A DNA stretch of 64,000 nucleotides, taken from an uncultured Alphaproteobacteria bacterium. Its GTDB lineage: Bacteria > Pseudomonadota > Alphaproteobacteria > UBA6615. The notes beneath the pieces were generated by a model. It was not told the DNA's origin. It saw only the letters and a list, made by a program, of their open reading frames with translations, and ran no database searches. This document shows, in pieces, positions 1-64,000 of the stretch. The translations under genes and the position numbers were made by a program. The DNA lies in contig CALSNJ010000003.1 in the NCBI GenBank assembly GCA_943787745.1, positions 248,001-312,000 on the forward strand, in the 5' to 3' direction. Each line of letters starts with the position of its first letter. Positions within the stretch are counted from its first letter, which is position 1.

Positions 1-134
1 CTTCCATCATGGGTTTGATGATGCTTGCGGCCGGGCCGGGATCTGAGATCGAGATCCGCGCATCGGGTCCTGAAGCTGCCGCCGCCATGGACGCGCTTTG
101 CACACTGGTGGAAGAGAAGTTCGGAGAAGAATAA
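1..134 (+). CDS. ptsH: HPr family phosphocarrier protein, C-terminal part (5' end outside window)
   Basis: The reading frame ending at the TAA at 132-134 gives SIMGLMMLAAGPGSEI and then a short C-terminal helix ending in EEKFGEE. This matches the regulatory-serine helix of HPr (the S-I-M-G motif phosphorylated by HPr kinase) and its C-terminus. HPr relays phosphate in the PTS or nitrogen PTS; in alphaproteobacteria it usually lies near hprK and an EIIA gene, which would be upstream of this window. Two bases of an incomplete codon precede the readable part. The active-site histidine region is not visible. Recognition rests on about 44 residues. Confidence 0.82.
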   Translation, partial: SIMGLMMLAAGPGSEIEIRASGPEAAAAMDALCTLVEEKFGEE

Positions 135-141
135 ACGAAAA

Positions 142-169
142 CGGCGCCCGCTCATGAGAGCGGACGCCG
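142..169. terminator. Hairpin between HPr and porin 1, probable bidirectional terminator
   Basis: The arms CGGCGcCCGCTC and GAGCGGaCGCCG pair around the loop ATGA with one internal mismatch. The hairpin sits between the stop of the HPr gene (plus) and the stop of porin 1 (minus), where a shared terminator is expected. There is no long T-run on either side, so intrinsic termination is plausible but not certain. Confidence 0.55.
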
Positions 170-195
170 CGTTCAATGCGTCGTTTACCGTATGA

Positions 196-1332
196 TCAGA
201 ACGTGAACTGGTTCGAGATCAGGAAGACGGTACCTTCGTTGTTCACGGGAACAGCGGTGGCGTTAATGTTGTCCGCTTCAATCAGATGCAAAGCAGCCTG
301 AAGATCCCAGCCCGGTGCAACGCTATAGGCTGCATCAAGTGAGATGATCTCGATATCGGTATCTGAGACCCCGGTCGTGTTGCCCTTGGAGCTTTCGAAC
401 CAGTTAAGGCTCACACCCCACGGACCGGTCGTGTAAGACCCACCAACAGTCCAGTAGGACCCGGCATCTGCGCCGGCAGTCTGCTGTGCCTGTGTCTGAC
501 TGGCTTCAGCGAAGTCAACATAACCTGCACCGAAAGCAAAGCCGGCAAAATCGATTTTGCCGCCGACCGAGATGGTCTCAACGTCACCGATATTGTCGGC
601 GCCCGAAGCTGTTTCGGCATCGCCGAATTCGCCGGTCAGACTGAGGACGATTCCGACCTCATCGAACTTGCCTTCCCAGTTGGCACCAAGACCAATGACG
701 TTCTCGAAGCTGCCATTGTTGTCAGCCTGAAGAAGACCGCCCGTGCCCGAAGCAACACCGGTGTCTGGCGTCAGCGACGCGCCAGCCTGGAAACCGCCGA
801 AGCGCGGTGTGAAGTAGATCGCCTTGGTTGCGTCACCCGTGATCGAGTTGCCCGTGGCAGCAATGCCACCGCCCGTACCGAACTGGAAGAAATCCGTGGC
901 GTCGCCATCGGGTCCCAGACGGCCGACCAGCGCGTCATCACTTTCGACATACATCCGGTCCGTGGCGTCATCATTGTCGCCCAGTTCCAGGCGACCCCAG
1001 ACGTCACTGTCGATGAAGGCATAGGCTTCATCGGCCGCAGAAGTGTCAGCAGCACCGGCGTTGAGTTCGATGCTCACACCATAGAGGATGCCGTTGTCCG
1101 CTGTGTTGGACGCTTCGACCCAGACTTCTGATTCGTCCACATTCAGGCTGTAGCCGCGGCCACGACCAGCCGATACGTCCTGATCTGCGACGCCGGCATA
1201 AAAGCGGAATTCGCCGCCCAGGGTGACGCTCATTGCGTCCTTGGATCCGACAGTCCCAGCCTGAGCTGCTGTGCCGATAACTAATGCTGTTGCGAGCGCG
1301 CTCGTGCCCAGCAGAAGGGTTTTCATTTTCAT
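196..1332 (-). CDS. Outer-membrane porin 1 (Rhodobacter-type general porin family)
   Basis: This 378-residue protein begins with a signal peptide, MKMKTLLLGTSALATALVIGTAAQA, cleaved after AQA. The mature N-terminus (GTVGSKDAMSVTLGGEFRF) is the usual start of alphaproteobacterial porins. Glycine- and aspartate-rich alternating beta strands follow, and the C-terminus ends in phenylalanine (FLISNQFTF), the outer-membrane assembly signal. It should form a trimeric 16-stranded diffusion pore. I chose the ATG at 1332 because it starts a good signal peptide and has GGAG at 1344-1347; an in-frame start 10 codons upstream would bury the signal. It is closely paralogous to the next gene, so a tandem duplication is likely. 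Confidence 0.9.
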   Translation of the reverse strand: MKMKTLLLGTSALATALVIGTAAQAGTVGSKDAMSVTLGGEFRFYAGVADQDVSAGRGRGYSLNVDESEVWVEASNTADNGILYGVSIELNAGAADTSAADEAYAFIDSDVWGRLELGDNDDATDRMYVESDDALVGRLGPDGDATDFFQFGTGGGIAATGNSITGDATKAIYFTPRFGGFQAGASLTPDTGVASGTGGLLQADNNGSFENVIGLGANWEGKFDEVGIVLSLTGEFGDAETASGADNIGDVETISVGGKIDFAGFAFGAGYVDFAEASQTQAQQTAGADAGSYWTVGGSYTTGPWGVSLNWFESSKGNTTGVSDTDIEIISLDAAYSVAPGWDLQAALHLIEADNINATAVPVNNEGTVFLISNQFTF

Positions 1333-1630
1333 TTTGGATACATCTCCAACAAGTGGGCCCACGCTTGGCGCGTGAAAAAATACTTAGACACATAGTTCAC
1401 CTTAAGAACCTGTTAACGAGGTCCTTCAAAAGGCGTTTGCGTCCTCCACTATGTTGCATTTTTGTTTATATTTTTTTTGAAGAGGAACAAGCCGCATCCT
1501 AATGAGGACCGGTCCCTTGGCAATTGCGAAGTGTGAATCCCCGGCGTTATTTTTCAGTTATGTTGCAGAAATAACGCAATGATATGAATATGTTGCTTAA
1601 TATGTGACCGTGTAGCCACAAATTGTGCAC

Positions 1631-1662
1631 TGCAACAGGTGTAGTTTGTGCAACAGGTGTAG
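1631..1662. repeat. Tandem 14-base direct repeat upstream of porin 1
   Basis: TGCAACAGGTGTAG occurs exactly at 1631-1644 and again at 1649-1662, an 18-base period, within the intergenic region between the porins. Two copies at under two helical turns could be a dimeric regulator site, but it lies about 300 bases from the porin 1 start. The function is unknown. Confidence 0.45.
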
Positions 1663-1670
1663 GTACAAAC

Positions 1671-1692
1671 GCGGCGCCCCGAAGGGCGCCGC
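1671..1692 (-). terminator. Terminator hairpin of porin 2
   Basis: The perfect 9-bp stem GCGGCGCCC / GGGCGCCGC closes a CGAA tetraloop, 34 bases past the stop of porin 2. On the minus strand it is followed by GTTTGT, a weak T-tract. The position fits termination of porin 2 before the porin 1 promoter region. Confidence 0.65.
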
Positions 1693-1725
1693 GCCAAACT
1701 TCCGGATCGATACGGTGTGTATCGA

Positions 1726-2853
1726 CTAGAACTTGAAAGTGTTGTTGATGATCAGCGCCGTGGCGTCGTTGTTCACAGCTACCGCAGAGCCATTGATATT
1801 GTCGGCTTCGGCGAAATGCAATGATCCGGTGAGTTCCCAACCCGGGGCCACGTCATAGGCGGCGTCGAGCGAGATGATTTCGACATCGCTGTCAGCGCGG
1901 CCGGTGGCGTTGCTGACCGTGCTCGAGAAGTAGCCGAGGCTGACGCCCCAGGGGCCGGTGGAATAGGACACGCCGAGGTCATAATAGGACCCCGCATCCC
2001 GTCCGGCTGTGCGGTTGGCTTGGGAGAGGCCCTTTTCGGCCAAGTCGGCATAGAACGCACCGAATCCGAAGCCGGCGAAGGTCACATTGGCACCCACGCC
2101 GATCGACTCGATCTCGCCTTCGGTGTCTGCGCCCGAGGCGGTTTCACTGTCGCCGAACTCGCCGACAACACCGACGGCGATCCCGAACTCGTCGAACTTG
2201 CCTTCCCAGTTGGCGCCAAGGCCGACGACGTTTTCGAAGTCGCCGTCATTGTCGGTGTCGAGAAGTCCGCCGGTGCCCGAGGTGACACCCGAATCCGGGG
2301 TCAGCGACGCGCCGACCTGGAATCCGCCGAAGCGCGGCGAGAAATAGGTCACCTTGGTATCGTCGCTAGTCGAGTCGAATCCGGGCCCGGAAATGGTGCT
2401 CCCCCCGAACTGGATGTAATCCGCCGGATCGCCATCGGCCCCTGCCCGACCGACAAGGACGTTATAGGCATGCAGCGCCATACGGTCAGATGCGTCGTCG
2501 TTGTCGCCCATTTCAAGGCGGCCCCAGTCACTGTCGAGGAAGGCATAGGCTTCATCGGCCGCGCTGCCGTCCGAAGCGGCGGCGTTGAGTTCGATGCCGA
2601 CACCGTAGGTGATGCCGTTGTCGGCGGTGTTCTTGGCACCGATCTTGATTTCCGATTCATCAACGCTGAAGCCGTAACCACGGCCCCGGCCAGCGGACAC
2701 ATCCTGATCCACGAAACCGAAATTGAAGCGAAGTTCGCCACCCAGGGTGACGCTCATCGCGTCCTTGGAGCCGACCGAACCGGCATGGGCCGGCATCGTC
2801 ATCGCCGCCACACCCATCAGGGCCGTACCCCCGAGAAGAATCTGTTTGAACAT
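1726..2853 (-). CDS. Outer-membrane porin 2 (paralogue of porin 1)
   Basis: This 375-residue porin has the signal peptide MFKQILLGGTALMGVAAMTMPAHA, a mature start GSVGSKDAMSVTLGGELRF that is nearly identical to porin 1, and a C-terminal Phe (IINNTFKF). Acidic loop segments such as DNDDASDRM and the tract from about 2240 are shared with porin 1. Start: the ATG at 2853 has a strong ribosome site (GGAGG at 2863-2867); an upstream in-frame extension lacks a signal peptide. Each porin appears to have its own terminator, so the two are probably expressed separately, perhaps under different conditions. Confidence 0.9.
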   Translation of the reverse strand: MFKQILLGGTALMGVAAMTMPAHAGSVGSKDAMSVTLGGELRFNFGFVDQDVSAGRGRGYGFSVDESEIKIGAKNTADNGITYGVGIELNAAASDGSAADEAYAFLDSDWGRLEMGDNDDASDRMALHAYNVLVGRAGADGDPADYIQFGGSTISGPGFDSTSDDTKVTYFSPRFGGFQVGASLTPDSGVTSGTGGLLDTDNDGDFENVVGLGANWEGKFDEFGIAVGVVGEFGDSETASGADTEGEIESIGVGANVTFAGFGFGAFYADLAEKGLSQANRTAGRDAGSYYDLGVSYSTGPWGVSLGYFSSTVSNATGRADSDVEIISLDAAYDVAPGWELTGSLHFAEADNINGSAVAVNNDATALIINNTFKF

Positions 2854-3060
2854 ACCTAATAACCTCCAGAGCGCTGCTCTATTTCGGGGCCCGCAGAATT
2901 GAAAGCCCGTCTGTTGAACTCGGGCATGTTTTAGAGGCTGTGTGTGACAGGGATGTTTCAGGGCTCGACCATTTGTCGGCATAGGTGACGTTTCATAAAC
3001 CGTGTTGCATATTCGCAACATTCTGGTGGTCTGTTCCGCGCGGAGCTTCCCGGCGTTCGG

Positions 3061-3089
3061 TTGTCGCACCGGAATGCGTCTGCTATACG
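3061..3089 (+). promoter_or_regulatory. Candidate sigma-70 promoter of ahcY
   Basis: TTGTCG at 3061-3066 and TATACG at 3084-3089 are separated by 17 bases and lie about 35 bases before the ahcY start. Both hexamers fit a housekeeping promoter moderately. Just upstream, TGTTGC (3003-3008) and GCAACA (3015-3020) form an inverted repeat that might be an operator. Inferred from position and similarity only. Confidence 0.35.
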
Positions 3090-3125
3090 CCGCATTCGCA
3101 AAGAGAATTCAACTGGAGAATGTTG

Positions 3126-4526
3126 ATGTCATCAGCAGCCGACTACATCGTCGCCGATATTTCACTGGCCGAATGGGGCCGTAAGGAACTCGACCTGGCG
3201 GAGGTCGAGATGCCGGGCCTGATGGCCATCCGTGAGGAATACGGCAAGGACCAGCCGCTCAAAGGGGCCCGGATTGCCGGCTCTCTGCATATGACGATTC
3301 AGACCGCTGTTCTGATCGAAACCCTCGAGGCGCTTGGTGCGGATGTTCGCTGGGCATCGTGCAATATCTACTCGACCCAGGACCATGCGGCCGCGGCAAT
3401 TGCTGCGAAGGGTACGCCAGTCTTCGCAGTCAAGGGCGAGACCCTGGAAGAGTACTGGGACTATGCGCACCGCATTTTCGATTGGTCTGACGGTGGTGTG
3501 CCGAACATGATCCTTGATGATGGCGGTGATGCCACGCTTCTTATTCATCTGGGCAAGCAGGCCGAGACCGACCTCTCGGTGCTCGACAATCCCGAAAATG
3601 AAGAAGAAGAAGCGGCCTATGCTTCGATCAAGAAGCGTCTGGCCGAGCAGCCGGGCTGGTATTCGAAGGTCGCCGAAAGCCTGAAGGGCGTGACCGAAGA
3701 AACCACGACGGGCGTGCACCGGCTTTATGAGATGGCCGAGAAGGGTACGCTGCTCTTTCCGGCAATCAACGTGAATGACTCCGTGACCAAGTCGAAATTC
3801 GACAACCTCTATGGCTGTCGTGAAAGCCTCGTTGACGGCATTCGCCGCGGCACGGATGTGATGATGTCGGGCAAGATCGCGGTTATTGCCGGATATGGCG
3901 AAGTCGGCAAAGGGTCGGCGGAATCAATGCAAAATGCCGGCTGCCGTGTTCTCGTAACTGAAGTCGATCCGATCTGTGCGTTGCAGGCGGCCATGGAAGG
4001 TTATGAAGTTGTCACCATGGAGGAAGCGGCACCGCGCGGCGATATCTTTGTGACAGCGACCGGCAATGTTGATGTCATCACAGTCGAACATATGCGCGCC
4101 ATGAAGGACCGGGCGATCGTCTGCAATATCGGACATTTCGATTCCGAAATTCAGGTTGGTGGGCTCAAAAACTTCAAATGGCAGAACATCAAGCCGCAGG
4201 TTGACGAAATCGAGTTCCCTGATGGCAAGCGCATGATCCTTCTCTCGGAAGGCCGCCTTGTGAATCTGGGCAATGCGACGGGTCATCCGAGTTTCGTGAT
4301 GAGCATGTCTTTCGCCAATCAGGTGCTGGCGCAGATCGAACTTTGGAACAACACCGGGGCTTATGGCCTGGATGTCTATGTGCTGCCCAAGCACCTTGAT
4401 GAAAAGGTGGCGATGCTGCATTTGGCAAAGGTTGGTGCTTCGCTGACAAAGCTGACGACCAAGCAGTCAGACTACCTTGGCATTCCAACTTCAGGCCCGT
4501 TCAAGAACGAAGCCTACAGGTACTAG
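3126..4526 (+). CDS. ahcY: S-adenosylhomocysteine hydrolase (adenosylhomocysteinase)
   Basis: This 466-residue enzyme hydrolyses S-adenosylhomocysteine to adenosine and homocysteine, removing the product inhibitor of methyltransferases. It is cytosolic, tetrameric and NAD-dependent. Visible family signatures are the N-terminal [15 protein letters not shown], the [20 protein letters not shown] signature, the NAD-binding [11 protein letters not shown] loop and the C-terminal [24 protein letters not shown]. The length is normal. Start: ATG at 3126, preceded by GGAG at 3115-3118 with 7-base spacing; an ATG two codons earlier is too close. It lies between HPr and divL, a common alphaproteobacterial order. 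Confidence 0.97.
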
Positions 4527-4603
4527 GTACGACGGACGCGTCTGTTCGACGAACTCCGCTGTTCAACCGACGCAGGCAAAGCACTAGAGTTATTCGGGAT
4601 AGA

Positions 4604-4635
4604 CGGGATCAGGTCCTCTTGAGGGTCTGATCCCG
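4604..4635 (+). terminator. Hairpin after ahcY
   Basis: CGGGATCAG and CTGATCCCG form a 9-bp outer stem with an inner CCTC/GAGG helix. It lies about 80 bases after the ahcY stop and about 35 before the presumed divL start. There is no T-tract, so it may attenuate rather than terminate. Confidence 0.4.
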
Positions 4636-4647
4636 CCTGAACCCCGT

Positions 4648-7044
4648 TTGAAATGTGCGAGACGGCTGCTGGTGTCGACTGAAACACTGATACTCATAAT
4701 TGCGGCGGTCGCAGGCGCGTCTGCGATCTTTGGCTTTGCTCTGGCTCGAGCTGGCGAAGCCCGCAAGCTTGCCCGGTCGCAAATCGATCATGGACGCCTC
4801 GAAGCAATTCTGGCGACCGTTCCCGGTGGGTATCTGACATGGGATGCCGATGGTGAGGCGCTTGCATCTGCTGGTCTGCAGGCGATGCTTCCCGCTGATG
4901 CTGAAGGGCATGCTGAGTTTCTCCGGAAATTCGGCGAGAGTGATGCGCAAAATCTGGCGCGTCTGATCGACAGTTTGCGGATGCGGGGAGAAGAGTTCTC
5001 TCTCACCTTGCTCACAATTGATGCAGGTCAGGCTTTGCGCATTGACGGTCGGCGTGCGCGGAATGCCGTGCTCGATGTGTTGTGGGTCTCCGATGTTACC
5101 AATGAAACAGCCATCCAATCCGATACAGCAATACAGTTGACCGCTGCCGAGGTGGAACGGGACGGTTTCCGGGCAATGCTGGACGCACTGCCCTTCATGG
5201 TTTGGCGACGCGGGCGGGACCTCACGCTTGCACAGGTGAACAAGGCCTATGTTGAGGCCATTCACCCCGGTGGTAACGAAGAGAAACCGCGTCCGTCCGA
5301 ACTCGATGATGTGGAAGCAGTTGCTGAGACCCAGATCGCAGCGCGGGCGCGCTCAAGCGGGCTCGCGCAATCAGAAAGCCGTCATATCGTTCTCGGTGGT
5401 GAACGCCGCCTTATGGAATTTAATGAAATTCCGACAGAGGATATGGGCGTTGTCGGATACGCGCTTGATTTCACCCAGCTGGAGGAAGTCCAGCAGGAAC
5501 TCTCCAGCCATGTCGCCGCACAGAGCGATGTTCTCGAAAACCTGGCCGTTGCGGTTGCAATTTATGGATCCGACACCCGTCTGAAGTTTTACAACAGCGC
5601 CTATGCCCGACTTTGGGATGCGGACAGCCAGTGGCTTGATAGCGAACCCACATTGGGCGATGAGCTGGAGAAACTGCGCGAGCGGCGTCTGGTGACCGAA
5701 GAGGTTGATTTCCGGGCGCACAAACAGGGACAGCTATCGCTCTTCACGTCCCTGATCGCGCCGACCGAGACCCTTGTTCATTTGCCGGATGGCAAGACGC
5801 TGTTCAAGCGGATATCTCCCCATCCGCTGGGTGGATTGATGTTTACCTATGAGGACGTGACGGACCGCCTGACGATGGAGGCGCAGTACAACACGCTCAT
5901 TGAGGTGCAGCGTCGGACCCTCGACAATCTCTATGAAGGGGTTGCTCTTGTGGGGCCGGATGGGCGCGTCAAACTCTGCAACTCTGCCTATGGGCGCTTG
6001 TGGCAATTCAGTGAGTCCGACCTCGCAGGTGAGCCACAGATCACCGACCTGATTGAGAAGTCCCGACAGTTTTACGCCGTCGACAGCGAGGAGGAATGGG
6101 ACGCGCAGCGCAAGGAAATTCGCGCGCGCCTGATGTCGAGAGAACCCGTCTCGGGGACACAGGACCGTGTTGATGGGACTGTTCTCCAGTATGCCGGTGT
6201 GCCTTTGCCAGACGGCATGATGCTGATGACCTATTTCGATGTATCGGATGCCAACCGGGTTGAGCGCGCGCTCCGGGAACGGAACGAAGCACTTGAAGAG
6301 GCGGATCGACTGAAGTCAGAGTTTGTGGCGAATGTGTCTTATGAATTGCGCACGCCGCTCAACACCATCATTGGCTTTTCCGAAGTGCTCCACGGAGACA
6401 TGTTCGGTGTGCTCAACGAAAGACAGGAAGAGTATGTCGGCGGCATTCTGGAGGCCAGTGAGGCACTGCTTGAGTTGATCAATGATATTCTCGATTTGGC
6501 GACGATCGAAGCGGGCTACATGACACTCGAACGGGTGCAGTTCGATATCCACACGATGATGGCCGGCGTATTCGGTCTCAATCGTGAGCGTGCGCGGTTG
6601 AAAGAACAGAAGTTGGTGCTCGATTGCGCGCCGGATATCGGGATGATGACCGCGGATGAACGCAGGCTCAAGCAGGTCCTGTTCAACCTGACGAGCAATG
6701 CGATCAAGTTCACGCCTGAGCGGGGGGTGATTCGTTTGGTGGCATCGCGCGATCAGGAGGACATTGTATTCAGTGTTGTTGATACGGGGATTGGAATCCA
6801 CGCAGACGAACATGAGCGAGTGCTTGAAAAATTCGAACGTGGCAATCGCCCGCGGGGGCGACAGTCCGGTGTCGGCGCAGGCCTGGGGCTCAGTCTGGTC
6901 AAGAGTTTCGTTGAATTGCATGGCGGCGATGTGGAATTGACCTCGGCGCCGAATGAGGGGACGGCGATTATTTGCAGATTGCCGACGGCGCCAAAGAGCA
7001 ATGCTGCCCCCGCTGCGATTCCTGAGACCGACACCCCCAAATGA
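4648..7044 (+). CDS. divL: DivL-type PAS pseudo-histidine kinase (Tyr in the H-box)
   Basis: A protein of about 798 residues: one N-terminal membrane segment (residues ~14-33), several PAS-like domains (~45-540), a HisKA-type dimerisation helix, then an ATPase domain with intact N-box (NLTSNAIKFTP), G1 (DTGIGI), F (FERG) and G2 (GAGLGLSLVKSF) motifs. The H-box reads FVANVSYELRTPLNTIIGF: the phospho-accepting His is Tyr565. That replacement and the overall architecture are hallmarks of Caulobacter DivL, which senses DivK and controls CckA-CtrA signalling. The start is uncertain: TTG at 4648 or GTG at 4672 (the latter leaves a short tail before the membrane segment); neither has a strong ribosome site. 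Its stop overlaps tsaE. Confidence 0.85.
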   Translation: MKCARRLLVSTETLILIIAAVAGASAIFGFALARAGEARKLARSQIDHGRLEAILATVPGGYLTWDADGEALASAGLQAMLPADAEGHAEFLRKFGESDAQNLARLIDSLRMRGEEFSLTLLTIDAGQALRIDGRRARNAVLDVLWVSDVTNETAIQSDTAIQLTAAEVERDGFRAMLDALPFMVWRRGRDLTLAQVNKAYVEAIHPGGNEEKPRPSELDDVEAVAETQIAARARSSGLAQSESRHIVLGGERRLMEFNEIPTEDMGVVGYALDFTQLEEVQQELSSHVAAQSDVLENLAVAVAIYGSDTRLKFYNSAYARLWDADSQWLDSEPTLGDELEKLRERRLVTEEVDFRAHKQGQLSLFTSLIAPTETLVHLPDGKTLFKRISPHPLGGLMFTYEDVTDRLTMEAQYNTLIEVQRRTLDNLYEGVALVGPDGRVKLCNSAYGRLWQFSESDLAGEPQITDLIEKSRQFYAVDSEEEWDAQRKEIRARLMSREPVSGTQDRVDGTVLQYAGVPLPDGMMLMTYFDVSDANRVERALRERNEALEEADRLKSEFVANVSYELRTPLNTIIGFSEVLHGDMFGVLNERQEEYVGGILEASEALLELINDILDLATIEAGYMTLERVQFDIHTMMAGVFGLNRERARLKEQKLVLDCAPDIGMMTADERRLKQVLFNLTSNAIKFTPERGVIRLVASRDQEDIVFSVVDTGIGIHADEHERVLEKFERGNRPRGRQSGVGAGLGLSLVKSFVELHGGDVELTSAPNEGTAIICRLPTAPKSNAAPAAIPETDTPK

Positions 7045-7535
7045 CGACTCCGGATCATGCCGGCGCAAAGGCAGATAAGGTCTTGGGACGGATGATTTCG
7101 CTTTCCGACGAGACTGCCACTTTGGCACTTGGTGCTGCGATCGCCGCGCAATTGCGGCGTGGTGATGTTGTGACGCTTTGCGGTGATCTCGGTGCCGGAA
7201 AAACAACCTTGTCTCGGGGCATCTTGCATGCGCTCGGACATGTGGGCCCGGTGCCAAGTCCGACCTTCACGCTGGTCCAGCATTACGAGACCGCACAGCT
7301 TCATGTTGCCCATTTTGACCTCTACCGACTGGCGTCACGCGACGAGATATTTGAGCTCGGGTTTGACGATGCGCGCCACGATGGCGCTGTTCTGGTGGAG
7401 TGGCCGGAGATTTTGGGTCAGGACCTGACTGGGAACTGGTTGGAGATTCGGTTTGAAGATGCCGGAGAAGGGCGTTCGGTGTGTTTGTCCGGTCATGGTG
7501 ATTGGGTTGAACGTCTTCAGGCGATAGGTGATTGA
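7041..7535 (+). CDS. tsaE: tRNA threonylcarbamoyladenosine biosynthesis ATPase TsaE
   Basis: This 164-residue P-loop protein has the Walker A GDLGAGKTT at residues 48-56, followed by the family motifs SPTFTLVQHYE and HFDLYRL, and VEWPE near the C-terminus. TsaE is the ATPase of the TsaB-TsaD-TsaE complex that makes t6A37 in ANN-decoding tRNAs. The ATG overlaps the divL stop as ATGA, implying translational coupling. A second start at Met18 (7092) would remove a poorly conserved extension. Many relatives have amgK and murU after tsaE; here the next gene is addB. Confidence 0.93.
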   Translation: MTTPDHAGAKADKVLGRMISLSDETATLALGAAIAAQLRRGDVVTLCGDLGAGKTTLSRGILHALGHVGPVPSPTFTLVQHYETAQLHVAHFDLYRLASRDEIFELGFDDARHDGAVLVEWPEILGQDLTGNWLEIRFEDAGEGRSVCLSGHGDWVERLQAIGD

Positions 7536-7543
7536 GAATCGCC

Positions 7544-10500
7544 ATGGAACTTCCGACACCGGGCCTCTATTCGATTTCTGCACATCGCCCGTTTCTCGAT
7601 GATCTTGCCGCGCAATTGCTCGTCGGGTGTGATCTCGACGACGATCCACTCTCGCTCTCGCGCATGACGGTCTTGCTCCCCACACGACGAGCCTGCCGGG
7701 CGCTTCAGGATACGTTCCTGAGGCTTTCGGAGGGCCGTGCGCTCGTGCTGCCACGAATGGTTCCGATCGGTGACATCGATGAAGATGAACTCCAGATCAC
7801 CGATATCGGCGAAGGCGGTGCTGCGGACGATGGGGACATTCCTCCGGCCATACCGGATTTACGGCGGCGGCTGCTGTTGGCGCAGGAGCTACAGGCAAGA
7901 ATTGGCGGCGGAAAACATTCGCTGTCCGTTGATCAGGCGGCTGAACTCGCGGCAGAGCTGGGGCGCTTGCTCGATCAGGTGCAGACCGAACGACTTGATT
8001 TTTCCGCGCTTGGCGGACTGGTGCCTGATGACTACGCCGCGCATTGGCAACAAACCCTTGAATTCCTGCAGGTCCTGACAGAGGTCTGGCCCCGGCAGTT
8101 GGAAGCAGATGGCGCGGTGGACCCGGCCACGCGACGTAACCTGCTTCTCGCAGCGCGAACGGAGGCCTGGAAAACCAATCCGCCATCCGGTCCTGTTATT
8201 GCAGCGGGGAGTACCGGCAGTATCCCGGCAACGGCTGATCTGCTTGCCGTCGTTGCAGGATTGAAGGCCGGTTATGTGGTGCTGCCGGGTCTGGATCGGG
8301 TCCTTGATGATGCGTCTTGGGAACGTCTGGATGCAACCCATCCGCAATATGGTCTGTATCTTCTTCTGCAGCGCTTGGGCACGACACGTGGGCAGGTTCA
8401 TGAGTGGCCTTCGCTGGCGGATACACCAACCGCCAGTCCGGCGCGCGTGCGGCTAATTTCCGAGGCGCTGCGTCCGGCGGCGACAACAGATTCATGGCGC
8501 GAGGAACGCGGAACGGTTGCGGCGGAATCCCTGCGCGGCGTGATACGGATCGATGCGCGTGAACCCCATGAAGAAGCCGGAGCGATCGCATTGCTGATGC
8601 GAGAGGTTTTGGAAACACCGGGAAAGACAGGTGCTCTGGTTACATCTGATCGCACGCTGGCCCGTCGTGTGACGTCAGCACTGGGGCGCTGGGATATTGC
8701 GATTGATGACAGCGCAGGTGTGCCACTTGCCGAAACGTCACCGGGCGCATTCCTTCGGCACGTTATTCGAGCTGTTCACGAGCAGATGGCACCGATCCCG
8801 TTGCTGGCTGTTCTCAAGCATCCGCTGGCTGGCAGTGCCCGGCAAATGGTTGGCCCGCTCGAGCGTCTGGTTCTCCGGGGCCCCAGACCTGCCGAGGGAT
8901 TTTCGGGATTGCGCGGGGCGGCTGAGCGGCGGCGCGACAGCGAACGCGAGGATGACGCGACGCGTCATGTTGATCTGTGGCCCGCCATCATGACCGGTCT
9001 CGAGGGTCTTGAGGAAATATCGGCGCCGATTGCGGATGTTTTCACCCGACCATCTGCGCCGCTGCCGGAACTCGTCGCGGCGCATATCGCCTTTTCCGAG
9101 GCACTGGCTGACGCAGATACTCAAACAGGCGCGCAGCGTCTCTGGGCGGGAGATGCTGGCGAAGCATTGGCCGGATTTGTTGCCGAACTCGTCGAGTACG
9201 GGGGCGCGCTCGGGCCTGTTGCACCGGCCCGATATGCGGCCTTGTTCGAGACACTTCTGGCCGGCCGCGTGGTGCGTCCGCGCTATGGCGTTCATCCACG
9301 GCTTTCGATACTGGGTCCGCTGGAAGCGCGCCTCCAGCGTCATGACGTCATGGTGCTGGCGGGTCTGAATGAAGGGAGTTGGCCCGGTGAGGCCAATGTG
9401 GACCCATGGATGGGACGTCCCATGCGGGCGGATTTCGGTTTGCCTGCCCCCGAACGTCGTATCGGATTGAGTGCCCATGATTTCGTGCAGGGTTTTTGCG
9501 CTGAAACCGTGATTCTGACCCGTTCAGAGCGGGTGGACGGCGCGCCGACCATCCCGTCGCGCTGGCTGACCCGGTTAGAGGTCGCGGTTGATGCGCTGGG
9601 TGTCGATCACAGTGTCAGCGAACTGATGCAGGGCGAAAAGTATCTCCACTGGTGGCGGGAACTTGATGGTCCGCCAGATACCCACGCCGTTGGGGGACAG
9701 GATATCCGACCGCACCCCACGCCCCCCGTTGCGGCCCGGCCCACCCGCTTGTCGGTGACGCAGATCGAAACCTGGATGCGGGATCCTTATTCGATCTATG
9801 CCAGTGAAATTCTGAAGCTCCGTGCGTTGGCGCCTATAGATCAGGCTGTGGATGCCGCAACTTACGGTTCGTTGATGCATCGGGTTTTCGACCGGTTTCT
9901 GCAGACTTATCCGGAAGGTGATCTGCCGACAGGGGGGTATGACGCGCTGTTGGAGATAGGTGAAGAGGTTTTGGGGGGATACCGCAGCCTCCCTGCCGTC
10001 TGGACATTCTGGTGGCCGCGTTTTCTTCGGATCGCGGCATGGTTTGTTGAGACCGAGGGACGGCGTCGGAATATCGTGCGGAAGGTCCATGCCGAAGTCT
10101 CGGGTGCGATCACGATCCCGACGTCGACTGGAAGCTTTCGGCTGGTCGCGCGCGCCGACCGAATCGATGAACTCATCGATGGCGGGATTGCGGTTGTTGA
10201 TTTTAAAACCGGAGCGCCACCAAGCAAGAAAGAGGTGATGGCCGGGTTTGCGCCCCAGCTTCCCCTTGAAGCGGCCATGGTGAGCCGCGGCGGCTTTTCG
10301 GGCATACCGTCCGGCGATATCTCCGAGCTGGCCTTCTGGCGCCTGTCGGGCGGCAGAGAGCCTGGTGCGATCAGCGCGGCGGCAGATGACGCTGCGACTG
10401 TCGCAGCCGAAGCTTATGCCGGGCTCGTGGCACTTGTGGCGAAATTTGACAATGAAACCACACCCTACGAGGCGCGCCCCCGGCCGGACAAGGCTCCCAA

Positions 10501-10573
10501 GTACTCGGATTATGAGCATCTCGCCCGTGTGAAGGAGTGGTCGACAGCGACCGATGGGGAGACTGAATCGTGA
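7544..10573 (+). CDS. addB: Double-strand break repair protein AddB
   Basis: This 1009-residue protein is the usual size of alphaproteobacterial AddB, the helicase-like and nuclease partner of AddA in RecBCD-type end resection. Visible features: an N-terminal degenerate helicase region (LLPTRRACRALQDTFL), the LGPLEARLQRHDVMVLAGLNEGSWPG-type segment near residue 590-620, and a C-terminal PD-(D/E)XK nuclease (ARADRIDEL, then VVDFKTGAPPSKKE). Start: ATG at 7544 just after the tsaE stop; a TTG four codons upstream overlaps tsaE and is an alternative. The stop overlaps the addA start. Confidence 0.93.
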   Translation: MELPTPGLYSISAHRPFLDDLAAQLLVGCDLDDDPLSLSRMTVLLPTRRACRALQDTFLRLSEGRALVLPRMVPIGDIDEDELQITDIGEGGAADDGDIPPAIPDLRRRLLLAQELQARIGGGKHSLSVDQAAELAAELGRLLDQVQTERLDFSALGGLVPDDYAAHWQQTLEFLQVLTEVWPRQLEADGAVDPATRRNLLLAARTEAWKTNPPSGPVIAAGSTGSIPATADLLAVVAGLKAGYVVLPGLDRVLDDASWERLDATHPQYGLYLLLQRLGTTRGQVHEWPSLADTPTASPARVRLISEALRPAATTDSWREERGTVAAESLRGVIRIDAREPHEEAGAIALLMREVLETPGKTGALVTSDRTLARRVTSALGRWDIAIDDSAGVPLAETSPGAFLRHVIRAVHEQMAPIPLLAVLKHPLAGSARQMVGPLERLVLRGPRPAEGFSGLRGAAERRRDSEREDDATRHVDLWPAIMTGLEGLEEISAPIADVFTRPSAPLPELVAAHIAFSEALADADTQTGAQRLWAGDAGEALAGFVAELVEYGGALGPVAPARYAALFETLLAGRVVRPRYGVHPRLSILGPLEARLQRHDVMVLAGLNEGSWPGEANVDPWMGRPMRADFGLPAPERRIGLSAHDFVQGFCAETVILTRSERVDGAPTIPSRWLTRLEVAVDALGVDHSVSELMQGEKYLHWWRELDGPPDTHAVGGQDIRPHPTPPVAARPTRLSVTQIETWMRDPYSIYASEILKLRALAPIDQAVDAATYGSLMHRVFDRFLQTYPEGDLPTGGYDALLEIGEEVLGGYRSLPAVWTFWWPRFLRIAAWFVETEGRRRNIVRKVHAEVSGAITIPTSTGSFRLVARADRIDELIDGGIAVVDFKTGAPPSKKEVMAGFAPQLPLEAAMVSRGGFSGIPSGDISELAFWRLSGGREPGAISAAADDAATVAAEAYAGLVALVAKFDNETTPYEARPRPDKAPKYSDYEHLARVKEWSTATDGETES

Positions 10574-13500
10574 GCGGCCCCAATTTCGATCCTGTTCAGC
10601 TGGCACGGGTTGTTGAACGTCAGCGCGAGGGTGCAGATGCGCTTTCGAACGCCTGGGTCTCGGCATCTGCCGGGGCGGGCAAGACACGGGTGTTGCGGGA
10701 TCGTGTTCTGCGACTGTTGATGGCCGGTGTGCGGCCCGAACGTATTCTTTGCCTGACCTTTACCAAGGCTGCTGCTGCGGAGATGTCGCGTCGGATCAAC
10801 GATGAACTCGGCGCATGGACGGTCGCGGACGACCCTGTCCTGAATGGGTTTCTCGAAGACCTTTATGGCACGGTGCCGCCGCCGGAAATGCTGGTGCGGG
10901 CGCGACGTCTGTTTGCCCGCGTGCTTGATGCGCCGGGCGGCATGAAGATCATGACGATCCATTCTTTCTGTCAGTCTGTGCTGCGGCGGTTCCCCCTGGA
11001 GGCTGGTGTCGTGCCGCATTTTCAGGTGATGGAGGATCGTGATGCCGGGGAAATGCTCGAAGAGGCAAAGGCAGATTTGCTTCTTGCGGCAAGTGACACG
11101 ACACGACCCTTGCACGGGGCTGTCGCGGAGATCGCCGCGCGGGTGCATGAAATCCGGTTTCCAGAATTGCTGGGAGAGGTGGCACGTGCCCGCAGCCAGT
11201 TTGCAGATCTCCTGAATGAAACCGGTGGTGTTGAAGGCGCAAGCGCGCGTTTGGCAGACTTCCTTGGAATCGCTCCTGACACGTCAGAGGCTGAACTTCT
11301 GGCTCAGGCCTGTGCCGATGATGCGTTTGCCGTCTCCGATTTGCGGCGTGTTGTGCTCGCTCTTGCCGAAGGGACCAAGGGAGATCAGGAGCGGGCCGCG
11401 TTGATTGCATCCTGGTTGGCGGGTGACACGGAGACGCGTGTTGGGATGATCTTGGATTATTCGTCAGTTTTTCTGACCAAAAAGGGGGAAATCCGGAAAA
11501 CCCTCGCAACCAAAGGTGTGATCAAGGCTGAGCCCGATGTCGCAGAAATCCTTGGCCGTGAAGCCGAACGTATGCTGGAACTGCGGGAGCAAACGCTGAA
11601 AGCCAATTTGCTCACGGCGAACACTGCGCTTCTGCAGGTGGCAGCAGCTCTGACGACGCTTTATGAGGCGCGTAAGGCGGCACGTGGGCGTCTGGACTAC
11701 GACGATCTGATTTCCCGGACGCGGAATCTGCTGCGCGGTGATGGTGCGGCAGCATGGGTGTTGTTTAAGCTCGATGGTGGCATTGATCATGTTTTGATTG
11801 ATGAGGCACAGGACACCAATCCCGAACAATGGGAAGTGGTGGGCGCGCTTGTGGAGGAATTCTTTGCGGGGATCAGCGCCCGGGATGAGGCTGTTGAAGG
11901 CCTTGGGCTGCCCGAGCGTAGCGTCTTTGCGGTCGGCGATGTCAAACAGTCGATCTACAGTTTCCAGGGGGCCGAACCCCGCCGCTTTCGAGAAATGAGA
12001 GATTACCTGAGCGCGCGCGCGAAAGCCGCAGATGGCCGCTGGGTAAATGTCGCTTTGGACTTCTCATTTCGGTCGTCTCGCCCGGTTCTGGAAGCTGTCG
12101 ACAAGGTCTTTTCCGCACCGGGTGCGCGGGTGGGCGTCGTCGAAGATGGGGATGGCGACCTGCAGCACACACCCTTGCGTGAAGTCGATGCGGGTCGGGT
12201 GGAGCTTTGGCCGGCCATTGTGTCCGAGAAACCGGAAGAGCCCGAGCCGTGGAAGCCGCCGGTCGACCCGATGTCATTGCCTGGCGCGATGGACAAACTC
12301 GCGGGTCTGGTGGCGCGTCAAATCGCGGACTGGTTGGGCTCGGGTGAGATGCTGGAAAGCAAGGGCCGGCCGGTTGAAGCGGGTGATATCCTTGTCCTTG
12401 TGCGGCAACGTGGGGCTTTTGTTGAGTCTCTGGTCCGTGCCCTCAAGGATCGTCAGGTGCCCGTCGCCGGGGTCGACCGTATGATTTTGACGGAGCAGAT
12501 TGCGGTGATGGATCTGCTTGCGCTGGGTGAATTCCTGCTGCTGCCCGAAGATGATCTTAATCTTGCAACCTTGTTGAAAAGCCCGCTTCTCGGGTTTGAT
12601 GAAGATACCCTGTTTGACCTGGCCCATGATCGCGACGCGCACTCGCTGTGGGAAACCCTGCTCATGCGGCGGGAGGAAAGCACGCGGTTTGACGAGGCAG
12701 CACGATATCTGACCGATCTGCGTGGGCGGGTGGATGTTGAGCGCCCCTATGAGTTGTTTGCCGGGGTTCTTTCGCGGGGCGGACGAGCCCGGATATACGA
12801 ACGTCTGGGACCTGATGCAGCGGATCCGATTGATGAATTTCTTTCGCTGGCCCTGTCGTTTGAAAGTTCCCACACGCCTTCCCTGCAATCGTTTCTGCAT
12901 TGGGTAATTGTCGGTCAGGCACAAGTGAAACGTGATCTGGATCAGACCGGTGGTGCTGTGCGGGTGATGACGGTGCACGGGGCCAAGGGCCTTGAGGCGC
13001 CCATCGTTTTCCTGCCGGATACAACCCGCCTGCCACGCAACCTGCCCAGCCTGCTTTGGCATGAGGATGGCAGCGTGCCTTTTGTGGTTTGGCTGCCGCG
13101 GGTTGACGATGCCGATATGATGACCTTGGCGTTGCGTGAAGCGGTTCGCGAGCGACAGTTGGAGGAATACCGACGGTTGCTCTATGTCGCCATGACTCGT
13201 GCCGAGGAACGGTTGTACATCTGTGGTTGGAACGAGCCGGGGGATGGCTCCTGGTATGGGCTTGTCCGGGACGCCATGGATGCCATCGCGCAGCCCGTGG
13301 ATATGCCTCTGCTGGCTGAGGACGGGGTCGCAGATGCGCAGGTGCTCCGGCTTGGGGCGGCGCAACGCGGACCGGTCGAGGTGTTGGATGCGGCTCCAGC
13401 GACCATCCGGATGGTGTTGCCGGACTGGACGCGATTTTCGGCGCCTGTCGAACCAACGCCGCCACGACCGCTCGCTCCTTCTGATCCTGGCGAAGACCCC

Positions 13501-14064
13501 CCGGTGCGCGCGCCAGTTGATCGTTTGGATGATCAGCAGCGGTTTGTCCGGGGTAATATTTTGCATCGGTTGCTGCAATGGATTCCCGAACTCCCACGCG
13601 AAAATCGTCGGGATGCGGCGGAGCGGTATCTCGCTCGACCCGTTTTCGGTCTGAGCGAAGATAATCAGGGCATTATTTCAGAAGAGGTCCTGTCGGTCCT
13701 CGAAAGGCCGGAATTTTCCCATTTGTTCGGACCCGACAGCGTGGCCGAAGTGGCAATTACCGGCACCGCCCCGCGGCCGGATGGCGCGGTACATGTGATC
13801 TCCGGCCAGATCGACAGGCTGGTGGTCCACGATGGCGAAGTGTCGATCATCGACTACAAGTCCAATCGACCGCCACCCGATGATCCGCACGCCGTTGCAC
13901 CGGTCTATCTGCGTCAGATGGCGGCCTATCGTCATGTGATTCGTGATGCCTGGCCCGGGCATCGCGTACGCGCCTATTTGCTGTGGACGGATGCGCCGCG
14001 CCTCATGGAGCTGCCGAGTGAACTTTTGGATGGCTATGGCCCGGATTTACGCACAGGTGTTTGA
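10570..14064 (+). CDS. addA: Double-strand break repair helicase-nuclease AddA
   Basis: A 1164-residue UvrD-family helicase fused to a nuclease. Walker A is SASAGAGKTRVL (residues ~31-42), motif Ia CLTFTKAAAAEM, motif II DEAQDTNPEQW, motif III VGDVKQSIYSFQGA, and the late helicase motifs are VMTVHGAKGLEAPIV and LLYVAMTRAEERLYI. The C-terminal PD-(D/E)XK site is seen in SGQIDRLVV and IIDYKSNRPPP. With AddB it unwinds and resects broken ends for RecA loading. The GTG start overlaps the addB stop (GTGA), so the two subunits are translationally coupled. Confidence 0.95.
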   Translation: MSGPNFDPVQLARVVERQREGADALSNAWVSASAGAGKTRVLRDRVLRLLMAGVRPERILCLTFTKAAAAEMSRRINDELGAWTVADDPVLNGFLEDLYGTVPPPEMLVRARRLFARVLDAPGGMKIMTIHSFCQSVLRRFPLEAGVVPHFQVMEDRDAGEMLEEAKADLLLAASDTTRPLHGAVAEIAARVHEIRFPELLGEVARARSQFADLLNETGGVEGASARLADFLGIAPDTSEAELLAQACADDAFAVSDLRRVVLALAEGTKGDQERAALIASWLAGDTETRVGMILDYSSVFLTKKGEIRKTLATKGVIKAEPDVAEILGREAERMLELREQTLKANLLTANTALLQVAAALTTLYEARKAARGRLDYDDLISRTRNLLRGDGAAAWVLFKLDGGIDHVLIDEAQDTNPEQWEVVGALVEEFFAGISARDEAVEGLGLPERSVFAVGDVKQSIYSFQGAEPRRFREMRDYLSARAKAADGRWVNVALDFSFRSSRPVLEAVDKVFSAPGARVGVVEDGDGDLQHTPLREVDAGRVELWPAIVSEKPEEPEPWKPPVDPMSLPGAMDKLAGLVARQIADWLGSGEMLESKGRPVEAGDILVLVRQRGAFVESLVRALKDRQVPVAGVDRMILTEQIAVMDLLALGEFLLLPEDDLNLATLLKSPLLGFDEDTLFDLAHDRDAHSLWETLLMRREESTRFDEAARYLTDLRGRVDVERPYELFAGVLSRGGRARIYERLGPDAADPIDEFLSLALSFESSHTPSLQSFLHWVIVGQAQVKRDLDQTGGAVRVMTVHGAKGLEAPIVFLPDTTRLPRNLPSLLWHEDGSVPFVVWLPRVDDADMMTLALREAVRERQLEEYRRLLYVAMTRAEERLYICGWNEPGDGSWYGLVRDAMDAIAQPVDMPLLAEDGVADAQVLRLGAAQRGPVEVLDAAPATIRMVLPDWTRFSAPVEPTPPRPLAPSDPGEDPPVRAPVDRLDDQQRFVRGNILHRLLQWIPELPRENRRDAAERYLARPVFGLSEDNQGIISEEVLSVLERPEFSHLFGPDSVAEVAITGTAPRPDGAVHVISGQIDRLVVHDGEVSIIDYKSNRPPPDDPHAVAPVYLRQMAAYRHVIRDAWPGHRVRAYLLWTDAPRLMELPSELLDGYGPDLRTGV

Positions 14065-14182
14065 ACAAGAGTTCAATCTGCAATTCTTGACGTGACACAG
14101 ATGCAAACCTAGGTTCCATCCAGAAGACATTATTCGTGCGGGGCGACCCGTATGCGAACCAATCAACGAAAAGAGGCTGAAC

Positions 14183-14503
14183 ATGCCGTCCAAAGCGATT
14201 ACCGACGATTCCTTTGAAACCGACGTTCTGCAGTCTGACAAGCCCGTGCTTGTCGACTTCTGGGCGGAATGGTGTGGCCCCTGCAAGCAGATCGGCCCGA
14301 CCCTTGAGGAGCTGTCTGACGACAAGGACGGCGCTATCGTGGTGGCCAAGCTGAACATCGATGACAATCCGATGACCCCCTCGAAATACGGTGTGCGCGG
14401 TATCCCGACGCTTTTGCTCTTCAAGGACGGTCAGGTGGCCTCGATGAAGGTCGGCAGTCTTCCCAAAAGTCAGATTTATGACTGGGTTGAATCGGTTCTC
14501 TAG
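14183..14503 (+). CDS. trxA: Thioredoxin
   Basis: A 106-residue classical thioredoxin with active site [10 protein letters not shown] and the cis-proline region [11 protein letters not shown]. It reduces protein disulfides in the cytosol with NADPH-thioredoxin reductase. Start: ATG at 14183, with AGAGG about 7 bases upstream. It follows addA by about 120 bases, a conserved alphaproteobacterial neighbour, and ends at a strong terminator, so it probably has its own promoter in the gap. Confidence 0.96.
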
Positions 14504-14526
14504 ACCGAAATACGAATTCAAAGTGA

Positions 14527-14556
14527 AAACCCCGCCATGTGGCGGGGTTTTTGTTT
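14527..14556. terminator. Strong intrinsic terminator after trxA (bidirectional)
   Basis: The arms CCCCGCC (14530-14536) and GGCGGGG (14541-14547) pair around the loop ATGT. The plus side continues TTTTTGTTT, and the minus side continues TTTTC. The position between converging genes suits termination of trxA and of the minus-strand gene ending at 14576. Confidence 0.9.
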
Positions 14557-14575
14557 GACCCGTGGTGGGTCCGGG

Positions 14576-15652
14576 CTATCCGTTGGAGCGAGGTTTGCTG
14601 TACCGCTCCAGGATCTGACGGCCGGTTTCGTCATACATGAAGGAGAGCAGCACATAGCGGCTTCCCTTGGTGACATCTGTCGCCTCGTGCAGCAGGTCGC
14701 AGGAGAAGATGGCTGCTTCGCCGGTCCGGGGTCGATAGCTTGCGTAGCCGTATTCCGGGAAGCACAGATCACCGCCCTCATGCCCCTCCGCATTCAGATT
14801 TAGAGTCATGGCAAATCGCCGATGGGCTGTCCCGACGGAGGTGTTGTCTCTGTGGGGGCGGAAAAAGCCCCCCACATCGGCGTCATAGCGCACGATCTTG
14901 AACTCTTCGACAAACCGGATAGGGCAATGAAAGGCCCGCTGGATTTCCGGCAAGACCCGTCGCTCGATACGGCTGCCGATCGCTTCCATCAGGTCTTTGT
15001 CGACCACGTGATGATCGCGTCGGCGCTTGTTCTGTCCGGAGGTGTCGTGGACCATCTTCCCTTCGCTCATGCGCAAAGTTCCTGATGGCTCATTGCCGCG
15101 GGTTTCGAACTGTTCGATCAGCCATTTGCAGAAATCCGGGGAGAACACTTCGGGCAAGACCAAAATGGGCGGGTGGAGAGAAGCCGGGAACGGGGTGACA
15201 TTCGCCATTTCAGAGATTTCTTGCGCTGCCCTCTGTGCGATGGGGGTGTCACCGGGGCGCAGGACGGAGCGAACGTGCTGATCGGGACCGAAGACGAATC
15301 CGATGAGCTTGCCCCGTGCGCCAAACCGAGCGGCGACCTTTTTGTCATTGTCAGAGAGAATAAAAAAATCGGGCTTGTGGGCTTCGGCCAGTCTTTGGAC
15401 CAGCGGCATCGGGTCTGCGGTGATTGCAAAGAGATGTGCACCGGCCGCCAGCATGCCGGGCGCAGCAGCCAGCAGAGCCTGAAACTCCGCCATGGCACCC
15501 GGGTCTTTCTGGGTCGGAAAGAGAAAAACAAAGAGCGGCCCGCCGCGTGCCTTATCGGCGAGGTTGATGACAACATCGCGCTGGTCGGGCAGGAAAAAAT
15601 TGGGCGCGCGGTCGCCGCGTTCCAGCAGGTCTTCGAGTACGGGCGTGGCCAT
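14576..15652 (-). CDS. Fusion of a Cys-less redoxin domain with a 2-oxoglutarate/Fe(II) dioxygenase
   Basis: A 358-residue protein. Residues ~1-155 have an AhpC/TSA-like fold pattern (GDRAPNFFLPDQ, then FVFLFPTQKDPGAMAEF), but there is no peroxidatic cysteine where peroxiredoxins have one. Residues ~165-345 are a prolyl 4-hydroxylase-type dioxygenase: iron ligands H267 and D269 (FRPHRDNTS) and H322 (LLHEATDV), and 2OG-binding R332 (KGSRYVLLSF). It presumably hydroxylates a protein or small molecule; the substrate is unknown. Start: ATG at 15652. It is the last gene of the minus-strand block and converges on trxA. Confidence 0.8.
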   Translation of the reverse strand: MATPVLEDLLERGDRAPNFFLPDQRDVVINLADKARGGPLFVFLFPTQKDPGAMAEFQALLAAAPGMLAAGAHLFAITADPMPLVQRLAEAHKPDFFILSDNDKKVAARFGARGKLIGFVFGPDQHVRSVLRPGDTPIAQRAAQEISEMANVTPFPASLHPPILVLPEVFSPDFCKWLIEQFETRGNEPSGTLRMSEGKMVHDTSGQNKRRRDHHVVDKDLMEAIGSRIERRVLPEIQRAFHCPIRFVEEFKIVRYDADVGGFFRPHRDNTSVGTAHRRFAMTLNLNAEGHEGGDLCFPEYGYASYRPRTGEAAIFSCDLLHEATDVTKGSRYVLLSFMYDETGRQILERYSKPRSNG

Positions 15653-15727
15653 GGTTGCAATGCCTTTCGCGACCCGGCCTCCGCCGGGTCTCTTGGTCCG
15701 TCTGCGAGAAGGATAGTGTGCGTTGTC

Positions 15728-17080
15728 TTATTGGTCCAACACGGCGACGGCATTTATCGAAAGTGCCGCACCCACCAGCAGATGAGACCCGGTGATCAGA
15801 ACGCGTGCGGGCAGAACTTCGGACGCCAGAGATTCAAGCGCAGACCCAAGTGAATCTGCGGAGTGTGACGGTATGCCCAATTTCCGCGCTTCGTCTGCAA
15901 GGCTTTCGGGAGAACGCATATGCGGGGCGTTGTTGATCGGCAGGGTTGTGATGCTGGTGGCGATACCGGCGAACGCGGAAAGAACACCGGCTGTGTTTTT
16001 GTCCGATGCCATTGCGAGGACGAGATGCAAGGGCCGGGGGTCACAGCGCATCAATGCCGCAAACATTTCGGCGGCTGCTTGGGCGCCAGACGGATTGTGC
16101 GCGGCATCAACCCAGAGTTCCCATGTGTCGGGTAACATTCCAACAAGTGATCCATCGGTCACGCGCTGCAGACGACCCGGCCAGTTCGCTGTCCGGAGAC
16201 CTTCCCCGACGGTCATTTCATCCATGCCGGACAAGTTGCAAATATCCAGGCAGGCCGCGGCTGTGGCGGCGTTGTCGAGCTGGTGGCGACCGGGCAAGGC
16301 CGGAGCGGGCAGGTGCCATGCCGTCTCTGGTCCCTGATAAACACCACCGTTGCCGTTTTCGTCGGGGGTGAAAGACCATTCCACGCCGGCGCGATACAGA
16401 ACAGCGCGGTTTGTTTCGGCTGTTCTGGATATCACGTCGAGTGCCGCAGGCTCCTGAGGGCCAACAATGGAGGGCACGCCCGGTTTCTGGATCGCTGCTT
16501 TCTCAGCAGCGATCGCCCCGATTGTATCGCCCAGAAAACCCATATGATCCATCGCGATGCGCGTGATGACGGTCGCGAGCGGTTTGTCGATGACGTTTGT
16601 GGCATCGAAGCGGCCACCCAACCCGACTTCCAGAATTGCGATATCGGCGTGTGTGCGCGAAATCGCCAGCAATCCGGCTGCAGTTGTGATCTCGAATTCT
16701 GTGATTGCCTTGCCCGCGTTGATTGCCTCGACCTCCTCGAATAGCGAGAGAAGTTCGATATCTTTGGGAATCGCTCCAGCGAGGCGGTAGCGTTCGGCAA
16801 AGCGCACAAGATGTGGCGAAGTATAGCTGCTAACCGTTCTGCCTGATGCTTCGAGCGCCGCGCGCAGAAAGGCGACCGTCGATCCCTTGCCGTTGGTTCC
16901 CGCAACATGGATGACCGGCGGGAGCTGGGTGTGCGGATCGCCGAGATCGGAAAGCAGGCGATACATCCGATCCAAAGACAGATCAATACGGTCGGGATGA
17001 TACCGGACAAAGCGCGCCAGAATTCTGTCGATCGCCTGCGCGGCATTGCATGTGTCCGTGACGCCGGACCTAGCTGGCAT
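15728..17080 (-). CDS. folC: Folylpolyglutamate synthase / dihydrofolate synthase
   Basis: About 450 residues. The Mur-ligase-type ATP loop is VIHVAGTNGKGSTVAFLRAAL, followed by YTSPHLVRFAERYRL; later motifs are EVGLGGRFDATNVI and WVDAAHNPSGAQAA. The enzyme adds glutamate to dihydropteroate and then polyglutamylates folates in the cytosol. Start: ATG at 17080 overlaps the accD stop, as is usual for this pair; a longer in-frame extension to 17137 lies inside accD and looks unlikely. No clear ribosome site is seen, so expression probably depends on coupling to accD. Confidence 0.93.
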   Translation of the reverse strand: MPARSGVTDTCNAAQAIDRILARFVRYHPDRIDLSLDRMYRLLSDLGDPHTQLPPVIHVAGTNGKGSTVAFLRAALEASGRTVSSYTSPHLVRFAERYRLAGAIPKDIELLSLFEEVEAINAGKAITEFEITTAAGLLAISRTHADIAILEVGLGGRFDATNVIDKPLATVITRIAMDHMGFLGDTIGAIAAEKAAIQKPGVPSIVGPQEPAALDVISRTAETNRAVLYRAGVEWSFTPDENGNGGVYQGPETAWHLPAPALPGRHQLDNAATAAACLDICNLSGMDEMTVGEGLRTANWPGRLQRVTDGSLVGMLPDTWELWVDAAHNPSGAQAAAEMFAALMRCDPRPLHLVLAMASDKNTAGVLSAFAGIATSITTLPINNAPHMRSPESLADEARKLGIPSHSADSLGSALESLASEVLPARVLITGSHLLVGAALSINAVAVLDQ

Positions 17081-17975
17081 CGGGGGTGGGGGCCGGGATG
17101 GCGACCAGTGGTGAATTGTCATGATCGCTCTGGCCACGCAGCAGTGAGATCAATCGACCGATGGTCTCCGGTAACTCGCCGCGCGGCACGACCATGTCCA
17201 CCATGCCGTGATCGCGAAGATACTCGGCTGTCTGGAACCCTTCGGGGAGTTCTTCACGCACTGTATCCTGAATGACGCGCTTGCCAGCAAAGCCGATCAT
17301 CGCGCCTGGCTCGGCGATCTGGATATCACCCAGCATGGCAAAGGATGCTGAGACCCCGCCTGTGGTTGGGTCGGTCAAAAGCACGAAATAGGGGAGCCCG
17401 GCCTCACGCACTCGATCGATGGCGATCACCGTGCGGGGCATCTGGATCAGGCTCAGCATGCCTTCCTGCATGCGGGCCCCACCGGATGCCGGGATGGCTA
17501 TCAGGGCGGCATTCCTTGCAACGGCCGTATCAGCAGCGGTGAGCAGGGCGGCACCAACGGCCTGTCCCATTGATCCACCCATGAAGGAGAAGTTGAAAGC
17601 AGCGATTACTGCATCCTGTCCTTTGATCTTGCCGTGCGCAACGAGGATCGCCTCGCGTTCTCCGGACTTCGACTGGGCATCCTTGAGCCGGTCTGTGTAG
17701 CGTCGGCTATCCCGGAATTTCAGGGGGTCTGCCGTGACGGCGGGTAGATCAACGATTGTGAAGGCGCCGTCATCGAACAGCATCTCCAGACGCTGTTTGG
17801 CGCTGACCCGCAAATGGTGGCCGCAGGCGTGGCAAACGTGAAGGTGCTCTTCCAGTTCCCGATGAAACAGCATCTGCTCGCAAGCGGGGCATTTGTGCCA
17901 GAGATTGTCCGGAACGTCATTGCCCCCGACGAGGGCCCTGATCTTGGGTCGAACAAATTCCGAGAGCCAGCTCAC
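17070..17975 (-). CDS. accD: Acetyl-CoA carboxylase, carboxyltransferase subunit beta
   Basis: 301 residues. The N-terminal zinc ribbon shows CPAC and CHAC pairs around residues 28-50, followed by the crotonase-like carboxyltransferase domain (MGGSMGQAVGAAL, SGGARMQEGMLSLIQMPRT, DPTTGGVSASFAMLGD). It transfers carboxyl from biotin to acetyl-CoA, the committed step of fatty-acid synthesis. Start: GTG at 17975 giving SWLSEFVRPKIR, the conserved AccD beginning, with AGAGG 6 bases upstream. It sits between trpA and folC, a classic alphaproteobacterial cluster. Confidence 0.96.
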   Translation of the reverse strand: MSWLSEFVRPKIRALVGGNDVPDNLWHKCPACEQMLFHRELEEHLHVCHACGHHLRVSAKQRLEMLFDDGAFTIVDLPAVTADPLKFRDSRRYTDRLKDAQSKSGEREAILVAHGKIKGQDAVIAAFNFSFMGGSMGQAVGAALLTAADTAVARNAALIAIPASGGARMQEGMLSLIQMPRTVIAIDRVREAGLPYFVLLTDPTTGGVSASFAMLGDIQIAEPGAMIGFAGKRVIQDTVREELPEGFQTAEYLRDHGMVDMVVPRGELPETIGRLISLLRGQSDHDNSPLVAIPAPTPDAS

Positions 17976-17994
17976 GAGAACCTCTTGTTGCGGA

Positions 17995-18849
17995 TTATTC
18001 GGCGGCCTGACGTGAAGCGTTGCGCACGCCACCCGACAGGTCACGTGTGAACTCCAATACCTTCTCAACCAGCCCCGGCGTGGCTTTGCCATCCGCGTCG
18101 AGATTGTCTGCGATCGTCTGGACAATGGCCGAGCCGACAACCGTGGCGTCCGCGACTTCGGCCACAGCCCCGGCCTGTTGTGGGGTTTTGATGCCGAAAC
18201 CCACCGCAATCGGCAGATCGGTATGTCGTTTCAGGCGGGTCACTGCAGCATGAATGGTGCTCGTGTCTGCCGATTTTGTGCCTGTAATGCCAGTGACGGC
18301 GACGTAATAGACAAAGCCCGATGTGTTCGCGAGAACCGCCGGGAGGCGTTCGTCATCGGTTGTGGGCGTTGCCAGACGAATGAAGTGCATGCCCGCTTCG
18401 AGTGCCGGGATACAAAGCTCGGAATCTTCTTCGGGTGGAAGGTCGACCACAATCAGGCCGTCGACGCCCGCTTCGCGCGCATCGATGAGGAATTTCTCAA
18501 CGCCGTAAATGTAAATCGGATTGTAGTAGCCCATCAGGATGAGCGGTGTCGCATCATCACTTTCACGGAACTTTCGGACCATATCCAGTGTGCGCGTGAC
18601 CCGTGCGCCGCCATCTCTGGCACGCAGACCCGCGGCCTGGATAGCAGGGCCGTCTGCCATCGGATCGGAATACATCACGCCGATCTCGATCATATCGGCA
18701 CCCGCAGCGGGCAAACCCTTCAGGATTTCCAGGCTCGTTTCGTAGTCCGGATCGGCGGCCATGATAAATGGCACGAAGGCCGCGCGGCCTTCTGTACGCA
18801 GTGCTTCAAAGCGGGCTTCGACGCGGCCGCTGGTGGTGCCGCGGCTCAT
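17995..18849 (-). CDS. trpA: Tryptophan synthase alpha chain
   Basis: A 284-residue TIM barrel. Family motifs visible: [16 protein letters not shown], the catalytic-Glu region [48 protein letters not shown] and [12 protein letters not shown]. It cleaves indole-3-glycerol phosphate and channels indole to TrpB. The ATG at 18849 overlaps the trpB stop (ATGA), giving equal expression of the two subunits. The catalytic Glu and Asp are present. Confidence 0.96.
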
Positions 18850-20060
18850 AGCTTCACCCCGAGAGCATCGGCAACAGTGAAAACATCTTTGTCGCCACGT
18901 CCGCACATGTTCATCACCAGCAGGTGGTCGGCAGGTAAATCCGGAGCTATTTTTTCGACATGAGCGAGCGCGTGGGACGGCTCGAGTGCCGGGATAATGC
19001 CTTCAAGGCGTGAGCATAGCTGAAAGCACTCCAGCGCTTCATCATCGGTCACCGATACATATTCAACCCGGCCACTGTCATTGAGCCAGGAATGTTCAGG
19101 CCCGATACCCGGATAGTCCAGTCCGGCCGAGATTGAATGGGCATCAAGAATCTGGCCGTCGTCATCCTGCAGCAGATAGGTCCGGTTGCCATGGAGAACG
19201 CCGGGGCTTCCGCCCGTCAGGGACGCCGCGTGTTCGCCGCTTTCAAGGCCGTGTCCGGCCGCCTCCACGCCAATAATCCGTACATCCTTGTCATCAAGAA
19301 ACGGATAGAACAGACCCATGGCATTCGAGCCGCCACCGATACAGGCGACCAGTGAATCCGGAAGTCGACCTTCAGCGGCTTGCATTTGTTCGCGGGTTTC
19401 GATGCCGATCACCGACTGGAAATCGCGAACCATCGCGGGATAAGGGTGTGGGCCCGCCACGGTGCCGATCAGGTAGTAGGTGTCATCAACATTCGAGACC
19501 CAGTCACGCAGGGCGTCGTTCATGGCGTCCTTGAGCGTGGCTGTCCCGCTTGTGACCGGGACGACCTTGGCCCCCAGAAGCTTCATGCGGAACACATTGG
19601 GTGCCTGCCGCTCGATGTCGGTTGCGCCCATGTAAACCACGCATTCCAGTCCGAACCGTGCGCAGACGGTCGCGGTGGCCACGCCATGCTGGCCGGCGCC
19701 GGTTTCTGCGATGATGCGCTTCTTCCCCATCCGCCGGGCGAGCAGAATCTGGCCCATGCAATTGTTGATCTTGTGGGCGCCGGTATGATTGAGCTCGTCG
19801 CGCTTGAAGTAGATCTTCGCGCCGCCGTAATGCTCTGTGAGTCGCTCTGCGAAATAAAGCGGGCTGGGGCGGCCGACATAATGCTTCAGAAACTCGTCGA
19901 GTTCGGCCTGAAACGATGGATCGGCCTTTGCGGCCGCATAGGCCTGCTCGACTTCCAGAATCAGGGGCATCAGCGTTTCGGCGACGTAACGTCCACCAAA
20001 AATGCCGAAATGCCCGAATTCATCGGGACCGGTACGATAGCTGTTGGGTTCTGCGCTCAT
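18846..20060 (-). CDS. trpB: Tryptophan synthase beta chain
   Basis: 404 residues with the PLP-lysine motif [13 protein letters not shown] (Lys in HK), the preceding [22 protein letters not shown], and the phosphate-binding [10 protein letters not shown]. It condenses indole with serine. The length and N-terminus ([21 protein letters not shown]) are typical. It lies 52 bases after trpF in the block trpF-trpB-trpA-accD-folC. No leader peptide or attenuator was seen in front of it. Confidence 0.97.
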
Positions 20061-20112
20061 GATATTCGGGCGTGGTTATACATCAGGCGGGACGCGCTCA
20101 ACAGAGCGCAGA

Positions 20113-20760
20113 TCAAAGGTTTTTCAGTGCGTCAAGAAACGCGGTAATGCGAAGTGGGTCTTTCCGGCCCGGCGCAGATTCAACGCCGGAGGAAACATCC
20201 ACCACAGCGGCCCCGGAGGCTTCGACGGCAGCGACCACATTGTCTGGATTGAGACCCCCGGCCAGCATCCAGGGAACACTCCATTCCTGGCCAGCCATCA
20301 ACGTCCAGTCAAAGGCCAGCGCGTTGCCGCCGGGCAGCGCGTTTTTCAGGCTTTTGGGTGCTTTGGCATCGAACATCAACCAGTCGACAGAACCTTCATA
20401 GGTAGAAGCCGTCTCTACATCTTCGGCATCGCCAATCTTGATGGCTTTCATGACCGGAAGACCGGTGCGGGTCCGTAACGCCTGACAGCGTTCCGGGCTC
20501 TCCGAACCGTGAAGCTGGATCAGATCGAGCGTGACCTTCGCGAGAACGTCGTCGATCAATCCATCGTCGGGATCGACAAACAATCCGACCAGGGTCACGT
20601 GATCGGGTACAAATGCAGCAAGTGCCGCGGCTGCGTCCGGGTCCAGTGAACGAGGACTGGGGGGATAGAAGACCAGCCCCACAAAGGCGGCACCGCCTGC
20701 AACAGCGGTCCGCATGCCGGTTTCATCATTGATGCCACAAATTTTGGCCTGAACGGTCAT
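20113..20760 (-). CDS. trpF: Phosphoribosylanthranilate isomerase
   Basis: A 215-residue barrel: KICGIND at residues 6-12 carries the catalytic cysteine, then AFVGLVFYPPSPRSL, QLHGSE, and the catalytic-Asp/phosphate region MLAGGLNPDNV with VDVSSGVESAPGRKD. It catalyses the Amadori rearrangement in tryptophan synthesis. The ATG overlaps the pyrF stop (ATGA). Confidence 0.95.
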   Translation of the reverse strand: MTVQAKICGINDETGMRTAVAGGAAFVGLVFYPPSPRSLDPDAAAALAAFVPDHVTLVGLFVDPDDGLIDDVLAKVTLDLIQLHGSESPERCQALRTRTGLPVMKAIKIGDAEDVETASTYEGSVDWLMFDAKAPKSLKNALPGGNALAFDWTLMAGQEWSVPWMLAGGLNPDNVVAAVEASGAAVVDVSSGVESAPGRKDPLRITAFLDALKNL

Positions 20761-21482
20761 GCGCTGACGCCCAGTTCCTCCGCGATACGTGCGGCTGCGG
20801 CTGCGGGGTCATCTGCGCCTGTAATCGGGCGGCCAATCACGAGCATGTCGGCACCGCGATCGCGTGCCTGACGGGGGGTGGTGATCCGTTTCTGGTCTCC
20901 ACTCGCAGCCCAGTCCGGACGTATTCCGGGAACAATCAGTTTGAATTCGGGACCACAGGCCGCGCGAATGGGTTCGATCTCGGCGGGTGAACACACCACG
21001 CCATCGAGGCCATGATTCTGGGTCAGTTGGGCAAGCCGGACGACTTGTTCTTCGGCGGGTGGGGTCTGGCCCACTGCGGACAGATCTCCATCATCCATGC
21101 TGGTCAGAACAGTGACCGCGATCACCAGCGGGCGGGATGTTCCGCCAACGCTTTCGGCGGCGTCCCTTGCGGCGTCGAGCATGGCCGGGCCACCTGACGC
21201 GTGCACATTTACGACCGCGGCACCCAGCCCGGCGACAGCGCGGATCGCCCCGGCGACCGTGTTGGGAATGTCGTGAAATTTGAGGTCGAGAAACACCGGA
21301 AGCCCAAGATCAACAATGGCCCGGACACCATCGGCGCCGTTTGCAGAGAAGAACTCCAGACCGGTTTTCACGCCGCCCACATGCCCACGCACGGCGTGTG
21401 CGAGCGCGACGGCGCGGTCAAGATCGGGGGTGTCGAGTGCGACGAAGACAGGGTTTGTCGGCAGGCTTGGTGTGTTGGTCAT
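20757..21482 (-). CDS. pyrF: Orotidine 5'-phosphate decarboxylase
   Basis: 241 residues with the catalytic Asp-Lys tetrad region FLDLKFHDIPNTV, the start VFVALDTPD, VCSPAEI, and a C-terminal GRPITGADDPAAAA phosphate-binding loop. It makes UMP in the last step of pyrimidine synthesis. It is co-directional and overlapping with trpF, a known alphaproteobacterial pairing. Start: ATG at 21482. Confidence 0.96.
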   Translation of the reverse strand: MTNTPSLPTNPVFVALDTPDLDRAVALAHAVRGHVGGVKTGLEFFSANGADGVRAIVDLGLPVFLDLKFHDIPNTVAGAIRAVAGLGAAVVNVHASGGPAMLDAARDAAESVGGTSRPLVIAVTVLTSMDDGDLSAVGQTPPAEEQVVRLAQLTQNHGLDGVVCSPAEIEPIRAACGPEFKLIVPGIRPDWAASGDQKRITTPRQARDRGADMLVIGRPITGADDPAAAAARIAEELGVSA

Positions 21483-21529
21483 AATGGCTCGCTTCTAGCA
21501 GAGGTGAGGCCACACGCAAACCGGAACAA

Positions 21530-22702
21530 TCAGGCGAGGCTGAGCACTCCGTCGCGGACCCGCAGCACTTCGGTGAGTGCCAGGAACAGGTGGTAGAAGC
21601 TCGAGGCCGGTGCGGATTGGGAAAATCCCTCACCGTGAACATTCAGGTGGTCCTGCCAGCTGCCATGTTTATCTCCGAGGTAAAGGCCGAAAAGTCGGTC
21701 GAGAAGCTCTTCCAGCCGCAGGGCTGCGGCATCATCATCATGGAACTCCATGCGCGCCAGCTGCCCCTTGATGGCTTCGGTCTGCACCCAGAGGCGCTTG
21801 TTTTCGTCGAGCGATGTGCCGTGGCGCAGCACGGAATCAAAAGCGAGGTCAGCAGCCGGGCCGGAGTTTTGATCGACACCATAGGTCTCGGCGAAACGGT
21901 AAAGTGATTGGGATTCGGTGTTCACATCCTGCCCACTGGCCCGCGCATAGAGTTCAAGAAGCCAGACCCATTCATAATGGTGGCCCGGCTCGATAATTTT
22001 TCCCATGGTCCCTTCAGCGGGTGACCATGTGTTGTCGAAAAATTCGCCCAATGTACCTGTCTCTGGCTGGAAGAACCGTGACTGGAACAACGCAAAAATG
22101 TCCTGCGCGCGACGGAGCCAGATATCTTCACCGGTGGTGGTGTGCCAGGCGAGAAGGGCCTCGAGAAGGTGCATATGCGGGTTCTGGCGGCGCGGCAGGT
22201 CCTGGGTGGCGTTCTCGTAATATCCCCCATGCTCCAGGTCACCCAAATTGTCGTCAAGAAACGCCAGAGTTCGCTCGGCCCATTCCACGGCGGCTTCATC
22301 GCCCGTGGCGCGGAAATGCCAGGCGAAGGCGAAAATCGCGAAGGCCTGTTCGTAGGATTCCACACGGGTATCGGCATGGGTTCCATTGCGGGTCACGGAA
22401 AAAACAAAACCGCCATCCTCGCGCCAGTACTGCCGGGTCAGGAAGTCGAAGCCCTGATAGGCTGCTTCGAGAGCTGTTGGCCCCTCGTTGCGTGGTTCCC
22501 AACCCAGAATATGGGCGTGGCTGTAGACATAGATTTGTCGTGCCTGAACCCGCATGCGCTTGTCTGCATCCAGCACCGGGTGTCCGTCGAGCGTCAGCTT
22601 CTCGACAAAACCGCCGGCATCCATATCCAGTCCGGCGTGTGACCAGAGGGGAAGGGCCTGTTCTGCCAGCCATTCACGTATTTGCCTCGCATCGACCGTC
22701 AT
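21530..22702 (-). CDS. AGE-family (N-acylglucosamine 2-epimerase / mannose-6-phosphate isomerase-like) sugar isomerase
   Basis: A 390-residue protein of the (alpha/alpha)6-barrel AGE superfamily: LPLWSHAGLDMDAGGFVEKL near the N-terminus, RVQARQIYVYSHA, EDGGFVFSV, NPHMHLLEALLAW, IEPGHHYEWVWLL and WVQTEAIKGQLA. The conserved His and Arg/Glu residues of the barrel centre appear intact. The family includes renin-binding-protein epimerases, aldose-ketose isomerases and mannose isomerase; the exact sugar cannot be told. The ATG overlaps the preceding cyclodeaminase-like gene (ATGA), so the two are probably co-translated. Confidence 0.82.
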   Translation of the reverse strand: MTVDARQIREWLAEQALPLWSHAGLDMDAGGFVEKLTLDGHPVLDADKRMRVQARQIYVYSHAHILGWEPRNEGPTALEAAYQGFDFLTRQYWREDGGFVFSVTRNGTHADTRVESYEQAFAIFAFAWHFRATGDEAAVEWAERTLAFLDDNLGDLEHGGYYENATQDLPRRQNPHMHLLEALLAWHTTTGEDIWLRRAQDIFALFQSRFFQPETGTLGEFFDNTWSPAEGTMGKIIEPGHHYEWVWLLELYARASGQDVNTESQSLYRFAETYGVDQNSGPAADLAFDSVLRHGTSLDENKRLWVQTEAIKGQLARMEFHDDDAAALRLEELLDRLFGLYLGDKHGSWQDHLNVHGEGFSQSAPASSFYHLFLALTEVLRVRDGVLSLA

Positions 22703-23652
22703 GGGGTTGTCTCTGTCATCAGGAGCTGTGCGGCGGCCAGATCTTCGAGTGCCGTACCAACAGATTTGAACAACGTAATCTCCGTTTCGGATTCGCGACC
22801 CGGATGTTTGTCACAACACAGGTCAAACAGGTCGGCTGCGATATCATCCGGTTTCAGGATACCTGAGGTCAGCGGTTCTACAATATCCCCGGCTTCGCGT
22901 GTCGCGCCCTCTCGGGTGTCAACGAACACGCGCGCGCGAAGGATTGCGGTGTCATCAGCCTCGCGCATATCGGGCCGGAACCCGCCGACAAGGTCGACAT
23001 GTGTCCCGGGTTGAAGCCAGGCGCCGTCGAAGACCGGGTTTTTGGCTGTCGTTGCGCAGCTCACAATATCAGCGGTTCGGATCGCGCATTCCAGGTCGTC
23101 CGTTGCGCGCACCGAGAATGGTTCGTCTGCCATGCTGTCGGCAACCCTTCGGGCGGTGTCGCTGTTCCGACCCCAGATCAAAACCTGCTCAATGGGTCGC
23201 GCTTTGGCATGCGCGCGAATGAGTTCTGAAGAAAGGCGACCGGTGCCGATAATGGTGAGATGTGTTGCGGTTTTGCGCGCCAGATAGGTCGCAGCCAGTG
23301 CGGACGCAGCTGCGGTGCGTCGCGCGGTCAGTGCGGGGCCGTCAATCATCGCGACCGGTGTCCCCGTCGCGCCGTCGAGCAGCAGGTAAACACCCTGCAC
23401 CGAAGGGAGGCCCTGCGCAGGGTTGTCGGGATGGACGGTCACTGACTTGATGCCGATATATTCGGGCGGTGAGCTGGCACCCCAGGCCGGCATCAGCAGC
23501 AGGGTCGCGTCCTGATCTTCGGAGGTCCCGGAAATGGTGTGGTGATGCCGCAACGGGACGTTGGCGCCCGTATGAAATGCGCTGCGCAGCGCCTCGATCA
23601 GACGCGTGGGATCGAGATTCGCCTCGACAGCGGCGGCATCATAGGCGTGCAA
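22699..23652 (-). CDS. Ornithine cyclodeaminase / mu-crystallin family protein
   Basis: 317 residues, from a TTG at 23652. Rossmann fold with LTIIGTGRLSSELIRAH, the NAD-binding pattern of the family, preceded by GLPSVQGVYLLLDGATGTPVAMIDGPALTARRTAAASALA. The C-terminal part has VDLVGGFRPDMREADD. Members include ornithine cyclodeaminase, alanine dehydrogenase and ketimine reductases; the substrate cannot be assigned. Start choice: the TTG gives normal family length and begins just inside the lapA-like stop; a longer in-frame extension to 23745 would overlap that gene by about 85 bases. Confidence 0.82.
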   Translation of the reverse strand: MHAYDAAAVEANLDPTRLIEALRSAFHTGANVPLRHHHTISGTSEDQDATLLLMPAWGASSPPEYIGIKSVTVHPDNPAQGLPSVQGVYLLLDGATGTPVAMIDGPALTARRTAAASALAATYLARKTATHLTIIGTGRLSSELIRAHAKARPIEQVLIWGRNSDTARRVADSMADEPFSVRATDDLECAIRTADIVSCATTAKNPVFDGAWLQPGTHVDLVGGFRPDMREADDTAILRARVFVDTREGATREAGDIVEPLTSGILKPDDIAADLFDLCCDKHPGRESETEITLFKSVGTALEDLAAAQLLMTETTP

Positions 23653-23659
23653 GGGTGGT

Positions 23660-23989
23660 CTAGTCCGGCAGTGCAGGCGGGCGGGCGGGGCGTTGCTCGT
23701 TTTCGGAATCCATGCGTGCCTGCATTGTCTCGATCTTGTGCTCAAGCTCCCGCAGGCGGGCGCGCCGTTCGCGGGCCAGTTTGCGCCCGGCCCCGCCGGA
23801 TATCCATGCGAACAATCCGCCCATCAGAAGACCTATACCGGCACCCAGAAAGACATAGACAAACATTGGCCAGTCAACCACCAGCCCCAGCGGCCAGAGA
23901 TCAACCTCGACCGTGTTGCGATTGTTGACGGCAAAAACCACCAGCACGACGGCCAGTGGGAGGGTTATCAGCCAGCGTAAGCGGTTCAC
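23660..23989 (-). CDS. LapA-domain (DUF1049) inner-membrane protein
   Basis: A small protein of about 109 residues: two membrane segments (WLITLPLAVVLVVFAV and MFVYVFLGAGIGLLMGGLFAW) joined by NNRNTVEVDLWPLGLVV, the typical LapA/YciS layout, then a basic cytoplasmic coiled coil (LARERRARLRELEHKIETMQ). In enterics the homologue helps lipopolysaccharide assembly control. Start: GTG at 23989 with AAGG 6 bases upstream; a TTG two codons earlier is an alternative. It follows ihfB, as in many proteobacteria. Confidence 0.82.
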   Translation of the reverse strand: MNRLRWLITLPLAVVLVVFAVNNRNTVEVDLWPLGLVVDWPMFVYVFLGAGIGLLMGGLFAWISGGAGRKLARERRARLRELEHKIETMQARMDSENEQRPARPPALPD

Positions 23990-24103
23990 GGGCAACCTTC
24001 ATGATCGGACATGTTTTCGGGCCGGCCTCGATTTTGGGGCCGATGGTTCATTCAGGATAGCTTATAGCAAATTCAGGCGGCGGAAGTAGCCGTTGCTGCA
24101 CGC

Positions 24104-24385
24104 TCAATCGTCGTTGAGGCGCTCGCGTAATTCCTTGCCGGTCTTGAAGTAGGGGACAACCTTGGCATCCACGCTCACGGCTTCGCCCGTGCGCGGGTTG
24201 CGGCCGGTGCGTGCGCCGCGTTGTTTTACGGAAAATGCACCAAATCCGCGCAATTCTACCCGATCGCCGCGTGCCAGGGCTGCCGTGATTTCATCAAGGA
24301 TCGTCGTCACAATCCGTTCCGCATCGCGTTGCAGCAGATGCGGGTTCCGGTCGGCGAGACTCTGGATCAGCTCTGACTTGGTCAT
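24104..24385 (-). CDS. ihfB: Integration host factor subunit beta
   Basis: A 93-residue HU/IHF-type DNA-bending protein: [17 protein letters not shown], then [26 protein letters not shown], the beta-arm with the intercalating proline, and [16 protein letters not shown]. With IhfA it bends DNA sharply at specific sites. The ATG at 24385 has a good upstream GGGGGGAAA. The location between sppA and the lapA-like gene matches other proteobacteria. Confidence 0.94.
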
Positions 24386-24455
24386 CGTTTCCCCCCGGGG
24401 ACTGTTTGCCCCGAATATTTACCCTCCCCCACGAGGGCTTGCCGAACGTCTTCGT

Positions 24456-25367
24456 TCAGCGCGCGGCAGGTTGCCAAAGCGAAACCAGACCGTCAAGTGT
24501 TAGTGCGTTGGAAAATAACGATTTTCCAGTTAGTCCCACAAATTCTTCGAACAGGCTTTTGTCTTCTTTGCGGTCCTTGATGGTTTCCACGGGCAGTCCG
24601 GCGGGAACACCTTTCTCGGAGACCATCCACGCCACCGCATCACGTTCAACCCCGATGGCATCAATCAGCTGGTTACTCACCGCCTGCGCGCCGGAGAAGA
24701 TGCGCCCATCGGCAAGGCCACGGACTTCTTCCTCTGGAAGCGGACGTCGCAGGATCACGACATCGACAAAGAACTGATAGAGATCGAGCACCACTTCGCG
24801 CGTGGCCGCCCGGGCCTTTTCGGTCAGCGGTTCAACCGGTGAAGGCACGCCCTTGAGGTCCGAAGACTTGATCGTGACCGGCTCGACGCCAATTCGGTTG
24901 AGCAATTCGACCACATTGGCGCTTTGCAGGATCACCCCGATCGAGCCGGTAATTGTCCCCTCGCGCGCCCAGACCCGGTCGGCAGCGACGGCCGCCATAT
25001 AGGCCGCTGAGGTAGCGACGGTGCCCATGACGGCGGTCACGGGCTTCTGTTCAGAAACATCGCGCAGGCTGTTGAACAAATCCTCGCCCCCCACGACCGT
25101 GCCGCCGGGGCTGTCGATATGCACAACCAAACCGCGGATATTGTCGTCCTGGGCAATGCGGGCGAGAGTCTCTGTTCGTGCATCATCCTGCACGATGATT
25201 CCATTGATATGAATGCGGGCAATCCGCTCGCCCTGGACGAGTGCGCCCTGGCTTTGCAGGACGACCAGGACAGCAGCCACGAGGGCAAGAATCGTAACGC
25301 CCTGCCAGATCCGCAAGCGCCGTTTCAGGCGTCTGCGGTCCAGCAGGGCGTCAGGATCATAAGACAT
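24456..25367 (-). CDS. sppA: Signal peptide peptidase SppA (short form)
   Basis: A 303-residue membrane-anchored ClpP-fold serine protease. One N-terminal membrane helix (residues ~20-42, IWQGVTILALVAAVLVVLQ) follows a basic stretch. The nucleophile serine lies in GTVATSAAYMAAVAADRVWA and the general-base lysine in SSDLKGVPSPVEPL. It degrades cleaved signal peptides in the membrane. It starts 21 bases after rpsA; the ribosome site is weak. Confidence 0.9.
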   Translation of the reverse strand: MSYDPDALLDRRRLKRRLRIWQGVTILALVAAVLVVLQSQGALVQGERIARIHINGIIVQDDARTETLARIAQDDNIRGLVVHIDSPGGTVVGGEDLFNSLRDVSEQKPVTAVMGTVATSAAYMAAVAADRVWAREGTITGSIGVILQSANVVELLNRIGVEPVTIKSSDLKGVPSPVEPLTEKARAATREVVLDLYQFFVDVVILRRPLPEEEVRGLADGRIFSGAQAVSNQLIDAIGVERDAVAWMVSEKGVPAGLPVETIKDRKEDKSLFEEFVGLTGKSLFSNALTLDGLVSLWQPAAR

Positions 25368-25388
25368 AACGGGCGTTCAAACGCGCCG

Positions 25389-27251
<1,863 letters not shown>

Positions 27252-27395
27252 GTGACGATACGTCCTTTCAATCATACTTTGCATGCCAACCGGTTGGTTC
27301 CGGTGGTCTTGAACGTCGATCCACCCGCCTGTCCGGTTCATCCGGGCATGGAAACGGTGCGGTTGACGCGGGGCCTGACACTTCGATCAGGAACC

Positions 27396-28058
27396 TCAGT
27401 CGGTACGCTCGGCGATAAACAAAAGGGCGGCCGCAAATACTGCGTCGGCATCCATTTCCGAGGTATCGATGGTGCGTGCGTCGTCGGCGGCCCTCAGGGG
27501 CGCAATGGCCCGGGTGCTGTCGCGCACGTCCCGTTCCTTCATATCTGTCAGGACGCGGGGGTATATACTCGTTTCCCCCCGGTCCAGCAACTCCTTATGA
27601 CGCCGTGTGGCCCGCTCTTCGGCGCTGGCGGTGATGAAGAATTTCACCGGGGCGTCCGGGCAGACGATTGTGCCGGTGTCCCGGCCATCGAGCACGGCCC
27701 CTTTGGCATCATCTGGCGGGGTTTGGGCGAAGTCGCGCTGGAACGACAGCAGGACCTCACGAACCTCCGGAATTGCCGCGACTTTCGAGGCCGCAGAGGC
27801 AGCCGTATCGCCCGCCAATTCCGGGTTTTCGAGCCCGCCACGGGCGATGGAGGCGGGATCGAGCGCCCTGGCGGCCGCGATGGCATCCCCCGGCTCTGCC
27901 GGGTCTCCCCCGGCGGCCAGCGTCCCAAGGCCGACAGCGCGATAAAGCTTGCCGGTATCGAGATGGGCAAAGCCAAAATGCGCGGCAAGGCGGCGCGCCA
28001 GCGTGCCTTTTCCCGCGCCTGCGGGGCCGTCCACAGTGATCAGGCGGGGTGTTGTCAT
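27396..28058 (-). CDS. cmk: Cytidylate kinase
   Basis: A 220-residue P-loop kinase, Walker A ITVDGPAGAGKGTLARRLA (residues 7-25), then the CMP-binding LDTGKLYRAV, LDGRDTGTIVCPDAPVKFFITAS and the lid ERATRRHKEL. It phosphorylates CMP and dCMP. The ATG overlaps the aroA stop. The roughly 140-base gap before rpsA shows no gene. Confidence 0.95.
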   Translation of the reverse strand: MTTPRLITVDGPAGAGKGTLARRLAAHFGFAHLDTGKLYRAVGLGTLAAGGDPAEPGDAIAAARALDPASIARGGLENPELAGDTAASAASKVAAIPEVREVLLSFQRDFAQTPPDDAKGAVLDGRDTGTIVCPDAPVKFFITASAEERATRRHKELLDRGETSIYPRVLTDMKERDVRDSTRAIAPLRAADDARTIDTSEMDADAVFAAALLFIAERTD

Positions 28059-29422
28059 GCCGGGTCACCTTCTGTGATGTCTGCACCCAGCGCCCGCATG
28101 GCGTCGGCAAATCCGGGAAAGCTGGTTTCGCTCGGGGTGATATCGTCAATCGAGACGGGGTTTTCGGTCGCGAGACCAAATACGAGGAAACTCATGGCAA
28201 GGCGATGATCGAGCTGGGTGGCGATGGTCGCGCCGCCGGGCGGCGGACCGCCGCAGCCCGCAATGGTGATGCTGTCGGAATCGGTGGAAACAGTTACACC
28301 ACATGCACGCAGACCGGTCTCGATCGCGGCCAGCCGGTCGCTTTCCTTGACGCGAAGTTCGCCAACACCTGCGAAAACCGTGGTTCCCGTGGCGCAGGCG
28401 GCGGCCATGGCGAGAACCGGATATTCATCAATCATGGAGGCCGCACGTTCGGCCGGGATCCGCGCGCCGGTCAGCGCGGCCGCGCGAATCGTCAGATCGG
28501 CAACAGGCTCGCCGCCTTCGTCACGTTCGTTGGTAGAGGTGATGTCTGCGCCCATTTCTGAAAGCGAGGTGAAGACGCCCGCCCGGGCCGGGTTCATGCC
28601 GATCCCGTTCAGCTGGACTTGGGAGCCCGGCACGATCGCGGCCGCGACAGCCGGGAAGGCGGCCGAGCTGGGATCGGACGGCACTTTTACGTTGACCGGT
28701 GAAAGCTCGGTCTGACCGGTGATCGTGATCCGGCGGCCATCGGGCGTTTCGGTGATCTCGATCTCCGCGCCCATATGGCTGAGCATGCGTTCGGTGTGGT
28801 CGCGGGTGGCGACATCTTCGATGACGGTGGTCTTCCCCGGGGCATGCAATCCGGCGAGCAGCACGGCGGACTTCACCTGCGCCGAGGGCACGGGCAGCGT
28901 ATATTCGATGGGCAACAAGGTGTCCGACCCGGTAAACGACATCGGCATGCGTCCGCCCTCCCGGGTTTCGACGCGCACGCCCATTTCGGTCAGCGGTGCG
29001 ATGACCCGGTTCATCGGGCGTTTCCGCAGGGATCCGTCCCCGGTCATGATGGCCGTGAAGCCATGTCCGGCGAGCAGGCCGCAAAGCAGCCGGGCCGAAG
29101 TGCCGGAGTTTCCCAGGTCGAGGACGTCTTCAGGCGCGTGCAGACCGGCCACACCGACCCCGTCCACATGCCAGACCCCGGGGCCGTCCTGCACGACGGT
29201 CACGCCCATGGCACGCAGGGCTGCGGCCGTGGCGTGCACATCCTCGCCTTCCAGCAGGCCTTCGATATGTGTTGTGCCGACCGCCAGCGCGCCCAGCATC
29301 AGGGCGCGATGGGAAATTGATTTGTCACCGGGAACGGCCATCGTACCGGACAACGGTCCGCTGCGGCGGCTGTGCGCAGGGCGGCCTTGGGCGGCGGGGG
29401 ATATGGCGGTGTCTTGGGTCAT
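28055..29422 (-). CDS. aroA: 3-phosphoshikimate 1-carboxyvinyltransferase (EPSP synthase)
   Basis: 455 residues. Signatures: VPGDKSISHRALMLGALA, LDLGNSGTSARLLCGLLAG, the LRKRPMNRVIAPL loop and VKESDRLAAIETGL. It joins shikimate-3-phosphate with PEP, the sixth shikimate step. The class I GNSGT region carries normal glycines, whereas the first motif VPGDKSISHR is more typical of class II enzymes. It is the first gene of the long minus-strand block and divergent from the FYDLN-acid gene; the shared gap holds both promoters. Confidence 0.95.
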   Translation of the reverse strand: MTQDTAISPAAQGRPAHSRRSGPLSGTMAVPGDKSISHRALMLGALAVGTTHIEGLLEGEDVHATAAALRAMGVTVVQDGPGVWHVDGVGVAGLHAPEDVLDLGNSGTSARLLCGLLAGHGFTAIMTGDGSLRKRPMNRVIAPLTEMGVRVETREGGRMPMSFTGSDTLLPIEYTLPVPSAQVKSAVLLAGLHAPGKTTVIEDVATRDHTERMLSHMGAEIEITETPDGRRITITGQTELSPVNVKVPSDPSSAAFPAVAAAIVPGSQVQLNGIGMNPARAGVFTSLSEMGADITSTNERDEGGEPVADLTIRAAALTGARIPAERAASMIDEYPVLAMAAACATGTTVFAGVGELRVKESDRLAAIETGLRACGVTVSTDSDSITIAGCGGPPPGGATIATQLDHRLAMSFLVFGLATENPVSIDDITPSETSFPGFADAMRALGADITEGDPA

Positions 29423-29589
29423 GTCAGGCGGCGAGGGATTAGCACAAATTACGATGCGGGGTCACGCGGGCGTACGCTTTGTGTTCGAAACATATAGAAA
29501 AGTGTGGATTTGGTTTTGACAGCCCGACCCGTTCGTGGCAAACGGCGACACCGATACACATCGGTACGAATTCACCGGAGGAATTATCT

Positions 29590-29943
29590 GTGGCGAAACC
29601 CGAATGGGGCGTGAAGCGTGCATGCCTGGCCTGTGGCACACGTTTCTACGACTTGCTCAAACAGCCGATCGTCTGCCCGAACTGCGAGACGGTCTTTGAC
29701 CCGGAAACCATCTTCAAGCCGCGTCGTGCGCGCGCCGAGGAAGCCGCTGCTGCGGCCAAGGCCGCCAATGATGATGCGGCCAAGGCCAAGGATGACGAGG
29801 AAGATGAAATCGCAAAGCTCGTCGAAGGCGTCGAGGTTGACGACGATGACGATGATGATGACGTTCTCGCCGATGACGATGACGACGATGATGACACGCC
29901 CATCGTGCCGATCCCGAACAAGGGCAACAGCGACGATAACTAG
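29590..29943 (+). CDS. FYDLN-acid (TIGR02300) zinc-ribbon protein
   Basis: A 117-residue protein from a GTG at 29590, with GGAGG 8 bases upstream. N-terminus: AKPEWGVKRACLACGTRFYDLLK, with Cys pairs C12-C15 and C29-C32 forming a zinc ribbon, and FYDL as the family-naming motif. The C-terminal half is a very acidic aspartate tract (residues ~78-104) encoded by repeated GAC/GAT codons. The function is unknown; the family is alphaproteobacterial and typically divergent from aroA. An in-frame extension to 29479 overlaps the aroA promoter side and is not supported. Confidence 0.88.
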   Translation: MAKPEWGVKRACLACGTRFYDLLKQPIVCPNCETVFDPETIFKPRRARAEEAAAAAKAANDDAAKAKDDEEDEIAKLVEGVEVDDDDDDDDVLADDDDDDDDTPIVPIPNKGNSDDN

Positions 29944-29944
29944 T

Positions 29945-30000
29945 CGCAAGCGCTGATTTTTTTGACCCCGGTGTCACCGGGGGTCGAGATTTCGCTTGCG
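29945..30000 (+). terminator. Terminator after the FYDLN-acid gene with nested stems
   Basis: An inner hairpin pairs GACCCCGGTG (29964-29973) with a CACCGGGGGTC arm, with one extra G. An outer pair, CGCAAGCG (29945-29952) and CGCTTGCG (29993-30000), could extend it into a long structure. A run of seven T lies at 29957-29963, before the hairpin on the plus strand. Confidence 0.5.
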
Positions 30001-30075
30001 TTGGGTGGCGGGATAATTATGTTCCCGCCGTCCGCAGGTGCTGGCCCCCAAGCCAGCCACCACGAAAACAGTTTT

Positions 30076-30151
<76 letters not shown>

Positions 30152-30159
30152 TGAAAAAC

Positions 30160-30198
30160 AAGGGCTTAGCGAGAGATCGCTAGGCCCTTTGTTTTGTG
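30160..30198 (+). terminator. Intrinsic terminator after tRNA-Ala
   Basis: A 13-bp stem, left arm AAGGGCTTAGCGA (30160-30172) and right arm 30177-30189, closes a GAGA loop and is followed by TTGTTTTGT. The position suits the tRNA transcript. Confidence 0.88.
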
Positions 30199-30300
30199 GG
30201 GTGAGTTTAGGGTGAGCGGATCAGGCGTGTTTGGGGTAGATTTGTCGGCACTGGGAATCCCGAGCTCAGGGCTTCTTAAAGACAGATTGGTCAGGCTGAC

Positions 30301-30930
30301 ATGACGAAGAAACCGCATCACGAACACACCCACGTGCATTCGCTGTTGCCGTCGGATCCGGCGTTGCGCGCGAAAGCGATCGAGACATTGCTTGTCGAAA
30401 AGGGGCTGGTTGATCCCGAAGCGGTCGATGCGCTGGTGGATGTGTTTTCGAACGAGATTGGTCCCCAGAATGGCGCGCAGGTTGTCGCCCGAGCGTGGCG
30501 CGACCCTGACTATCGCGCGCGGCTGCTCGCGGATGGGACGGCGGCGATTGCCGAGCTGGGTTTTTCCGGCATGCAGGGCGAGCATATGGTTGCGGTCGAG
30601 AACTCCGCGGACACCCACAATGTCGTCGTTTGCACGCTGTGCTCCTGCTACCCGTGGCCGGTGCTGGGGCTGCCGCCGGTCTGGTACAAGTCACCCGAAT
30701 ATCGCGCGCGTTTGGTGCGTGAACCCCGCGCGGTTCTCGATGAATTCGGGGTGCGCCTTCCCGAAGACATTGAGCTGCGCGTCTGGGATTCAACGGCGGA
30801 AATTCGATACCTGGTTATTCCGCAGCGCCCGGCTGGAACGGAGGCCATGAGCGAAGCGGAGCTGGCCGCGCTGGTCACCCGTGATTCGATGATCGGGACC
30901 GGCTTCGCCCTGTCCCCGGAGGCCGGTTGA
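30301..30930 (+). CDS. nthA: Nitrile hydratase subunit alpha, cobalt type
   Basis: 209 residues. The metal-binding claw [17 protein letters not shown] (C111, C114, S115, C116) identifies nitrile hydratase alpha. Thr in CTLCSC followed by Tyr is the cobalt-type pattern, where iron types have Ser. It hydrates nitriles to amides in the cytosol. The N-terminus carries a short His-rich run ([10 protein letters not shown]), which also occurs in other members. Start: ATG at 30301. The stop overlaps the beta-subunit ATG (TGATG). Confidence 0.94.
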
Positions 30931-31593
30931 TGGACAGCGTTCATGATCTCGGCGGCGTGGAAGGGTTCGGGCCGATTCCCATCGAGGCAGACGAGCCGGT
31001 TTTCCATGCGACCTGGGAGGGCCGTATTCTGGGCTGTCGTTTCCTGATGGGGTTCTGGCGGCTGTGGAATATCGATGCCAACCGCCACTCGCTCGAGCAA
31101 TTGCCGCCGGCCGAATATCTGGCCATGAGTTACTACGAGAAATGGGCTGCCGGCGTTGTGAACCTGTCCGCCGAGAAGGGCTTGATCACCCCCGCGGAAG
31201 TGGAGGCCGGTCATCCCAGTGCAGATGCCGAACCGAGAACGCCGCCCGTTGATGCCGCAGGGGTTCGGGCGTTTTTGCCCCAGGGCCGCCCCGCCGCCCG
31301 GGAGATCGACGATGCGCCGGTTTTCGCTGTCGGCGACAAGGTGCGTACCGCCCGAAATATGCACACCGGCCACACACGGCTGCCGCGTTATCTGCGGGGC
31401 CGGGTGGGCGAAATCATTTCCCATCACGGGCCCGCATGTCTTCCCCGACATCAGTTTCAAAATGGAGGGCGAGGTCGCCCAACATCTCTACACGGTGCGC
31501 TTCAGCGGTCGTGAAATCTGGGGTGACGACGCCGAACCCGGCCACTCCATTTCGGCAGAACTTTGGGAGAGTTACCTTGCTGCCGAAGGCTGA
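30930..31593 (+). pseudogene. nthB: Nitrile hydratase subunit beta, single frameshift
   Basis: From ATG 30930 the frame reads [19 protein letters not shown], the standard beta start, through KVRTARNMHTGHTRLPRYLRGRVGEIISHHG. It then runs out of frame at the GGGCCC run near 31428-31433 and stops at 31514. The next frame over continues the protein exactly: PHVFPDISFKMEG, AQHLYTVRFSGREIWG, then ELWESYLAAEG to a stop at 31593. Removing one C at 31431-31433 restores a normal beta of about 220 residues. It may be a true mutation or a one-base assembly error. The alpha and accessory genes either side are intact. Confidence 0.88.
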
Positions 31594-31948
31594 ACCCGAT
31601 CGGCCGTTTGCCGAACCCTGGCATGCGCAGGTTTTTGCCCTGACCCATGCATTGGCGGCAGCGGGTCATTTCACATGGCCGGAATGGGCGGCGCATTTCA
31701 GTCGCGCGCTCGAACAGGCAGAAGATGCGGGTGGGCCAACGGACGGGTCGGACTATTACGATGTCTGGCTCGCGGCGTTGGAGGCATTCCTGATTGAAAC
31801 CCGCTTTGCAGATCCCGCGCAGTTGAAAGATTTGCAGGAGGCCTGGACGACGGCATACCTGACGACCCCCCATGGGGAGCCGGTTGAGTTGCCCGGGCGC
31901 GGCGAGGGCAGTGAGTTCGCGATGCGCGATACAGGGGCCGCTGGTTAG
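31577..31948 (+). CDS. Nitrile hydratase accessory (activator) protein
   Basis: A protein of about 123 residues from a TTG at 31577, with GGGAG about 8 bases upstream and overlapping the beta gene end. Typical features are PFAEPWHAQVFALTHALAAAGHFTWPEWAAHFSRAL and DYYDVWLAALEAFL. This family, related in fold to the beta N-terminus, helps deliver cobalt to the alpha subunit of cobalt-type enzymes. It is the third gene in the usual alpha-beta-accessory order. Its stop overlaps the stop of the converging DUF1445 gene by 4 bases. Confidence 0.85.
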   Translation: MLPKAEPDRPFAEPWHAQVFALTHALAAAGHFTWPEWAAHFSRALEQAEDAGGPTDGSDYYDVWLAALEAFLIETRFADPAQLKDLQEAWTTAYLTTPHGEPVELPGRGEGSEFAMRDTGAAG

Positions 31949-32742
31949 GTTCCGCTCTGGAGATCGCTGTTGGGCTGGTCGCTGACGAGCATCATGCCGG
32001 CGGCGTGGGTGATGAACATCGGCAACTTTGCATGCTCCAGCGCGGTCAGTGCTGTGAGGCCGCACCCCCAATAGATGGGGACCTCGCCGTCTTCGGGAAT
32101 CAGAACCTCGCCAAAATCGGGTTTGGTGATATCGGAAATCCCCAACTCGGCCGGGTCGCCGATATGGATGGGAGCGCCGTGGACCTTTTCAAAGCGACCG
32201 GTCACCTCCGCCACGGTATCCACATCTTTCTCTGCGAAGGGACGCATGGAGGCCACCATGGGGCCGCCAAAAGGGCCGACCGGAATGGTGTCGCGCGTGG
32301 TGCGAAACAACGGCCCCTGAATGCCCAGTTCAACATGTCGTAAGCGCACGCCGGCATTGTGCAGGGCGTCCTCGACGGAGAACCAGCAGCCAATGGCGAC
32401 GGCCACGTGATCGTCCTGCCATAGCGAGGCGACATCGGGTGTGCTGTCAACGCGCTGGCCGTCCCGATAGACCCAGTATCCGGGCAGATCGCTGCGAACA
32501 TCGATATCCAGCCCGAGTGCAGGCAGGGCGGGATCGCCGGGTTCACTCACGGCCAGAACCGGACAGGACCGCGCGTTCAGGCGACAGAAGTCCACGAAGT
32601 CAGCGGCGTGTTCGGCGGGCAAAATGGCGAGATTGGCCTGAATGAAACCGGGCACATGACCGGTTGTCAGTTCTGCGAAATGGCCCGCACGTGCAGACTG
32701 GCGCAGTTCATGGGGTGAGGTGAGAACTCGCGCTAAACCCAT
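31945..32742 (-). CDS. DUF1445/YcsI-type putative hydro-lyase
   Basis: A protein of about 265 residues: TTGHVPGFIQANLAILPAEHAADFVDFC, GCWFSVEDALHNAGVRLRHVE, PFGGPMVASMRPF, IPIYWGCGLTALTAL and a final ITHAAGMMLVSD. These match the YcsI/DUF1445 family, related to the N-terminal half of vertebrate D-glutamate cyclase. Start: ATG at 32742 overlaps the end of the barbiturase gene. The chemistry is likely hydration/dehydration of a cyclic amide; the link to ring-opened ureides is inference from the neighbour. Confidence 0.8.
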   Translation of the reverse strand: MGLARVLTSPHELRQSARAGHFAELTTGHVPGFIQANLAILPAEHAADFVDFCRLNARSCPVLAVSEPGDPALPALGLDIDVRSDLPGYWVYRDGQRVDSTPDVASLWQDDHVAVAIGCWFSVEDALHNAGVRLRHVELGIQGPLFRTTRDTIPVGPFGGPMVASMRPFAEKDVDTVAEVTGRFEKVHGAPIHIGDPAELGISDITKPDFGEVLIPEDGEVPIYWGCGLTALTALEHAKLPMFITHAAGMMLVSDQPNSDLQSGT

Positions 32743-34091
32743 GAGCGCGGGACCTGGCTGTCTCGTTCCGGCGTGACCGGACCGGGGGTGCCGCATTCGA
32801 GAAACGTGCCGTGGTCGGTGCCCGAGAGCAGCTCACCGGCGTCACAGATCACCTTGCCGCGCGACAGGACGGTGATGGGCCAGCCCTGGACCTCCATGCC
32901 CTCGAACGGGGTGTAGTCGACATTGTGGTGGAGCATGTCGTTCTCGATGACCAGGCGTTTTTCGGGGTCCCAGATGGCGATGACGGCCACAGGCCCGCCA
33001 CCGTCGGGTCCCTGATGTTCGGCGCCACCGGAGACGAACACATCTGTTCGGCCAACGGCTGCGGCGACCATGCCGCCGACGACGGCACGGGCATGTCGGG
33101 TTGCATTGATATCGCTGTCGTCGATCATGATGTGGCGGTTGCCGCGGATTTCGCCGGTGGTCGACGGCTCGGCCTTGCAAAGCACGGCGTCGAGCCGGGG
33201 GCGGGTCGCATCGTCCAGTTGCGGGGGAGAACTGAGGCCGGCTCCGGCGAGAGCACGCCACAAGGCCGGTGAATCGATGGCGTCTTGCATGACGTCATGG
33301 GCGACAACCTTGTCGCCGGCCCATTTGGTCGAGTTGCCCAGCACGATGATCTCGCAGTTCAGAAGTTCGATCCCGGCTGATGCGCTGGCGCGGCCGGAAA
33401 ACAGCGACCAGTCGGTCCCAATCGCGTCCGGGGTGATCTGGTCTTCGGCTAGTTCACCAAGGGCCAGCGCTGCGCCCAACGCCGAGGCGCCGCGCGAATA
33501 TCCCATGGAGGCATAAGTGTCTTCCGTGATGACATGCTGTCCGCGACCATGCGCATCGGCGATCCGCTCGGAGGTCAGCAACGGGCATTTCACCTGAACG
33601 AAATGCACGTCATCAATATTCTCGATCCCGGCAGCGGCCATGGCGCGTTCGACCGCTCTCGCGGTTTCATGAACCATCGTCATGCGACCCTGTTCCTCGG
33701 GTAGAAAATCCCGGGTGAAGGCTGTGCCGACAGCCAGGGTTGGCAGACCGCTTACGGGCTGACCGGCTGTGTGTTCACGAATGCCGACAATCAAAAGATG
33801 CGGTGACAGGCCGCCCTCTGTACCGCCGGACATCACCATGGCAACGCGTTCGGCAACTTCCTGGCGGGTGCAGCCCAGTCGTTCGGCGAACATGTATTTC
33901 AGCATGTCGACGGAGTAGGCGCGGGTGAAATCATTGACGCAGCCATTGCCTTCGGTTTTGCCAAAGATGGCCACAACTTCTTCCGGGGCGATTGCGCCGC
34001 TGTCGAACAATGCTTCGAGCGAAGCGACATCGCCGGGATCTCGTGTGGGGACACGAAGCACTAGAGTTTCTCGGATTGTCTCGGTGTCCAT
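32733..34091 (-). CDS. Barbiturase / cyanuric acid amidohydrolase family, fused to a dihydropyrimidinase-like C-terminal tail
   Basis: A 452-residue protein. Residues ~1-372 are a complete ring-opening amidohydrolase: FGKTEGNGCVNDFTRAYS, MSGGTEGGLSPH, GYSRGASALGAALALG, SDINATRHARAVVGGM and the usual end VSGGAEHQGPDGGGPVAVI. Family members normally stop there, at about 360-370 residues. Here 80 more residues follow (DNA 32736-32975), containing IWDPEKRLVIENDML, HHNVDYTPFEGMEVQGWP and LSRGKVICDAGE, the C-terminal signature of dihydropyrimidinase/hydantoinase. It opens barbiturate (to ureidomalonate) or a similar ring. Start: ATG at 34091; an ATG 9 codons upstream is possible. Confidence 0.85.
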   Translation of the reverse strand: MDTETIRETLVLRVPTRDPGDVASLEALFDSGAIAPEEVVAIFGKTEGNGCVNDFTRAYSVDMLKYMFAERLGCTRQEVAERVAMVMSGGTEGGLSPHLLIVGIREHTAGQPVSGLPTLAVGTAFTRDFLPEEQGRMTMVHETARAVERAMAAAGIENIDDVHFVQVKCPLLTSERIADAHGRGQHVITEDTYASMGYSRGASALGAALALGELAEDQITPDAIGTDWSLFSGRASASAGIELLNCEIIVLGNSTKWAGDKVVAHDVMQDAIDSPALWRALAGAGLSSPPQLDDATRPRLDAVLCKAEPSTTGEIRGNRHIMIDDSDINATRHARAVVGGMVAAAVGRTDVFVSGGAEHQGPDGGGPVAVIAIWDPEKRLVIENDMLHHNVDYTPFEGMEVQGWPITVLSRGKVICDAGELLSGTDHGTFLECGTPGPVTPERDSQVPRSWV

Positions 34092-34386
34092 TTGGTTCTC
34101 TGCCCTATGACGTTTCATGGTTCTTTATTGCGGCTGAGCGCCAAGCGAAATTGCGTGGCTGCACAGGCGGGCTCATTGTACTGCGAACACTGCAAGGGGC
34201 GGGCCAGTAAGTCGGTATCGGGAAACCGGCGGAATGCCGCGCCTGAAGCGCTGGATCATTGCTTTGGTGGTCAGTCGGAAGGCGGGTCTGCCCAAATAAC
34301 AGGCAGCTCTCAGGCTGTCCTGCGCACTTTAGTTCGCGTAAGCTTTGGCAGATGTTTTGTTAAAATCAACGCTGCTTTGGGCACCC
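34092..34386. other. Divergent intergenic region between barbiturase and the molybdenum hydroxylase operon
   Basis: About 295 bases carry promoters for both directions. TTGTTAAAAT near 34364-34373 is an AT-rich candidate -10 region for the plus operon, but no well-spaced -35 hexamer was found. No operator palindrome stands out. No regulator gene is adjacent. Confidence 0.35.
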
Positions 34387-35250
34387 ATGAAGCCTGCTTC
34401 CTTTGAGTATGTCACCGCAGAAAGTTGGGATGCCGCCGCTGCATCGCTCGCCGAACATGGTGATGACGCTCTTATCTTGGCGGGCGGTCAAAGCCTTGTT
34501 CCCGTGATGAACTTCCGACTTGCGCAACCGGCTGTGCTGGTCGATGTGAATGTTATTCCTGACAGTGCATATCTGCAGATTGATGGTGATAGCCTGCGCA
34601 TCGGCGCGCTCACCCGTCATGTGCGCTTTGAGGCACCGGGGATTGATGGACCGCTTGGCCGTTTGCTGCCGCGCATTGCCCATCATATTGCCCATCTGCC
34701 GATCCGCATGCGCGGGACCTTTGGGGGCTCGCTGGCTCATGCCGATCCGGCCTCGGAATGGTGCACGCTGGCGCGCACCCTCGACGCAGTCATGATTGCG
34801 CAGAGCGTCACCGGGGAACGCCGTATCGCGGCCGCTGACTTTTTTCACTCGGCGCTGGCAACCGATCTTGCCGATGACGAGGTGTTGCGCGAGGTCGAGC
34901 TGCCTGCACTCGGGCCGGATTGGCGATGTGGCTTTGCCGAGTTCAATCGCCGTGCGGGTGATTTCGCAATTGTGCAATCCGTTGCGGCGATTGAATTGCA
35001 TGAAGGGCAAATCGTGTCCGCGCGGATTGGTGTTGGCGGCGCCACGGAGACCCCGCAGCGTAGCGGGGCTGCCGAAAAGGCCCTACTAGGCGGCGCGCCG
35101 ACGTCTGAACTCTTCGCTGAAGCAGCAGGCGCAGCTGCCGATGCCATCGAGGATTTTCTCACGGACCAGCAAGCAAATGCGGATTTGCGCCGCGATTTGG
35201 TGAGGGTCATGGTGCTGCGCGCGCTCGAAGACGCAGTTTCAGCGGGATAA
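34387..35250 (+). CDS. Molybdenum hydroxylase, FAD-binding medium subunit (CoxM/CutM type)
   Basis: 287 residues with two FAD-binding motifs of the family: ILAGGQSLVPVMNFRL near residue 35 and RMRGTFGGSLAHADPASEW near residue 105. The C-terminal CO-dehydrogenase flavoprotein domain follows (ARIGVGGATETPQR). It passes electrons from the iron-sulfur subunit to FAD. Start: ATG at 34387, giving MKPASFEYV, the usual N-terminus. It is the first gene of a medium-small-large operon. Confidence 0.92.
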   Translation: MKPASFEYVTAESWDAAAASLAEHGDDALILAGGQSLVPVMNFRLAQPAVLVDVNVIPDSAYLQIDGDSLRIGALTRHVRFEAPGIDGPLGRLLPRIAHHIAHLPIRMRGTFGGSLAHADPASEWCTLARTLDAVMIAQSVTGERRIAAADFFHSALATDLADDEVLREVELPALGPDWRCGFAEFNRRAGDFAIVQSVAAIELHEGQIVSARIGVGGATETPQRSGAAEKALLGGAPTSELFAEAAGAAADAIEDFLTDQQANADLRRDLVRVMVLRALEDAVSAG

Positions 35251-35739
35251 ATGGCCATGACCCGAATACAGCTTAACGTGAATGAGACCATCCACGACGT
35301 TGAAGTCGAACCTCGGCATTCTCTGGTGGATACGCTGCGTGAGGGATGCGGTCTTACGGGTAGCCATATTGGTTGTGAGCATGGCGTTTGCGGCGCTTGT
35401 ACGGTGCTTGTGGATGACCAGCCGGTGCGCGGTTGCCTGATGTTTGCCGTGCAGGCCGACGGAAAAGATATCCGGACTGTTGAGGGACTGGACGACGATG
35501 GCGCCTTCAACGCGTTGCAGCAGGCCTTTCACGAGCATCATGCCTTGCAGTGTGGTTTCTGCACGCCGGGCATGCTGATGCTGGCGACCTGGATCGTGGA
35601 ACGCGGCCTGCCCGTCGACGACAACGAGCTGCGTGAGATCATGGCGTCAAATTTGTGCCGCTGCACCGGCTACCGAAATATCCTGCGTGCTGTGCGTGCG
35701 GTCCTCGATGCCTCCGGCCAGGATGGGGCGGGCGCATGA
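35251..35739 (+). CDS. Molybdenum hydroxylase, [2Fe-2S] small subunit (CoxS/CutS type)
   Basis: 162 residues. The plant-ferredoxin-type cluster site is CEHGVCGAC with a later Cys in GCLMFA. The second cluster is CGFCTPGM with LCRCTGYRNI. It shuttles electrons from the molybdenum centre to the flavoprotein. The ATG at 35251 directly abuts the medium-subunit stop; a second ATG two codons on is equally possible. The 3' end overlaps the large-subunit start. Confidence 0.94.
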   Translation: MAMTRIQLNVNETIHDVEVEPRHSLVDTLREGCGLTGSHIGCEHGVCGACTVLVDDQPVRGCLMFAVQADGKDIRTVEGLDDDGAFNALQQAFHEHHALQCGFCTPGMLMLATWIVERGLPVDDNELREIMASNLCRCTGYRNILRAVRAVLDASGQDGAGA

Positions 35740-38066
35740 CGCTGATCGGCAAAAGCGTTCCGCGGCTTGAAGACCGTGAACTGCTGACCGGTACAGGTCG
35801 GTTTGCCGGAGACCAGAATTTTGAAGGACAGCTGCACATGCGCGTTGTGCGCGCGTCACTCGCCCATGGCCGGATCCTGTCTGTTGATACCGCGGCGGCG
35901 GCTGCGTCACCGGGCGTGTTTGCTGTCTGGACCGGCGTTGATGTCGCCGATGTGTCGCCGATCAATCTCCGGCCGGGCAGTGCGCTGCAGGATCTCGAAA
36001 AGTGTCGCCAGCACATTCTCGCTCAGGACATCGTCCGCTATGTCGGCGAACCCGTGGCCGTGGTCTTTGCCGATGATCCCTATCGGGCCGAAGACGCTGC
36101 CGAATTGATCTGGGCCGATATCGAAGAATTGCCGCCGGTTGTGGGGCTGATGGATATGCCCGGCGAATTTGCGCCCGGCGTGAGCACCGAGCCGGCCGTC
36201 CTGGTCAAAGGATATGGTGATGTTGATGCCGCCTTCGCGTCAGCGGCGCATATTGTCGACTGTGAACTCTCGGTTGGCCGGCATGCCGGTGTACCTCTCG
36301 AGACACGCGGTGCACTGGCGATCTGGAATGATGATGAGAACCGGCTTGAGTTTCATGCCGCAGCAAAGATACCGCACACAAACCGTATCGCTCTGGCCGA
36401 ACTGCTGGGACTTGAGCTCGACCAGCTGCATTTGTTCGAGGGCCATGTGGGTGGCGGTTTCGGGGTGCGTGGGGAAATCTATCCCGATGAGGTTCTGGTC
36501 AACCTCGCGGCCCTGCGGTTCCGGCGGCCGGTGAAATGGATCGAAGACCGGATGGAGCATCTGATCGCGGCCAATCATTCGCGCGAGCAGACCCATCGGA
36601 TTCGGGCTGCGATCAATGCTGATGGTCTGATACTCGCGATTGATGATGAGTTCTGGTTCAATCAGGGCGCTTACGCTCGCACCCATGGCGCCACGGTTCC
36701 GGTTGTCTCGGCGACCATGTTGCCGGGGCCGTACAAGGTCCCGGCCTATCGCGCGACCGGTCGTATCCGCCTCACCAATGTCACGCCGGCCGGAACCTAT
36801 CGTGGTCCGGGCCGTTACGAGACCACATTCGTTCGTGAGCAGTTGATGGACACGATTGCGGCAGAACTGGATCTCGACCCATTGGCGGTCCGACGGACGA
36901 ACCTCATTGCGGCCGATGAGATGCCGTATGAGCGGCCCTTCGAGATCGGCGGCAAGCCCATCATTTATGACAGCGGCGATTACCCGGAATCTCTCGCCCG
37001 TTTTCTGGACCATGTTGACTATGACGCCGTGCAGGCCGAGATGGCCGAACGTCGTGCTTCAGGGGAAATGGCAGGCGCGGCGATCATTTGCTTTGTCGAA
37101 CTGGGTGGCGATGGTCCGTTCGATGATGTTCGGGTCGAGATGGATACAGACGGGCGGGTTGAGGTCATCACCGGCGTGGCCTCTGTGGGGCAAGGGGTTG
37201 AGACCGTGATTGCCCAGATTTGTGCCGATACTCTGGGCATTGATTATGCAGGTATCACCGTGACCCATGGTCAGACGGATCGCATCGCCCGTGGTCAGGG
37301 CGCGCGTGCTTCGCGGGTGACAGTGATGACCGGAAATGCGACCCACAAGGCGGCGTCTGGTGTACGTGGGATGCTTCTGGAAAAAGCAGCAGAGCTTCTT
37401 CAGTCCCCGGTTGAGACACTCGAAATTTCAGATGGTGTCATCGGGATTGTCGAAGGGCTAGGTGAGGGGCCGTCTGTGACTGTCGCCGCGGCGGCGGCAG
37501 AAATTCTGCGTGGACAGAACGCACCCCGCATCGCAGTTGAGGAGAGCTTTGAAAACGATCGCGCGACCTATTCCTTCGGGGCCCAGCTGGCCGTGGTCGT
37601 TGTGGATCCGTTGACCGCAGGTGTGACCGTAGAGCGCTTCGCTGTCGTCTATGATATCGGGCGCGCGGTGAACCCCATGCTGGTCGAGGGACAACTCGTC
37701 GGTGGCGCGGTTCAGGGTATTGGCGGTGCGTTGTTCGAAGAATTCCTCTATGACGAGACCGGTCAGCCGCTTTCGGTCAGCTTTGCCGATTATCTGATGC
37801 CGACAGCCGCCGAAGTGCCGGATGTGGAATGTCTCGTTCTGGAAGATTCGCCCAGCACAACCAATCCGCTGACCCTGAAAAGCGGGGGTGATCCGGGGAT
37901 CACGGGTGCAGGCGCGGCGATCGCCGCGGCGATCGGTGATGCTATCGGCCGGCCTGGCGCGATCAAGCGTCTACCGGTCACGCCCTTGCGCTTGCGCGCT
38001 ATTCTGCGTGGTGATGCGGATCGAAAACAGGAGAAGAACAATGCGGAAAACGGTGTCAGCACCTGA
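35736..38066 (+). CDS. Molybdenum hydroxylase, large (molybdopterin) subunit, xanthine-dehydrogenase family, not form I CO dehydrogenase
   Basis: 776 residues. Motifs: HVGGGFGVRGEIYPDE, TPAGTYRGPGRYETTF, GVASVGQGVETVIAQI and GAVQGIGGALFEEFLY. The active-site loop TYRGPGR lacks the Cys of true CO dehydrogenase (AYxCSFR) and resembles form II and other hydroxylases. In the C-terminal loop where the family usually has GExG with the catalytic Glu, this protein reads KSGGDPGITGAGA, with Asp719 at that place. The substrate is unknown; the divergent barbiturase suggests a pyrimidine. Start: ATG at 35736 overlaps the small-subunit stop. Confidence 0.9.
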   Translation: MTLIGKSVPRLEDRELLTGTGRFAGDQNFEGQLHMRVVRASLAHGRILSVDTAAAAASPGVFAVWTGVDVADVSPINLRPGSALQDLEKCRQHILAQDIVRYVGEPVAVVFADDPYRAEDAAELIWADIEELPPVVGLMDMPGEFAPGVSTEPAVLVKGYGDVDAAFASAAHIVDCELSVGRHAGVPLETRGALAIWNDDENRLEFHAAAKIPHTNRIALAELLGLELDQLHLFEGHVGGGFGVRGEIYPDEVLVNLAALRFRRPVKWIEDRMEHLIAANHSREQTHRIRAAINADGLILAIDDEFWFNQGAYARTHGATVPVVSATMLPGPYKVPAYRATGRIRLTNVTPAGTYRGPGRYETTFVREQLMDTIAAELDLDPLAVRRTNLIAADEMPYERPFEIGGKPIIYDSGDYPESLARFLDHVDYDAVQAEMAERRASGEMAGAAIICFVELGGDGPFDDVRVEMDTDGRVEVITGVASVGQGVETVIAQICADTLGIDYAGITVTHGQTDRIARGQGARASRVTVMTGNATHKAASGVRGMLLEKAAELLQSPVETLEISDGVIGIVEGLGEGPSVTVAAAAAEILRGQNAPRIAVEESFENDRATYSFGAQLAVVVVDPLTAGVTVERFAVVYDIGRAVNPMLVEGQLVGGAVQGIGGALFEEFLYDETGQPLSVSFADYLMPTAAEVPDVECLVLEDSPSTTNPLTLKSGGDPGITGAGAAIAAAIGDAIGRPGAIKRLPVTPLRLRAILRGDADRKQEKNNAENGVST

Positions 38067-38430
38067 AGTCAAAAAACCTGCGCGTGCAGCTCTGACAGGC
38101 GGCGTTGCAGTTGATGATCAGGTCTTTCTGAGTGGCCAGATGGCTTACAACCCCGACGTTGACGGTATTCCTGCAGATATGGATGCTGCGGCACAGACCC
38201 GCGTGATCATGGACAATATTGGGCACCTGCTCGCCGCAGAAGGTCTCGACTTTGGCGACATCGTTCGGGTCACGATCTTCCTGACTGACCTTGGGGATCT
38301 CCGCGCCATGAACGAGGTTTATTCGAGTTATGTGAAGGAGCCCTATCCGGCGCGTTCAACCGTCGGGGTGGCGTTCCTTGCGATCCCAAATGGCCGGGTC
38401 GAAATTGAAGCGCTGGCCATCCGGCCTTAG
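38041..38430 (+). CDS. Rid-family (RidA/YjgF/RutC-like) protein
   Basis: 129 residues: FLSGQMAYNPD, NIGHLLAAEGLDFGDIVRVTIFLTDLGDLRAMNEVY, and YPARSTVGVAFLA, whose Arg is the catalytic residue of deaminating Rid proteins. It removes reactive enamine/imine intermediates; RutC of the Rut uracil pathway belongs to this superfamily. Start: ATG at 38041 with AGGAGAAG just upstream, 26 bases inside the large-subunit gene, so it is probably coupled to it. Confidence 0.9.
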   Translation: MRKTVSAPEVKKPARAALTGGVAVDDQVFLSGQMAYNPDVDGIPADMDAAAQTRVIMDNIGHLLAAEGLDFGDIVRVTIFLTDLGDLRAMNEVYSSYVKEPYPARSTVGVAFLAIPNGRVEIEALAIRP

Positions 38431-38468
38431 GACCCGCAGCTCTGCTTGGTGTTCGGACCCTGAATGCC

Positions 38469-39401
38469 ATGAGCATCAAACGACATGACAAACTCATCGC
38501 ACAGGCACGCCACGCGGCTTGTGAGGTGGCATGTGCCCATGGACTACCCGTTGAGTCCGCAGAGCTTGTTTCATTTGCGAGCAACGTCATTCTTCGTCTT
38601 CAACCGATCAATGTCGTGGCCCGGGTCTCTGGTGGGGCGGCTCTTGTTCGATCGAACACAGAAGGACCAAAACACGAAGTTGAAGTCTGTGGGTTTCTGG
38701 CAGATGCAGGTGCGCCGGTGGTGGCACCCAGCAAACTGCTTGATCCCGGACCGCATGAATTTGATGGATTGAGTGTCACCTTCTGGGAGGGGCTCACTTC
38801 GCGGGAACTGCCGCTCCCGGAGATGGCGGCGCTGGACAGTTTGCGGCGTTGTTGTGCGGCGCTATCATCCTGTCCAACGGCGTTGCCATATATGCGCGGC
38901 TACCATGAAACACGGCATGTGTTTCATGGGCTTTGGCAAAACAACCGACTTGATTCCATTGACCCGGGAAAGGTCGTGCGTCGTCTTGCCGTGATCGATG
39001 AAGCGCTTGAAGCCATTGGCGGTGCGTCGTCACCGCGCAATGTTCCGTTGCATGGAGATGCTCATCTGGGGAATGTTATTGTGACCGAACAATCCTCTGG
39101 CCTGACTTGTTTATGGCTCGACTGGGATGATGTGTGCGTCGGTCCCATTGAATGGGATTATGCCTGCATGGCGGTTTCGCCGCGCGCGGATGAGGCCTTG
39201 CTTCGGAACGATGTGGTGTTCATGACGGCAATCGAAGATGAGATTGATCCGGACTTTCTCGACGTGATGATTGATGCCCGAATCCTGCAGCGTGAAGTCT
39301 GGGATGCAGCACTGAAGATGCTTTACCGCGGTGATGCCGCGATGCCCGGATTGCTGCGGCGTGGCATTGGGCTCGCCCGCCGGAAGCTTGGTTTGGGATA
39401 G
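38469..39401 (+). CDS. Phosphotransferase family protein (APH/choline-kinase fold)
   Basis: A 310-residue kinase-like protein. Catalytic loop VPLHGDAHLGNVIV and metal-binding LWLDWDDVCVGPIEWDYACM are intact; the N-terminal lobe shows VVARVSGGA and HEVEVCGFLADAGAPVV. The family phosphorylates small molecules such as aminoglycosides, choline, homoserine or sugars. The substrate is unknown. It lies 38 bases after the Rid gene, probably in the same operon, and is followed by a strong terminator. Confidence 0.82.
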   Translation: MSIKRHDKLIAQARHAACEVACAHGLPVESAELVSFASNVILRLQPINVVARVSGGAALVRSNTEGPKHEVEVCGFLADAGAPVVAPSKLLDPGPHEFDGLSVTFWEGLTSRELPLPEMAALDSLRRCCAALSSCPTALPYMRGYHETRHVFHGLWQNNRLDSIDPGKVVRRLAVIDEALEAIGGASSPRNVPLHGDAHLGNVIVTEQSSGLTCLWLDWDDVCVGPIEWDYACMAVSPRADEALLRNDVVFMTAIEDEIDPDFLDVMIDARILQREVWDAALKMLYRGDAAMPGLLRRGIGLARRKLGLG

Positions 39402-39530
39402 GTCACTCCAACCAACGTCTAATAGACCCAACGACTGCACTCGGGTTGATTGGGGTCAGGAGGATGCAGTTCAGGATGACCTGGGCAGCATGCGTTCCTC
39501 CGTTCCCCCGACCCTTCAACAGGGTTATTT

Positions 39531-39563
39531 ATGTGCAGGGCCTATGCCCTGCACATTTTTTTT
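39531..39563 (+). terminator. Strong intrinsic terminator before the hybrid kinase
   Basis: An 11-bp perfect stem, ATGTGCAGGGC (39531-39541) with GCCCTGCACAT (39546-39556), loop CTAT, followed by seven more T. It closes the molybdenum-hydroxylase operon and ends about 58 bases before the kinase start. Confidence 0.92.
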
Positions 39564-39620
39564 GCTTGCGCATGCTAGGTTCGTGGAAAGGGCACCATTG
39601 AACCCGGGAAACTTCTGGAC

Positions 39621-42600
39621 GTGCTGAACCACTGGACGATCCTCGCCGCGTCGCTCGGCTATATCGGAATCCTGTTTGCGATCGCCTCCTGGGGGGACCG
39701 CAAGGCCGAACGCCTTGGCACCCGCAAGCGCGCCAAGCCTGTGGTTTATGCGCTTTCGCTCGCGGTCTACTGCACGTCCTGGACCTTCTACGGCAGTGTC
39801 GGACTGGCCTCGACCTCGGGCTATGATTTTATTCCGGTTTATCTCGGTCCGATCCTGTTGTTCACCCTGGGCTACTTCGTGCTGCGCAAGATCGTGCGTA
39901 TCGGCAAGGCCGAGAACATCACCACGATTGCCGACTTTATTGCGGCACGGTTCGGCAAGAGCCAGTCGCTCGCCGCCGTTGTGACGCTGTTTGTTGTGGT
40001 CGGCATCCTTCCCTATATCGCGCTGCAGCTGAAGGCGGTCTCGACCAGCTTCGTCGTCCTGACCAGCTATCCCGATATCATCATGCCCGCCGGTGTGGCG
40101 GGAACGCCATGGTGGAGCGACACCGCGCTGGTGGTGGCACTGCTGATGGCGACCTTTGCGATTGTGTTTGGCACGCGGAACGTCGATGCCACCGAACATC
40201 ATGAAGGTATGATGCTGGCGATCGCATTTGAATCGATCGTCAAGCTGGTAACGTTTCTCGCGGCGGGAATTTTTGTCACCTATTTCATGTTTGCCGGCTT
40301 CGGAGACCTGGCCGAGCGGGCCGCCGCGGTTCCTGAAATAGCTGACCGCTTTGCCGTGGATATTCACGCCTCGACCTGGGTAACGATCAGCTTGCTCTCA
40401 TTGATCGCGATCATCTGCCTGCCGCGCCAGTTCCACGTCGCGGTGGTGGAAAACGCTGATGAGCGCGAACTCAAGCGGGCGGCCTGGATTTTCCCGGGCT
40501 ACCTGATCGCCATCAATATCTTTGTGATCCCGATTGCGGTGGCGGGGTTGTTGTTGTTCTCGGGCCGGGGGGTTGATGCGGATACCTTTGTTCTGGCCTT
40601 GCCGATGCTCGCGCAGCAGGAAACGCTGACTTTGCTGGTGTTTATAGGGGGGCTCTCGGCGGCCACAGGCATGGTGATTGTCGCAACCGTCGCACTCGCG
40701 ACGATGGTGTCCAACGATGTGTTCACACCGCTGTTCCTTCGTTACTGGCGTGGCGGCCAGAACCGCGATGGCGACGTGGGGGCAACTTTGCTCAACATTC
40801 GCCGTTTTACGATGATTTCCATCCTGCTACTCGCATTCGCCTATTACCGGGTCGCGGGAGAAGGACAGGCGCTGGCTTCGATTGGTTTGATTTCTTTTGC
40901 CGGAGTCGCGCAGTTTGCGCCTGCAATTTTTGGCGGGATATTCTGGGCCCGGGCCTCACGTCTCGGGGCGTTGGGGGGTATTCTGGCTGGCGGATTTGTC
41001 TGGGCCTATACGCTTTTGCTGCCGACCTTCGCCGCGAGTCTGTGGTTTCCGGATGCGCTTTTGTCCACCGGCCCGGCTGGGATGTCATTTCTGCATCCGC
41101 AAGCGCTGTTCGGAATCGAATTCGGTGATCCGTTGACTCATGGGGTGTTTTGGAGCCTCAGCGCGAACACACTCCTCTTTGTTGTGCTTTCACTGTTCAG
41201 TCGTCCAAGCATGCTCGAACGTGGTCAGGCGCGCGCCTTTGTCGAGGTGATGGCCGCCGACCCGGCGACCCGCCCCCGCACCATGAGCGGCACGCTGGCG
41301 GTACGTGATCTGGCAAACCTTGTTGGGCGCTATCTCGGTACGACAACGGCCGAGCGCGCCTTTGCGCAGTATCTTGAGGAACGCGATTCCGGTCTGGACC
41401 TTGATGATCCGGTGGATGCGGGTGCCTTACGATTTGCTGAACGACTGCTGGCCAGCGCCATCGGTGCATCTTCGGCGCGCTTGGTGATTGCGCTCTCGAT
41501 GGAACGCGACGACATCGATATGCAAAGTGCAATGTTGCTGCTCGACGATGCCAGCGCGGCGATTCAGTACAACCGTGAACTTCTCCAGACGACGATGGAA
41601 AATCTGCGTCAGGGCATTGCGATCTTTGATGAGAATCTGCGTCTGGCCTGGATGAATGAGCGTTTCCGGGATTATCTGGGTTTGCCGGATATGAATGGAC
41701 GGGTCGGTGTGCCGGTGGAGGACATTATCCGGCACAGCGCCGAACATGGAGAGTACGGCCCTGGTGAAGTCGAAACGATCGTCAATGATCTGCTGACCCA
41801 TTATCGCCAACATGAACCCGCGATCTATGAGCGTCGCCTGGAGGATGGCACGGTGCTGGAAGTTCGCACCAGTCCGATGCCGGCCGGTGGTGTTGCGGTT
41901 TCCCTGATGGATGTGACCGATCGGGTGCGCGCGTCACTTGAGCTCGAAGAAGCCAAGCGCGATCTGGAGGTCCGGGTTGATGAGCGCACACGGGACCTGA
42001 TGGGGTTGAACGAACAATTGCGCCGCGCCTCGGATGCCGCCCAGCAAGCCAATCTCGGCAAGACCCGCTTTCTGGCAGCGGCGAGTCATGACTTGTTGCA
42101 GCCCCTCAACGCAGCGCGTCTGTTCCTGTCTTCTCTTTCCGAACGAGAACTGAACCGGGAGAACAACGAGCTGGTTGGGCGGGTCGATACGTCACTGCGT
42201 GCGGTGGAGGATTTGCTGGCGGGGTTGCTGGATATTTCCAAACTCGATGCCGGGGGTGTCGATCCTCAGATCGAGGATTTCCCGGTGGATGAGTTGCTGC
42301 AGGCGCTTGGCACCGAGTTCGCTGCGGTGGCCGAGGATCGCGCGATTGAACTTCGGGTGGTGGCATCCGAAATTTTTGTGCGTTCTGACCGGCGACTACT
42401 CCGGCGTATCCTGCAGAACCTGCTTTCGAATGCTCTGCGGTATACCCCGGCAGGTGGTCGTGTCTTGATTGGTGTGCGCGGCGGCGGGGACCGCATGAAA
42501 ATTGAAGTTCGTGATACCGGACCGGGCATTCCTGACGATATGCGGGATGCTGTGTTTCAGGAGTTTCATCGGCTGCCGCAAACCGAGGATCAGGTTCAGG

Positions 42601-43169
42601 GGCTCGGTCTGGGGCTTGCGATTGTGGAACGTATCGCACGCATGCTCGGACATGTGATCGCGTTGCGGACCGAAGACGGGCAAGGCTGTGTGTTCTCTGT
42701 CTCTGTTCCGCGCGGGACTGCCGCGGCGGCGGTTGAAGAGCCGCGCCCGATACCAGCATTCTCGGATGGAGGGCTGGCCAATGCTGTCATTCTTTGCATC
42801 GATGACAATGCCGATGTGCGCGATGGTATGCGGGCCCTGCTTGGGGGCTGGGATTGCGATGTGCGAACGGCCGCTGCGGGCGAAGAATGGCGACGTGCGA
42901 TGCGGGATGACGCGCCCGATCTGATCGTCGCGGACTACCATCTCGGTGCGGGGGAGCATGGCCCCGACGTTGTGACTGAAATTTGCGGGGTATTTGAGCG
43001 GGTGATCCCGGCGATTATCGTGACGGCTGACCCTTCGGAAAGCCTACGTGAGGAAGCCGCGCGGCGTGGCCACATCGTTCTTTCAAAACCTGTGAAACCT
43101 GCTGCGTTGCGCGCCTTGATGACACGGATGCTGGCCCAGCGGGCCGCCGCACGTCAGTCCGTTTCGTAA
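39621..43169 (+). CDS. Hybrid histidine kinase with N-terminal sodium/solute-symporter domain (CbrA/NahK-like)
   Basis: 1182 residues. Residues 1-~510 are a multi-pass SSS-family transporter-like region (YCTSWTFYGSVGLASTSGYDF, IADFIAARFGKS, GGLSAATGMVIVATVALATMVSND). Next come a PAS domain (~640-760) and a coiled coil. The kinase core has H-box AAASHDLLQPLNAARLF, N-box NLLSNALRYTPAGG, DTGPGIPDD and GLGLGLAIVERI. A C-terminal receiver (~1060-1175) has CIDDNADVRDGM, DLIVADYH and SKPVKPAAL. It probably senses or couples to a transported solute. Start: GTG at 39621. It converges on the NarL-type regulator, a likely partner. Confidence 0.9.
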   Translation: MLNHWTILAASLGYIGILFAIASWGDRKAERLGTRKRAKPVVYALSLAVYCTSWTFYGSVGLASTSGYDFIPVYLGPILLFTLGYFVLRKIVRIGKAENITTIADFIAARFGKSQSLAAVVTLFVVVGILPYIALQLKAVSTSFVVLTSYPDIIMPAGVAGTPWWSDTALVVALLMATFAIVFGTRNVDATEHHEGMMLAIAFESIVKLVTFLAAGIFVTYFMFAGFGDLAERAAAVPEIADRFAVDIHASTWVTISLLSLIAIICLPRQFHVAVVENADERELKRAAWIFPGYLIAINIFVIPIAVAGLLLFSGRGVDADTFVLALPMLAQQETLTLLVFIGGLSAATGMVIVATVALATMVSNDVFTPLFLRYWRGGQNRDGDVGATLLNIRRFTMISILLLAFAYYRVAGEGQALASIGLISFAGVAQFAPAIFGGIFWARASRLGALGGILAGGFVWAYTLLLPTFAASLWFPDALLSTGPAGMSFLHPQALFGIEFGDPLTHGVFWSLSANTLLFVVLSLFSRPSMLERGQARAFVEVMAADPATRPRTMSGTLAVRDLANLVGRYLGTTTAERAFAQYLEERDSGLDLDDPVDAGALRFAERLLASAIGASSARLVIALSMERDDIDMQSAMLLLDDASAAIQYNRELLQTTMENLRQGIAIFDENLRLAWMNERFRDYLGLPDMNGRVGVPVEDIIRHSAEHGEYGPGEVETIVNDLLTHYRQHEPAIYERRLEDGTVLEVRTSPMPAGGVAVSLMDVTDRVRASLELEEAKRDLEVRVDERTRDLMGLNEQLRRASDAAQQANLGKTRFLAAASHDLLQPLNAARLFLSSLSERELNRENNELVGRVDTSLRAVEDLLAGLLDISKLDAGGVDPQIEDFPVDELLQALGTEFAAVAEDRAIELRVVASEIFVRSDRRLLRRILQNLLSNALRYTPAGGRVLIGVRGGGDRMKIEVRDTGPGIPDDMRDAVFQEFHRLPQTEDQVQGLGLGLAIVERIARMLGHVIALRTEDGQGCVFSVSVPRGTAAAAVEEPRPIPAFSDGGLANAVILCIDDNADVRDGMRALLGGWDCDVRTAAAGEEWRRAMRDDAPDLIVADYHLGAGEHGPDVVTEICGVFERVIPAIIVTADPSESLREEAARRGHIVLSKPVKPAALRALMTRMLAQRAAARQSVS

Positions 43170-43174
43170 GCGTT

Positions 43175-43840
43175 CTAGGAAGGTATGCCGCGCGCCGGGT
43201 CGTCGACGTTCAGCTGTCCAGCCAGGATCACGGCCTGGGTGCGACTGTTGACGTCGAGCTTCTGCAGAATTGCCGAAACGTGGGATTTCACTGTGGCTTC
43301 GGAGATGTCCAGATCATAGGCGATCTGCTTGTTCAGTTTGCCTTCTGACAACATCCCGAGCACGCGCAGCTGCTGCGGTGTCAGGGTCGCCAGACGGCCG
43401 GCGAGTACGGCGTCTTCTGCTGCCGTTTCAGGCACCTCATCCATGTTGCCGGGAAGCCAGGAATTTCCGGCCAAAATTTCACGAACAGCATTGCGGATTT
43501 CATCCATCGGCGCAGATTTTGGGATGAATCCCGAAGCGCCGTAATCGATAGCCTGTCGCATGATCCGCGGATCGGTGGTTGCCGATATCATGGCAACCGG
43601 GGTCTCGGGAAACTGCGATCGCAGATAGGCGAGGCCGGTGAAGCCACGCATGCCGGGCATGTGCAGGTCGAGCAGCACCAGGTCAGTTGTGCCGAGGTCA
43701 CGAATTGCGGTTTCTGCTTCGGCAAGACTGGCGGCCTCGTGGAATACGGCGTCGGCCATATCCTGCGCGATCGTCTGCCGCAGGGCATCACGTACAAGCG
43801 GATGATCATCCGCGATCACAATGACAGCGTTGGCGCTCAA
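43175..43840 (-). CDS. NarL/FixJ-type response regulator
   Basis: 221 residues from a TTG at 43840, with AGGA about 8 bases upstream. Receiver domain: VIVIADDHPLVRDAL, phospho-accepting Asp in VLLDLHMPGM, conserved Lys in FIPKSAP. Then a LuxR-type helix-turn-helix, LTPQQLRVLGMLSEGKLNKQIAYDLDISEATVKSHVSAIL. It is a DNA-binding output regulator. It ends 5 bases from the convergent hybrid kinase. A 50-codon in-frame extension has no homology and was not used. Confidence 0.9.
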   Translation of the reverse strand: MSANAVIVIADDHPLVRDALRQTIAQDMADAVFHEAASLAEAETAIRDLGTTDLVLLDLHMPGMRGFTGLAYLRSQFPETPVAMISATTDPRIMRQAIDYGASGFIPKSAPMDEIRNAVREILAGNSWLPGNMDEVPETAAEDAVLAGRLATLTPQQLRVLGMLSEGKLNKQIAYDLDISEATVKSHVSAILQKLDVNSRTQAVILAGQLNVDDPARGIPS

Positions 43841-43928
43841 AGCTGGATCCTGCCCCCGGTTCGGTACTCTTTTTCTTTGGAGTATGCCCCGGATCGTGTG
43901 GGGCGTCCAACGGCGAGTCAGCAATCCG

Positions 43929-45347
43929 TCAGGCAGCAGAGTCCAGTGTGTTATGGGCATCCCGCGCGATGCTGGCATAGAAGTTCTCACGCAGGCCCGT
44001 GGCGTTCACCTCGCACATGGAATGCAGTTTTCCGTTGATGGCGACCTGAAAGACGCAATGGGCGAGGCGCTCCTGCCCGATCGGGCTTGCCAGTTCTTCG
44101 GGTCCCATAAAGTGATGGGCGGTGATCGCAAAACGATGCACCTGCGCGCGGCCGCAGAGAATTCTGGCCGCGAGTGTGATCGGGTGTTCGGGGGAAAGCC
44201 GTTTCAGCCAACCCCAAGCCGCGCGTGGAAGCTGCCACAGGAACAGGCCCGGCTTGCGGACAAACATGCCCGCCAGACGCGCAAAAGCTTCGGCGGGCCG
44301 GTCGGGCCGAAACGTTGTCCCGGCGAAATTTTCAAAGATTGTGTCCAGCAACACACGGTCGGCGGGAGAACTTTCGGGACTGACGGGAACGAACTTACCC
44401 GGCGCGTCACCGTCGCGGATTGTCGCCCCAATGACAAAGCGCGAACAATCCGGGTGTCCCATTAGCCACTGGTTTTCGGTGACCCGTCCGGCATTGCTGG
44501 CTTCGATGTGCAGGCCGCGTTCGATTTTATTCCAAAGCGTACTGGCGTCGATCTGGCCGATCCCGTCTACGGTGCGTCCGACCGGGGCGACGGGTAGCAG
44601 CGCGACCATGCGGAACACATCGGCATTGTTCTGTGCAAAACGAATGATGTCGGCGACTTCGGGCAGATTGTCGGCGGTGACTGTCACCGTGGACGCCACC
44701 CGCAGAGTGTGGCCGGTCTGCTTGCGAACATGACGGACCATGTCGGCAAAGCGCGCCCGCAAGGGCATCAGATCGGCTTCGGTGTCGGCATATTTGAAAT
44801 TCTTGTCGCGCCGTCCGCGCTGGGTTGTGTCGATATGCAGGCTGACTTCCTCCAGCCCGCCTTCGGTGATCAGCCGGGCGAGAAGTCCCGGGTCCCGCAG
44901 GAAGCTGTCCCCATGGGTCATCAGCATGGGGATCAGTTCGATCTGGCGCGCGTAACGCAGGATTTCGATCACCTCATCGGTGTCGCGCAATGTGACCTCG
45001 CCATCGGTCAGTTGCACATTTCCCCATGGCCCGAGATGTTCGCGCAGCACATCAAGCTGGGCGGTCACCGCCGCGACGGGCAGTGCGGGCGTGGTGTTGG
45101 CGGTGTCGTTCAGGTAGCAGCCCCGGCAGGCAAAATCACAGCGTGGCATGACGCCGATGGTCGCCCCGCAGCCTTCTTCGTGACGGCCAAACATCTGGTT
45201 GGCGGTGCGAAATTTCGGGTCGATTTTGGCCCAGGCCATGTCCAGCGCAGCTTGCGCATCGGCGGGAACCGGCGCGCGGAAAAGTCGCCACAGATTGTGC
45301 AGTCGCAGCTTTGGAGAATGAGAGGAAGTCGTTCCGAAACGCGCCAT
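43929..45347 (-). CDS. Radical SAM protein of unknown substrate
   Basis: 472 residues. The iron-sulfur motif is CDFACRGC (C70, C74, C77), preceded by another Cys at 60 (EEGCGATIGVMPRC). It is followed by VQLTDGEVTLRD and a barrel with SLHIDTTQRGR. The C-terminal ~80 residues carry HFMGPEELASPIGQERLAHCVFQVAINGKLHSMCEVN, with two further Cys that might bind an accessory cluster. The layout recalls radical SAM enzymes acting on lipids (Tes-like), but that is only a resemblance. The start ATG at 45347 has no clear ribosome site. Confidence 0.78.
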   Translation of the reverse strand: MARFGTTSSHSPKLRLHNLWRLFRAPVPADAQAALDMAWAKIDPKFRTANQMFGRHEEGCGATIGVMPRCDFACRGCYLNDTANTTPALPVAAVTAQLDVLREHLGPWGNVQLTDGEVTLRDTDEVIEILRYARQIELIPMLMTHGDSFLRDPGLLARLITEGGLEEVSLHIDTTQRGRRDKNFKYADTEADLMPLRARFADMVRHVRKQTGHTLRVASTVTVTADNLPEVADIIRFAQNNADVFRMVALLPVAPVGRTVDGIGQIDASTLWNKIERGLHIEASNAGRVTENQWLMGHPDCSRFVIGATIRDGDAPGKFVPVSPESSPADRVLLDTIFENFAGTTFRPDRPAEAFARLAGMFVRKPGLFLWQLPRAAWGWLKRLSPEHPITLAARILCGRAQVHRFAITAHHFMGPEELASPIGQERLAHCVFQVAINGKLHSMCEVNATGLRENFYASIARDAHNTLDSAA

Positions 45348-45472
45348 CGTGTTTTTGTTCTGCCCGTTGAGAGGCCCAGAAACTGGGCTTGGCTGGGCAA
45401 AACAGTAACGGCCGCACAGGGCGGCCGTGACTCAACTTATTGTGTGGCAACGTGATGTGTCTCCACCCGGCA

Positions 45473-45546
45473 CGTCATACGCGGACTTGATCCGCGTATC
45501 TCTTGCACGCTCGCCTGAGATTGCCGGGTCAGGCCCGGCAATGACG
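45473..45546. repeat. Palindromic intergenic repeat, family A (degenerate copy)
   Basis: Begins CGTCATACGCGGACTTGATC and pairs internally (ATACGCGGA with TCCGCGTAT). A second stem, TTGCCGGG/CCCGGCAA, follows, and the element ends ATGACG. It has the same plan as the elements at 47004-47098, 59284-59314 and 60225-60279: GTCAT ends with GGACTTGATCC in the centre of the first stem. Confidence 0.8.
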
Positions 45547-45573
45547 ACAAGAGGACGTGGCCACCCGCGCGAT

Positions 45574-46272
45574 CTACCCGAGTGTATTGCCATAGCGCCA
45601 TCGCTCGATGGAGACATCCGCGAACACGCCACCATAGTTGAGCGGCTCGCCTTTCCAGAATTCCTCGCAGGCTTCCAGATCGGGATATTCCATGATCATG
45701 AAGGAGCCGATCATCTGAACGCCGTCATCATCGAACATCGGTCCGCGCGCCACATAGCGGTCCATCACCGAGGCCTGATACTTGTGGTGGGCATCGGCGA
45801 CAGCGTCGCGGCATTCCTTGGCTTCGGGTCCGTCAACGGCTGTGATCGCGAATTGCTGCCAGCCTTCGGTGCGCGGGAAGGTGTTCCAGCGCAAATCCAT
45901 GGAGGACGACCAGCGGGTCACCGACGTGCTCGCGAACGCGCCCGCCTTGGCGTAGCCGTCGGCGGCGATCCAGGCTTCGGCGGCGGCCTTGTCCGGGGCA
46001 TCGATCATCGCCATCGCGCCGCGCGGCGTTTTGCCGTCGGCCTTGAGCAGCGGGCCGGTGAAGCGAATCTGGTCCTGGGTGCTCCGCAGATGGGCCTGAT
46101 GGCCTTCCATCCCGGCCTCGCGCAGCTCCAGCCCGCCTTCGGTCTTGAAATATCCCTTGCAGATCCAGCTCGGGCTTTTGGTTTTGTAGTATTCCGCCAG
46201 CTCCTCTTTTGAGAGGCCGTAGCGTGGGTCGCCGGGCAGGGCACCGGAAGGATTGTTGGGATCATCAGCCAT
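45574..46272 (-). CDS. YciI-like protein with two tandem domains
   Basis: 232 residues. Two ferredoxin-like YciI repeats can be aligned: the first has HLRSTQDQIRFTGPLLKADGKTPRGAMAMIDAPDKAAAEAWIAADGYAKAG, and the second has HHKYQASVMDRYVARGPMFDDDGVQMIGSFMIMEYPDLEACEEFW. Both keep the His near the start and the later Asp/acidic positions of the family. The function is unknown; YciI domains occur in dehalogenase-like and sigma-linked enzymes. Start: ATG at 46272 with GAGGAC upstream. Confidence 0.78.
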   Translation of the reverse strand: MADDPNNPSGALPGDPRYGLSKEELAEYYKTKSPSWICKGYFKTEGGLELREAGMEGHQAHLRSTQDQIRFTGPLLKADGKTPRGAMAMIDAPDKAAAEAWIAADGYAKAGAFASTSVTRWSSSMDLRWNTFPRTEGWQQFAITAVDGPEAKECRDAVADAHHKYQASVMDRYVARGPMFDDDGVQMIGSFMIMEYPDLEACEEFWKGEPLNYGGVFADVSIERWRYGNTLG

Positions 46273-46461
46273 GGTCGTGTCCTCACAGATTATGGGTCTT
46301 TGTTGACCCTATCGTCGCGGCCTCGGCGTCTGCGCGCAACCCCCGCTGACGGAACGACAGTGCTGCATGATTTTCAGGGCTTGCCGCTCCCCCCAACGGA
46401 TGAATTCCCCCGGTTATAGATTCCCGGTTAAGCTGTGGTCCAACATTCAGGAGGACCTGTC

Positions 46462-46986
46462 ATGACACGTCGATTCCGCCGCGTGGTTACCGGCCACAAT
46501 GCTGAGGGCAAATCCATCATCTGGCGGGACGGTCCGTCGCCCCAGGTGCTCGAACCGCTGCCTCAGCTCACCCTGCACGAACTCTGGGAAACCACAGCGC
46601 CTGCCGTAAACACCGGCGAAACCGACACCGCGATCCGCGAAAACTCCATCGAGCCCCATGATCCCAACGGCGCGATCTTCCGCATCGTGGATTTCCCGCC
46701 CGACGAGGTCTGGAAAGACGCCGATGTGGGTGCCGCCTTCAGCGAGATGGGCAGCGGGGATGCCCATGATGACGATGCTGAAACCGCGGGCATGCACGAA
46801 ACCCAGACCACCGATTTCGCCATCGTACTCAACGGCGAAATCTGGGCCGTGATGGAAGAGGGCGAGACCATGCTTTCGGCCGGCGACGTCCTGGTCCAGC
46901 GCGGCACCAACCACGCCTGGTCCAACCGCTCCAACGAACACGCCGCAGTCGCCTTTGTGCTGATTGGCGCGGAACCGAGAGGGTAA
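46462..46986 (+). CDS. Cupin-domain protein
   Basis: 174 residues. A single cupin barrel in the C-terminal half: ETQTTDFAIVLNGEIWAVMEEGETMLSAGDVLVQRGTNHAWSN, giving the GDVxxxxxxxxHxW second motif; the N-terminal half begins TRRFRRVVTGHNAEGKS. Similar small cupins are linked to oxidation of aromatics or act as isomerases; the substrate is unknown. Start: ATG at 46462 with AGGAGGAC 7 bases upstream, a strong site. Palindromic repeats follow. Confidence 0.82.
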   Translation: MTRRFRRVVTGHNAEGKSIIWRDGPSPQVLEPLPQLTLHELWETTAPAVNTGETDTAIRENSIEPHDPNGAIFRIVDFPPDEVWKDADVGAAFSEMGSGDAHDDDAETAGMHETQTTDFAIVLNGEIWAVMEEGETMLSAGDVLVQRGTNHAWSNRSNEHAAVAFVLIGAEPRG

Positions 46987-47003
46987 GCGGAGTTAACCCA
47001 ATC

Positions 47004-47098
47004 CGTCATGCCCGGACTTGATCCGGGCATCCACGTCCATCCATTCTCCGGTCACCGTGGGGAAACACCGACGTGGATGGCCGGATCAGGCCATGACA
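47004..47098. repeat. Palindromic intergenic repeat, family A (long copy)
   Basis: Starts CGTCATGCCCGGACTTGATC, then GGGCATCCACGTCCAT; the right half mirrors it with ACGTGGATGGCCGGATCAGG and CCATGACAG. The two halves are inverted relative to each other, so the whole can fold into a long stem. Confidence 0.88.
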
Positions 47099-47112
47099 GA
47101 ATATATGTAGAA

Positions 47113-47183
47113 GCCCTCATGCTGAGCTTGTCGAAGTATGAGGGCCTGAGAGATCGTCCTTCGTCAGGCTCAGGACGAGGAAC
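47113..47183. repeat. Palindromic intergenic repeat, family B
   Basis: Left part GCCCTCATGCTGAGCTTGTC with its own stem (CCTCAT / ATGAGG), right part GTCCTTCGTCAGGCTCAGGA. It belongs to the widespread proteobacterial repeat type with 'TGAGCTTGTCGAA' and 'CAGGCTCAGGACGAGG' halves. Only one copy is in this window. It ends 18 bases before the VOC gene. Confidence 0.75.
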
Positions 47184-47201
47184 CTAGTCCGGAGAGAATC
47201 C

Positions 47202-47594
47202 ATGTCCGCCAAACTTCGCCATGTCGCCCTGTCCGTGCCCGACCCGGAAAAAGCCGCCACCTTCTATGAGAAGGCGCTGGGCATGACCCGGGTGGGGGAG
47301 AACGACCATCCCGGCGCAACGGCGATCTATCTGACCGATGGCGTGATGAACGTGGCGCTGCTGCGCTACAAGACAGAGGAAGCTGCGGGCGGTGACCCGG
47401 ACAAGTTCGGCGTTCACCATTTCGGCTTCGTCGTCGATGACCCGGAAGCCGCCGGTGCCGAAATCGAAGCCGCGGGCGGCAACTGGCTGATGGGCGAAGC
47501 CAAGGACGCAGGCGCCTTCTACGAAATCAAATACAGAGACCCGGACGGCCAGCTCTTCGACATCAACGAAGGTGGCTGGAAGACGGAAGTCTGA
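47202..47594 (+). CDS. VOC (glyoxalase/dioxygenase fold) family protein
   Basis: A 130-residue protein of two betaalphabetabetabeta modules: LRHVALSVPDPEKAATFYEKALGMTRV at the start and HHFGFVVDDPEAAGAEIEAAGG in the middle, ending YRDPDGQLFDINEGGW. Candidate metal ligands are the His of RHVAL, the His of VHHFGF and the Glu of INEGG. It is a small metalloenzyme or binding protein of unknown substrate. Start: ATG at 47202 with GGAGAGA upstream. Confidence 0.88.
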   Translation: MSAKLRHVALSVPDPEKAATFYEKALGMTRVGENDHPGATAIYLTDGVMNVALLRYKTEEAAGGDPDKFGVHHFGFVVDDPEAAGAEIEAAGGNWLMGEAKDAGAFYEIKYRDPDGQLFDINEGGWKTEV

Positions 47595-47656
47595 GGCCGG
47601 CGTCCGAGCCGGGCCACGCCTTTAAGTTTGGTTTCCATCTGAGTCTGTTATGGCGC

Positions 47657-47733
47657 GCGAAGCAATCCAGTGGATGTACTGCGTGCGGGGTCGTTCCGGA
47701 ATGCCACGGCCTCTTCAGCCCCTCGCAATGACG
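47657..47733. repeat. Intergenic repeat, family C (copy 1)
   Basis: CGCGAAGCAATCCAG at the left and CCCCTCGCAATGACG at the right match the ends of the element at 49250-49344; the interior differs. This is a common alphaproteobacterial intergenic element. Confidence 0.8.
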
Positions 47734-47858
47734 TGGAGGGGTGGTCGAAGGCGTCGCAAATCCGGTTCGTCCGTCGAACGCCGCCCCATTTCCTTCGATG
47801 GCATCGCCGGGCTAATCTCCGGCCAACAACTACAACATTCCTACCGGGGAGAAGCGTG

Positions 47859-49229
47859 ATGGCCCGTACACTCATTCAGGGCGGCTGGGTCGTGTCGATG
47901 GACGATGCGATTGGCGATATCAGGGGCGGCGACGTCCTGATCGAAGACGACAGGATCCTGGAGGTCGGCCACGGTATCGATGCCGGAGATGCCGAGATCA
48001 TCGACGCGTCCAACATGATCGTCAGCCCGGGCATGATCAATTTGCACGAGCATACCTGGCAGACCGGGGTGCGCGGGACCGTGTCGAACTGGACAATGTT
48101 TGAGTATTCCCAGCTGATGCACGCGACCGCCGTGCCTCATTTCACCCCGGATGATGTGCGGATCGCCAATTTGTGTGGCGCGCTGAACCAGATTCATTCA
48201 GGTACGACGACGCTTTTCGATTGGCATCATTGTAACGCCACGACCGATCACACGGACGCCGCGATTGATTCCCTCGAGGAAGTGGGCATTCGCGCGATTT
48301 ATGGCCACGGTCAGACCAAGACTGAAGCCAAGCCGGGCGAGGCCCCGTTCAACGAGCGGCCCCATTCGCGCGAGCGCGTCGAGCGTCTGCGCAAGGGGCG
48401 GCTGTCCTCGGATGACGGGCTGATCACCATGGCCATGTGTATTCAGGGCATTGGCTTTTCGGTCTGGGATTGCATCGAGCATGATGTGCGCCTGGCCAAG
48501 GATATGGGCCTGCGCTGGTCCAACCACACCGGGGCGCAGGGCATTCCGATGTTTGCCGAGAACGCGGTGCAGAAACTTCACGATCTTGGCCTGTTGGGGC
48601 CGGAAGCGGATTTTGTCCACGCCACGAACCTGACCGATGATGAGCTCAAACTGATCATCGACACCGGCGGGTCCATCACGGTCGCCCCGGAATGCGAGTG
48701 CAATTTCGGCCACGGCAATCCGGTCACCGGCCGGGTGCTGGAACTGGGCGGCACGCCGTCTTTCGGGATTGATCTGGAATCGAACATCTCCGGCGACATG
48801 TTTTCGGTCGTGCGGTTCGGACTGCAGCTTGAGCGCGGCATGTACACAGATGCCCGCCCGCGCCCCACCAAGAATATGCCCGAGCATCTGAAAACCCGCG
48901 TGGCGCTGGAATGGGCGACCATTGGCAATGCGCGTGCCATCGGCATGGAAGACCGGATCGGGTCCCTGACACCGGGCAAGCAGGCCGATGTGATCCTGAC
49001 CCGCGGCGACGACATCAACACCTGCCCGGTCCATGACCCGGTGCAGACGCTTGTGTTTATGGCGACGCCCTTCAATGTGGACACGGTGCTGATCGCAGGT
49101 GAGGTCAAGAAGCGTGATGGCAAGCTCGTCTATCCTGAAGCCGCCCTGCGCCAGAAGCTTGAAGAGCTGACCGCCTCGGGCCAGCGTATTCTCGACGCGT
49201 CCGGCGCTTTCGCCGACGCGGCGGAGTAG
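47859..49229 (+). CDS. Amidohydrolase-superfamily deaminase/dechlorinase-like (cytosine-deaminase / triazine-hydrolase group)
   Basis: 456 residues. Metal site GMINLHEHTWQTG (HxH-type), FDWHHCN, a later NHTGAQG and HATNLTDDE, and GIDLESNISGDMF with a catalytic Asp. The N- and C-terminal beta sandwich reads LIQGGWVVSMDD and ADVILTRGDDINTCPVHDPVQT. It belongs to the TrzA/AtzA/SAH-deaminase group that hydrolyses aminated or chlorinated heterocycles; the substrate is unknown. Start: ATG at 47859 with GGGGAGAAG upstream; a 63-codon upstream extension runs through repeat family C and is not real. Confidence 0.85.
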   Translation: MARTLIQGGWVVSMDDAIGDIRGGDVLIEDDRILEVGHGIDAGDAEIIDASNMIVSPGMINLHEHTWQTGVRGTVSNWTMFEYSQLMHATAVPHFTPDDVRIANLCGALNQIHSGTTTLFDWHHCNATTDHTDAAIDSLEEVGIRAIYGHGQTKTEAKPGEAPFNERPHSRERVERLRKGRLSSDDGLITMAMCIQGIGFSVWDCIEHDVRLAKDMGLRWSNHTGAQGIPMFAENAVQKLHDLGLLGPEADFVHATNLTDDELKLIIDTGGSITVAPECECNFGHGNPVTGRVLELGGTPSFGIDLESNISGDMFSVVRFGLQLERGMYTDARPRPTKNMPEHLKTRVALEWATIGNARAIGMEDRIGSLTPGKQADVILTRGDDINTCPVHDPVQTLVFMATPFNVDTVLIAGEVKKRDGKLVYPEAALRQKLEELTASGQRILDASGAFADAAE

Positions 49230-49249
49230 GCGTCACGCCTTGTTTAGCG

Positions 49250-49344
49250 GTCATTGCGAGCCGCGATGCGGCGAAGCAATCCAGTTGTCGAGACACGCCC
49301 GCTCTGGATTGCCACGCCGGCCTGACGGCCGCCTCGCAATGACG
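49250..49344. repeat. Intergenic repeat, family C (copy 2, full)
   Basis: GTCATTGCGAGCCGCGATGC, then GAAGCAATCCAG, mirrored by CTGGATTGCCACGCC and CCTCGCAATGACG. It is inverted at both the outer (GTCATTGCGAG / CTCGCAATGAC) and inner (GCAATCCAG / CTGGATTGC) level, able to form a long nested hairpin between the amidohydrolase and the MFS gene. Confidence 0.88.
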
Positions 49345-49415
49345 CAAAGTGTGGCGTTCCGCCTTCGCGGGCATGACAAAAATCAAACGAGTGATCTCTC
49401 AATGGCCTTCCTCCC

Positions 49416-50591
49416 ATGACCCAAAACCGTTGGTTTATGCTGGGTGCGCTGTTTCTGGCGCGCGTGTCGCTGGGATTCCAGTTCCAGACGGTGGCGTCGG
49501 TGGCGCCGCTGCTGGTCATCGATATGGGCCTCAATTTTACCGAAATCGGCACCCTGATCGGGTTTTTCAGCGCGCTGGGGTTTGCCACGGCTTTGCCAGC
49601 CGGGCTTGCCGGTCGACGCTATGGTGAAAAACGCATCGTGCTGATTGGGCTTGGCCTGATGACCGTGGGCGGTTTTGTTATGGCCTGGGCCGACACCTTC
49701 TGGATCGCGGGTGCGGGACGCCTGATGGTTGGGGTCGGGGGTGTCGTGATTACGGTCACCATGGTCAAACTCGTGGGCGATTTGTTCGAAGGGAAAGAGG
49801 TCGTCACGGCGATGGCGATCCTGATGAACAGCTGGCCTGTGGGAATTGCTCTGGGTCTCTGGACGCAGGGTGTGATCGCGGAAACCTGGGGCTGGAACGC
49901 GGTGTTCCTGATCGCCGGTCTGGGCTCACTGGCCGGGTTGCTGCTCGTGGCCTTTGTCTATCGGGCGCCGCCGCGCGAGGTTCAGGCCAGCGCGCAACCG
50001 AAAAAGATCAAATCGCGAATTTCAGGCCCGGAAATCAAGATGATCATTCTGGCCGGGCTGGTCTGGACCCTGTTCAATGGCGGCTTCCTGATGGTGATGT
50101 CCTTTGGTCCGGCACTGATGGTCGAGCGCGGCAGTGACGTGGCCTTGTCGGGGTTGCTGATCAGCAACGGCACGATCGCTTATATGATTGCGATTCCTCT
50201 GGGGGCCTGGGTCTCGGAAAAAATGGCGCGACCCAATCTGGTGATGGTCATAAGTTTTGCAATCGGCGCGCTTGCCGTTGCGGCGGTGCCCTTTGTTTCA
50301 GACCCGCTGATGCTGTTTATTGCGGCGGGCATATTTATCGGTATTCCCACCGGCAATGTGATGGCCCTGACTGTCGAAGTGGTCCGGCCCGAGAACCGCA
50401 ATACGGGCACAGGCATTTATTACAGCGTGCATCACATTGGCCTGACGGCGATGCCGGTTTTGGCGGGATGGTTGGTTGATGTGACCGGGGATGCCGGGGC
50501 CCCCATGATTGTGGGCGGGGTATGCTCCGCGCTCGCCATTGTTTTCCTGGGCGCGTTGCGACTGTCCCAACGGAGATGGATTGGGGCGTAA
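49416..50591 (+). CDS. MFS transporter
   Basis: 391 residues with about 12 hydrophobic segments. The first cytoplasmic loop has the MFS signature GLAGRRYGEKRIVLIG, and the mid-loop (PPREVQASAQPKKIKSRISGPEIK) is basic. Overall look is of the CynX/NimT-like anion or small-molecule group. The substrate is unknown; the amidohydrolase 190 bases upstream suggests a nitrogenous heterocycle or its product. Start: ATG at 49416. Confidence 0.85.
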   Translation: MTQNRWFMLGALFLARVSLGFQFQTVASVAPLLVIDMGLNFTEIGTLIGFFSALGFATALPAGLAGRRYGEKRIVLIGLGLMTVGGFVMAWADTFWIAGAGRLMVGVGGVVITVTMVKLVGDLFEGKEVVTAMAILMNSWPVGIALGLWTQGVIAETWGWNAVFLIAGLGSLAGLLLVAFVYRAPPREVQASAQPKKIKSRISGPEIKMIILAGLVWTLFNGGFLMVMSFGPALMVERGSDVALSGLLISNGTIAYMIAIPLGAWVSEKMARPNLVMVISFAIGALAVAAVPFVSDPLMLFIAAGIFIGIPTGNVMALTVEVVRPENRNTGTGIYYSVHHIGLTAMPVLAGWLVDVTGDAGAPMIVGGVCSALAIVFLGALRLSQRRWIGA

Positions 50592-50666
50592 AAATAATCT
50601 CCCTCTCTCCTCTGAAGGGCGCAGTGGGTTGGTCTTAATGGCCGTGCTGACTATGAATGTGATGTG

Positions 50667-51380
50667 ATGAACGAAGCAGAAATCAAACCTACGCTCGGCG
50701 TGGTTATTCCGGCTCTCAACGCAGCAGACCGGCTGGCTGCGACTTTGCAGGCACTCGATGCCGGGCGGGCAATGTTTGATATCGATATCGTTCTGGTCGA
50801 TGGCGGTTCCGAGGATGACACGGTCAGGATCGCGAAAGCCGGCGGCGCACGGGTGGTTTCATCTGACCCCGGGCGTGGTCTTCAGCTGGCCACTGGCGCC
50901 GAAGCGGTGAAGGGCGAGGGGCTGCTGTTTCTGCATGCCGATACGGTGCTTTCCCCGGATTGGGCGAGGGCCCTGCGTGGGGCGATCGAACAACCCGGGG
51001 CGGATGCGCGAGCATTTTACTTCCGGTTTGCCCTCGATGATGACAATCCCGGTGCACGCCGGGTTGAGCGCTGGGTCGCCCGCCGTTGCGAGCGCCGCAA
51101 CCTGCCCTATGGCGATCAGGGCCTGGCCCTGCCGCGCGACCTTTATGACAATCTGGGTGGCTTTGCGCCCATGCGTCTGATGGAGGATGTGAATTTCATC
51201 ACCCGGATCAAGCATCGCTGTGGCTATGAAAATCTGATGCAGCTGGATGCCGTGGCGTTGACCTCGGCCGCGCGCTATCAGCGCGATGGGTACTGGGTAC
51301 GCCCGGTGCGAAACGCCTTGTGTCTGACAATGTATTTCTCCGGGATATCGCTCCGCATGATTGCCCGGGTTTACGGGTGA
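50667..51380 (+). CDS. Family 2 glycosyltransferase (TIGR04283-like)
   Basis: 237 residues. GT-A fold: LGVVIPALNAADRLAATLQAL, DIVLVDGGSEDDTVRIA, and DXD-like LFLHADTVLSPDWARAL, with the family-typical YGDQGLALPRDLYDNLGGFAPMRLMEDVNF. Such proteins are found next to a DUF2064 protein, as here. It probably transfers a nucleotide sugar to a small or lipid acceptor. Start: ATG at 50667 or the GTG one codon earlier. Confidence 0.85.
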   Translation: MNEAEIKPTLGVVIPALNAADRLAATLQALDAGRAMFDIDIVLVDGGSEDDTVRIAKAGGARVVSSDPGRGLQLATGAEAVKGEGLLFLHADTVLSPDWARALRGAIEQPGADARAFYFRFALDDDNPGARRVERWVARRCERRNLPYGDQGLALPRDLYDNLGGFAPMRLMEDVNFITRIKHRCGYENLMQLDAVALTSAARYQRDGYWVRPVRNALCLTMYFSGISLRMIARVYG

Positions 51381-51390
51381 GCACACGCCG

Positions 51391-52005
51391 ATGACCACGC
51401 CGCGCCATCTCGTTTTGTTTGCGCGCGCGCCCATGCGCGGTGCCGTAAAAACGCGTTTGGCGGCGGATATCGGCAAGGATGCGGCATTGTCGTTCTACCG
51501 GCGCACGCTCCACGATGTGCTTTGGCGGTTGGGACGTGATCCACGCTGGCAGACCTGGCTGGCGGTCACACCGGATCTTGCCGCGCACAGCGCTGCCCTT
51601 TGGCCTCAGGTCCCGGGGGTTCACCTGATCGCTCAGGGGGATGGGGACCTTGGTGTGCGTATGGCCCGGCCGCTTCTGACCCTGCCACCCGGCCCGGTGG
51701 TGATTATTGGCAGCGACATTCCGGAGGTTGGTTCCAGTCATATCATGGCAGCATTCAAAGCTCTGGGGCGCAAGGACGTGGTCTTTGGTCCGGCCGCCGA
51801 TGGTGGTTACTGGCTGGTCGGTGCCCGGCGCACGCCGATGGTGCCCCATGGTTTGTTTGGCACTGTCCGCTGGAGTACGAAACATGCCCTGACAGACACG
51901 CTGGCGGGCCTGCCAAAATCCTTCCGTGTGGCCATGCTGGGGGAACTCGATGACATTGATGATGGGGCGGCCTGGACCGCCTGGAGAACAGAACCTCGCG
52001 TGTGA
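51391..52005 (+). CDS. DUF2064 glycosyltransferase-like protein (TIGR04282)
   Basis: 204 residues. Nucleotidyltransferase-type GT-A start LVLFARAPMRGAVKTRLAADIG, middle VIIGSDIPEVGSSHIMAAF and FGPAADGGYWLVG. It follows the family 2 glycosyltransferase by 10 bases, the characteristic pairing. In cyanobacteria and others these pairs sit near arsenosugar or surface-lipid clusters. Start: ATG at 51391; an upstream in-frame extension is within the previous gene. Confidence 0.87.
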   Translation: MTTPRHLVLFARAPMRGAVKTRLAADIGKDAALSFYRRTLHDVLWRLGRDPRWQTWLAVTPDLAAHSAALWPQVPGVHLIAQGDGDLGVRMARPLLTLPPGPVVIIGSDIPEVGSSHIMAAFKALGRKDVVFGPAADGGYWLVGARRTPMVPHGLFGTVRWSTKHALTDTLAGLPKSFRVAMLGELDDIDDGAAWTAWRTEPRV

Positions 52006-52130
52006 AACCCCGACCGGTCCGGATGTCTCCATCGAAACCGCAAGGAATTGCGGGTCACCGCTTGACATCATGGGGTCGAAAACGGCCCACTGCATCCAAC
52101 AAAATCCATTCCATTCCTCAGGGGGAAATC

Positions 52131-52784
52131 ATGAAACTCTTCGGCTATTGGCGCTCACTTGCCGCCTTCCGCGTCCGCATTGCACTCAACCTCAAAGGCC
52201 AGCCGTTTGAGGTTGTCTCGACCGATCTGATCAAGGGTGAGCAGTTCGATCCCGAATATCTCAAGGTCAACCCGCAGGGTGTGGTGCCCGCGCTGATCAC
52301 CGATAGCGGTGAAGCCCTGACCCAGTCGATGGCGATCCTTGAGTATCTCGATGAGGCGTTTCCTGCGCCGGCGCTGCTGCCCGAAGACCTGATGGCCCGT
52401 GCCCGGGTGCGGGCACTTTGCATGATCATGGTGGCCGATATGCATCCGCTCGTGGTGCCGCGCATCCGCAAATATGTCACCCAGGATTGGGGCCACAGCG
52501 AAGAAGAGCTCGGCGCATGGATCGGCAACTGGACCAAGAAGGGCCTCGAAGCCGTGGAAGCCCATCTCACCGATGGCGGCCATTCCGGAAAATTCTGTGA
52601 AGGCGATCAGGTCACCATGGCCGATCTTTGCCTTGTCCCGCAGATCGGCGCGGCCATGCTGTTCAAGATCGACATCACGCCCTATCCGAACGCCAAGCGC
52701 ATCTTCGATGAGTGCATGACGATCCCGGCCTTCTTCGACGCTCGCCCACAAGCCCAGCCGGACTTTCCGGAGGATATGAAATAG
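52131..52784 (+). CDS. maiA: Maleylacetoacetate isomerase (zeta-class glutathione transferase)
   Basis: 217 residues. N-terminal thioredoxin fold with LFGYWRSLAAFRVRIALNLKG, then NPQGVVPALITDSGEALTQSMAILEYL (glutathione-binding S-M dipeptide reads QSMAI), and the helical GST C-terminal domain with ADLCLVPQIGAAM. In this class the active serine lies in the first helix region; here the loop reads WRSLAAF. It isomerises maleylacetoacetate in tyrosine breakdown; no other gene of that pathway is in the window. Start: ATG at 52131 with GGGGGAAA. Confidence 0.88.
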   Translation: MKLFGYWRSLAAFRVRIALNLKGQPFEVVSTDLIKGEQFDPEYLKVNPQGVVPALITDSGEALTQSMAILEYLDEAFPAPALLPEDLMARARVRALCMIMVADMHPLVVPRIRKYVTQDWGHSEEELGAWIGNWTKKGLEAVEAHLTDGGHSGKFCEGDQVTMADLCLVPQIGAAMLFKIDITPYPNAKRIFDECMTIPAFFDARPQAQPDFPEDMK

Positions 52785-52822
52785 GCAAAGTCATACCGGG
52801 GGCTGTTCATCGGTTTCTGAGT

Positions 52823-53856
52823 TTGGGTTGTAGAGCGATTTTGGCTCTTCTACTGCTGTATGCCGTTGCCTTGGCGCCTGCCAAGGCAGGTGGCGGGTTC
52901 GATACCGCACGTCTTTCCGATGTTGTTGCCCAGGCCCGTTCGCTTGAGCGTCTCAACACGTTGATTGTGGCCCGGAACGGAGAGGTCGCGTTTGCCGAAT
53001 CGTTTCGCGGACGAGGGCTCGACACGCCGGTTAACGTTAAGTCGGTTTCAAAGTCGCTGATCGCGGCGTTGGTCGGAATTGCCGTGGATCGTGGCCTTCT
53101 CGAAGGGCCGGACCAGAACGATCGGTGCGCTATTGGCCGGAGCGCATCCCCGCAGGCTGCTGACCCGCGTGTGCGCAGGCATCACCATCGGAAACCTGCT
53201 GTCCATGCAGGCGGGTCTCGAACGCACATCGGGGCGCAACTACGGGCGCTGGGTGCAAAGCAGTGACTGGGTGGCCCATGCGCTTTCTCGTCCTTTCGTC
53301 GATGTGCCGGGTGGGGGGATGCTCTACTCGACGGGCAGTTCGCATCTGCTTTCCGCAATTCTGACCACGGGCGAGCGGGCGCAGCACGCTCGATCTGGCG
53401 CGGGACTGGCTGGGCAAACCTCTGGGCATTCGATATCCCGCCCTGGGACCGGGACCCTCAGGGGGTCTATCTCGGCGGCAACAACATGGCGCTCTCGCCG
53501 AACGCGACTGCTGCGGTTCGGCGAACTCTACCGCCGCGGTGGTGAGCTCGATGGTCGCCGCATCCTGTCCGGAAGCCTGGGTCGAAATCGTCCTGGATGC
53601 CGCGCACCCGCTCTGTGTTTCTCTGGCGATGGCTACGGCTATGGCTGGTTCCTGCGCGAGTGCCGGTGGCGGACGCACCGCCGCTTATGCCCGTGGTTTT
53701 GGCGGGCAATACGTCATCGTGGTGCCGTCACTGGCCATGACCGTGGTGGTCACCTCGGATACGGATACGCGCCTGCGCGTCGACGGTTACGGCGACGCTT
53801 TATGGTCGATGATTGAAAATCATCTGATCCCTGCTGCGTTGCCGACCGAAGGCTAA
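52823..53856 (+). pseudogene. Beta-lactamase-family serine hydrolase, multiply frameshifted
   Basis: Pieces of one protein occur in different frames. Frame one has a signal-like start and VKSVSKSLIAALVGIAVDRGLLEG, the SxxK active site. Another has ITIGNLLSMQAGLERTSGRNYGRW and DVPGGGMLYSTGSSHLLSAIL (the YxS-like motif). Short bits in other frames read STLDLARDWLGKPLGI, GVYLGGNNMALSP, LLRFGELYRRGGELDGRRI, and the end is GFGGQYVIVVPSLAMTVVVTSDT. At least six frame changes are needed within about 750 bases, too many for isolated sequencing errors, so this is a decayed gene. The exact start is uncertain. Confidence 0.85.
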
Positions 53857-54476
53857 CTGCCAGCCTTCTCTGCCCCCACCGCATCCATGAACTGCACCAG
53901 CACCTCATAGGGCTGGGCGCCGACGACGCCCTGTCCGTCGGCGACGTATGTTGGGACACCGGTGACGCCATAGCCCTGTGACTTGGCCCAGTCGGCATCG
54001 ACCGCGTCCTTGAAGGTGCGGTTCTCCAGCACATCGCGTGCCGCCGCGCCGTCGAGGCCGACGCCTTCGGCGATGCTCACCAGCAGGTCGATATCGGCGA
54101 TGTTCTTCTGGTCCACAAAATAAGCCTGATAGAGCTTCATGTGGATGGCATCGCCACCTTCCTGGGTGTCGGCCCATTTGCCGAGTTCCTGTGCCAGACG
54201 GCTGTTATAGGTGTGGGTGCGTTGGGCGTAGGGCAGGCCCTCTTCATCCATCATCCCCTTCATGCGGGCGTACATGGCCACCGGGTCATAGTCGCGACCG
54301 GCAAACAGTTTTTCCAAGGACAGACCCTCATCGGGGGTGTCGGCGTGGAGCGGGAAATGCACGGTCTGGATTTCGACGTCGTAGGCGGCCTTGAGTTTTT
54401 CAATACGCACGGTACTGAGATAACACCAGGGTCAAACGTAGTCGGAGAAGACCTCAAGAACTTTTGGTTCGGACAT
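53853..54476 (-). CDS. FrnE/DsbA-like oxidoreductase with UPWC active site: probable selenoprotein (in-frame TGA at 54434-54432)
   Basis: From ATG at 54476 the frame reads MSEPKVLEVFSDYV, then TGA, then PWCYLSTVRIEKL and a complete DsbA/FrnE domain to the stop at 53853, 207 residues in all. FrnE relatives start with an EVFSD-V-CPWCYLG type motif, so the TGA stands exactly at the first Cys of CPWC, while the second Cys is kept. Other motifs are LFAGRDYDP, YNSRLAQELGKWAD, AYFVDQKNIAD and YGVTGVPTYV (cis-Pro). Selenocysteine would make U15-P-W-C. A GTG eight codons later would give a 185-residue protein with no active site. The alternative is a TGC/TGT to TGA mutation in a dying gene. Confidence 0.75.
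54400..54418 (-). promoter_or_regulatory. Candidate bacterial SECIS hairpin
   Basis: In the mRNA, UCAGUAC pairs with GUAUUGA (7 bp including one G-U) around the loop CGUGC. The loop covers nucleotides 21-25 after the UGA, inside the 16-37 window usual for bacterial SECIS elements, and has G as its second base, as the known consensus asks. It overlaps the coding sequence, as expected in bacteria. Paired by hand; no folding energy was calculated. Confidence 0.5.
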
Positions 54477-54572
54477 GGGATTGTCGCTTTCGGTTGAATT
54501 ATGTTGGCGCGAGCATAGCAGAGATTCGCGCAGCGGTTTACGGTTGGGGAACACAAAAAACCGGAGCGCCCC

Positions 54573-55016
54573 ATGACCGACCTGACCACGCCATCCCGCA
54601 AGCTGACCCATAATGGCATTCGCAAACTAATCGATGCAGCTGTTGATGCCGCCGATGAAATGGGCGTGCCCATGGGGATCGCGGTTGCCAATGATGGTGC
54701 GCGGATTGTCGGTTATCTGCTGATGGATGGCGCGCGCATTCTGGCCCAGGATTCCGCCAGCGCGAAAGCCATGACGGCGGCCAGCCACCGGATGCCGACC
54801 CACGCCATCGACTACAATATCGGCATGGGGCTTTCGGTTTCCACACAGGGAAAGGTGCTGCCGCTGCGGGGCGGCGTACCCATCATTATCGACGGATATT
54901 GCGTCGGCGGGATCGGCTGCGGGTCAGGCACGGGCGAACAGGATCTGATCGTCGCCAAGGCCGCGCTCGCGGCGATCGGCGCGGAGGTTCCCGATGATGA
55001 CGTGCGCGAAGGCTGA
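54573..55016 (+). CDS. GlcG/HbpS-family (heme-binding-like) protein
   Basis: 147 residues: ITHNGI-like start (TPSRKLTHNGIRKLIDAAVDAA), then VPMGIAVANDGARIVGYLLMDGARILAQDSASAKAMTAAS and a glycine-rich LPLRGGVPIIIDGYCVGGIGCGSGTGEQD end. These match the GlcG/HbpS fold. Some members bind heme, others are of unknown role near glycolate or propanediol genes. No such genes are adjacent. Divergent from the FrnE-like gene, sharing a 96-base gap. Start: ATG at 54573. Confidence 0.83.
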   Translation: MTDLTTPSRKLTHNGIRKLIDAAVDAADEMGVPMGIAVANDGARIVGYLLMDGARILAQDSASAKAMTAASHRMPTHAIDYNIGMGLSVSTQGKVLPLRGGVPIIIDGYCVGGIGCGSGTGEQDLIVAKAALAAIGAEVPDDDVREG

Positions 55017-55021
55017 GGCAT

Positions 55022-56251
55022 TTAGTCCGTAGCTGCCCTTGGGCGTGGCACCACCAGCAGCACGAAGACCAGCAGGGACAGGACGCAACACCAGAACATC
55101 ACCATGCCCACCTGCAGGAAGGATGTCGGGACCAGTGACGCCATAATGATGGTGCTTACGAACCCTGCGCCCATCTGAACAAATCCCCCCAGCGCGGCTG
55201 CCGATCCGGCTGCAGCAGGCTCGACGGCGGTCAGCGCCCCGGCCAGACTGTTGGGCACCACAAAGCCGGACCCACAGGAATAAAAAGCGAGTGGAATGAT
55301 CAGGGTGTAGGGCGAGTCCATACCGCTGAGTGGCAGGAGGACCAGAACCGCCGTACCCACCACCGCCAGGATCCCGCCGATCCAGATCATGCGCCGACGC
55401 GAGGCCCGCTGGGACATCCGGCTGGAGATGTAGTTGCCGATGATGTAGCCGATCGGAACGGCCATGATGAAATAGCCCAGCTGTTCAGGCGGTACATCCA
55501 TCACCACAATCAACGCAAAGGGTGCGCCAGCCAGAAAGGCCTGAAAGGCAGCCCCCATGGCGGCGGTGCAAAAACTGTAGCCCATGAATTTCCCCATCAT
55601 GCTCAGTCGCAGATAGGTTCGTGCCAGTGCCCCGGTGTTGGTCAGACGCCGCGCTTCCATGGGAAGTGTTTCTTCCAATGTCTGGATTGTGGCGATAAGC
55701 GTCAGCCCGCCCAGCAAGGCGGTGAACAGGAAATTGGACTGCCATCCGAAGGCGGTTTCCAACTGCCCGCCTAGCAGCGGCGCGAGCATGGGTGCAACGG
55801 CCAGCGACATGCCCAGATAGGCCATGGCGCGGGTTGCAGCTGCGCCGTCCGTCGTGTCGCGAACGATGGCGCGCCCGACAACCAGACAGGCACAGCCGCC
55901 GATTGCCTGAGCCATGCGGGCGCCGATCAGAATGTCGATGGTCGGTGCGGCCGCGCAGGCGATGCTTCCCAGAGTGAAAAGAATGAGCCCGGCAATCAGT
56001 GGTTTGCGCCGTCCAATCGCGTCGGAGATCGGACCAACCACAAGCTGGGCGATCGCAAACGCGCCCAGATAGGCCGAGACGGTCATCTGGACGAGCGCCT
56101 GACTGGTGCCGAGATCGCCGGCCATGCTGGGCAGGGACGGCAGGAAAATCGTGATCGCGACCTGGCTCGTCACCATAAGTGCCACCAGCAGCGCCATAGG
56201 CGCGCGGGGTGTGTCAGAGGTGGATTGTGCCGGAACGTCTGGCTTGGGCAT
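55022..56251 (-). CDS. Bcr/CflA-family multidrug efflux MFS transporter
   Basis: About 409 residues, 12 membrane segments. Family signs: ITIFLPSLPSMAGDLGTSQALVQMTVSAYLGAFAIAQLVVGPISDAIGRRKPLIAGL, then QAIGGCACLVVGRAIVRD and a middle ETLP loop (TLEETLPMEARRL). Bcr/CflA proteins are drug-proton antiporters. Start: ATG at 56251 or GTG at 56260; neither has a clear ribosome site. The 3' end is 6 bases from the convergent GlcG-like gene. Confidence 0.9.
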   Translation of the reverse strand: MPKPDVPAQSTSDTPRAPMALLVALMVTSQVAITIFLPSLPSMAGDLGTSQALVQMTVSAYLGAFAIAQLVVGPISDAIGRRKPLIAGLILFTLGSIACAAAPTIDILIGARMAQAIGGCACLVVGRAIVRDTTDGAAATRAMAYLGMSLAVAPMLAPLLGGQLETAFGWQSNFLFTALLGGLTLIATIQTLEETLPMEARRLTNTGALARTYLRLSMMGKFMGYSFCTAAMGAAFQAFLAGAPFALIVVMDVPPEQLGYFIMAVPIGYIIGNYISSRMSQRASRRRMIWIGGILAVVGTAVLVLLPLSGMDSPYTLIIPLAFYSCGSGFVVPNSLAGALTAVEPAAAGSAAALGGFVQMGAGFVSTIIMASLVPTSFLQVGMVMFWCCVLSLLVFVLLVVPRPRAATD

Positions 56252-56299
56252 GCGTTTCACAGATGCGAGAATGAAGTCACGTCAAATCAGGAGCGTTCG

Positions 56300-56764
56300 A
56301 TGCGTACGAAGATGGCCCGCGAATTCATGAGCCTACGCCTGTTGGCCTCGCTTGTCGTGCTGGCACTGACAGGCTGTGCTGCACCAGCTGCAACGCTGCT
56401 ATCGCCTGCGGTCAGTGGTGCGCCGGCGGTTGCCGATTTTCTGGGGGGTGATGTCAGTGAGAGTTTCTGGGCGGCACGGCAAAATGACGTGGTCGTCGCG
56501 GCTCGCCGCGCCGGCAGCGCCTTCGAGCTCGAACGGGAACGGGACGAGGAAAACGCTGAGCGGGTTCTTCTTGTCTTCCGGGACGAGACCGGCGCGCAAA
56601 TTCGATTGCGCATCGAGCTCCGTACTCCGGTTCTGACCTTCATCAGGTTTACGGGCCCGGCGGGCCTCACCCGTCTGATGACAAGGCAGATCGTCGATGA
56701 ACTGAACGGGGTCGATGCGTTTCTGCTCGACTGGACCGACGGTCAGGGGATTGTCGGCCGATAG
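56300..56764 (+). CDS. Putative lipoprotein of unknown function
   Basis: 154 residues with a signal peptide (SLRLLASLVVLALTGC) ending in a lipobox, so the Cys at about residue 26 should be lipid-modified. The mature part has Glu/Arg-rich beta-strand-like sequence (FELERERDEENAERVLLVFRDE and IRLRIELRTPVLTFIRFTGP) with no family I recognise. Start: ATG at 56300, with AGGAG about 6 bases upstream. It probably sits in the envelope. It lies between divergent MFS and convergent LuxR genes. Confidence 0.75.
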   Translation: MRTKMAREFMSLRLLASLVVLALTGCAAPAATLLSPAVSGAPAVADFLGGDVSESFWAARQNDVVVAARRAGSAFELERERDEENAERVLLVFRDETGAQIRLRIELRTPVLTFIRFTGPAGLTRLMTRQIVDELNGVDAFLLDWTDGQGIVGR

Positions 56765-56775
56765 CTGCCGTGCCT

Positions 56776-57924
56776 TCAGCCTTCGAAGTCGAAGGGAATC
56801 CCGCCAAGAATACGCATGAGTTCGATCCGGTTGCGGGCACCGGTCTTGGCCAGAAGGCGGGAGATATGCGTGCGCACGGTGCGGATGCCCACCCCGGCCA
56901 TATCGGCATATTCTCCCGGGGTCTGCCCGGCGGCCAGCGCCTGCGCCACCCGGCACTCGGCGGGGGTCAGTCCGAAAACCGTGCGGAGCAGGGAATCGGG
57001 CAAACCGCGGGCGCGATTTGGATCACAGATCAGCAGGGCCACGGTCGGCCCGGTGGGGGAGATCGGAAGTCCCTCAACCTCGCCCGTCGCCTGTGGCAGG
57101 GGAACCGCGATCACCGTCAGCGGCAGGCCTTCGGCGCGATGGATTAACACCGCGCCGGCCGGTTTGAGGCCTGTCCCGGCCGCGGTGGCGATGGCGTCTG
57201 CAATCAGGCGGTTGGTTTGGTTTGCGTTGGCGGCGTTTCCGAACAGTATCTGCCCGTCCCGCACATCCATGCCATTGCGCGTGTCGGAGATGATGTCTTC
57301 TGCGGCGGGATTGAGCATCAGCACGCGGCCGGTCACATCGAGAAAAGCAACTCCGGTCGTGCTGTGGCCGACCAGCAGATCACGGGTCTGGTGCTCGGCA
57401 TTCTGGATGGCCATCCGCATGTGGATCTTCATCGCCTGGGAGAGATGCGGCGTCAGGCGACGCATCAGGGCGATCTCTGCGGCGCTGGCGTGATCCTGTC
57501 CCAGCGGGCGCTGGATGGAGAACACACTGAACAAATCGGCGTTGTTGATGAGGTTTGCCGAGATGAAATACTTGTAGCCCTGCGGGATCATGAAATCGTT
57601 GTAGAACTCGTCCTTGTCGATTTCGCTCTCGCTCAGCATATCGTGGTCGAAGCTGACATGACCCTCGGACTGGGCTTCGCCAAAAGCCGAACGCGGCGAG
57701 ATGGCGGCATAGTGACTCACATAGAGATCAAGCGCGTCTTCGCTCGCACCTTCATTGCGGAAAAACACGGGTGTCCCGGTCTTTTTTTCGAGCACCTCGA
57801 AATGGGTGAAGTCGGAATCAAACAGCTTGCCGACCGTCTTCAGCGCATCCGGCCAGAAGGATTCGCTGAGCGTTGCGGCGTAAATTTTCTCCAGCGCCTG
57901 ACTGTATTGGACTTCGGTTGCCAT
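56776..57924 (-). CDS. LuxR-type transcriptional regulator with a PAS-like sensor half
   Basis: 382 residues. The C-terminal helix-turn-helix reads [52 protein letters not shown] central PAS-like stretch, [28 protein letters not shown], precedes it, and the N-terminal ~180 residues ([27 protein letters not shown]) look like an input domain. No receiver Asp is present, so it is probably directly ligand- or redox-responsive. Divergent from the AMACR-like gene, a plausible target. Start: ATG at 57924. Confidence 0.85.
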
Positions 57925-58097
57925 GGATCGGCTTCTGTTGCTTGTTTGCAAACGAAGCCTGCCCGTGCGCCCGTATCATCGCAAGGTGGATTGGATCAAA
58001 TTTAGATGATTGGAATGACTGTGAAACGGCTGTCTTGACCGTTGCGCTGTCGGGCCTTACGCCACATGCTAACAGCGATTTTTGTGGGGGAGAAACC

Positions 58098-59270
58098 ATG
58101 TCGAATTCATCCGAACGTTCCGGGCCGCTGGTCGGTCTGAAGGTGGTGGAACTGGCCGGAATTGGGCCGGGACCGTTTGCCGCGATGCTGCTGGCTGATC
58201 TGGGAGCCGATGTGGTGCGGGTCGACCGTCCGGCCGATCCGGGGCTGGGCGTGCCGCGTGGTTATGAGTTCGATCTGGCCAGCCGGTCACGACCGTCTGT
58301 GGCTGTCGATCTCAAGCACCCCGATGGCGTCGAGACGGTGCTGAAACTGGTTGAGAGCGCGGACGTGCTGATCGAGCCGTTCCGCCCCGGCGTGACCGAG
58401 AAGCTCGGCTTGGGTCCCGATGACTGCATGGCCCGCAATCCAAAGCTGGTCTATGCGCGCATGACCGGGTTTGGCGGCACCGGGCCGCTGGCCAAGGTCG
58501 CCGGACATGACATCAATTATTGCGCACTCTCGGGCGCGCTGCATGCCATCGGCCCGGCGGAAAAGCCGGTGCCGGCGCTGAACCTTGTCGGTGATTATGG
58601 GGGCGGTGCGCTCTATCTGGCCTTCGGGATCATGGCCGCGATCTATGAGGCCCAGCGCAGCGGCGAAGGCCAGGTGATCGATGCGGGCATGGTCGACGGC
58701 GCGGCGAGCCTGATGATCCCGATCTATGGGCTGCACGCTTCGGGGTATTTCTCCGACGAACGCGCGACCAACATCCTCGATGGCGGCGCGCCCTTCTATG
58801 ACGCCTTCGAATGCGCGGATGGCAAGTTTGTTTCCATCGGTTCGATCGAGAAAAAGTTCTACGCCCTGCTGCTCGAAAAGCTGGGTCTGGAGAACGAAGA
58901 CCTGCCTGACCAGATGGACCGGTCGCGCTGGCCCGAACTGCGCGCGCGTTTTGCCGAAGTCATCAAGGGCAAGACAAGGGACGAATGGGTCGCGATCATG
59001 GGGGACAGCGATGTGTGCTTTGCGCCGATCATGTCCATGAGCGAGGCCCACACCCACCCGCACAACATCGCGCGGGAAAATTTTGTCGAAGTGGCCGGGG
59101 TGACCCAGCCCGCACCCGCACCAAAATTTTCACGCACACCGGGGCGTATCCATTCGGCACCGTCCAAACCGGGGGAGCACACGGAAAGCGCGCTGGAAGC
59201 CTGGGGTTTGTCGGCGGATGATATCACCGCTCTAAAGGCCAGCGGCGCGGTGGGCCGGAAAGAGGGCTGA
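58098..59270 (+). CDS. CaiB/BaiF family CoA-transferase, alpha-methylacyl-CoA racemase-like
   Basis: 390 residues. Family III CoA-transferase: [87 protein letters not shown] and [15 protein letters not shown]. The GHDINY stretch is typical of alpha-methylacyl-CoA racemase. It epimerises 2-methylacyl-CoA during branched-chain or sterol side-chain oxidation. Start: ATG at 58098, GGGGGAGAAA upstream; an upstream in-frame extension runs into the LuxR promoter region. Confidence 0.88.
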
Positions 59271-59283
59271 TACCGTTTTTATT

Positions 59284-59314
59284 CGTCATGGCCGGATCAA
59301 GTCCGGGCATGACG
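59284..59314. repeat. Palindromic intergenic repeat, family A (short copy)
   Basis: CGTCATGGCCGGATCAAGTC and CGGGCATGACG form an almost perfect inverted repeat, the reverse complement of the start of the copy at 60225. It sits between the CoA-transferase and the MBL gene, 20 bases before the latter, so it is probably transcribed in the leader. Confidence 0.85.
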
Positions 59315-59333
59315 ATTGGAGAGGAACCCAACA

Positions 59334-60221
59334 ATGGCCACCGAAATCCCCTACAACCGTGAGCTCGAATTCGAGTATGGCAAGGCGGCACAGATCACCC
59401 CGCTGATCCGCCGGGTGATCGCGCGCAATCCCAGCGCCTTTACCTTTCACGGGACGGGCACCTACATCATCGGCACGGGGCAGGTGGCAATCGTCGATCC
59501 GGGACCCGATCTGGCCGAACATGTGGATGCGTTGCTCAACGCGCTGCGCGGCGAAACCGTGAGCCATATTCTTGTCACCCACACCCACACCGATCACTCG
59601 CCTGCCGTAAAGGCGGTGCAGGAAGCCACCGGCGCACCGAGCTATGCCTATGGACCCCATGGCACACGGCCCGAAGACGGCGCCAGCGAGGGCGGCGGTG
59701 ATTATGATTTCATGCCCGATCACCGGGTTGGCGATGGTGATGTGGTGACCGGCAAGGGCTGGTCGGTCGAGGCGCTACACACGCCGGGCCATTGCTCGAA
59801 CCATTTGTGTTTTGCCCTGCGCGAGGAAGACACGCTGCTCTGCGGCGATCACGTGATGGGTTGGTCGACAAGCATTGTGTCACCCCCCGATGGCGATATG
59901 GCCGAATATATGGCCTCGTTGGAGAAGGTCGGACAGTTCGGCGCAGGCCGCTACATCCCGACCCATGGCGCGCCCATCGACGACCCGGCCCCTTACGTGA
60001 AGGCCTTGCTGGCCCACCGCCACGAGCGCGAAGACCAGATCATGGCCGAGCTGGCGGCCGGTCCCGCGACCATCGCCGAGATGGTCCCCCGCATGTACGC
60101 CGCCGTCGACCCGAAACTCTATCCGGCTGCCGCACGATCGGTGTTGGCCCACCTGATCCACATGGTGGAGACGGGGCGGGTGACGGCGGATGGGGATGTG
60201 TATCGGTTGACTCAAGATTAG
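59334..60221 (+). CDS. Metallo-beta-lactamase-fold hydrolase (LACTB2-like)
   Basis: 295 residues. Zinc motif VTHTHTDHSPAVKAV (HxHxDH), HTPGHCSNHLCF, LLCGDHVMGWSTSIVSPPDGD and the last His in YIPTHGAPI. The C-terminal ~60 residues form a winged-helix-like domain (RSVLAHLIHMVETGRV). The relatives are LACTB2-type nucleases or hydrolases; the substrate is unknown. Start: ATG at 59334 with GGAGAGGAA 10 bases upstream. Confidence 0.88.
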   Translation: MATEIPYNRELEFEYGKAAQITPLIRRVIARNPSAFTFHGTGTYIIGTGQVAIVDPGPDLAEHVDALLNALRGETVSHILVTHTHTDHSPAVKAVQEATGAPSYAYGPHGTRPEDGASEGGGDYDFMPDHRVGDGDVVTGKGWSVEALHTPGHCSNHLCFALREEDTLLCGDHVMGWSTSIVSPPDGDMAEYMASLEKVGQFGAGRYIPTHGAPIDDPAPYVKALLAHRHEREDQIMAELAAGPATIAEMVPRMYAAVDPKLYPAAARSVLAHLIHMVETGRVTADGDVYRLTQD

Positions 60222-60224
60222 CAT

Positions 60225-60279
60225 CGTCATGCCCGGACTTGATCCGGGCATCCACGTGGTTGAACAAGCTTGATGACGG
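60225..60279. repeat. Palindromic intergenic repeat, family A (copy 4)
   Basis: CGTCATGCCCGGACTTGATC then GGGCATCCACGTGG, the first-stem sequence of the copy at 47004, ending near TGATGACGG. It lies between the convergent MBL and Nudix genes. Confidence 0.85.
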
Positions 60280-60293
60280 TAAGAGGAGCGACC

Positions 60294-60950
60294 TCACTCC
60301 GGCGTGATGTAGTACCGCCCGCGCAGGAACTTTGAGAGCGGGACGACGCGGTTTGGGTCGGGCTTGTGTGGCTGGGCGATCCAGCGTTCGAATTCGGCGA
60401 GTGCGATTCTTGTGATGCCCGCAATATCCAGTGCGCGGGTGTCGTCGATGGAACGGAACTCTACGTCCAGCAATTCGCCATCGCCGGTGCCGATCGTGCC
60501 GGTGACGCCTTCGGCTTCGGCCACCAGAAAGCGTGCGTCGAACCGGCGCGGGCGGCCGGGCGGGGTGATGGCCCGAAAGAAATAGTCCAGACCTTCGAGC
60601 GCCGGACGAAACCCACCCGGGGCCGCGCTGTCGGCGTCACCCAGCAGCAAGCCGGTTTCTTCGAAGGTTTCGCGCACGGCCCCCGCTGCGATGGCCCGGG
60701 CGCGGGTCGGGTTCGCCGCACGTTCCAGACGTGCCTGAACATCTGCGGGGAGCGGGCTTGTGGGATTGAGTTTCGCATCGATGGCATCCACGCGACCGCC
60801 GGGGAACACATAAGCGTGGGGCATGAAGACATGGTTGCGGTGGCGTCGCCCCATCAAGACTTCGATGGTGCCGCCGCGGCGCTTGCGCCACAGCACCATG
60901 GTTGCTGCGTCGACAGGGCGCAGCGATCTTTGTTTGGGTTTCTCGGTCAC
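60294..60950 (-). CDS. Nudix hydrolase
   Basis: 218 residues from a GTG at 60950. The Nudix box is AAGAVRETFEETGLLLG (REtFEETGxL), preceded by YVFPGGRVDAID. This subgroup is CoA- or NAD-pyrophosphatase-like and has an N-terminal TEKPKQRSLRPVDAATMVLWRK. The start is set by overlap: the stop of the NIPSNAP remnant (TAG, 60952-60950) and the GTG share one base (TAGTG), which suggests coupling. A longer in-frame stretch to 61112 only reads the wrong frame of the upstream gene. Confidence 0.85.
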   Translation of the reverse strand: MTEKPKQRSLRPVDAATMVLWRKRRGGTIEVLMGRRHRNHVFMPHAYVFPGGRVDAIDAKLNPTSPLPADVQARLERAANPTRARAIAAGAVRETFEETGLLLGDADSAAPGGFRPALEGLDYFFRAITPPGRPRRFDARFLVAEAEGVTGTIGTGDGELLDVEFRSIDDTRALDIAGITRIALAEFERWIAQPHKPDPNRVVPLSKFLRGRYYITPE

Positions 60951-61605
60951 TATTTGACGGTCGAGAACGTCGTGGGCACCAGGTAGCGGTTCTGCTGGTC
61001 GATCACCCGGTGACCATTGGCGGCCTGATAAAGCTGCCAGCGCGGATCGGTCGACGGCCTTCATCTGGCGTTCCTCACGATCGCCCTGGCTGTCCCAGTA
61101 CCACAGATGCACGACCTGATTGATCTTGCCGGTGATCGACGAGAAATAGCCGATGAGCTGCCAGCCCGCATCGTCGATGATCGGCTTGGCCAGATGCTTT
61201 GGTCACTTCCACATAGTTGGGCACCTGGGTGTAGGCGATCGTGTAGGTGCGCTCATCGACGAAGCCCTTGGCGCTGCCATTGCCCATGAAGGCAAACGGT
61301 TCGACCACATCGGTGGCCTGCAGAAGGCGGTTTTCCTGAGAGACAAGCTTGTCCGAGCTGCCATTGCGATAGTCGGTCCATTCCGGGTCGTTGTAGAGGG
61401 AGGCCCGGCAGTCCTGGCGCACCTGCGCGTTGTCCCATTTCCAGTAATGGACGACGGAGTTGATGGCGCCGGTCTCGACCGTGTAATAGCCCGCCGGCTC
61501 GAAGCCATGCTTGCGCTGCAGCGGCTGACCGACCTCTTCGACATTCTTCAGGAATGCCGGCATCTGGCCCGGCTGGATGGCGTAGGTGCGCGCGTCGACG
61601 ATCAT
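60950..61605 (-). pseudogene. NIPSNAP-family protein with two frameshifts
   Basis: From ATG 61605 (GGGAGA upstream) the frame reads MIVDARTYAIQPGQMPAFLKNVEE through VVHYWKWDNAQVRQDC to FVDERTYTIAYTQVPNYVEVT, then shifts at an AAA run near 61197-61200. The second frame carries KPIIDDAGWQLIGYFSSITG and HLWYWDSQGDREER; then another shift near 61048. The third frame ends DPRWQLYQAANGHRVIDQQN, RYLVPTTFSTVK and stop at 60952-60950. Joined, the pieces give a normal protein of two NIPSNAP domains. Both shifts are one-base type in short runs, so either decay or sequence error is possible. NIPSNAP proteins have unclear function. Confidence 0.85.
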
Positions 61606-61718
61606 GGCGCTGTCTCCCGGTTTTTGTGTTTGTTCGAGCCTTGCAATCTTGCTGCCCGGTTGTGTGGGTGTATCGTGACACGGCTTGAGGTCATGGGAAA
61701 GACAGGCGGGGGGCACAT

Positions 61719-62633
61719 ATGGAAGACGCAAAGATTTTGCAGGTGATTGAAACCGGCGCCATTCTGGGAGAAAGCCCGGTCTGGTCACCTGATGAAGGCG
61801 TGCTGTGGTGGGTGGATATCAAGGCGCCGGCCTTGCACCGCTATGACCCGACAACAGGCAAAGACGAAAACTGGGCGTTGCCCCAGGAGACGGGGTCGAT
61901 TGTGCTGCGCGAAGGTGGTGGGCTGGTGGCCGGACTGCGGGACGGGTTTGCGTATTTGTCGATTGAGGGCGACGGCGTTGCCCTCGACTGGATAGGCGAC
62001 CCCGAACCCGACCGACCCGAAAGTCGCCTCAACGATGGTCGGGCAGATCGGCAGGGGCGCTACTGGGCGGGGTCGATGCACGACCCGGAGGGGCCGCCGT
62101 CGCATTATTTTGAGCGAGAGCCTGTCGGCGCGTTTTATCGCCTCGATGGCGATGGCTCGATCCACCGCATGATCGAGGGTGTTCTGGTATCCAACGGCCT
62201 GTGCTGGTCGCCCGATGGCAAAACCATGTACGCTGCGGATTCCCCGACACGTACAATCCGGGCCTGGGACTACGACACGGCCACCGGGGATATCGCCAAT
62301 GCGCGTGTGTTTGCCGCCATTCCCGAAGAACCCGGGCGTGGCACACCGGACGGCGCGATTGTCGATGCCGAGGGTGGTGTCTGGACGGCGGAATTCCGGG
62401 GATCACGGATCACGCGGTTCAATCCGGATGGCACGCCGGACCGCATGATTGAATTGCCGGTCTCTCGTCCCACCTGTCCGATGTTTGGGGGGCCGGATCT
62501 GCGCACGCTTTATGTGACGTCCGCGAAAATCATGCTTTCCCCCGAAGAATTGGCGCGTGAACCGCTTGCCGGTGCGCTTTTTGCGCTCGATGCGGGTGTC
62601 GCCGGACTGCCAGAGGCCGCGTTTCCGGGCTAA
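61719..62633 (+). CDS. SMP-30/gluconolactonase/regucalcin-family lactonase
   Basis: 304 residues, six-bladed propeller. Metal ligand Glu in AILGESPVWSPDEG, RLNDGRADRQGRYWAG, and later SNGLCWSPDGKTMYAADS and GTPDGAIVDAEGGVWTAEF with the conserved Asp. These enzymes hydrolyse sugar lactones. No sugar-acid gene is next to it, so the substrate is unknown. Start: ATG at 61719 with GGGGGG upstream. Confidence 0.9.
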   Translation: MEDAKILQVIETGAILGESPVWSPDEGVLWWVDIKAPALHRYDPTTGKDENWALPQETGSIVLREGGGLVAGLRDGFAYLSIEGDGVALDWIGDPEPDRPESRLNDGRADRQGRYWAGSMHDPEGPPSHYFEREPVGAFYRLDGDGSIHRMIEGVLVSNGLCWSPDGKTMYAADSPTRTIRAWDYDTATGDIANARVFAAIPEEPGRGTPDGAIVDAEGGVWTAEFRGSRITRFNPDGTPDRMIELPVSRPTCPMFGGPDLRTLYVTSAKIMLSPEELAREPLAGALFALDAGVAGLPEAAFPG

Positions 62634-62723
62634 ATAGACGTTCTTCGTATTGCCTTATTCCGGCCCCGCCGCCGCCGCGAAGCGCCGCCATCGTCATGTC
62701 AGCCCTGTCAGGGAGGAGAGACG

Positions 62724-63134
62724 ATGCGCGGACTTGTAGTGATAGCCATGCTTACAGGCGGATTGCCCATCGTGACCTTTGTCGCGACGCTGGCCTTGAG
62801 CAACGGTGCGCCACTGCAGTCGCCATTCCGCGGATCGTTGTCAGGGTCAGGGATGTCGGCTGCGGTGCACGTCACGCCGGACATCGAGCCCGGGCAACCG
62901 GCGCAGAAAGCGCTTGCCGGCATCCCCACCCCTGTTTTGACACGTTCCGATGTGCCACCGCGTGTGTCGCACTGGCAGCCACCAGATTCCCACCGGTTGT
63001 CGCGACATCGTACGGATGCGGCCTGGGAACGGCTTGATCGAGAGGCCGCGGGTGGAAATCGTGATGCATTGCTGTTTCGCACCTTGATGCAGTCTGCCGA
63101 CTTTGTCCGACCGGTGCGTACGATCACCCCTTGA
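62724..63134 (+). CDS. Hypothetical secreted protein
   Basis: 136 residues with an N-terminal signal-like segment (LVVIAMLTGGLPIVTFVATLALS). The rest is Pro/Arg-rich without a known domain; a C-terminal AWERLDREAAGGNRDALLFRTLMQ could be a helix. Start: ATG at 62724 with GGGAGGAGAGA 7 bases upstream, a strong sign it is translated. No family was recognised. Confidence 0.6.
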   Translation: MRGLVVIAMLTGGLPIVTFVATLALSNGAPLQSPFRGSLSGSGMSAAVHVTPDIEPGQPAQKALAGIPTPVLTRSDVPPRVSHWQPPDSHRLSRHRTDAAWERLDREAAGGNRDALLFRTLMQSADFVRPVRTITP

Positions 63135-63270
63135 AATTTACCGTTTCAGAACCAAATTGAGTGCATGGTCGGAGGCTTTCAGGAGCTCCGGCTCTGGAAT
63201 AATCGGGTGCCAATTTCGGGCCCGGAAGGACCGTGCAGGAACGAATTCTGTAATGCCTGCGCGGCCCGTA

Positions 63271-63291
63271 ACTCGCTCACGAAGGAGGAGT
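63271..63291 (+). promoter_or_regulatory. ROSE-like RNA thermometer hairpin at the hsp20 ribosome site
   Basis: In the leader, ACTCGCTC (63271-63278) can pair imperfectly with GGAGGAGT (63284-63291), which holds the Shine-Dalgarno GGAGG (63284-63288). UCGCU (63273-63277) fits the UYGCU motif of ROSE thermometers, and the pairing leaves a G-G mismatch as in known ROSE elements. GTA before and GAC after could extend the stem. ROSE elements hold small heat-shock gene translation off at low temperature. Paired by hand. Confidence 0.55.
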
Positions 63292-63297
63292 GACGGC

Positions 63298-63747
63298 ATG
63301 AATCGCTTGTCCCCGCTCAGAAACCCGCTCTTGCTCGGATTCGATGAATTCGAACGTACGCTTGAGCGTATTACCAAAGCTTCATCTGACGGATACCCGC
63401 CCTACAATATTGAACGCACGGGTGAAACGCGCCTGCGCATCACTTTGGCGGTTGCCGGCTTTGCCCGGGAAGACCTCGACATCCAGCTTGAGGACAATCA
63501 GCTCACCGTGTCGGGCCGTCAGGCCGAAGAAGATGATCGCGAATACCTGCACCGGGGCATTGCCACGCGCATGTTCAAACGCAGTTTTGTTCTGGCAGAT
63601 GGCGTTGAGGTGAGCTCAGCCTCGCTCGACAACGGATTGCTGAACATTGACGTCGCATTGCCCTTGCCTGAGCGAAATGTGCGGAAAATCGAAATTGGTG
63701 GTGGTGCCAACCCGGCACCGGAAATCGATGTAGAGACGAGAGGATAA
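63298..63747 (+). CDS. Hsp20 small heat-shock protein
   Basis: 149 residues, IbpA-like. The alpha-crystallin domain is seen in YPPYNIERTGETRLRITLAVAGFAREDLDIQLEDNQLTVSGRQ and RMFKRSFVLADGVEVSSASLDNGLLNIDV, ending PERNVRKIEI. It is an ATP-independent holdase. Start: ATG at 63298 with AAGGAGGAG 8 bases upstream; an upstream in-frame extension has no homology and runs across the presumed thermometer. It is followed by a DUF1150 gene 5 bases downstream, a typical alphaproteobacterial heat-shock pair. Confidence 0.93.
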   Translation: MNRLSPLRNPLLLGFDEFERTLERITKASSDGYPPYNIERTGETRLRITLAVAGFAREDLDIQLEDNQLTVSGRQAEEDDREYLHRGIATRMFKRSFVLADGVEVSSASLDNGLLNIDVALPLPERNVRKIEIGGGANPAPEIDVETRG

Positions 63748-63752
63748 GTTCC

Positions 63753-63986
63753 ATGAACAACGACACAACGAACAAGGCTGTCGAGGGTATCGAAGGTATT
63801 TCACCGGAACAGTTTGCCGCGCTCGGCGTTGATCAGGTGGCCTATGTCCGCCCCGCAGTGGTGGAAGGTCAGAAGGTCTATGCGATCCATAGTGCCGACG
63901 GAAACGAGATCGGTATGATGGCAGGCCGTGACCTGGCCTTTGCGGCCGTCAAGCAGCACGACATGGAGCCCGTCAGCGTTCACTGA
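63753..63986 (+). CDS. DUF1150 family protein
   Basis: 77 residues: ISPEQFAALGVDQVAYVRPAVVEGQKVYAIHSADGNEIGMMAGRDLAFAAVKQHDMEPVSVH matches the DUF1150 pattern; the function is unknown. Alphaproteobacterial hsp20 operons often end with this family, which suggests co-induction by heat. Start: ATG at 63753, six bases after the hsp20 stop. Confidence 0.9.
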   Translation: MNNDTTNKAVEGIEGISPEQFAALGVDQVAYVRPAVVEGQKVYAIHSADGNEIGMMAGRDLAFAAVKQHDMEPVSVH

Positions 63987-63990
63987 CGGG
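63969..63990 (+). terminator. Hairpin at the end of the hsp20 operon
   Basis: CCCGTCAG (63969-63976) pairs with CTGACGGG (63983-63990) across the stop codon of the DUF1150 gene. No T-tract is visible before the window ends, so termination here is only suggested. Confidence 0.4.
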
Positions 63991-64000
63991 GATGTCCTCG

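Follow-up and report, generated by a model that had tools for sequence, protein, structure and literature searches.

A probable selenocysteine-containing FrnE-type protein of the DsbA family in an uncultured alphaproteobacterium

Introduction

The window analysed here, a stretch of 64,000 nucleotides from an uncultured alphaproteobacterium, contains a gene interrupted by a single in-frame UGA, which is almost certainly decoded as selenocysteine (Sec) at codon 15, so that the product would be a selenoprotein of the cytoplasm, placed in the FrnE branch within the DsbA family and using U15-C18 as its redox pair. The first-pass annotation had proposed a Sec-containing protein, and this interpretation is supported by the conservation of the TGA, by the Sec machinery of the source genome and by a downstream stem-loop that is absent from the Cys versions of the gene.

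This kind of selenoprotein has already been recorded, and no new selenoprotein family is added. The Sargasso Sea selenoproteome of 2005 already included nine sequences of DsbA-like UXXC selenoproteins assigned to COG2761 (PMC1088965), and the GOS survey of 2008 described 63 sequences as 'DsbA 1' (pfam01323, UxxC) (PMC2398784); a DsbA-like selenoprotein family also appears in reviews of 2022 and 2026. The mostly marine families of the two surveys share with the present case the assignment to COG2761/PF01323, the UxxC motif and a bacterial SECIS right after the UGA. COG2761 corresponds to the FrnE group. The literature search found no paper joining 'FrnE-like' with 'selenoproteins', the family being filed as DsbA-like or COG2761. 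A putative placement in the same subfamily as the Sargasso sequences (e.g. AACY01178397, NIP15863.1) is judged by COG, motif, habitat and SECIS position. Whereas the Sargasso and GOS cases are metagenome reads, here the gene and the Sec machinery are found in one near-complete alphaproteobacterial genome, which makes it a well-supported case. Beyond the first-pass annotation, the present analysis contributes the machinery, the conservation, the SECIS, the exchange of Sec and Cys and the literature.

The gene and its reading frame

When the minus strand is translated from 54476 to 53853 and the TGA is read through, a protein of 207 residues results, beginning MSEPKVLEVFSDYV-U-PWCYL... and followed by a TAG (Table 1). 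The TGA at codon 15 is the sole internal one, and there are no further stops or frame shifts across 53853-54476. The first-pass annotation had described a complete FrnE-type protein on reading one TGA, with this codon standing exactly at the first active-site Cys (VUPWCY) between conserved flanks and with the second Cys intact, and the description holds on all these points. The read-through protein matches the Pfam DSBA family (PF01323; E=1.8e-35, 122.9 bits) over residues 7-196, and a profile of the orthologues aligns the TGA with the first Cys of the CPWC of Deinococcus radiodurans FrnE (E=2.7e-32). The second Cys, C18, is the only one encoded in the whole protein.

It had also been expected that standard gene callers would start at the GTG at 54410 and lose the catalytic motif. 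Under translation table 11, the ORF from this GTG (54408-54410) is indeed only 185 aa long and lacks residues 1-22, including the active site. The reading proposed here thus restores a gene that routine annotation, in this genome and in many related ones, shortens to a point just beyond the active site.

Table 1. Coordinates of the gene, its proposed signals and related genes; positions are those of the window unless a contig is named
Feature	Position	Strand	Basis
Complete CDS, predicted Sec FrnE/DsbA-like protein, 207 residues + TAG; ATG 54476-54474	53853..54476	-	Translation; PF01323 E=1.8e-35; AlphaFold2 pLDDT 93.8
In-frame TGA, codon 15, almost certainly read as selenocysteine (U15)	54432..54434	-	18/18 relatives readable at the motif and 74/80 homologues of the scan have TGA; 6 have Cys
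Putative redox motif U15-P16-W17-C18 (Cys homologues: CPWC)	54423..54434	-	Translation and alignment
SECIS-like stem-loop (7 bp; second of five loop bases is G), UCAGUAC-CGUGC-GUAUUGA	54400..54418	-	Comparative
GTG (Val23, within the stem-loop), start expected from a table-11 gene caller	54408..54410	-	ORF by table 11
Pro175 codon in TGVPT; invariant; expected site of the cis-proline loop opposite the active site	53952..53954	-	Alignment, structures
SelW/Rdx-like CKIU gene	Source genome (G000), contig C1:264318-264518 (L127:1501-1701)	-	One in-frame TGA
AhpC/TSA genes with TGA	C2:1350677-1351117 (L133); C1:309145-309510 (L002); C5:214546-214920; C5:215149-215544
Cys orthologues L075, L081, L094, L109, L110, L112	Alpha- and Betaproteobacteria records		60-66% identity, whole length

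Family and fold

Within the DsbA family the protein fits the FrnE branch, and its modelled fold, its U-P-W-C motif and its TGVPT loop point to a thiol-disulfide oxidoreductase of thioredoxin fold. The AlphaFold2 model, built with 25 homologues and with Cys standing in for Sec, has a mean pLDDT of 93.8 and a pTM of 0.90. Its best match among solved structures is FrnE (5COH; TM 0.88, rmsd 2.0, 33% identity), followed by SCO1869 of Streptomyces coelicolor (PDB 3GL5; TM 0.87, 30% identity), a putative DsbA oxidoreductase of the FrnE branch. In the model and the alignment, U15-PW-C18 heads a helix spanning residues 16-31, and TGVPT (172-176) is invariant, with Pro175 presumably in the cis state.

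D. radiodurans FrnE (DR_0659; PDB 5CNW, 5COH, 5XWH) resembles the window protein in having CPWC at the same place and a TGVP loop, but it carries Cys where the window protein has Sec, as well as a C-terminal CX4C that is absent here. The subgroup defined by this second motif was ruled out for the window protein, C18 being its sole Cys, which leaves family membership unaffected; Streptomyces roseofulvus FrnE is among the FrnE proteins without CX4C (PMC8945050). Two further assignments were considered and rejected. The Rcas_1661 family (seleno)lipoprotein model (NF041057) gives a partial match of 36.5 bits against a curated cut-off of 190 bits, and 2-hydroxychromene-2-carboxylate isomerase and GST kappa structures (TM 0.71-0.75, 15-18% identity) fall far under both SCO1869 and FrnE, the latter with a TM of 0.88 and 33% identity.

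Selenocysteine machinery of the source genome

The source genome, 97.9% complete and assembled into 7 contigs totalling 3.27 Mb, carries all of selA, selB, tRNA-Sec and selD, which lie on contig C1 within a span of about 16 kb. The selA match (581.9 bits) is above the curated cut-off, selB encodes 640 aa and overlaps selA by four bases in a selA-selB operon, the tRNA-Sec scores 71.2 bits and has the anticodon UCA, and selD scores 294.9 bits. The SelD domain follows an FAD/NADH-type oxidoreductase domain in one fused protein (L011:1390-3738, minus strand, contig C1), and its GCGAK region contains Cys rather than Sec.

Other selenoproteins of the genome were sought family by family, and their tally covers the families searched. 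A SelW/Rdx-like gene contains one in-frame TGA in its CxxU motif (CKIU), and four AhpC/TSA (peroxiredoxin-like) genes contain one TGA each, within HWUPYC in the two that were read. With several Sec-type redox genes and a complete machinery, the source organism is therefore a user of selenocysteine, which it employs in a number of redox proteins of the thiol type. The formate dehydrogenase matches in the genome, from a single-family search, contain no TGA and add no support. The two AhpC/TSA genes on C5 neighbour each other, and one of the four lies about 4 kb from selB. A weak-scoring match to Carboxymuconolactone decarboxylase/AhpD-like proteins, also with one in-frame TGA, is found at C1:324364-324579.

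The presence of this machinery also bears on whether the UGA might be read through in another way, either under a reassigned code in which UGA means Trp or Cys, or by unprogrammed, selenium-free readthrough. The products of such events would be indistinguishable at the DNA level, but this explanation is highly unlikely: the tRNA with anticodon UCA is a genuine tRNA-Sec in a genome that also has SelA, SelB and SelD, and TGA swaps with Cys codons at this position, as Sec would. Moreover, TGA is the commonest stop of the long ORFs in the window (15 of 32) and, since it serves as an ordinary stop, a genome-wide code change does not account for codon 15. An Rfam search of the window returned a tRNA-Ala and no other match.

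Conservation of the UGA codon

All 18 homologues in relatives that are readable across the motif (60-92% identity, of which two run off the end of a contig) have TGA at the position of the window's codon 15. Throughout the 95 relatives, the full-length homologues above 60% identity have exactly one in-frame stop each, and it is a TGA. Among the 80 best homologues from the genomes of 84,980 species (GTDB 220), 74 have TGA and six have TGC or TGT, with no other codon. The two sets overlap and jointly hold 80 distinct TGA genes, the window's gene counted. The species-wide scan used two patterns, first DYVCPWC, which favours Cys, and second YNSRLAQE, which is blind to the Sec codon; the TGA excess is therefore not a search artefact, with the caveat that ranking homologues by likeness to the Sec protein favours the Sec clade. 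In these sequence comparisons, the conservation of TGA at codon 15 far exceeds chance.

The source records of the homologues comprise Alpha-, Beta- and Gammaproteobacteria, together with two soil bins named Rokubacteria, and some record titles (Klebsiella, Bordetella and Rhizobium bins) are probably those of misnamed environmental bins. The gene also travels with the machinery: selA is present in 18 of the 20 genomes with the TGA gene, as against 12 of the 75 without it (Fisher p=1e-9), and the two TGA-gene genomes in which selA was not detected are 77% and 87% complete.

These data leave a pseudogene extremely unlikely, that is, a gene in which the TGA is a true stop and which is either dead or gives rise, by starting at the GTG at 54410, to a shorter protein. 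The step from a Cys codon to TGA takes one base change, and the neighbouring beta-lactamase-like gene is visibly frameshifted, but the same TGA has been retained in about 80 distinct orthologues. Signs of decay were looked for among the homologues, and the gene is not decaying, the reading frames being intact on both flanks of the TGA, including residues 1-14, down to 60% identity. In addition, the Sec machinery is complete and a SECIS-like stem is retained in the TGA versions only.

Two observations concern broken frames elsewhere. The beta-lactamase-like gene (class C, PF00144; 52712-53856, plus strand), convergent with the Sec gene, extends over three frames and looks frameshifted, decayed or affected by assembly errors. 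In a congener, the homologue of the Sec gene (L032; G001 C7:90511-91132) is broken into three pieces that lie in different frames, although the TGA is retained, which reflects either an assembly error or early decay.

The SECIS-like stem-loop

RNAalifold, applied to an alignment of 19 orthologues, predicts one 7-bp stem with a 5-base loop, starting 13 bases past the UGA. The full seven pairs are possible in 69 of 75 TGA genes and six pairs in the other 6. One stem pair is compensatory, being U-A in half of the 19 orthologues and C-G in the remainder without any mixed combination, while a second shows rarer exchanges (AU, UA, GC) among the 75 TGA genes; a common two-sided change is limited to the first of these pairs, and a near-invariant 7-bp stem allows little covariation. 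When the partners are slid by 1-3 columns, the paired cells fall from 98% to 23-42%. The loop reads CGUGC, CGGGC, GGUGC, GGUCC or GGUUC, and a G occupies its first or second base in every TGA gene compared. Folded as a single sequence over a 61-base stretch, the window's stem is no stabler than shuffled sequences (z -0.11), and the support for the stem-loop comes from comparison across genes rather than from the stability of the window's own sequence.

Codon choice also points to this region. At codons 20-26 the commonest codon is used in 90% of cases on average, against 61% in the rest of the gene. Leu20 is CTC in 74 of 74 TGA genes and Arg24 is CGT in 75 of 75, although among the 873 Arg codons at other positions of these genes CGT accounts for only 78 (9%). 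Furthermore, Ser21 switches between AGT and AGC in step with Ile25 or Val25, a silent change paired with an amino-acid change opposite. The stem residues also encode protein, but coding cannot account for the fixed synonymous codons, and this codon choice shows that the stem RNA is under selection. With its position directly past the UGA and the G of its short loop, the stem-loop fits a bacterial SECIS and is a putative SelB site.

In the six Cys orthologues, which have TGC or TGT at the Sec codon, the SECIS stem is absent: just 2-4 of the seven pairs can form, and the residues also differ, the motif being followed by YLGDNR.. or YLASAR.. instead of the YLST[VG]R[IV]E of the TGA genes. A sequencing or assembly error concealing a true TGC or TGT is the least probable reading of all, for although the assembly behind the window is a draft and metagenome-assembled genomes are frequent among the relatives, the same TGA recurs in independent assemblies from many projects and species, accompanied by a downstream codon pattern that is missing from the Cys versions.

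Proposed mechanism

With the UGA taken as a Sec codon, SelB, bound both to the Sec-tRNA(UCA) and to the downstream stem-loop, would place Sec at residue 15 without termination. U15, as the attacking residue, would then cycle with C18 between the selenol/thiol and selenenylsulfide states, exchanging disulfides with substrate proteins or small thiols. The protein is likely to be cytoplasmic, since in the model its chain opens almost directly with a strand (residues 5-11) and has no N-terminal extension before it.

The most likely redox direction is that of a reductase or isomerase, if D. radiodurans FrnE is taken as a guide. That protein is cytoplasmic and has disulfide isomerase and insulin-reducing activity, the corresponding mutant is sensitive to cadmium and diamide, and the CX4C near its C-terminus is proposed to restore the active site after turnover (PMC8945050). 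In the window protein the CX4C is absent and C18 is the sole Cys, so an outside reductant would have to recharge the U15-C18 pair, presumably the thioredoxin or glutathione systems. A conserved gene neighbourhood was sought at 81 loci, where the top neighbour occurs in at most 13, and no partner can therefore be named from context.

Exchange between Sec and Cys

The Sec/Cys column was masked for a tree that joins the 81 close homologues to ten more distant FrnE proteins with Cys. In this tree the two groups are split by a long branch (SH-aLRT 100). The Cys state corresponds to three changes on the tree, of which well-supported branches force at least two. The betaproteobacterial Cys protein L094 clusters with two TGA genes (support 99), and this position is best read, on the sequences compared, as a Sec-to-Cys change.

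There is a somewhat better than even case that the SECIS RNA, and not just the function of the protein, holds in place the residues and codons that follow the active site in the Sec clade (L-S-T-V/G-R-I/V-E). If so, the change from Sec to Cys would release the start of the catalytic helix, over its first turns, to diverge into LGDNR or LASAR, and L094 beside its TGA neighbours would offer natural before-and-after pairs for the hold of an RNA signal on a selenoprotein sequence. With 80 TGA and 6 Cys orthologues from Alpha-, Beta- and Gammaproteobacteria and 'Rokubacteria', both the exchange of Sec and Cys and the codons imposed by the SECIS become testable.

The five alphaproteobacterial Cys proteins form one clade (support 100). 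At codon 15, Cys is found in some of the close and in all of the distant homologues, and a third residue never occurs.

Follow-up and report, generated by a model that had tools for sequence, protein, structure and literature searches.

DsbA-like selenoproteins with a UxxC active site and a predicted SECIS element have been in print since 2005; proteins and signals of this type were known earlier from marine bacteria. Such proteins have been assigned to COG2761, which is presumably the FrnE group. In E. coli, the SECIS element of fdhF is a stem–loop just after the UGA, with a G and then a U in the apical loop and a bulged U in the upper stem; eukaryotic SECIS elements sit in the 3' UTR. The Sargasso Sea selenoproteome, in the part of that paper used here, includes a DsbA-like family placed in COG2761, with a UxxC motif, nine sequences and a predicted SECIS, and the legend of its Figure 3 includes a DsbA-like SECIS (PMC1088965). 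DsbA 1, 2 and 3 selenoproteins have been described from the GOS data (excerpt of PMC2398784), a "DsbA-like protein form 1" with PF01323 and UxxC is listed elsewhere (excerpt of PMC13188914), and green algae possess a Sec-containing FrnE (excerpt of PMC6627142).

The locus described here resembles all of these to different degrees. By description, and within the excerpt available, it is like the Sargasso Sea family in belonging to the DsbA family, in its UxxC motif and in a predicted bacterial SECIS directly after the UGA, with the family placed here by Pfam DSBA and FrnE chains versus COG2761 in that study (PMC1088965). With the GOS DsbA 1/2/3 and DsbA-like form 1 proteins, it has PF01323 and UxxC in common, as far as the excerpts go (PMC2398784; PMC13188914). 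It is like the algal protein of the excerpted study in being a FrnE-family protein with Sec, although the algal one is eukaryotic (PMC6627142). What the present analysis adds is the comparative proof of the hairpin element; a limited search of the open-access literature found no description of the hairpin's covariation.

The window, meaning the whole stretch of 64,000 nucleotides that was analysed, carries a gene that is predicted from its translation to encode a DsbA/FrnE-family oxidoreductase with UPWC at the active site:

53853–54476, minus strand: coding sequence of the DsbA/FrnE-type selenoprotein, stop included (basis: translation, Pfam DSBA and PDB FrnE matches)
54432–54434, minus strand: in-frame TGA, the U of UPWC, aligned opposite the first Cys of CPWC
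54423–54425, minus strand: TGT codon, the second active-site residue (Cys) of UPWC (basis: translation and alignment)

The start, ATG at 54476–54474, was picked by eye. Counted from this ATG, Sec is residue 15 of a read-through product of 207 residues, whose translated N-terminus is MSEPKVLEVFSDYVUPWCYLSTVRIEKL. Under the standard code, the gene product ends after 14 residues or is given a false GTG start at 54410. The read-through product matches Pfam DSBA at 122.8 bits, and its sole NCBIfam match (36.6 bits) is well under the cut-off of 190. FrnE chains of the PDB (5cnw/5cp1) match it at 88.9 bits, with the CPWC of 5cp1 opposite UPWC, and the putative DsbA oxidoreductase SCO1869 (3gl5) at 67.5 bits; these proteins are of the same family by sequence, but they carry Cys and not Sec. 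In the product, Sec would replace the first cysteine of the CxxC motif of a DSBA domain, and Cys homologues exist, as is expected of a DsbA/FrnE selenoprotein. Next door, at 52712–53856 on the plus strand, lies a gene resembling beta-lactamases and serine hydrolases, which matches Pfam PF00144 weakly and piecemeal in two frames; spread over several frames, it is frame-broken, either as a pseudogene or through assembly errors.

The gene is present (E <= 1e-30) in 18 of 24 family genomes, each with one TGA in the matched part covering the site. Sixteen of 385 class genomes match at E <= 1e-45, again each with one TGA; five of these 16 are also counted among the family genomes. A scan of contigs kept 80 of 144 loci as encoding relatives. 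At the Sec position, 99 aligned loci drawn from several homologue searches (L036–L038 gave no aligned Sec position) have TGA in 45 cases, TGT in 28 and TGC in 26, two of the TGC loci being distant paralogues within the window's own genome. Most homologues come from metagenome assemblies, so some of the phyla given for them may be mistaken. On a protein tree of 100 rows, made by a quick method with the Sec segment excluded and L144 left out, Sec and Cys have interchanged at least five times, or at least three when only starred branches are counted. The locus left out of the tree (L144, G007:C7:90200-91600) comes from a same-genus genome; its selenoprotein gene matches in three pieces, retains the TGA and the full hairpin, and looks frame-broken. 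A sequencing error at the TGA, or a pseudogene whose protein truly ends there, could be suspected from other genes of the assembly that look frame-broken (the adjacent beta-lactamase-like gene and a formate dehydrogenase alpha gene). The recurrence of the same TGA in every family genome with the gene and every matched class genome, together with a reading frame that stays open and is conserved both before and after it, leaves that explanation a practically negligible probability.

Downstream of the TGA, the earlier note had described a hairpin and had called its stem of modest strength. Its location, arms and loop proved exact in sequence and coordinates:

54400–54418, minus strand: SECIS hairpin, 7-bp stem and 5-nt loop (nt 14–32 after the UGA)
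54412–54418, minus strand: 5' arm UCAGUAC (nt 14–20 after the UGA)
54407–54411, minus strand: apical loop CGUGC (nt 21–25 after the UGA)
54400–54406, minus strand: 3' arm GUAUUGA (nt 26–32 after the UGA)

All seven stem pairs are formed (U-A, C-G, A-U, G-U, U-A, A-U and C-G), one of them a G-U pair. The second base of the loop is G, as it is in 43 of 43 aligned TGA sequences and in the ten added later. Bacterial SECIS elements, according to the excerpt consulted, have an apical loop of 3–9 nt on an upper stem of 4–16 bp, a G within the first two loop positions and 16–37 nt from the UGA to the apical loop; the same excerpt gives MFE <= -7.5 kcal/mol for a consensus model and describes a loop pattern "mostly" with pairing N1 and N2, so that such pairing is no strict requirement (PMC13188914). 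The sizes of loop and stem seen here, the G of CGUGC and the spacing of 20 nt all fall within these rules, and the proposed agreement in position and loop G is upheld. The pairing of N1 and N2 is absent in the window, where C21 and C25 are unable to pair; a G-C at these positions is possible in L045, L064 and L138. The element is like that of E. coli fdhF in being a stem–loop just after the UGA whose loop has a G followed by a U, whereas its stem sequence differs and its upper stem has no bulged U.

Judged from this one sequence, the hairpin is weak, and the case for it rests on the homologues. The note's remark on modest strength holds. By itself, the hairpin folds at -5.9 kcal/mol and falls short of the -7.5 kcal/mol that the consensus model asks for; longer stretches have an MFE of -6.9 kcal/mol (nt 1–42) and -9.7 kcal/mol (49 nt starting at the G of the UGA), so whether that figure is reached depends on the stretch folded. 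The hairpin is within the MFE structure of all four folded stretches, yet folding of the single sequence is not significantly better than that of shuffles, with z scores of -0.95 (36 nt), -0.63 (49 nt), +0.49 (59 nt) and -0.67 (81 nt) and with 41, 52, 132 and 47 of 200 shuffles, respectively, folding equally well. Over both strands of the 64-kb window, 76 of 2112 TGA trinucleotides (3.6%) are followed by a hairpin that has at least 7 bp and at most one G-U and fits the SECIS rules.

Among homologues, the stem follows the TGA. Of the 43 distinct TGA homologues, 41 have the full 7-bp stem, and the remaining two (L033 and L034) have one mismatch each and six of seven pairs. None of 48 Cys homologues has it. 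This count leaves out L040 and L041 (which duplicate L020 and L021), L083, L098 and L114 (duplicate segments), L094 (ambiguous letters) and the paralogues L018 and L019. The stem is therefore kept wherever the TGA is kept and lost in Cys homologues, the reverse of the loss of stem under a retained TGA that would have spoken against the element. Two Cys homologues (L075 1003–1050 and L119 3043–3090) retain parts of the SECIS sequence (CTCAATACCGGGCGCATCGAG; CTCGGTGCCGTGCGTA), which look like decayed remains following a Sec-to-Cys change. Ten further TGA sequences, fetched after the stem hypothesis was fixed, all form seven pairs (12 were fetched, of which L133 and L134 repeat known sequences).

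The peptide after Sec (LSTVRIE) is strongly conserved in TGA forms, and the hairpin could in principle be an accident of this conservation with no role as RNA. For instance, four of the seven stem pairs are invariant, as such an accident would have it. Synonymous resampling, in which the proteins stay unchanged and each gene's codons are drawn anew according to that gene's usage, gives a different picture: an expected 0.065 complete stems among the 43 TGA homologues (0.019 in the Cys set), and a mean of 3.41 pairs per TGA homologue against 6.95 observed. Uncommon codons are fixed as well. Codon 9 after Sec is CGT in 41 of 43 TGA homologues, and outside this position CGT makes up only 7% of the Arg codons of the genes. 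Codon 10 is ATT or GTT in 41 of 43, where the rest of the genes has ATT for 19% of Ile and GTT for 14% of Val. Codon 5 is CTC in 42 of 43, against 27% of Leu codons elsewhere. In addition, the Ser codon switches between AGT and AGC in concert with the Ile/Val codon. The accidental origin is already contradicted by these data and is extremely improbable. The hairpin, offered at first as independent support for Sec decoding, does provide that support through its homologues, with the 41 complete stems set against the 0.065 expected.

The same constraint can be seen at the level of synonymous codons. In 51 TGA rows (L144 and rows with ambiguous letters dropped), the same-codon excess averages 0.52 at codons 5–11 after Sec and 0.07 elsewhere (rank-sum p 6e-10), whereas the Cys homologues show 0.07 at codons 5–11 versus 0.08 elsewhere. 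Outside the hairpin, a single codon column reaches the hairpin mean (0.53, and 0.51 in the Cys set).

Compensatory changes in TGA homologues, proposed earlier as a check, are found at two stem pairs, at one of them repeatedly. Across 38 distinct rows, pair 18-28 (numbered from the UGA) is U-A in 28, C-G in 9 and U-G in 1, and pair 16-30 is A-U in 36, U-A in 1 and broken in 1. Two further U-A swaps of pair 16-30 occur among the ten added sequences; in the U-A cases, Cys replaces Ser and the partner codon is ATA. The covariation evidence is limited to two pairs because the four invariant pairs never vary. Even so, the covariation of the stem (0.125) exceeds that of all 500 shuffles (mean 0.058) and of every slid register (maximum 0.074), and the same columns in Cys homologues have 54.5% of cells paired versus a shuffle mean of 54.7. 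On the tree, pair 18-28 changes at least five times and pair 16-30 at least twice. Both sides of pair 18-28 change together in a mean of 2.9 of 3 well-supported independent contrasts, and three contrasts are too few for significance (sign test p 0.25). For the U-A swap of pair 16-30 there is just one contrast, and hence one origin. A stem maintained along with the TGA and showing compensatory change is what is expected of a SECIS element.

A competing fold that is more stable and has a G-less loop would count against the hairpin, and such a fold does arise in part. The RNAalifold consensus is a different helix (about columns 5–13 with 19–27), which pairs about nt 2–10 with nt 16–24 around a G-less loop, AUCUC or ACCUC. 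In its 7-bp form, this helix is at least as stable as the SECIS hairpin in 19 of 53 homologues. In the window sequence, it is the weaker of the two (-2.1 vs -5.9 kcal/mol), and it has no excess covariation (0.101 vs 0.114 in shuffles, with 89.8% of cells paired vs a shuffle mean of 91.7). The codons that make up its 5' arm are also under little or no constraint, with a same-codon excess of 0.14 at codon 1, 0.01 at codon 3 and 0.08 at codon 4; codon 2, a single Trp codon, yields no value. The constrained codon segment matches the stem of the hairpin and not the competing helix. Moreover, while a ribosome is paused at the UGA, the 5' arm of this helix would probably sit inside its mRNA channel. 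On the covariation and codon evidence, the consensus helix was rejected as the working structure; that it is the working RNA structure is very improbable, and it may simply arise where two constraints overlap.

The SECIS stem is included in the fold of the 45 nt after the UGA in 43 of 53 homologues and missing in 10. Within nt 12–45, a stretch that probably lies outside the paused ribosome, it is included in 50 of 53. Below the stem, a further helix may be real:

54392–54428, minus strand: candidate lower helix under the SECIS stem (alignment A1 columns 7–13 with 38–43)

This lower helix (nt 4–6 and 8–10 with nt 35–40) has 85.1% of cells paired and one covarying pair (C-G 15, U-A 11, U-G 5), which base composition could also explain.

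The genome has the means to decode Sec. A tRNA-Sec gene (G000:C1:303811-303902; 71.2 bits, cut-off 47; ARAGORN anticodon tca) and genes for SelB (458 bits, cut-off 242), SelA (582 bits) and SelD (domain at 292 bits, cut-off 125, in a fused oxidoreductase–SelD protein) all lie within about 16 kb of one another, the gene set of a Sec-decoding genome. In the fused gene (L039 1495–3843, minus strand), which adjoins the tRNA-Sec gene, SelD follows a pyridine nucleotide-disulfide oxidoreductase domain, which matches TIGR03169 at 459 bits. Across the 24 family genomes, 16 have both tRNA-Sec and the TGA gene, 4 have neither and 4 have one alone (Fisher p 0.018). The TGA gene occurs without a tRNA-Sec over the cut-off in G006 (84% complete) and G019 (87% complete), and tRNA-Sec occurs without the TGA gene in G008 and G017. 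A search of the genome with covariance model R1 scored this element at 73.1 bits and found no second SECIS of the same type. The next three matches (18.7, 18.3 and 16.7 bits) comprise two that fit the model ends without the stem and one with stem sequence only, with no Sec gene seen there. A pattern scan of viral contigs for the element found nothing. A formate dehydrogenase alpha gene of the genome (L145 3121–5919, minus strand; G000:C5:260500-266500) is split over three frames; this region, the one examined, has Cys in the stretch RLCHASS, which we take to be the Sec site.

Stem position, conservation, compensatory changes, codon-level constraint, coupling to the TGA and the presence of the four Sec genes were all computed here, and the hairpin is very probably a bacterial SECIS element of a DsbA/FrnE-type UPWC selenoprotein that directs SelB-dependent Sec insertion. 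In the predicted mechanism, SelD would supply selenophosphate and SelA would make Sec-tRNA(Sec). When the ribosome reaches the UGA, SelB on the downstream hairpin would deliver Sec-tRNA(Sec). Translation would then go on past the UGA, and the active-site Cys-X-X-Cys would become Sec-X-X-Cys (UPWC). Binding of SelB to the hairpin, actual incorporation of Sec and a redox function of the protein are predictions.

The SECIS element may also bear on the protein itself. The residues after the active site are S-T-V/G-R-I/V in most Sec forms and mostly G-D-N/S-R-V in Cys forms. Contigs bearing a near-fixed form of the element are labelled Alphaproteobacteria, Gammaproteobacteria (Pseudomonadales, OM182), Deltaproteobacteria, Rokubacteria and Acidobacteria, and in one clade it goes along with the replacement of Ser by Cys and with ATA, a rare codon. 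A tentative and rather unlikely proposal is that the SECIS is kept as a near-fixed sequence of 19 nt, UCAGYACCGKGCGURUUGA and close variants, which dictates the residues after the active site. If so, SelB of these lineages may recognise bases of the stem in addition to those of the loop. Gene transfer between lineages is a plainer alternative to the reading of the stem by SelB.

With the SECIS element supported in this way, a guess from one sequence becomes a well-supported selenoprotein call, and the annotation of the gene should become that of a selenoprotein. For the family, the TGA and Cys homologues, with an out-of-sample check, make a clean natural data set in which an RNA element within a coding region constrains codons and perhaps residues.
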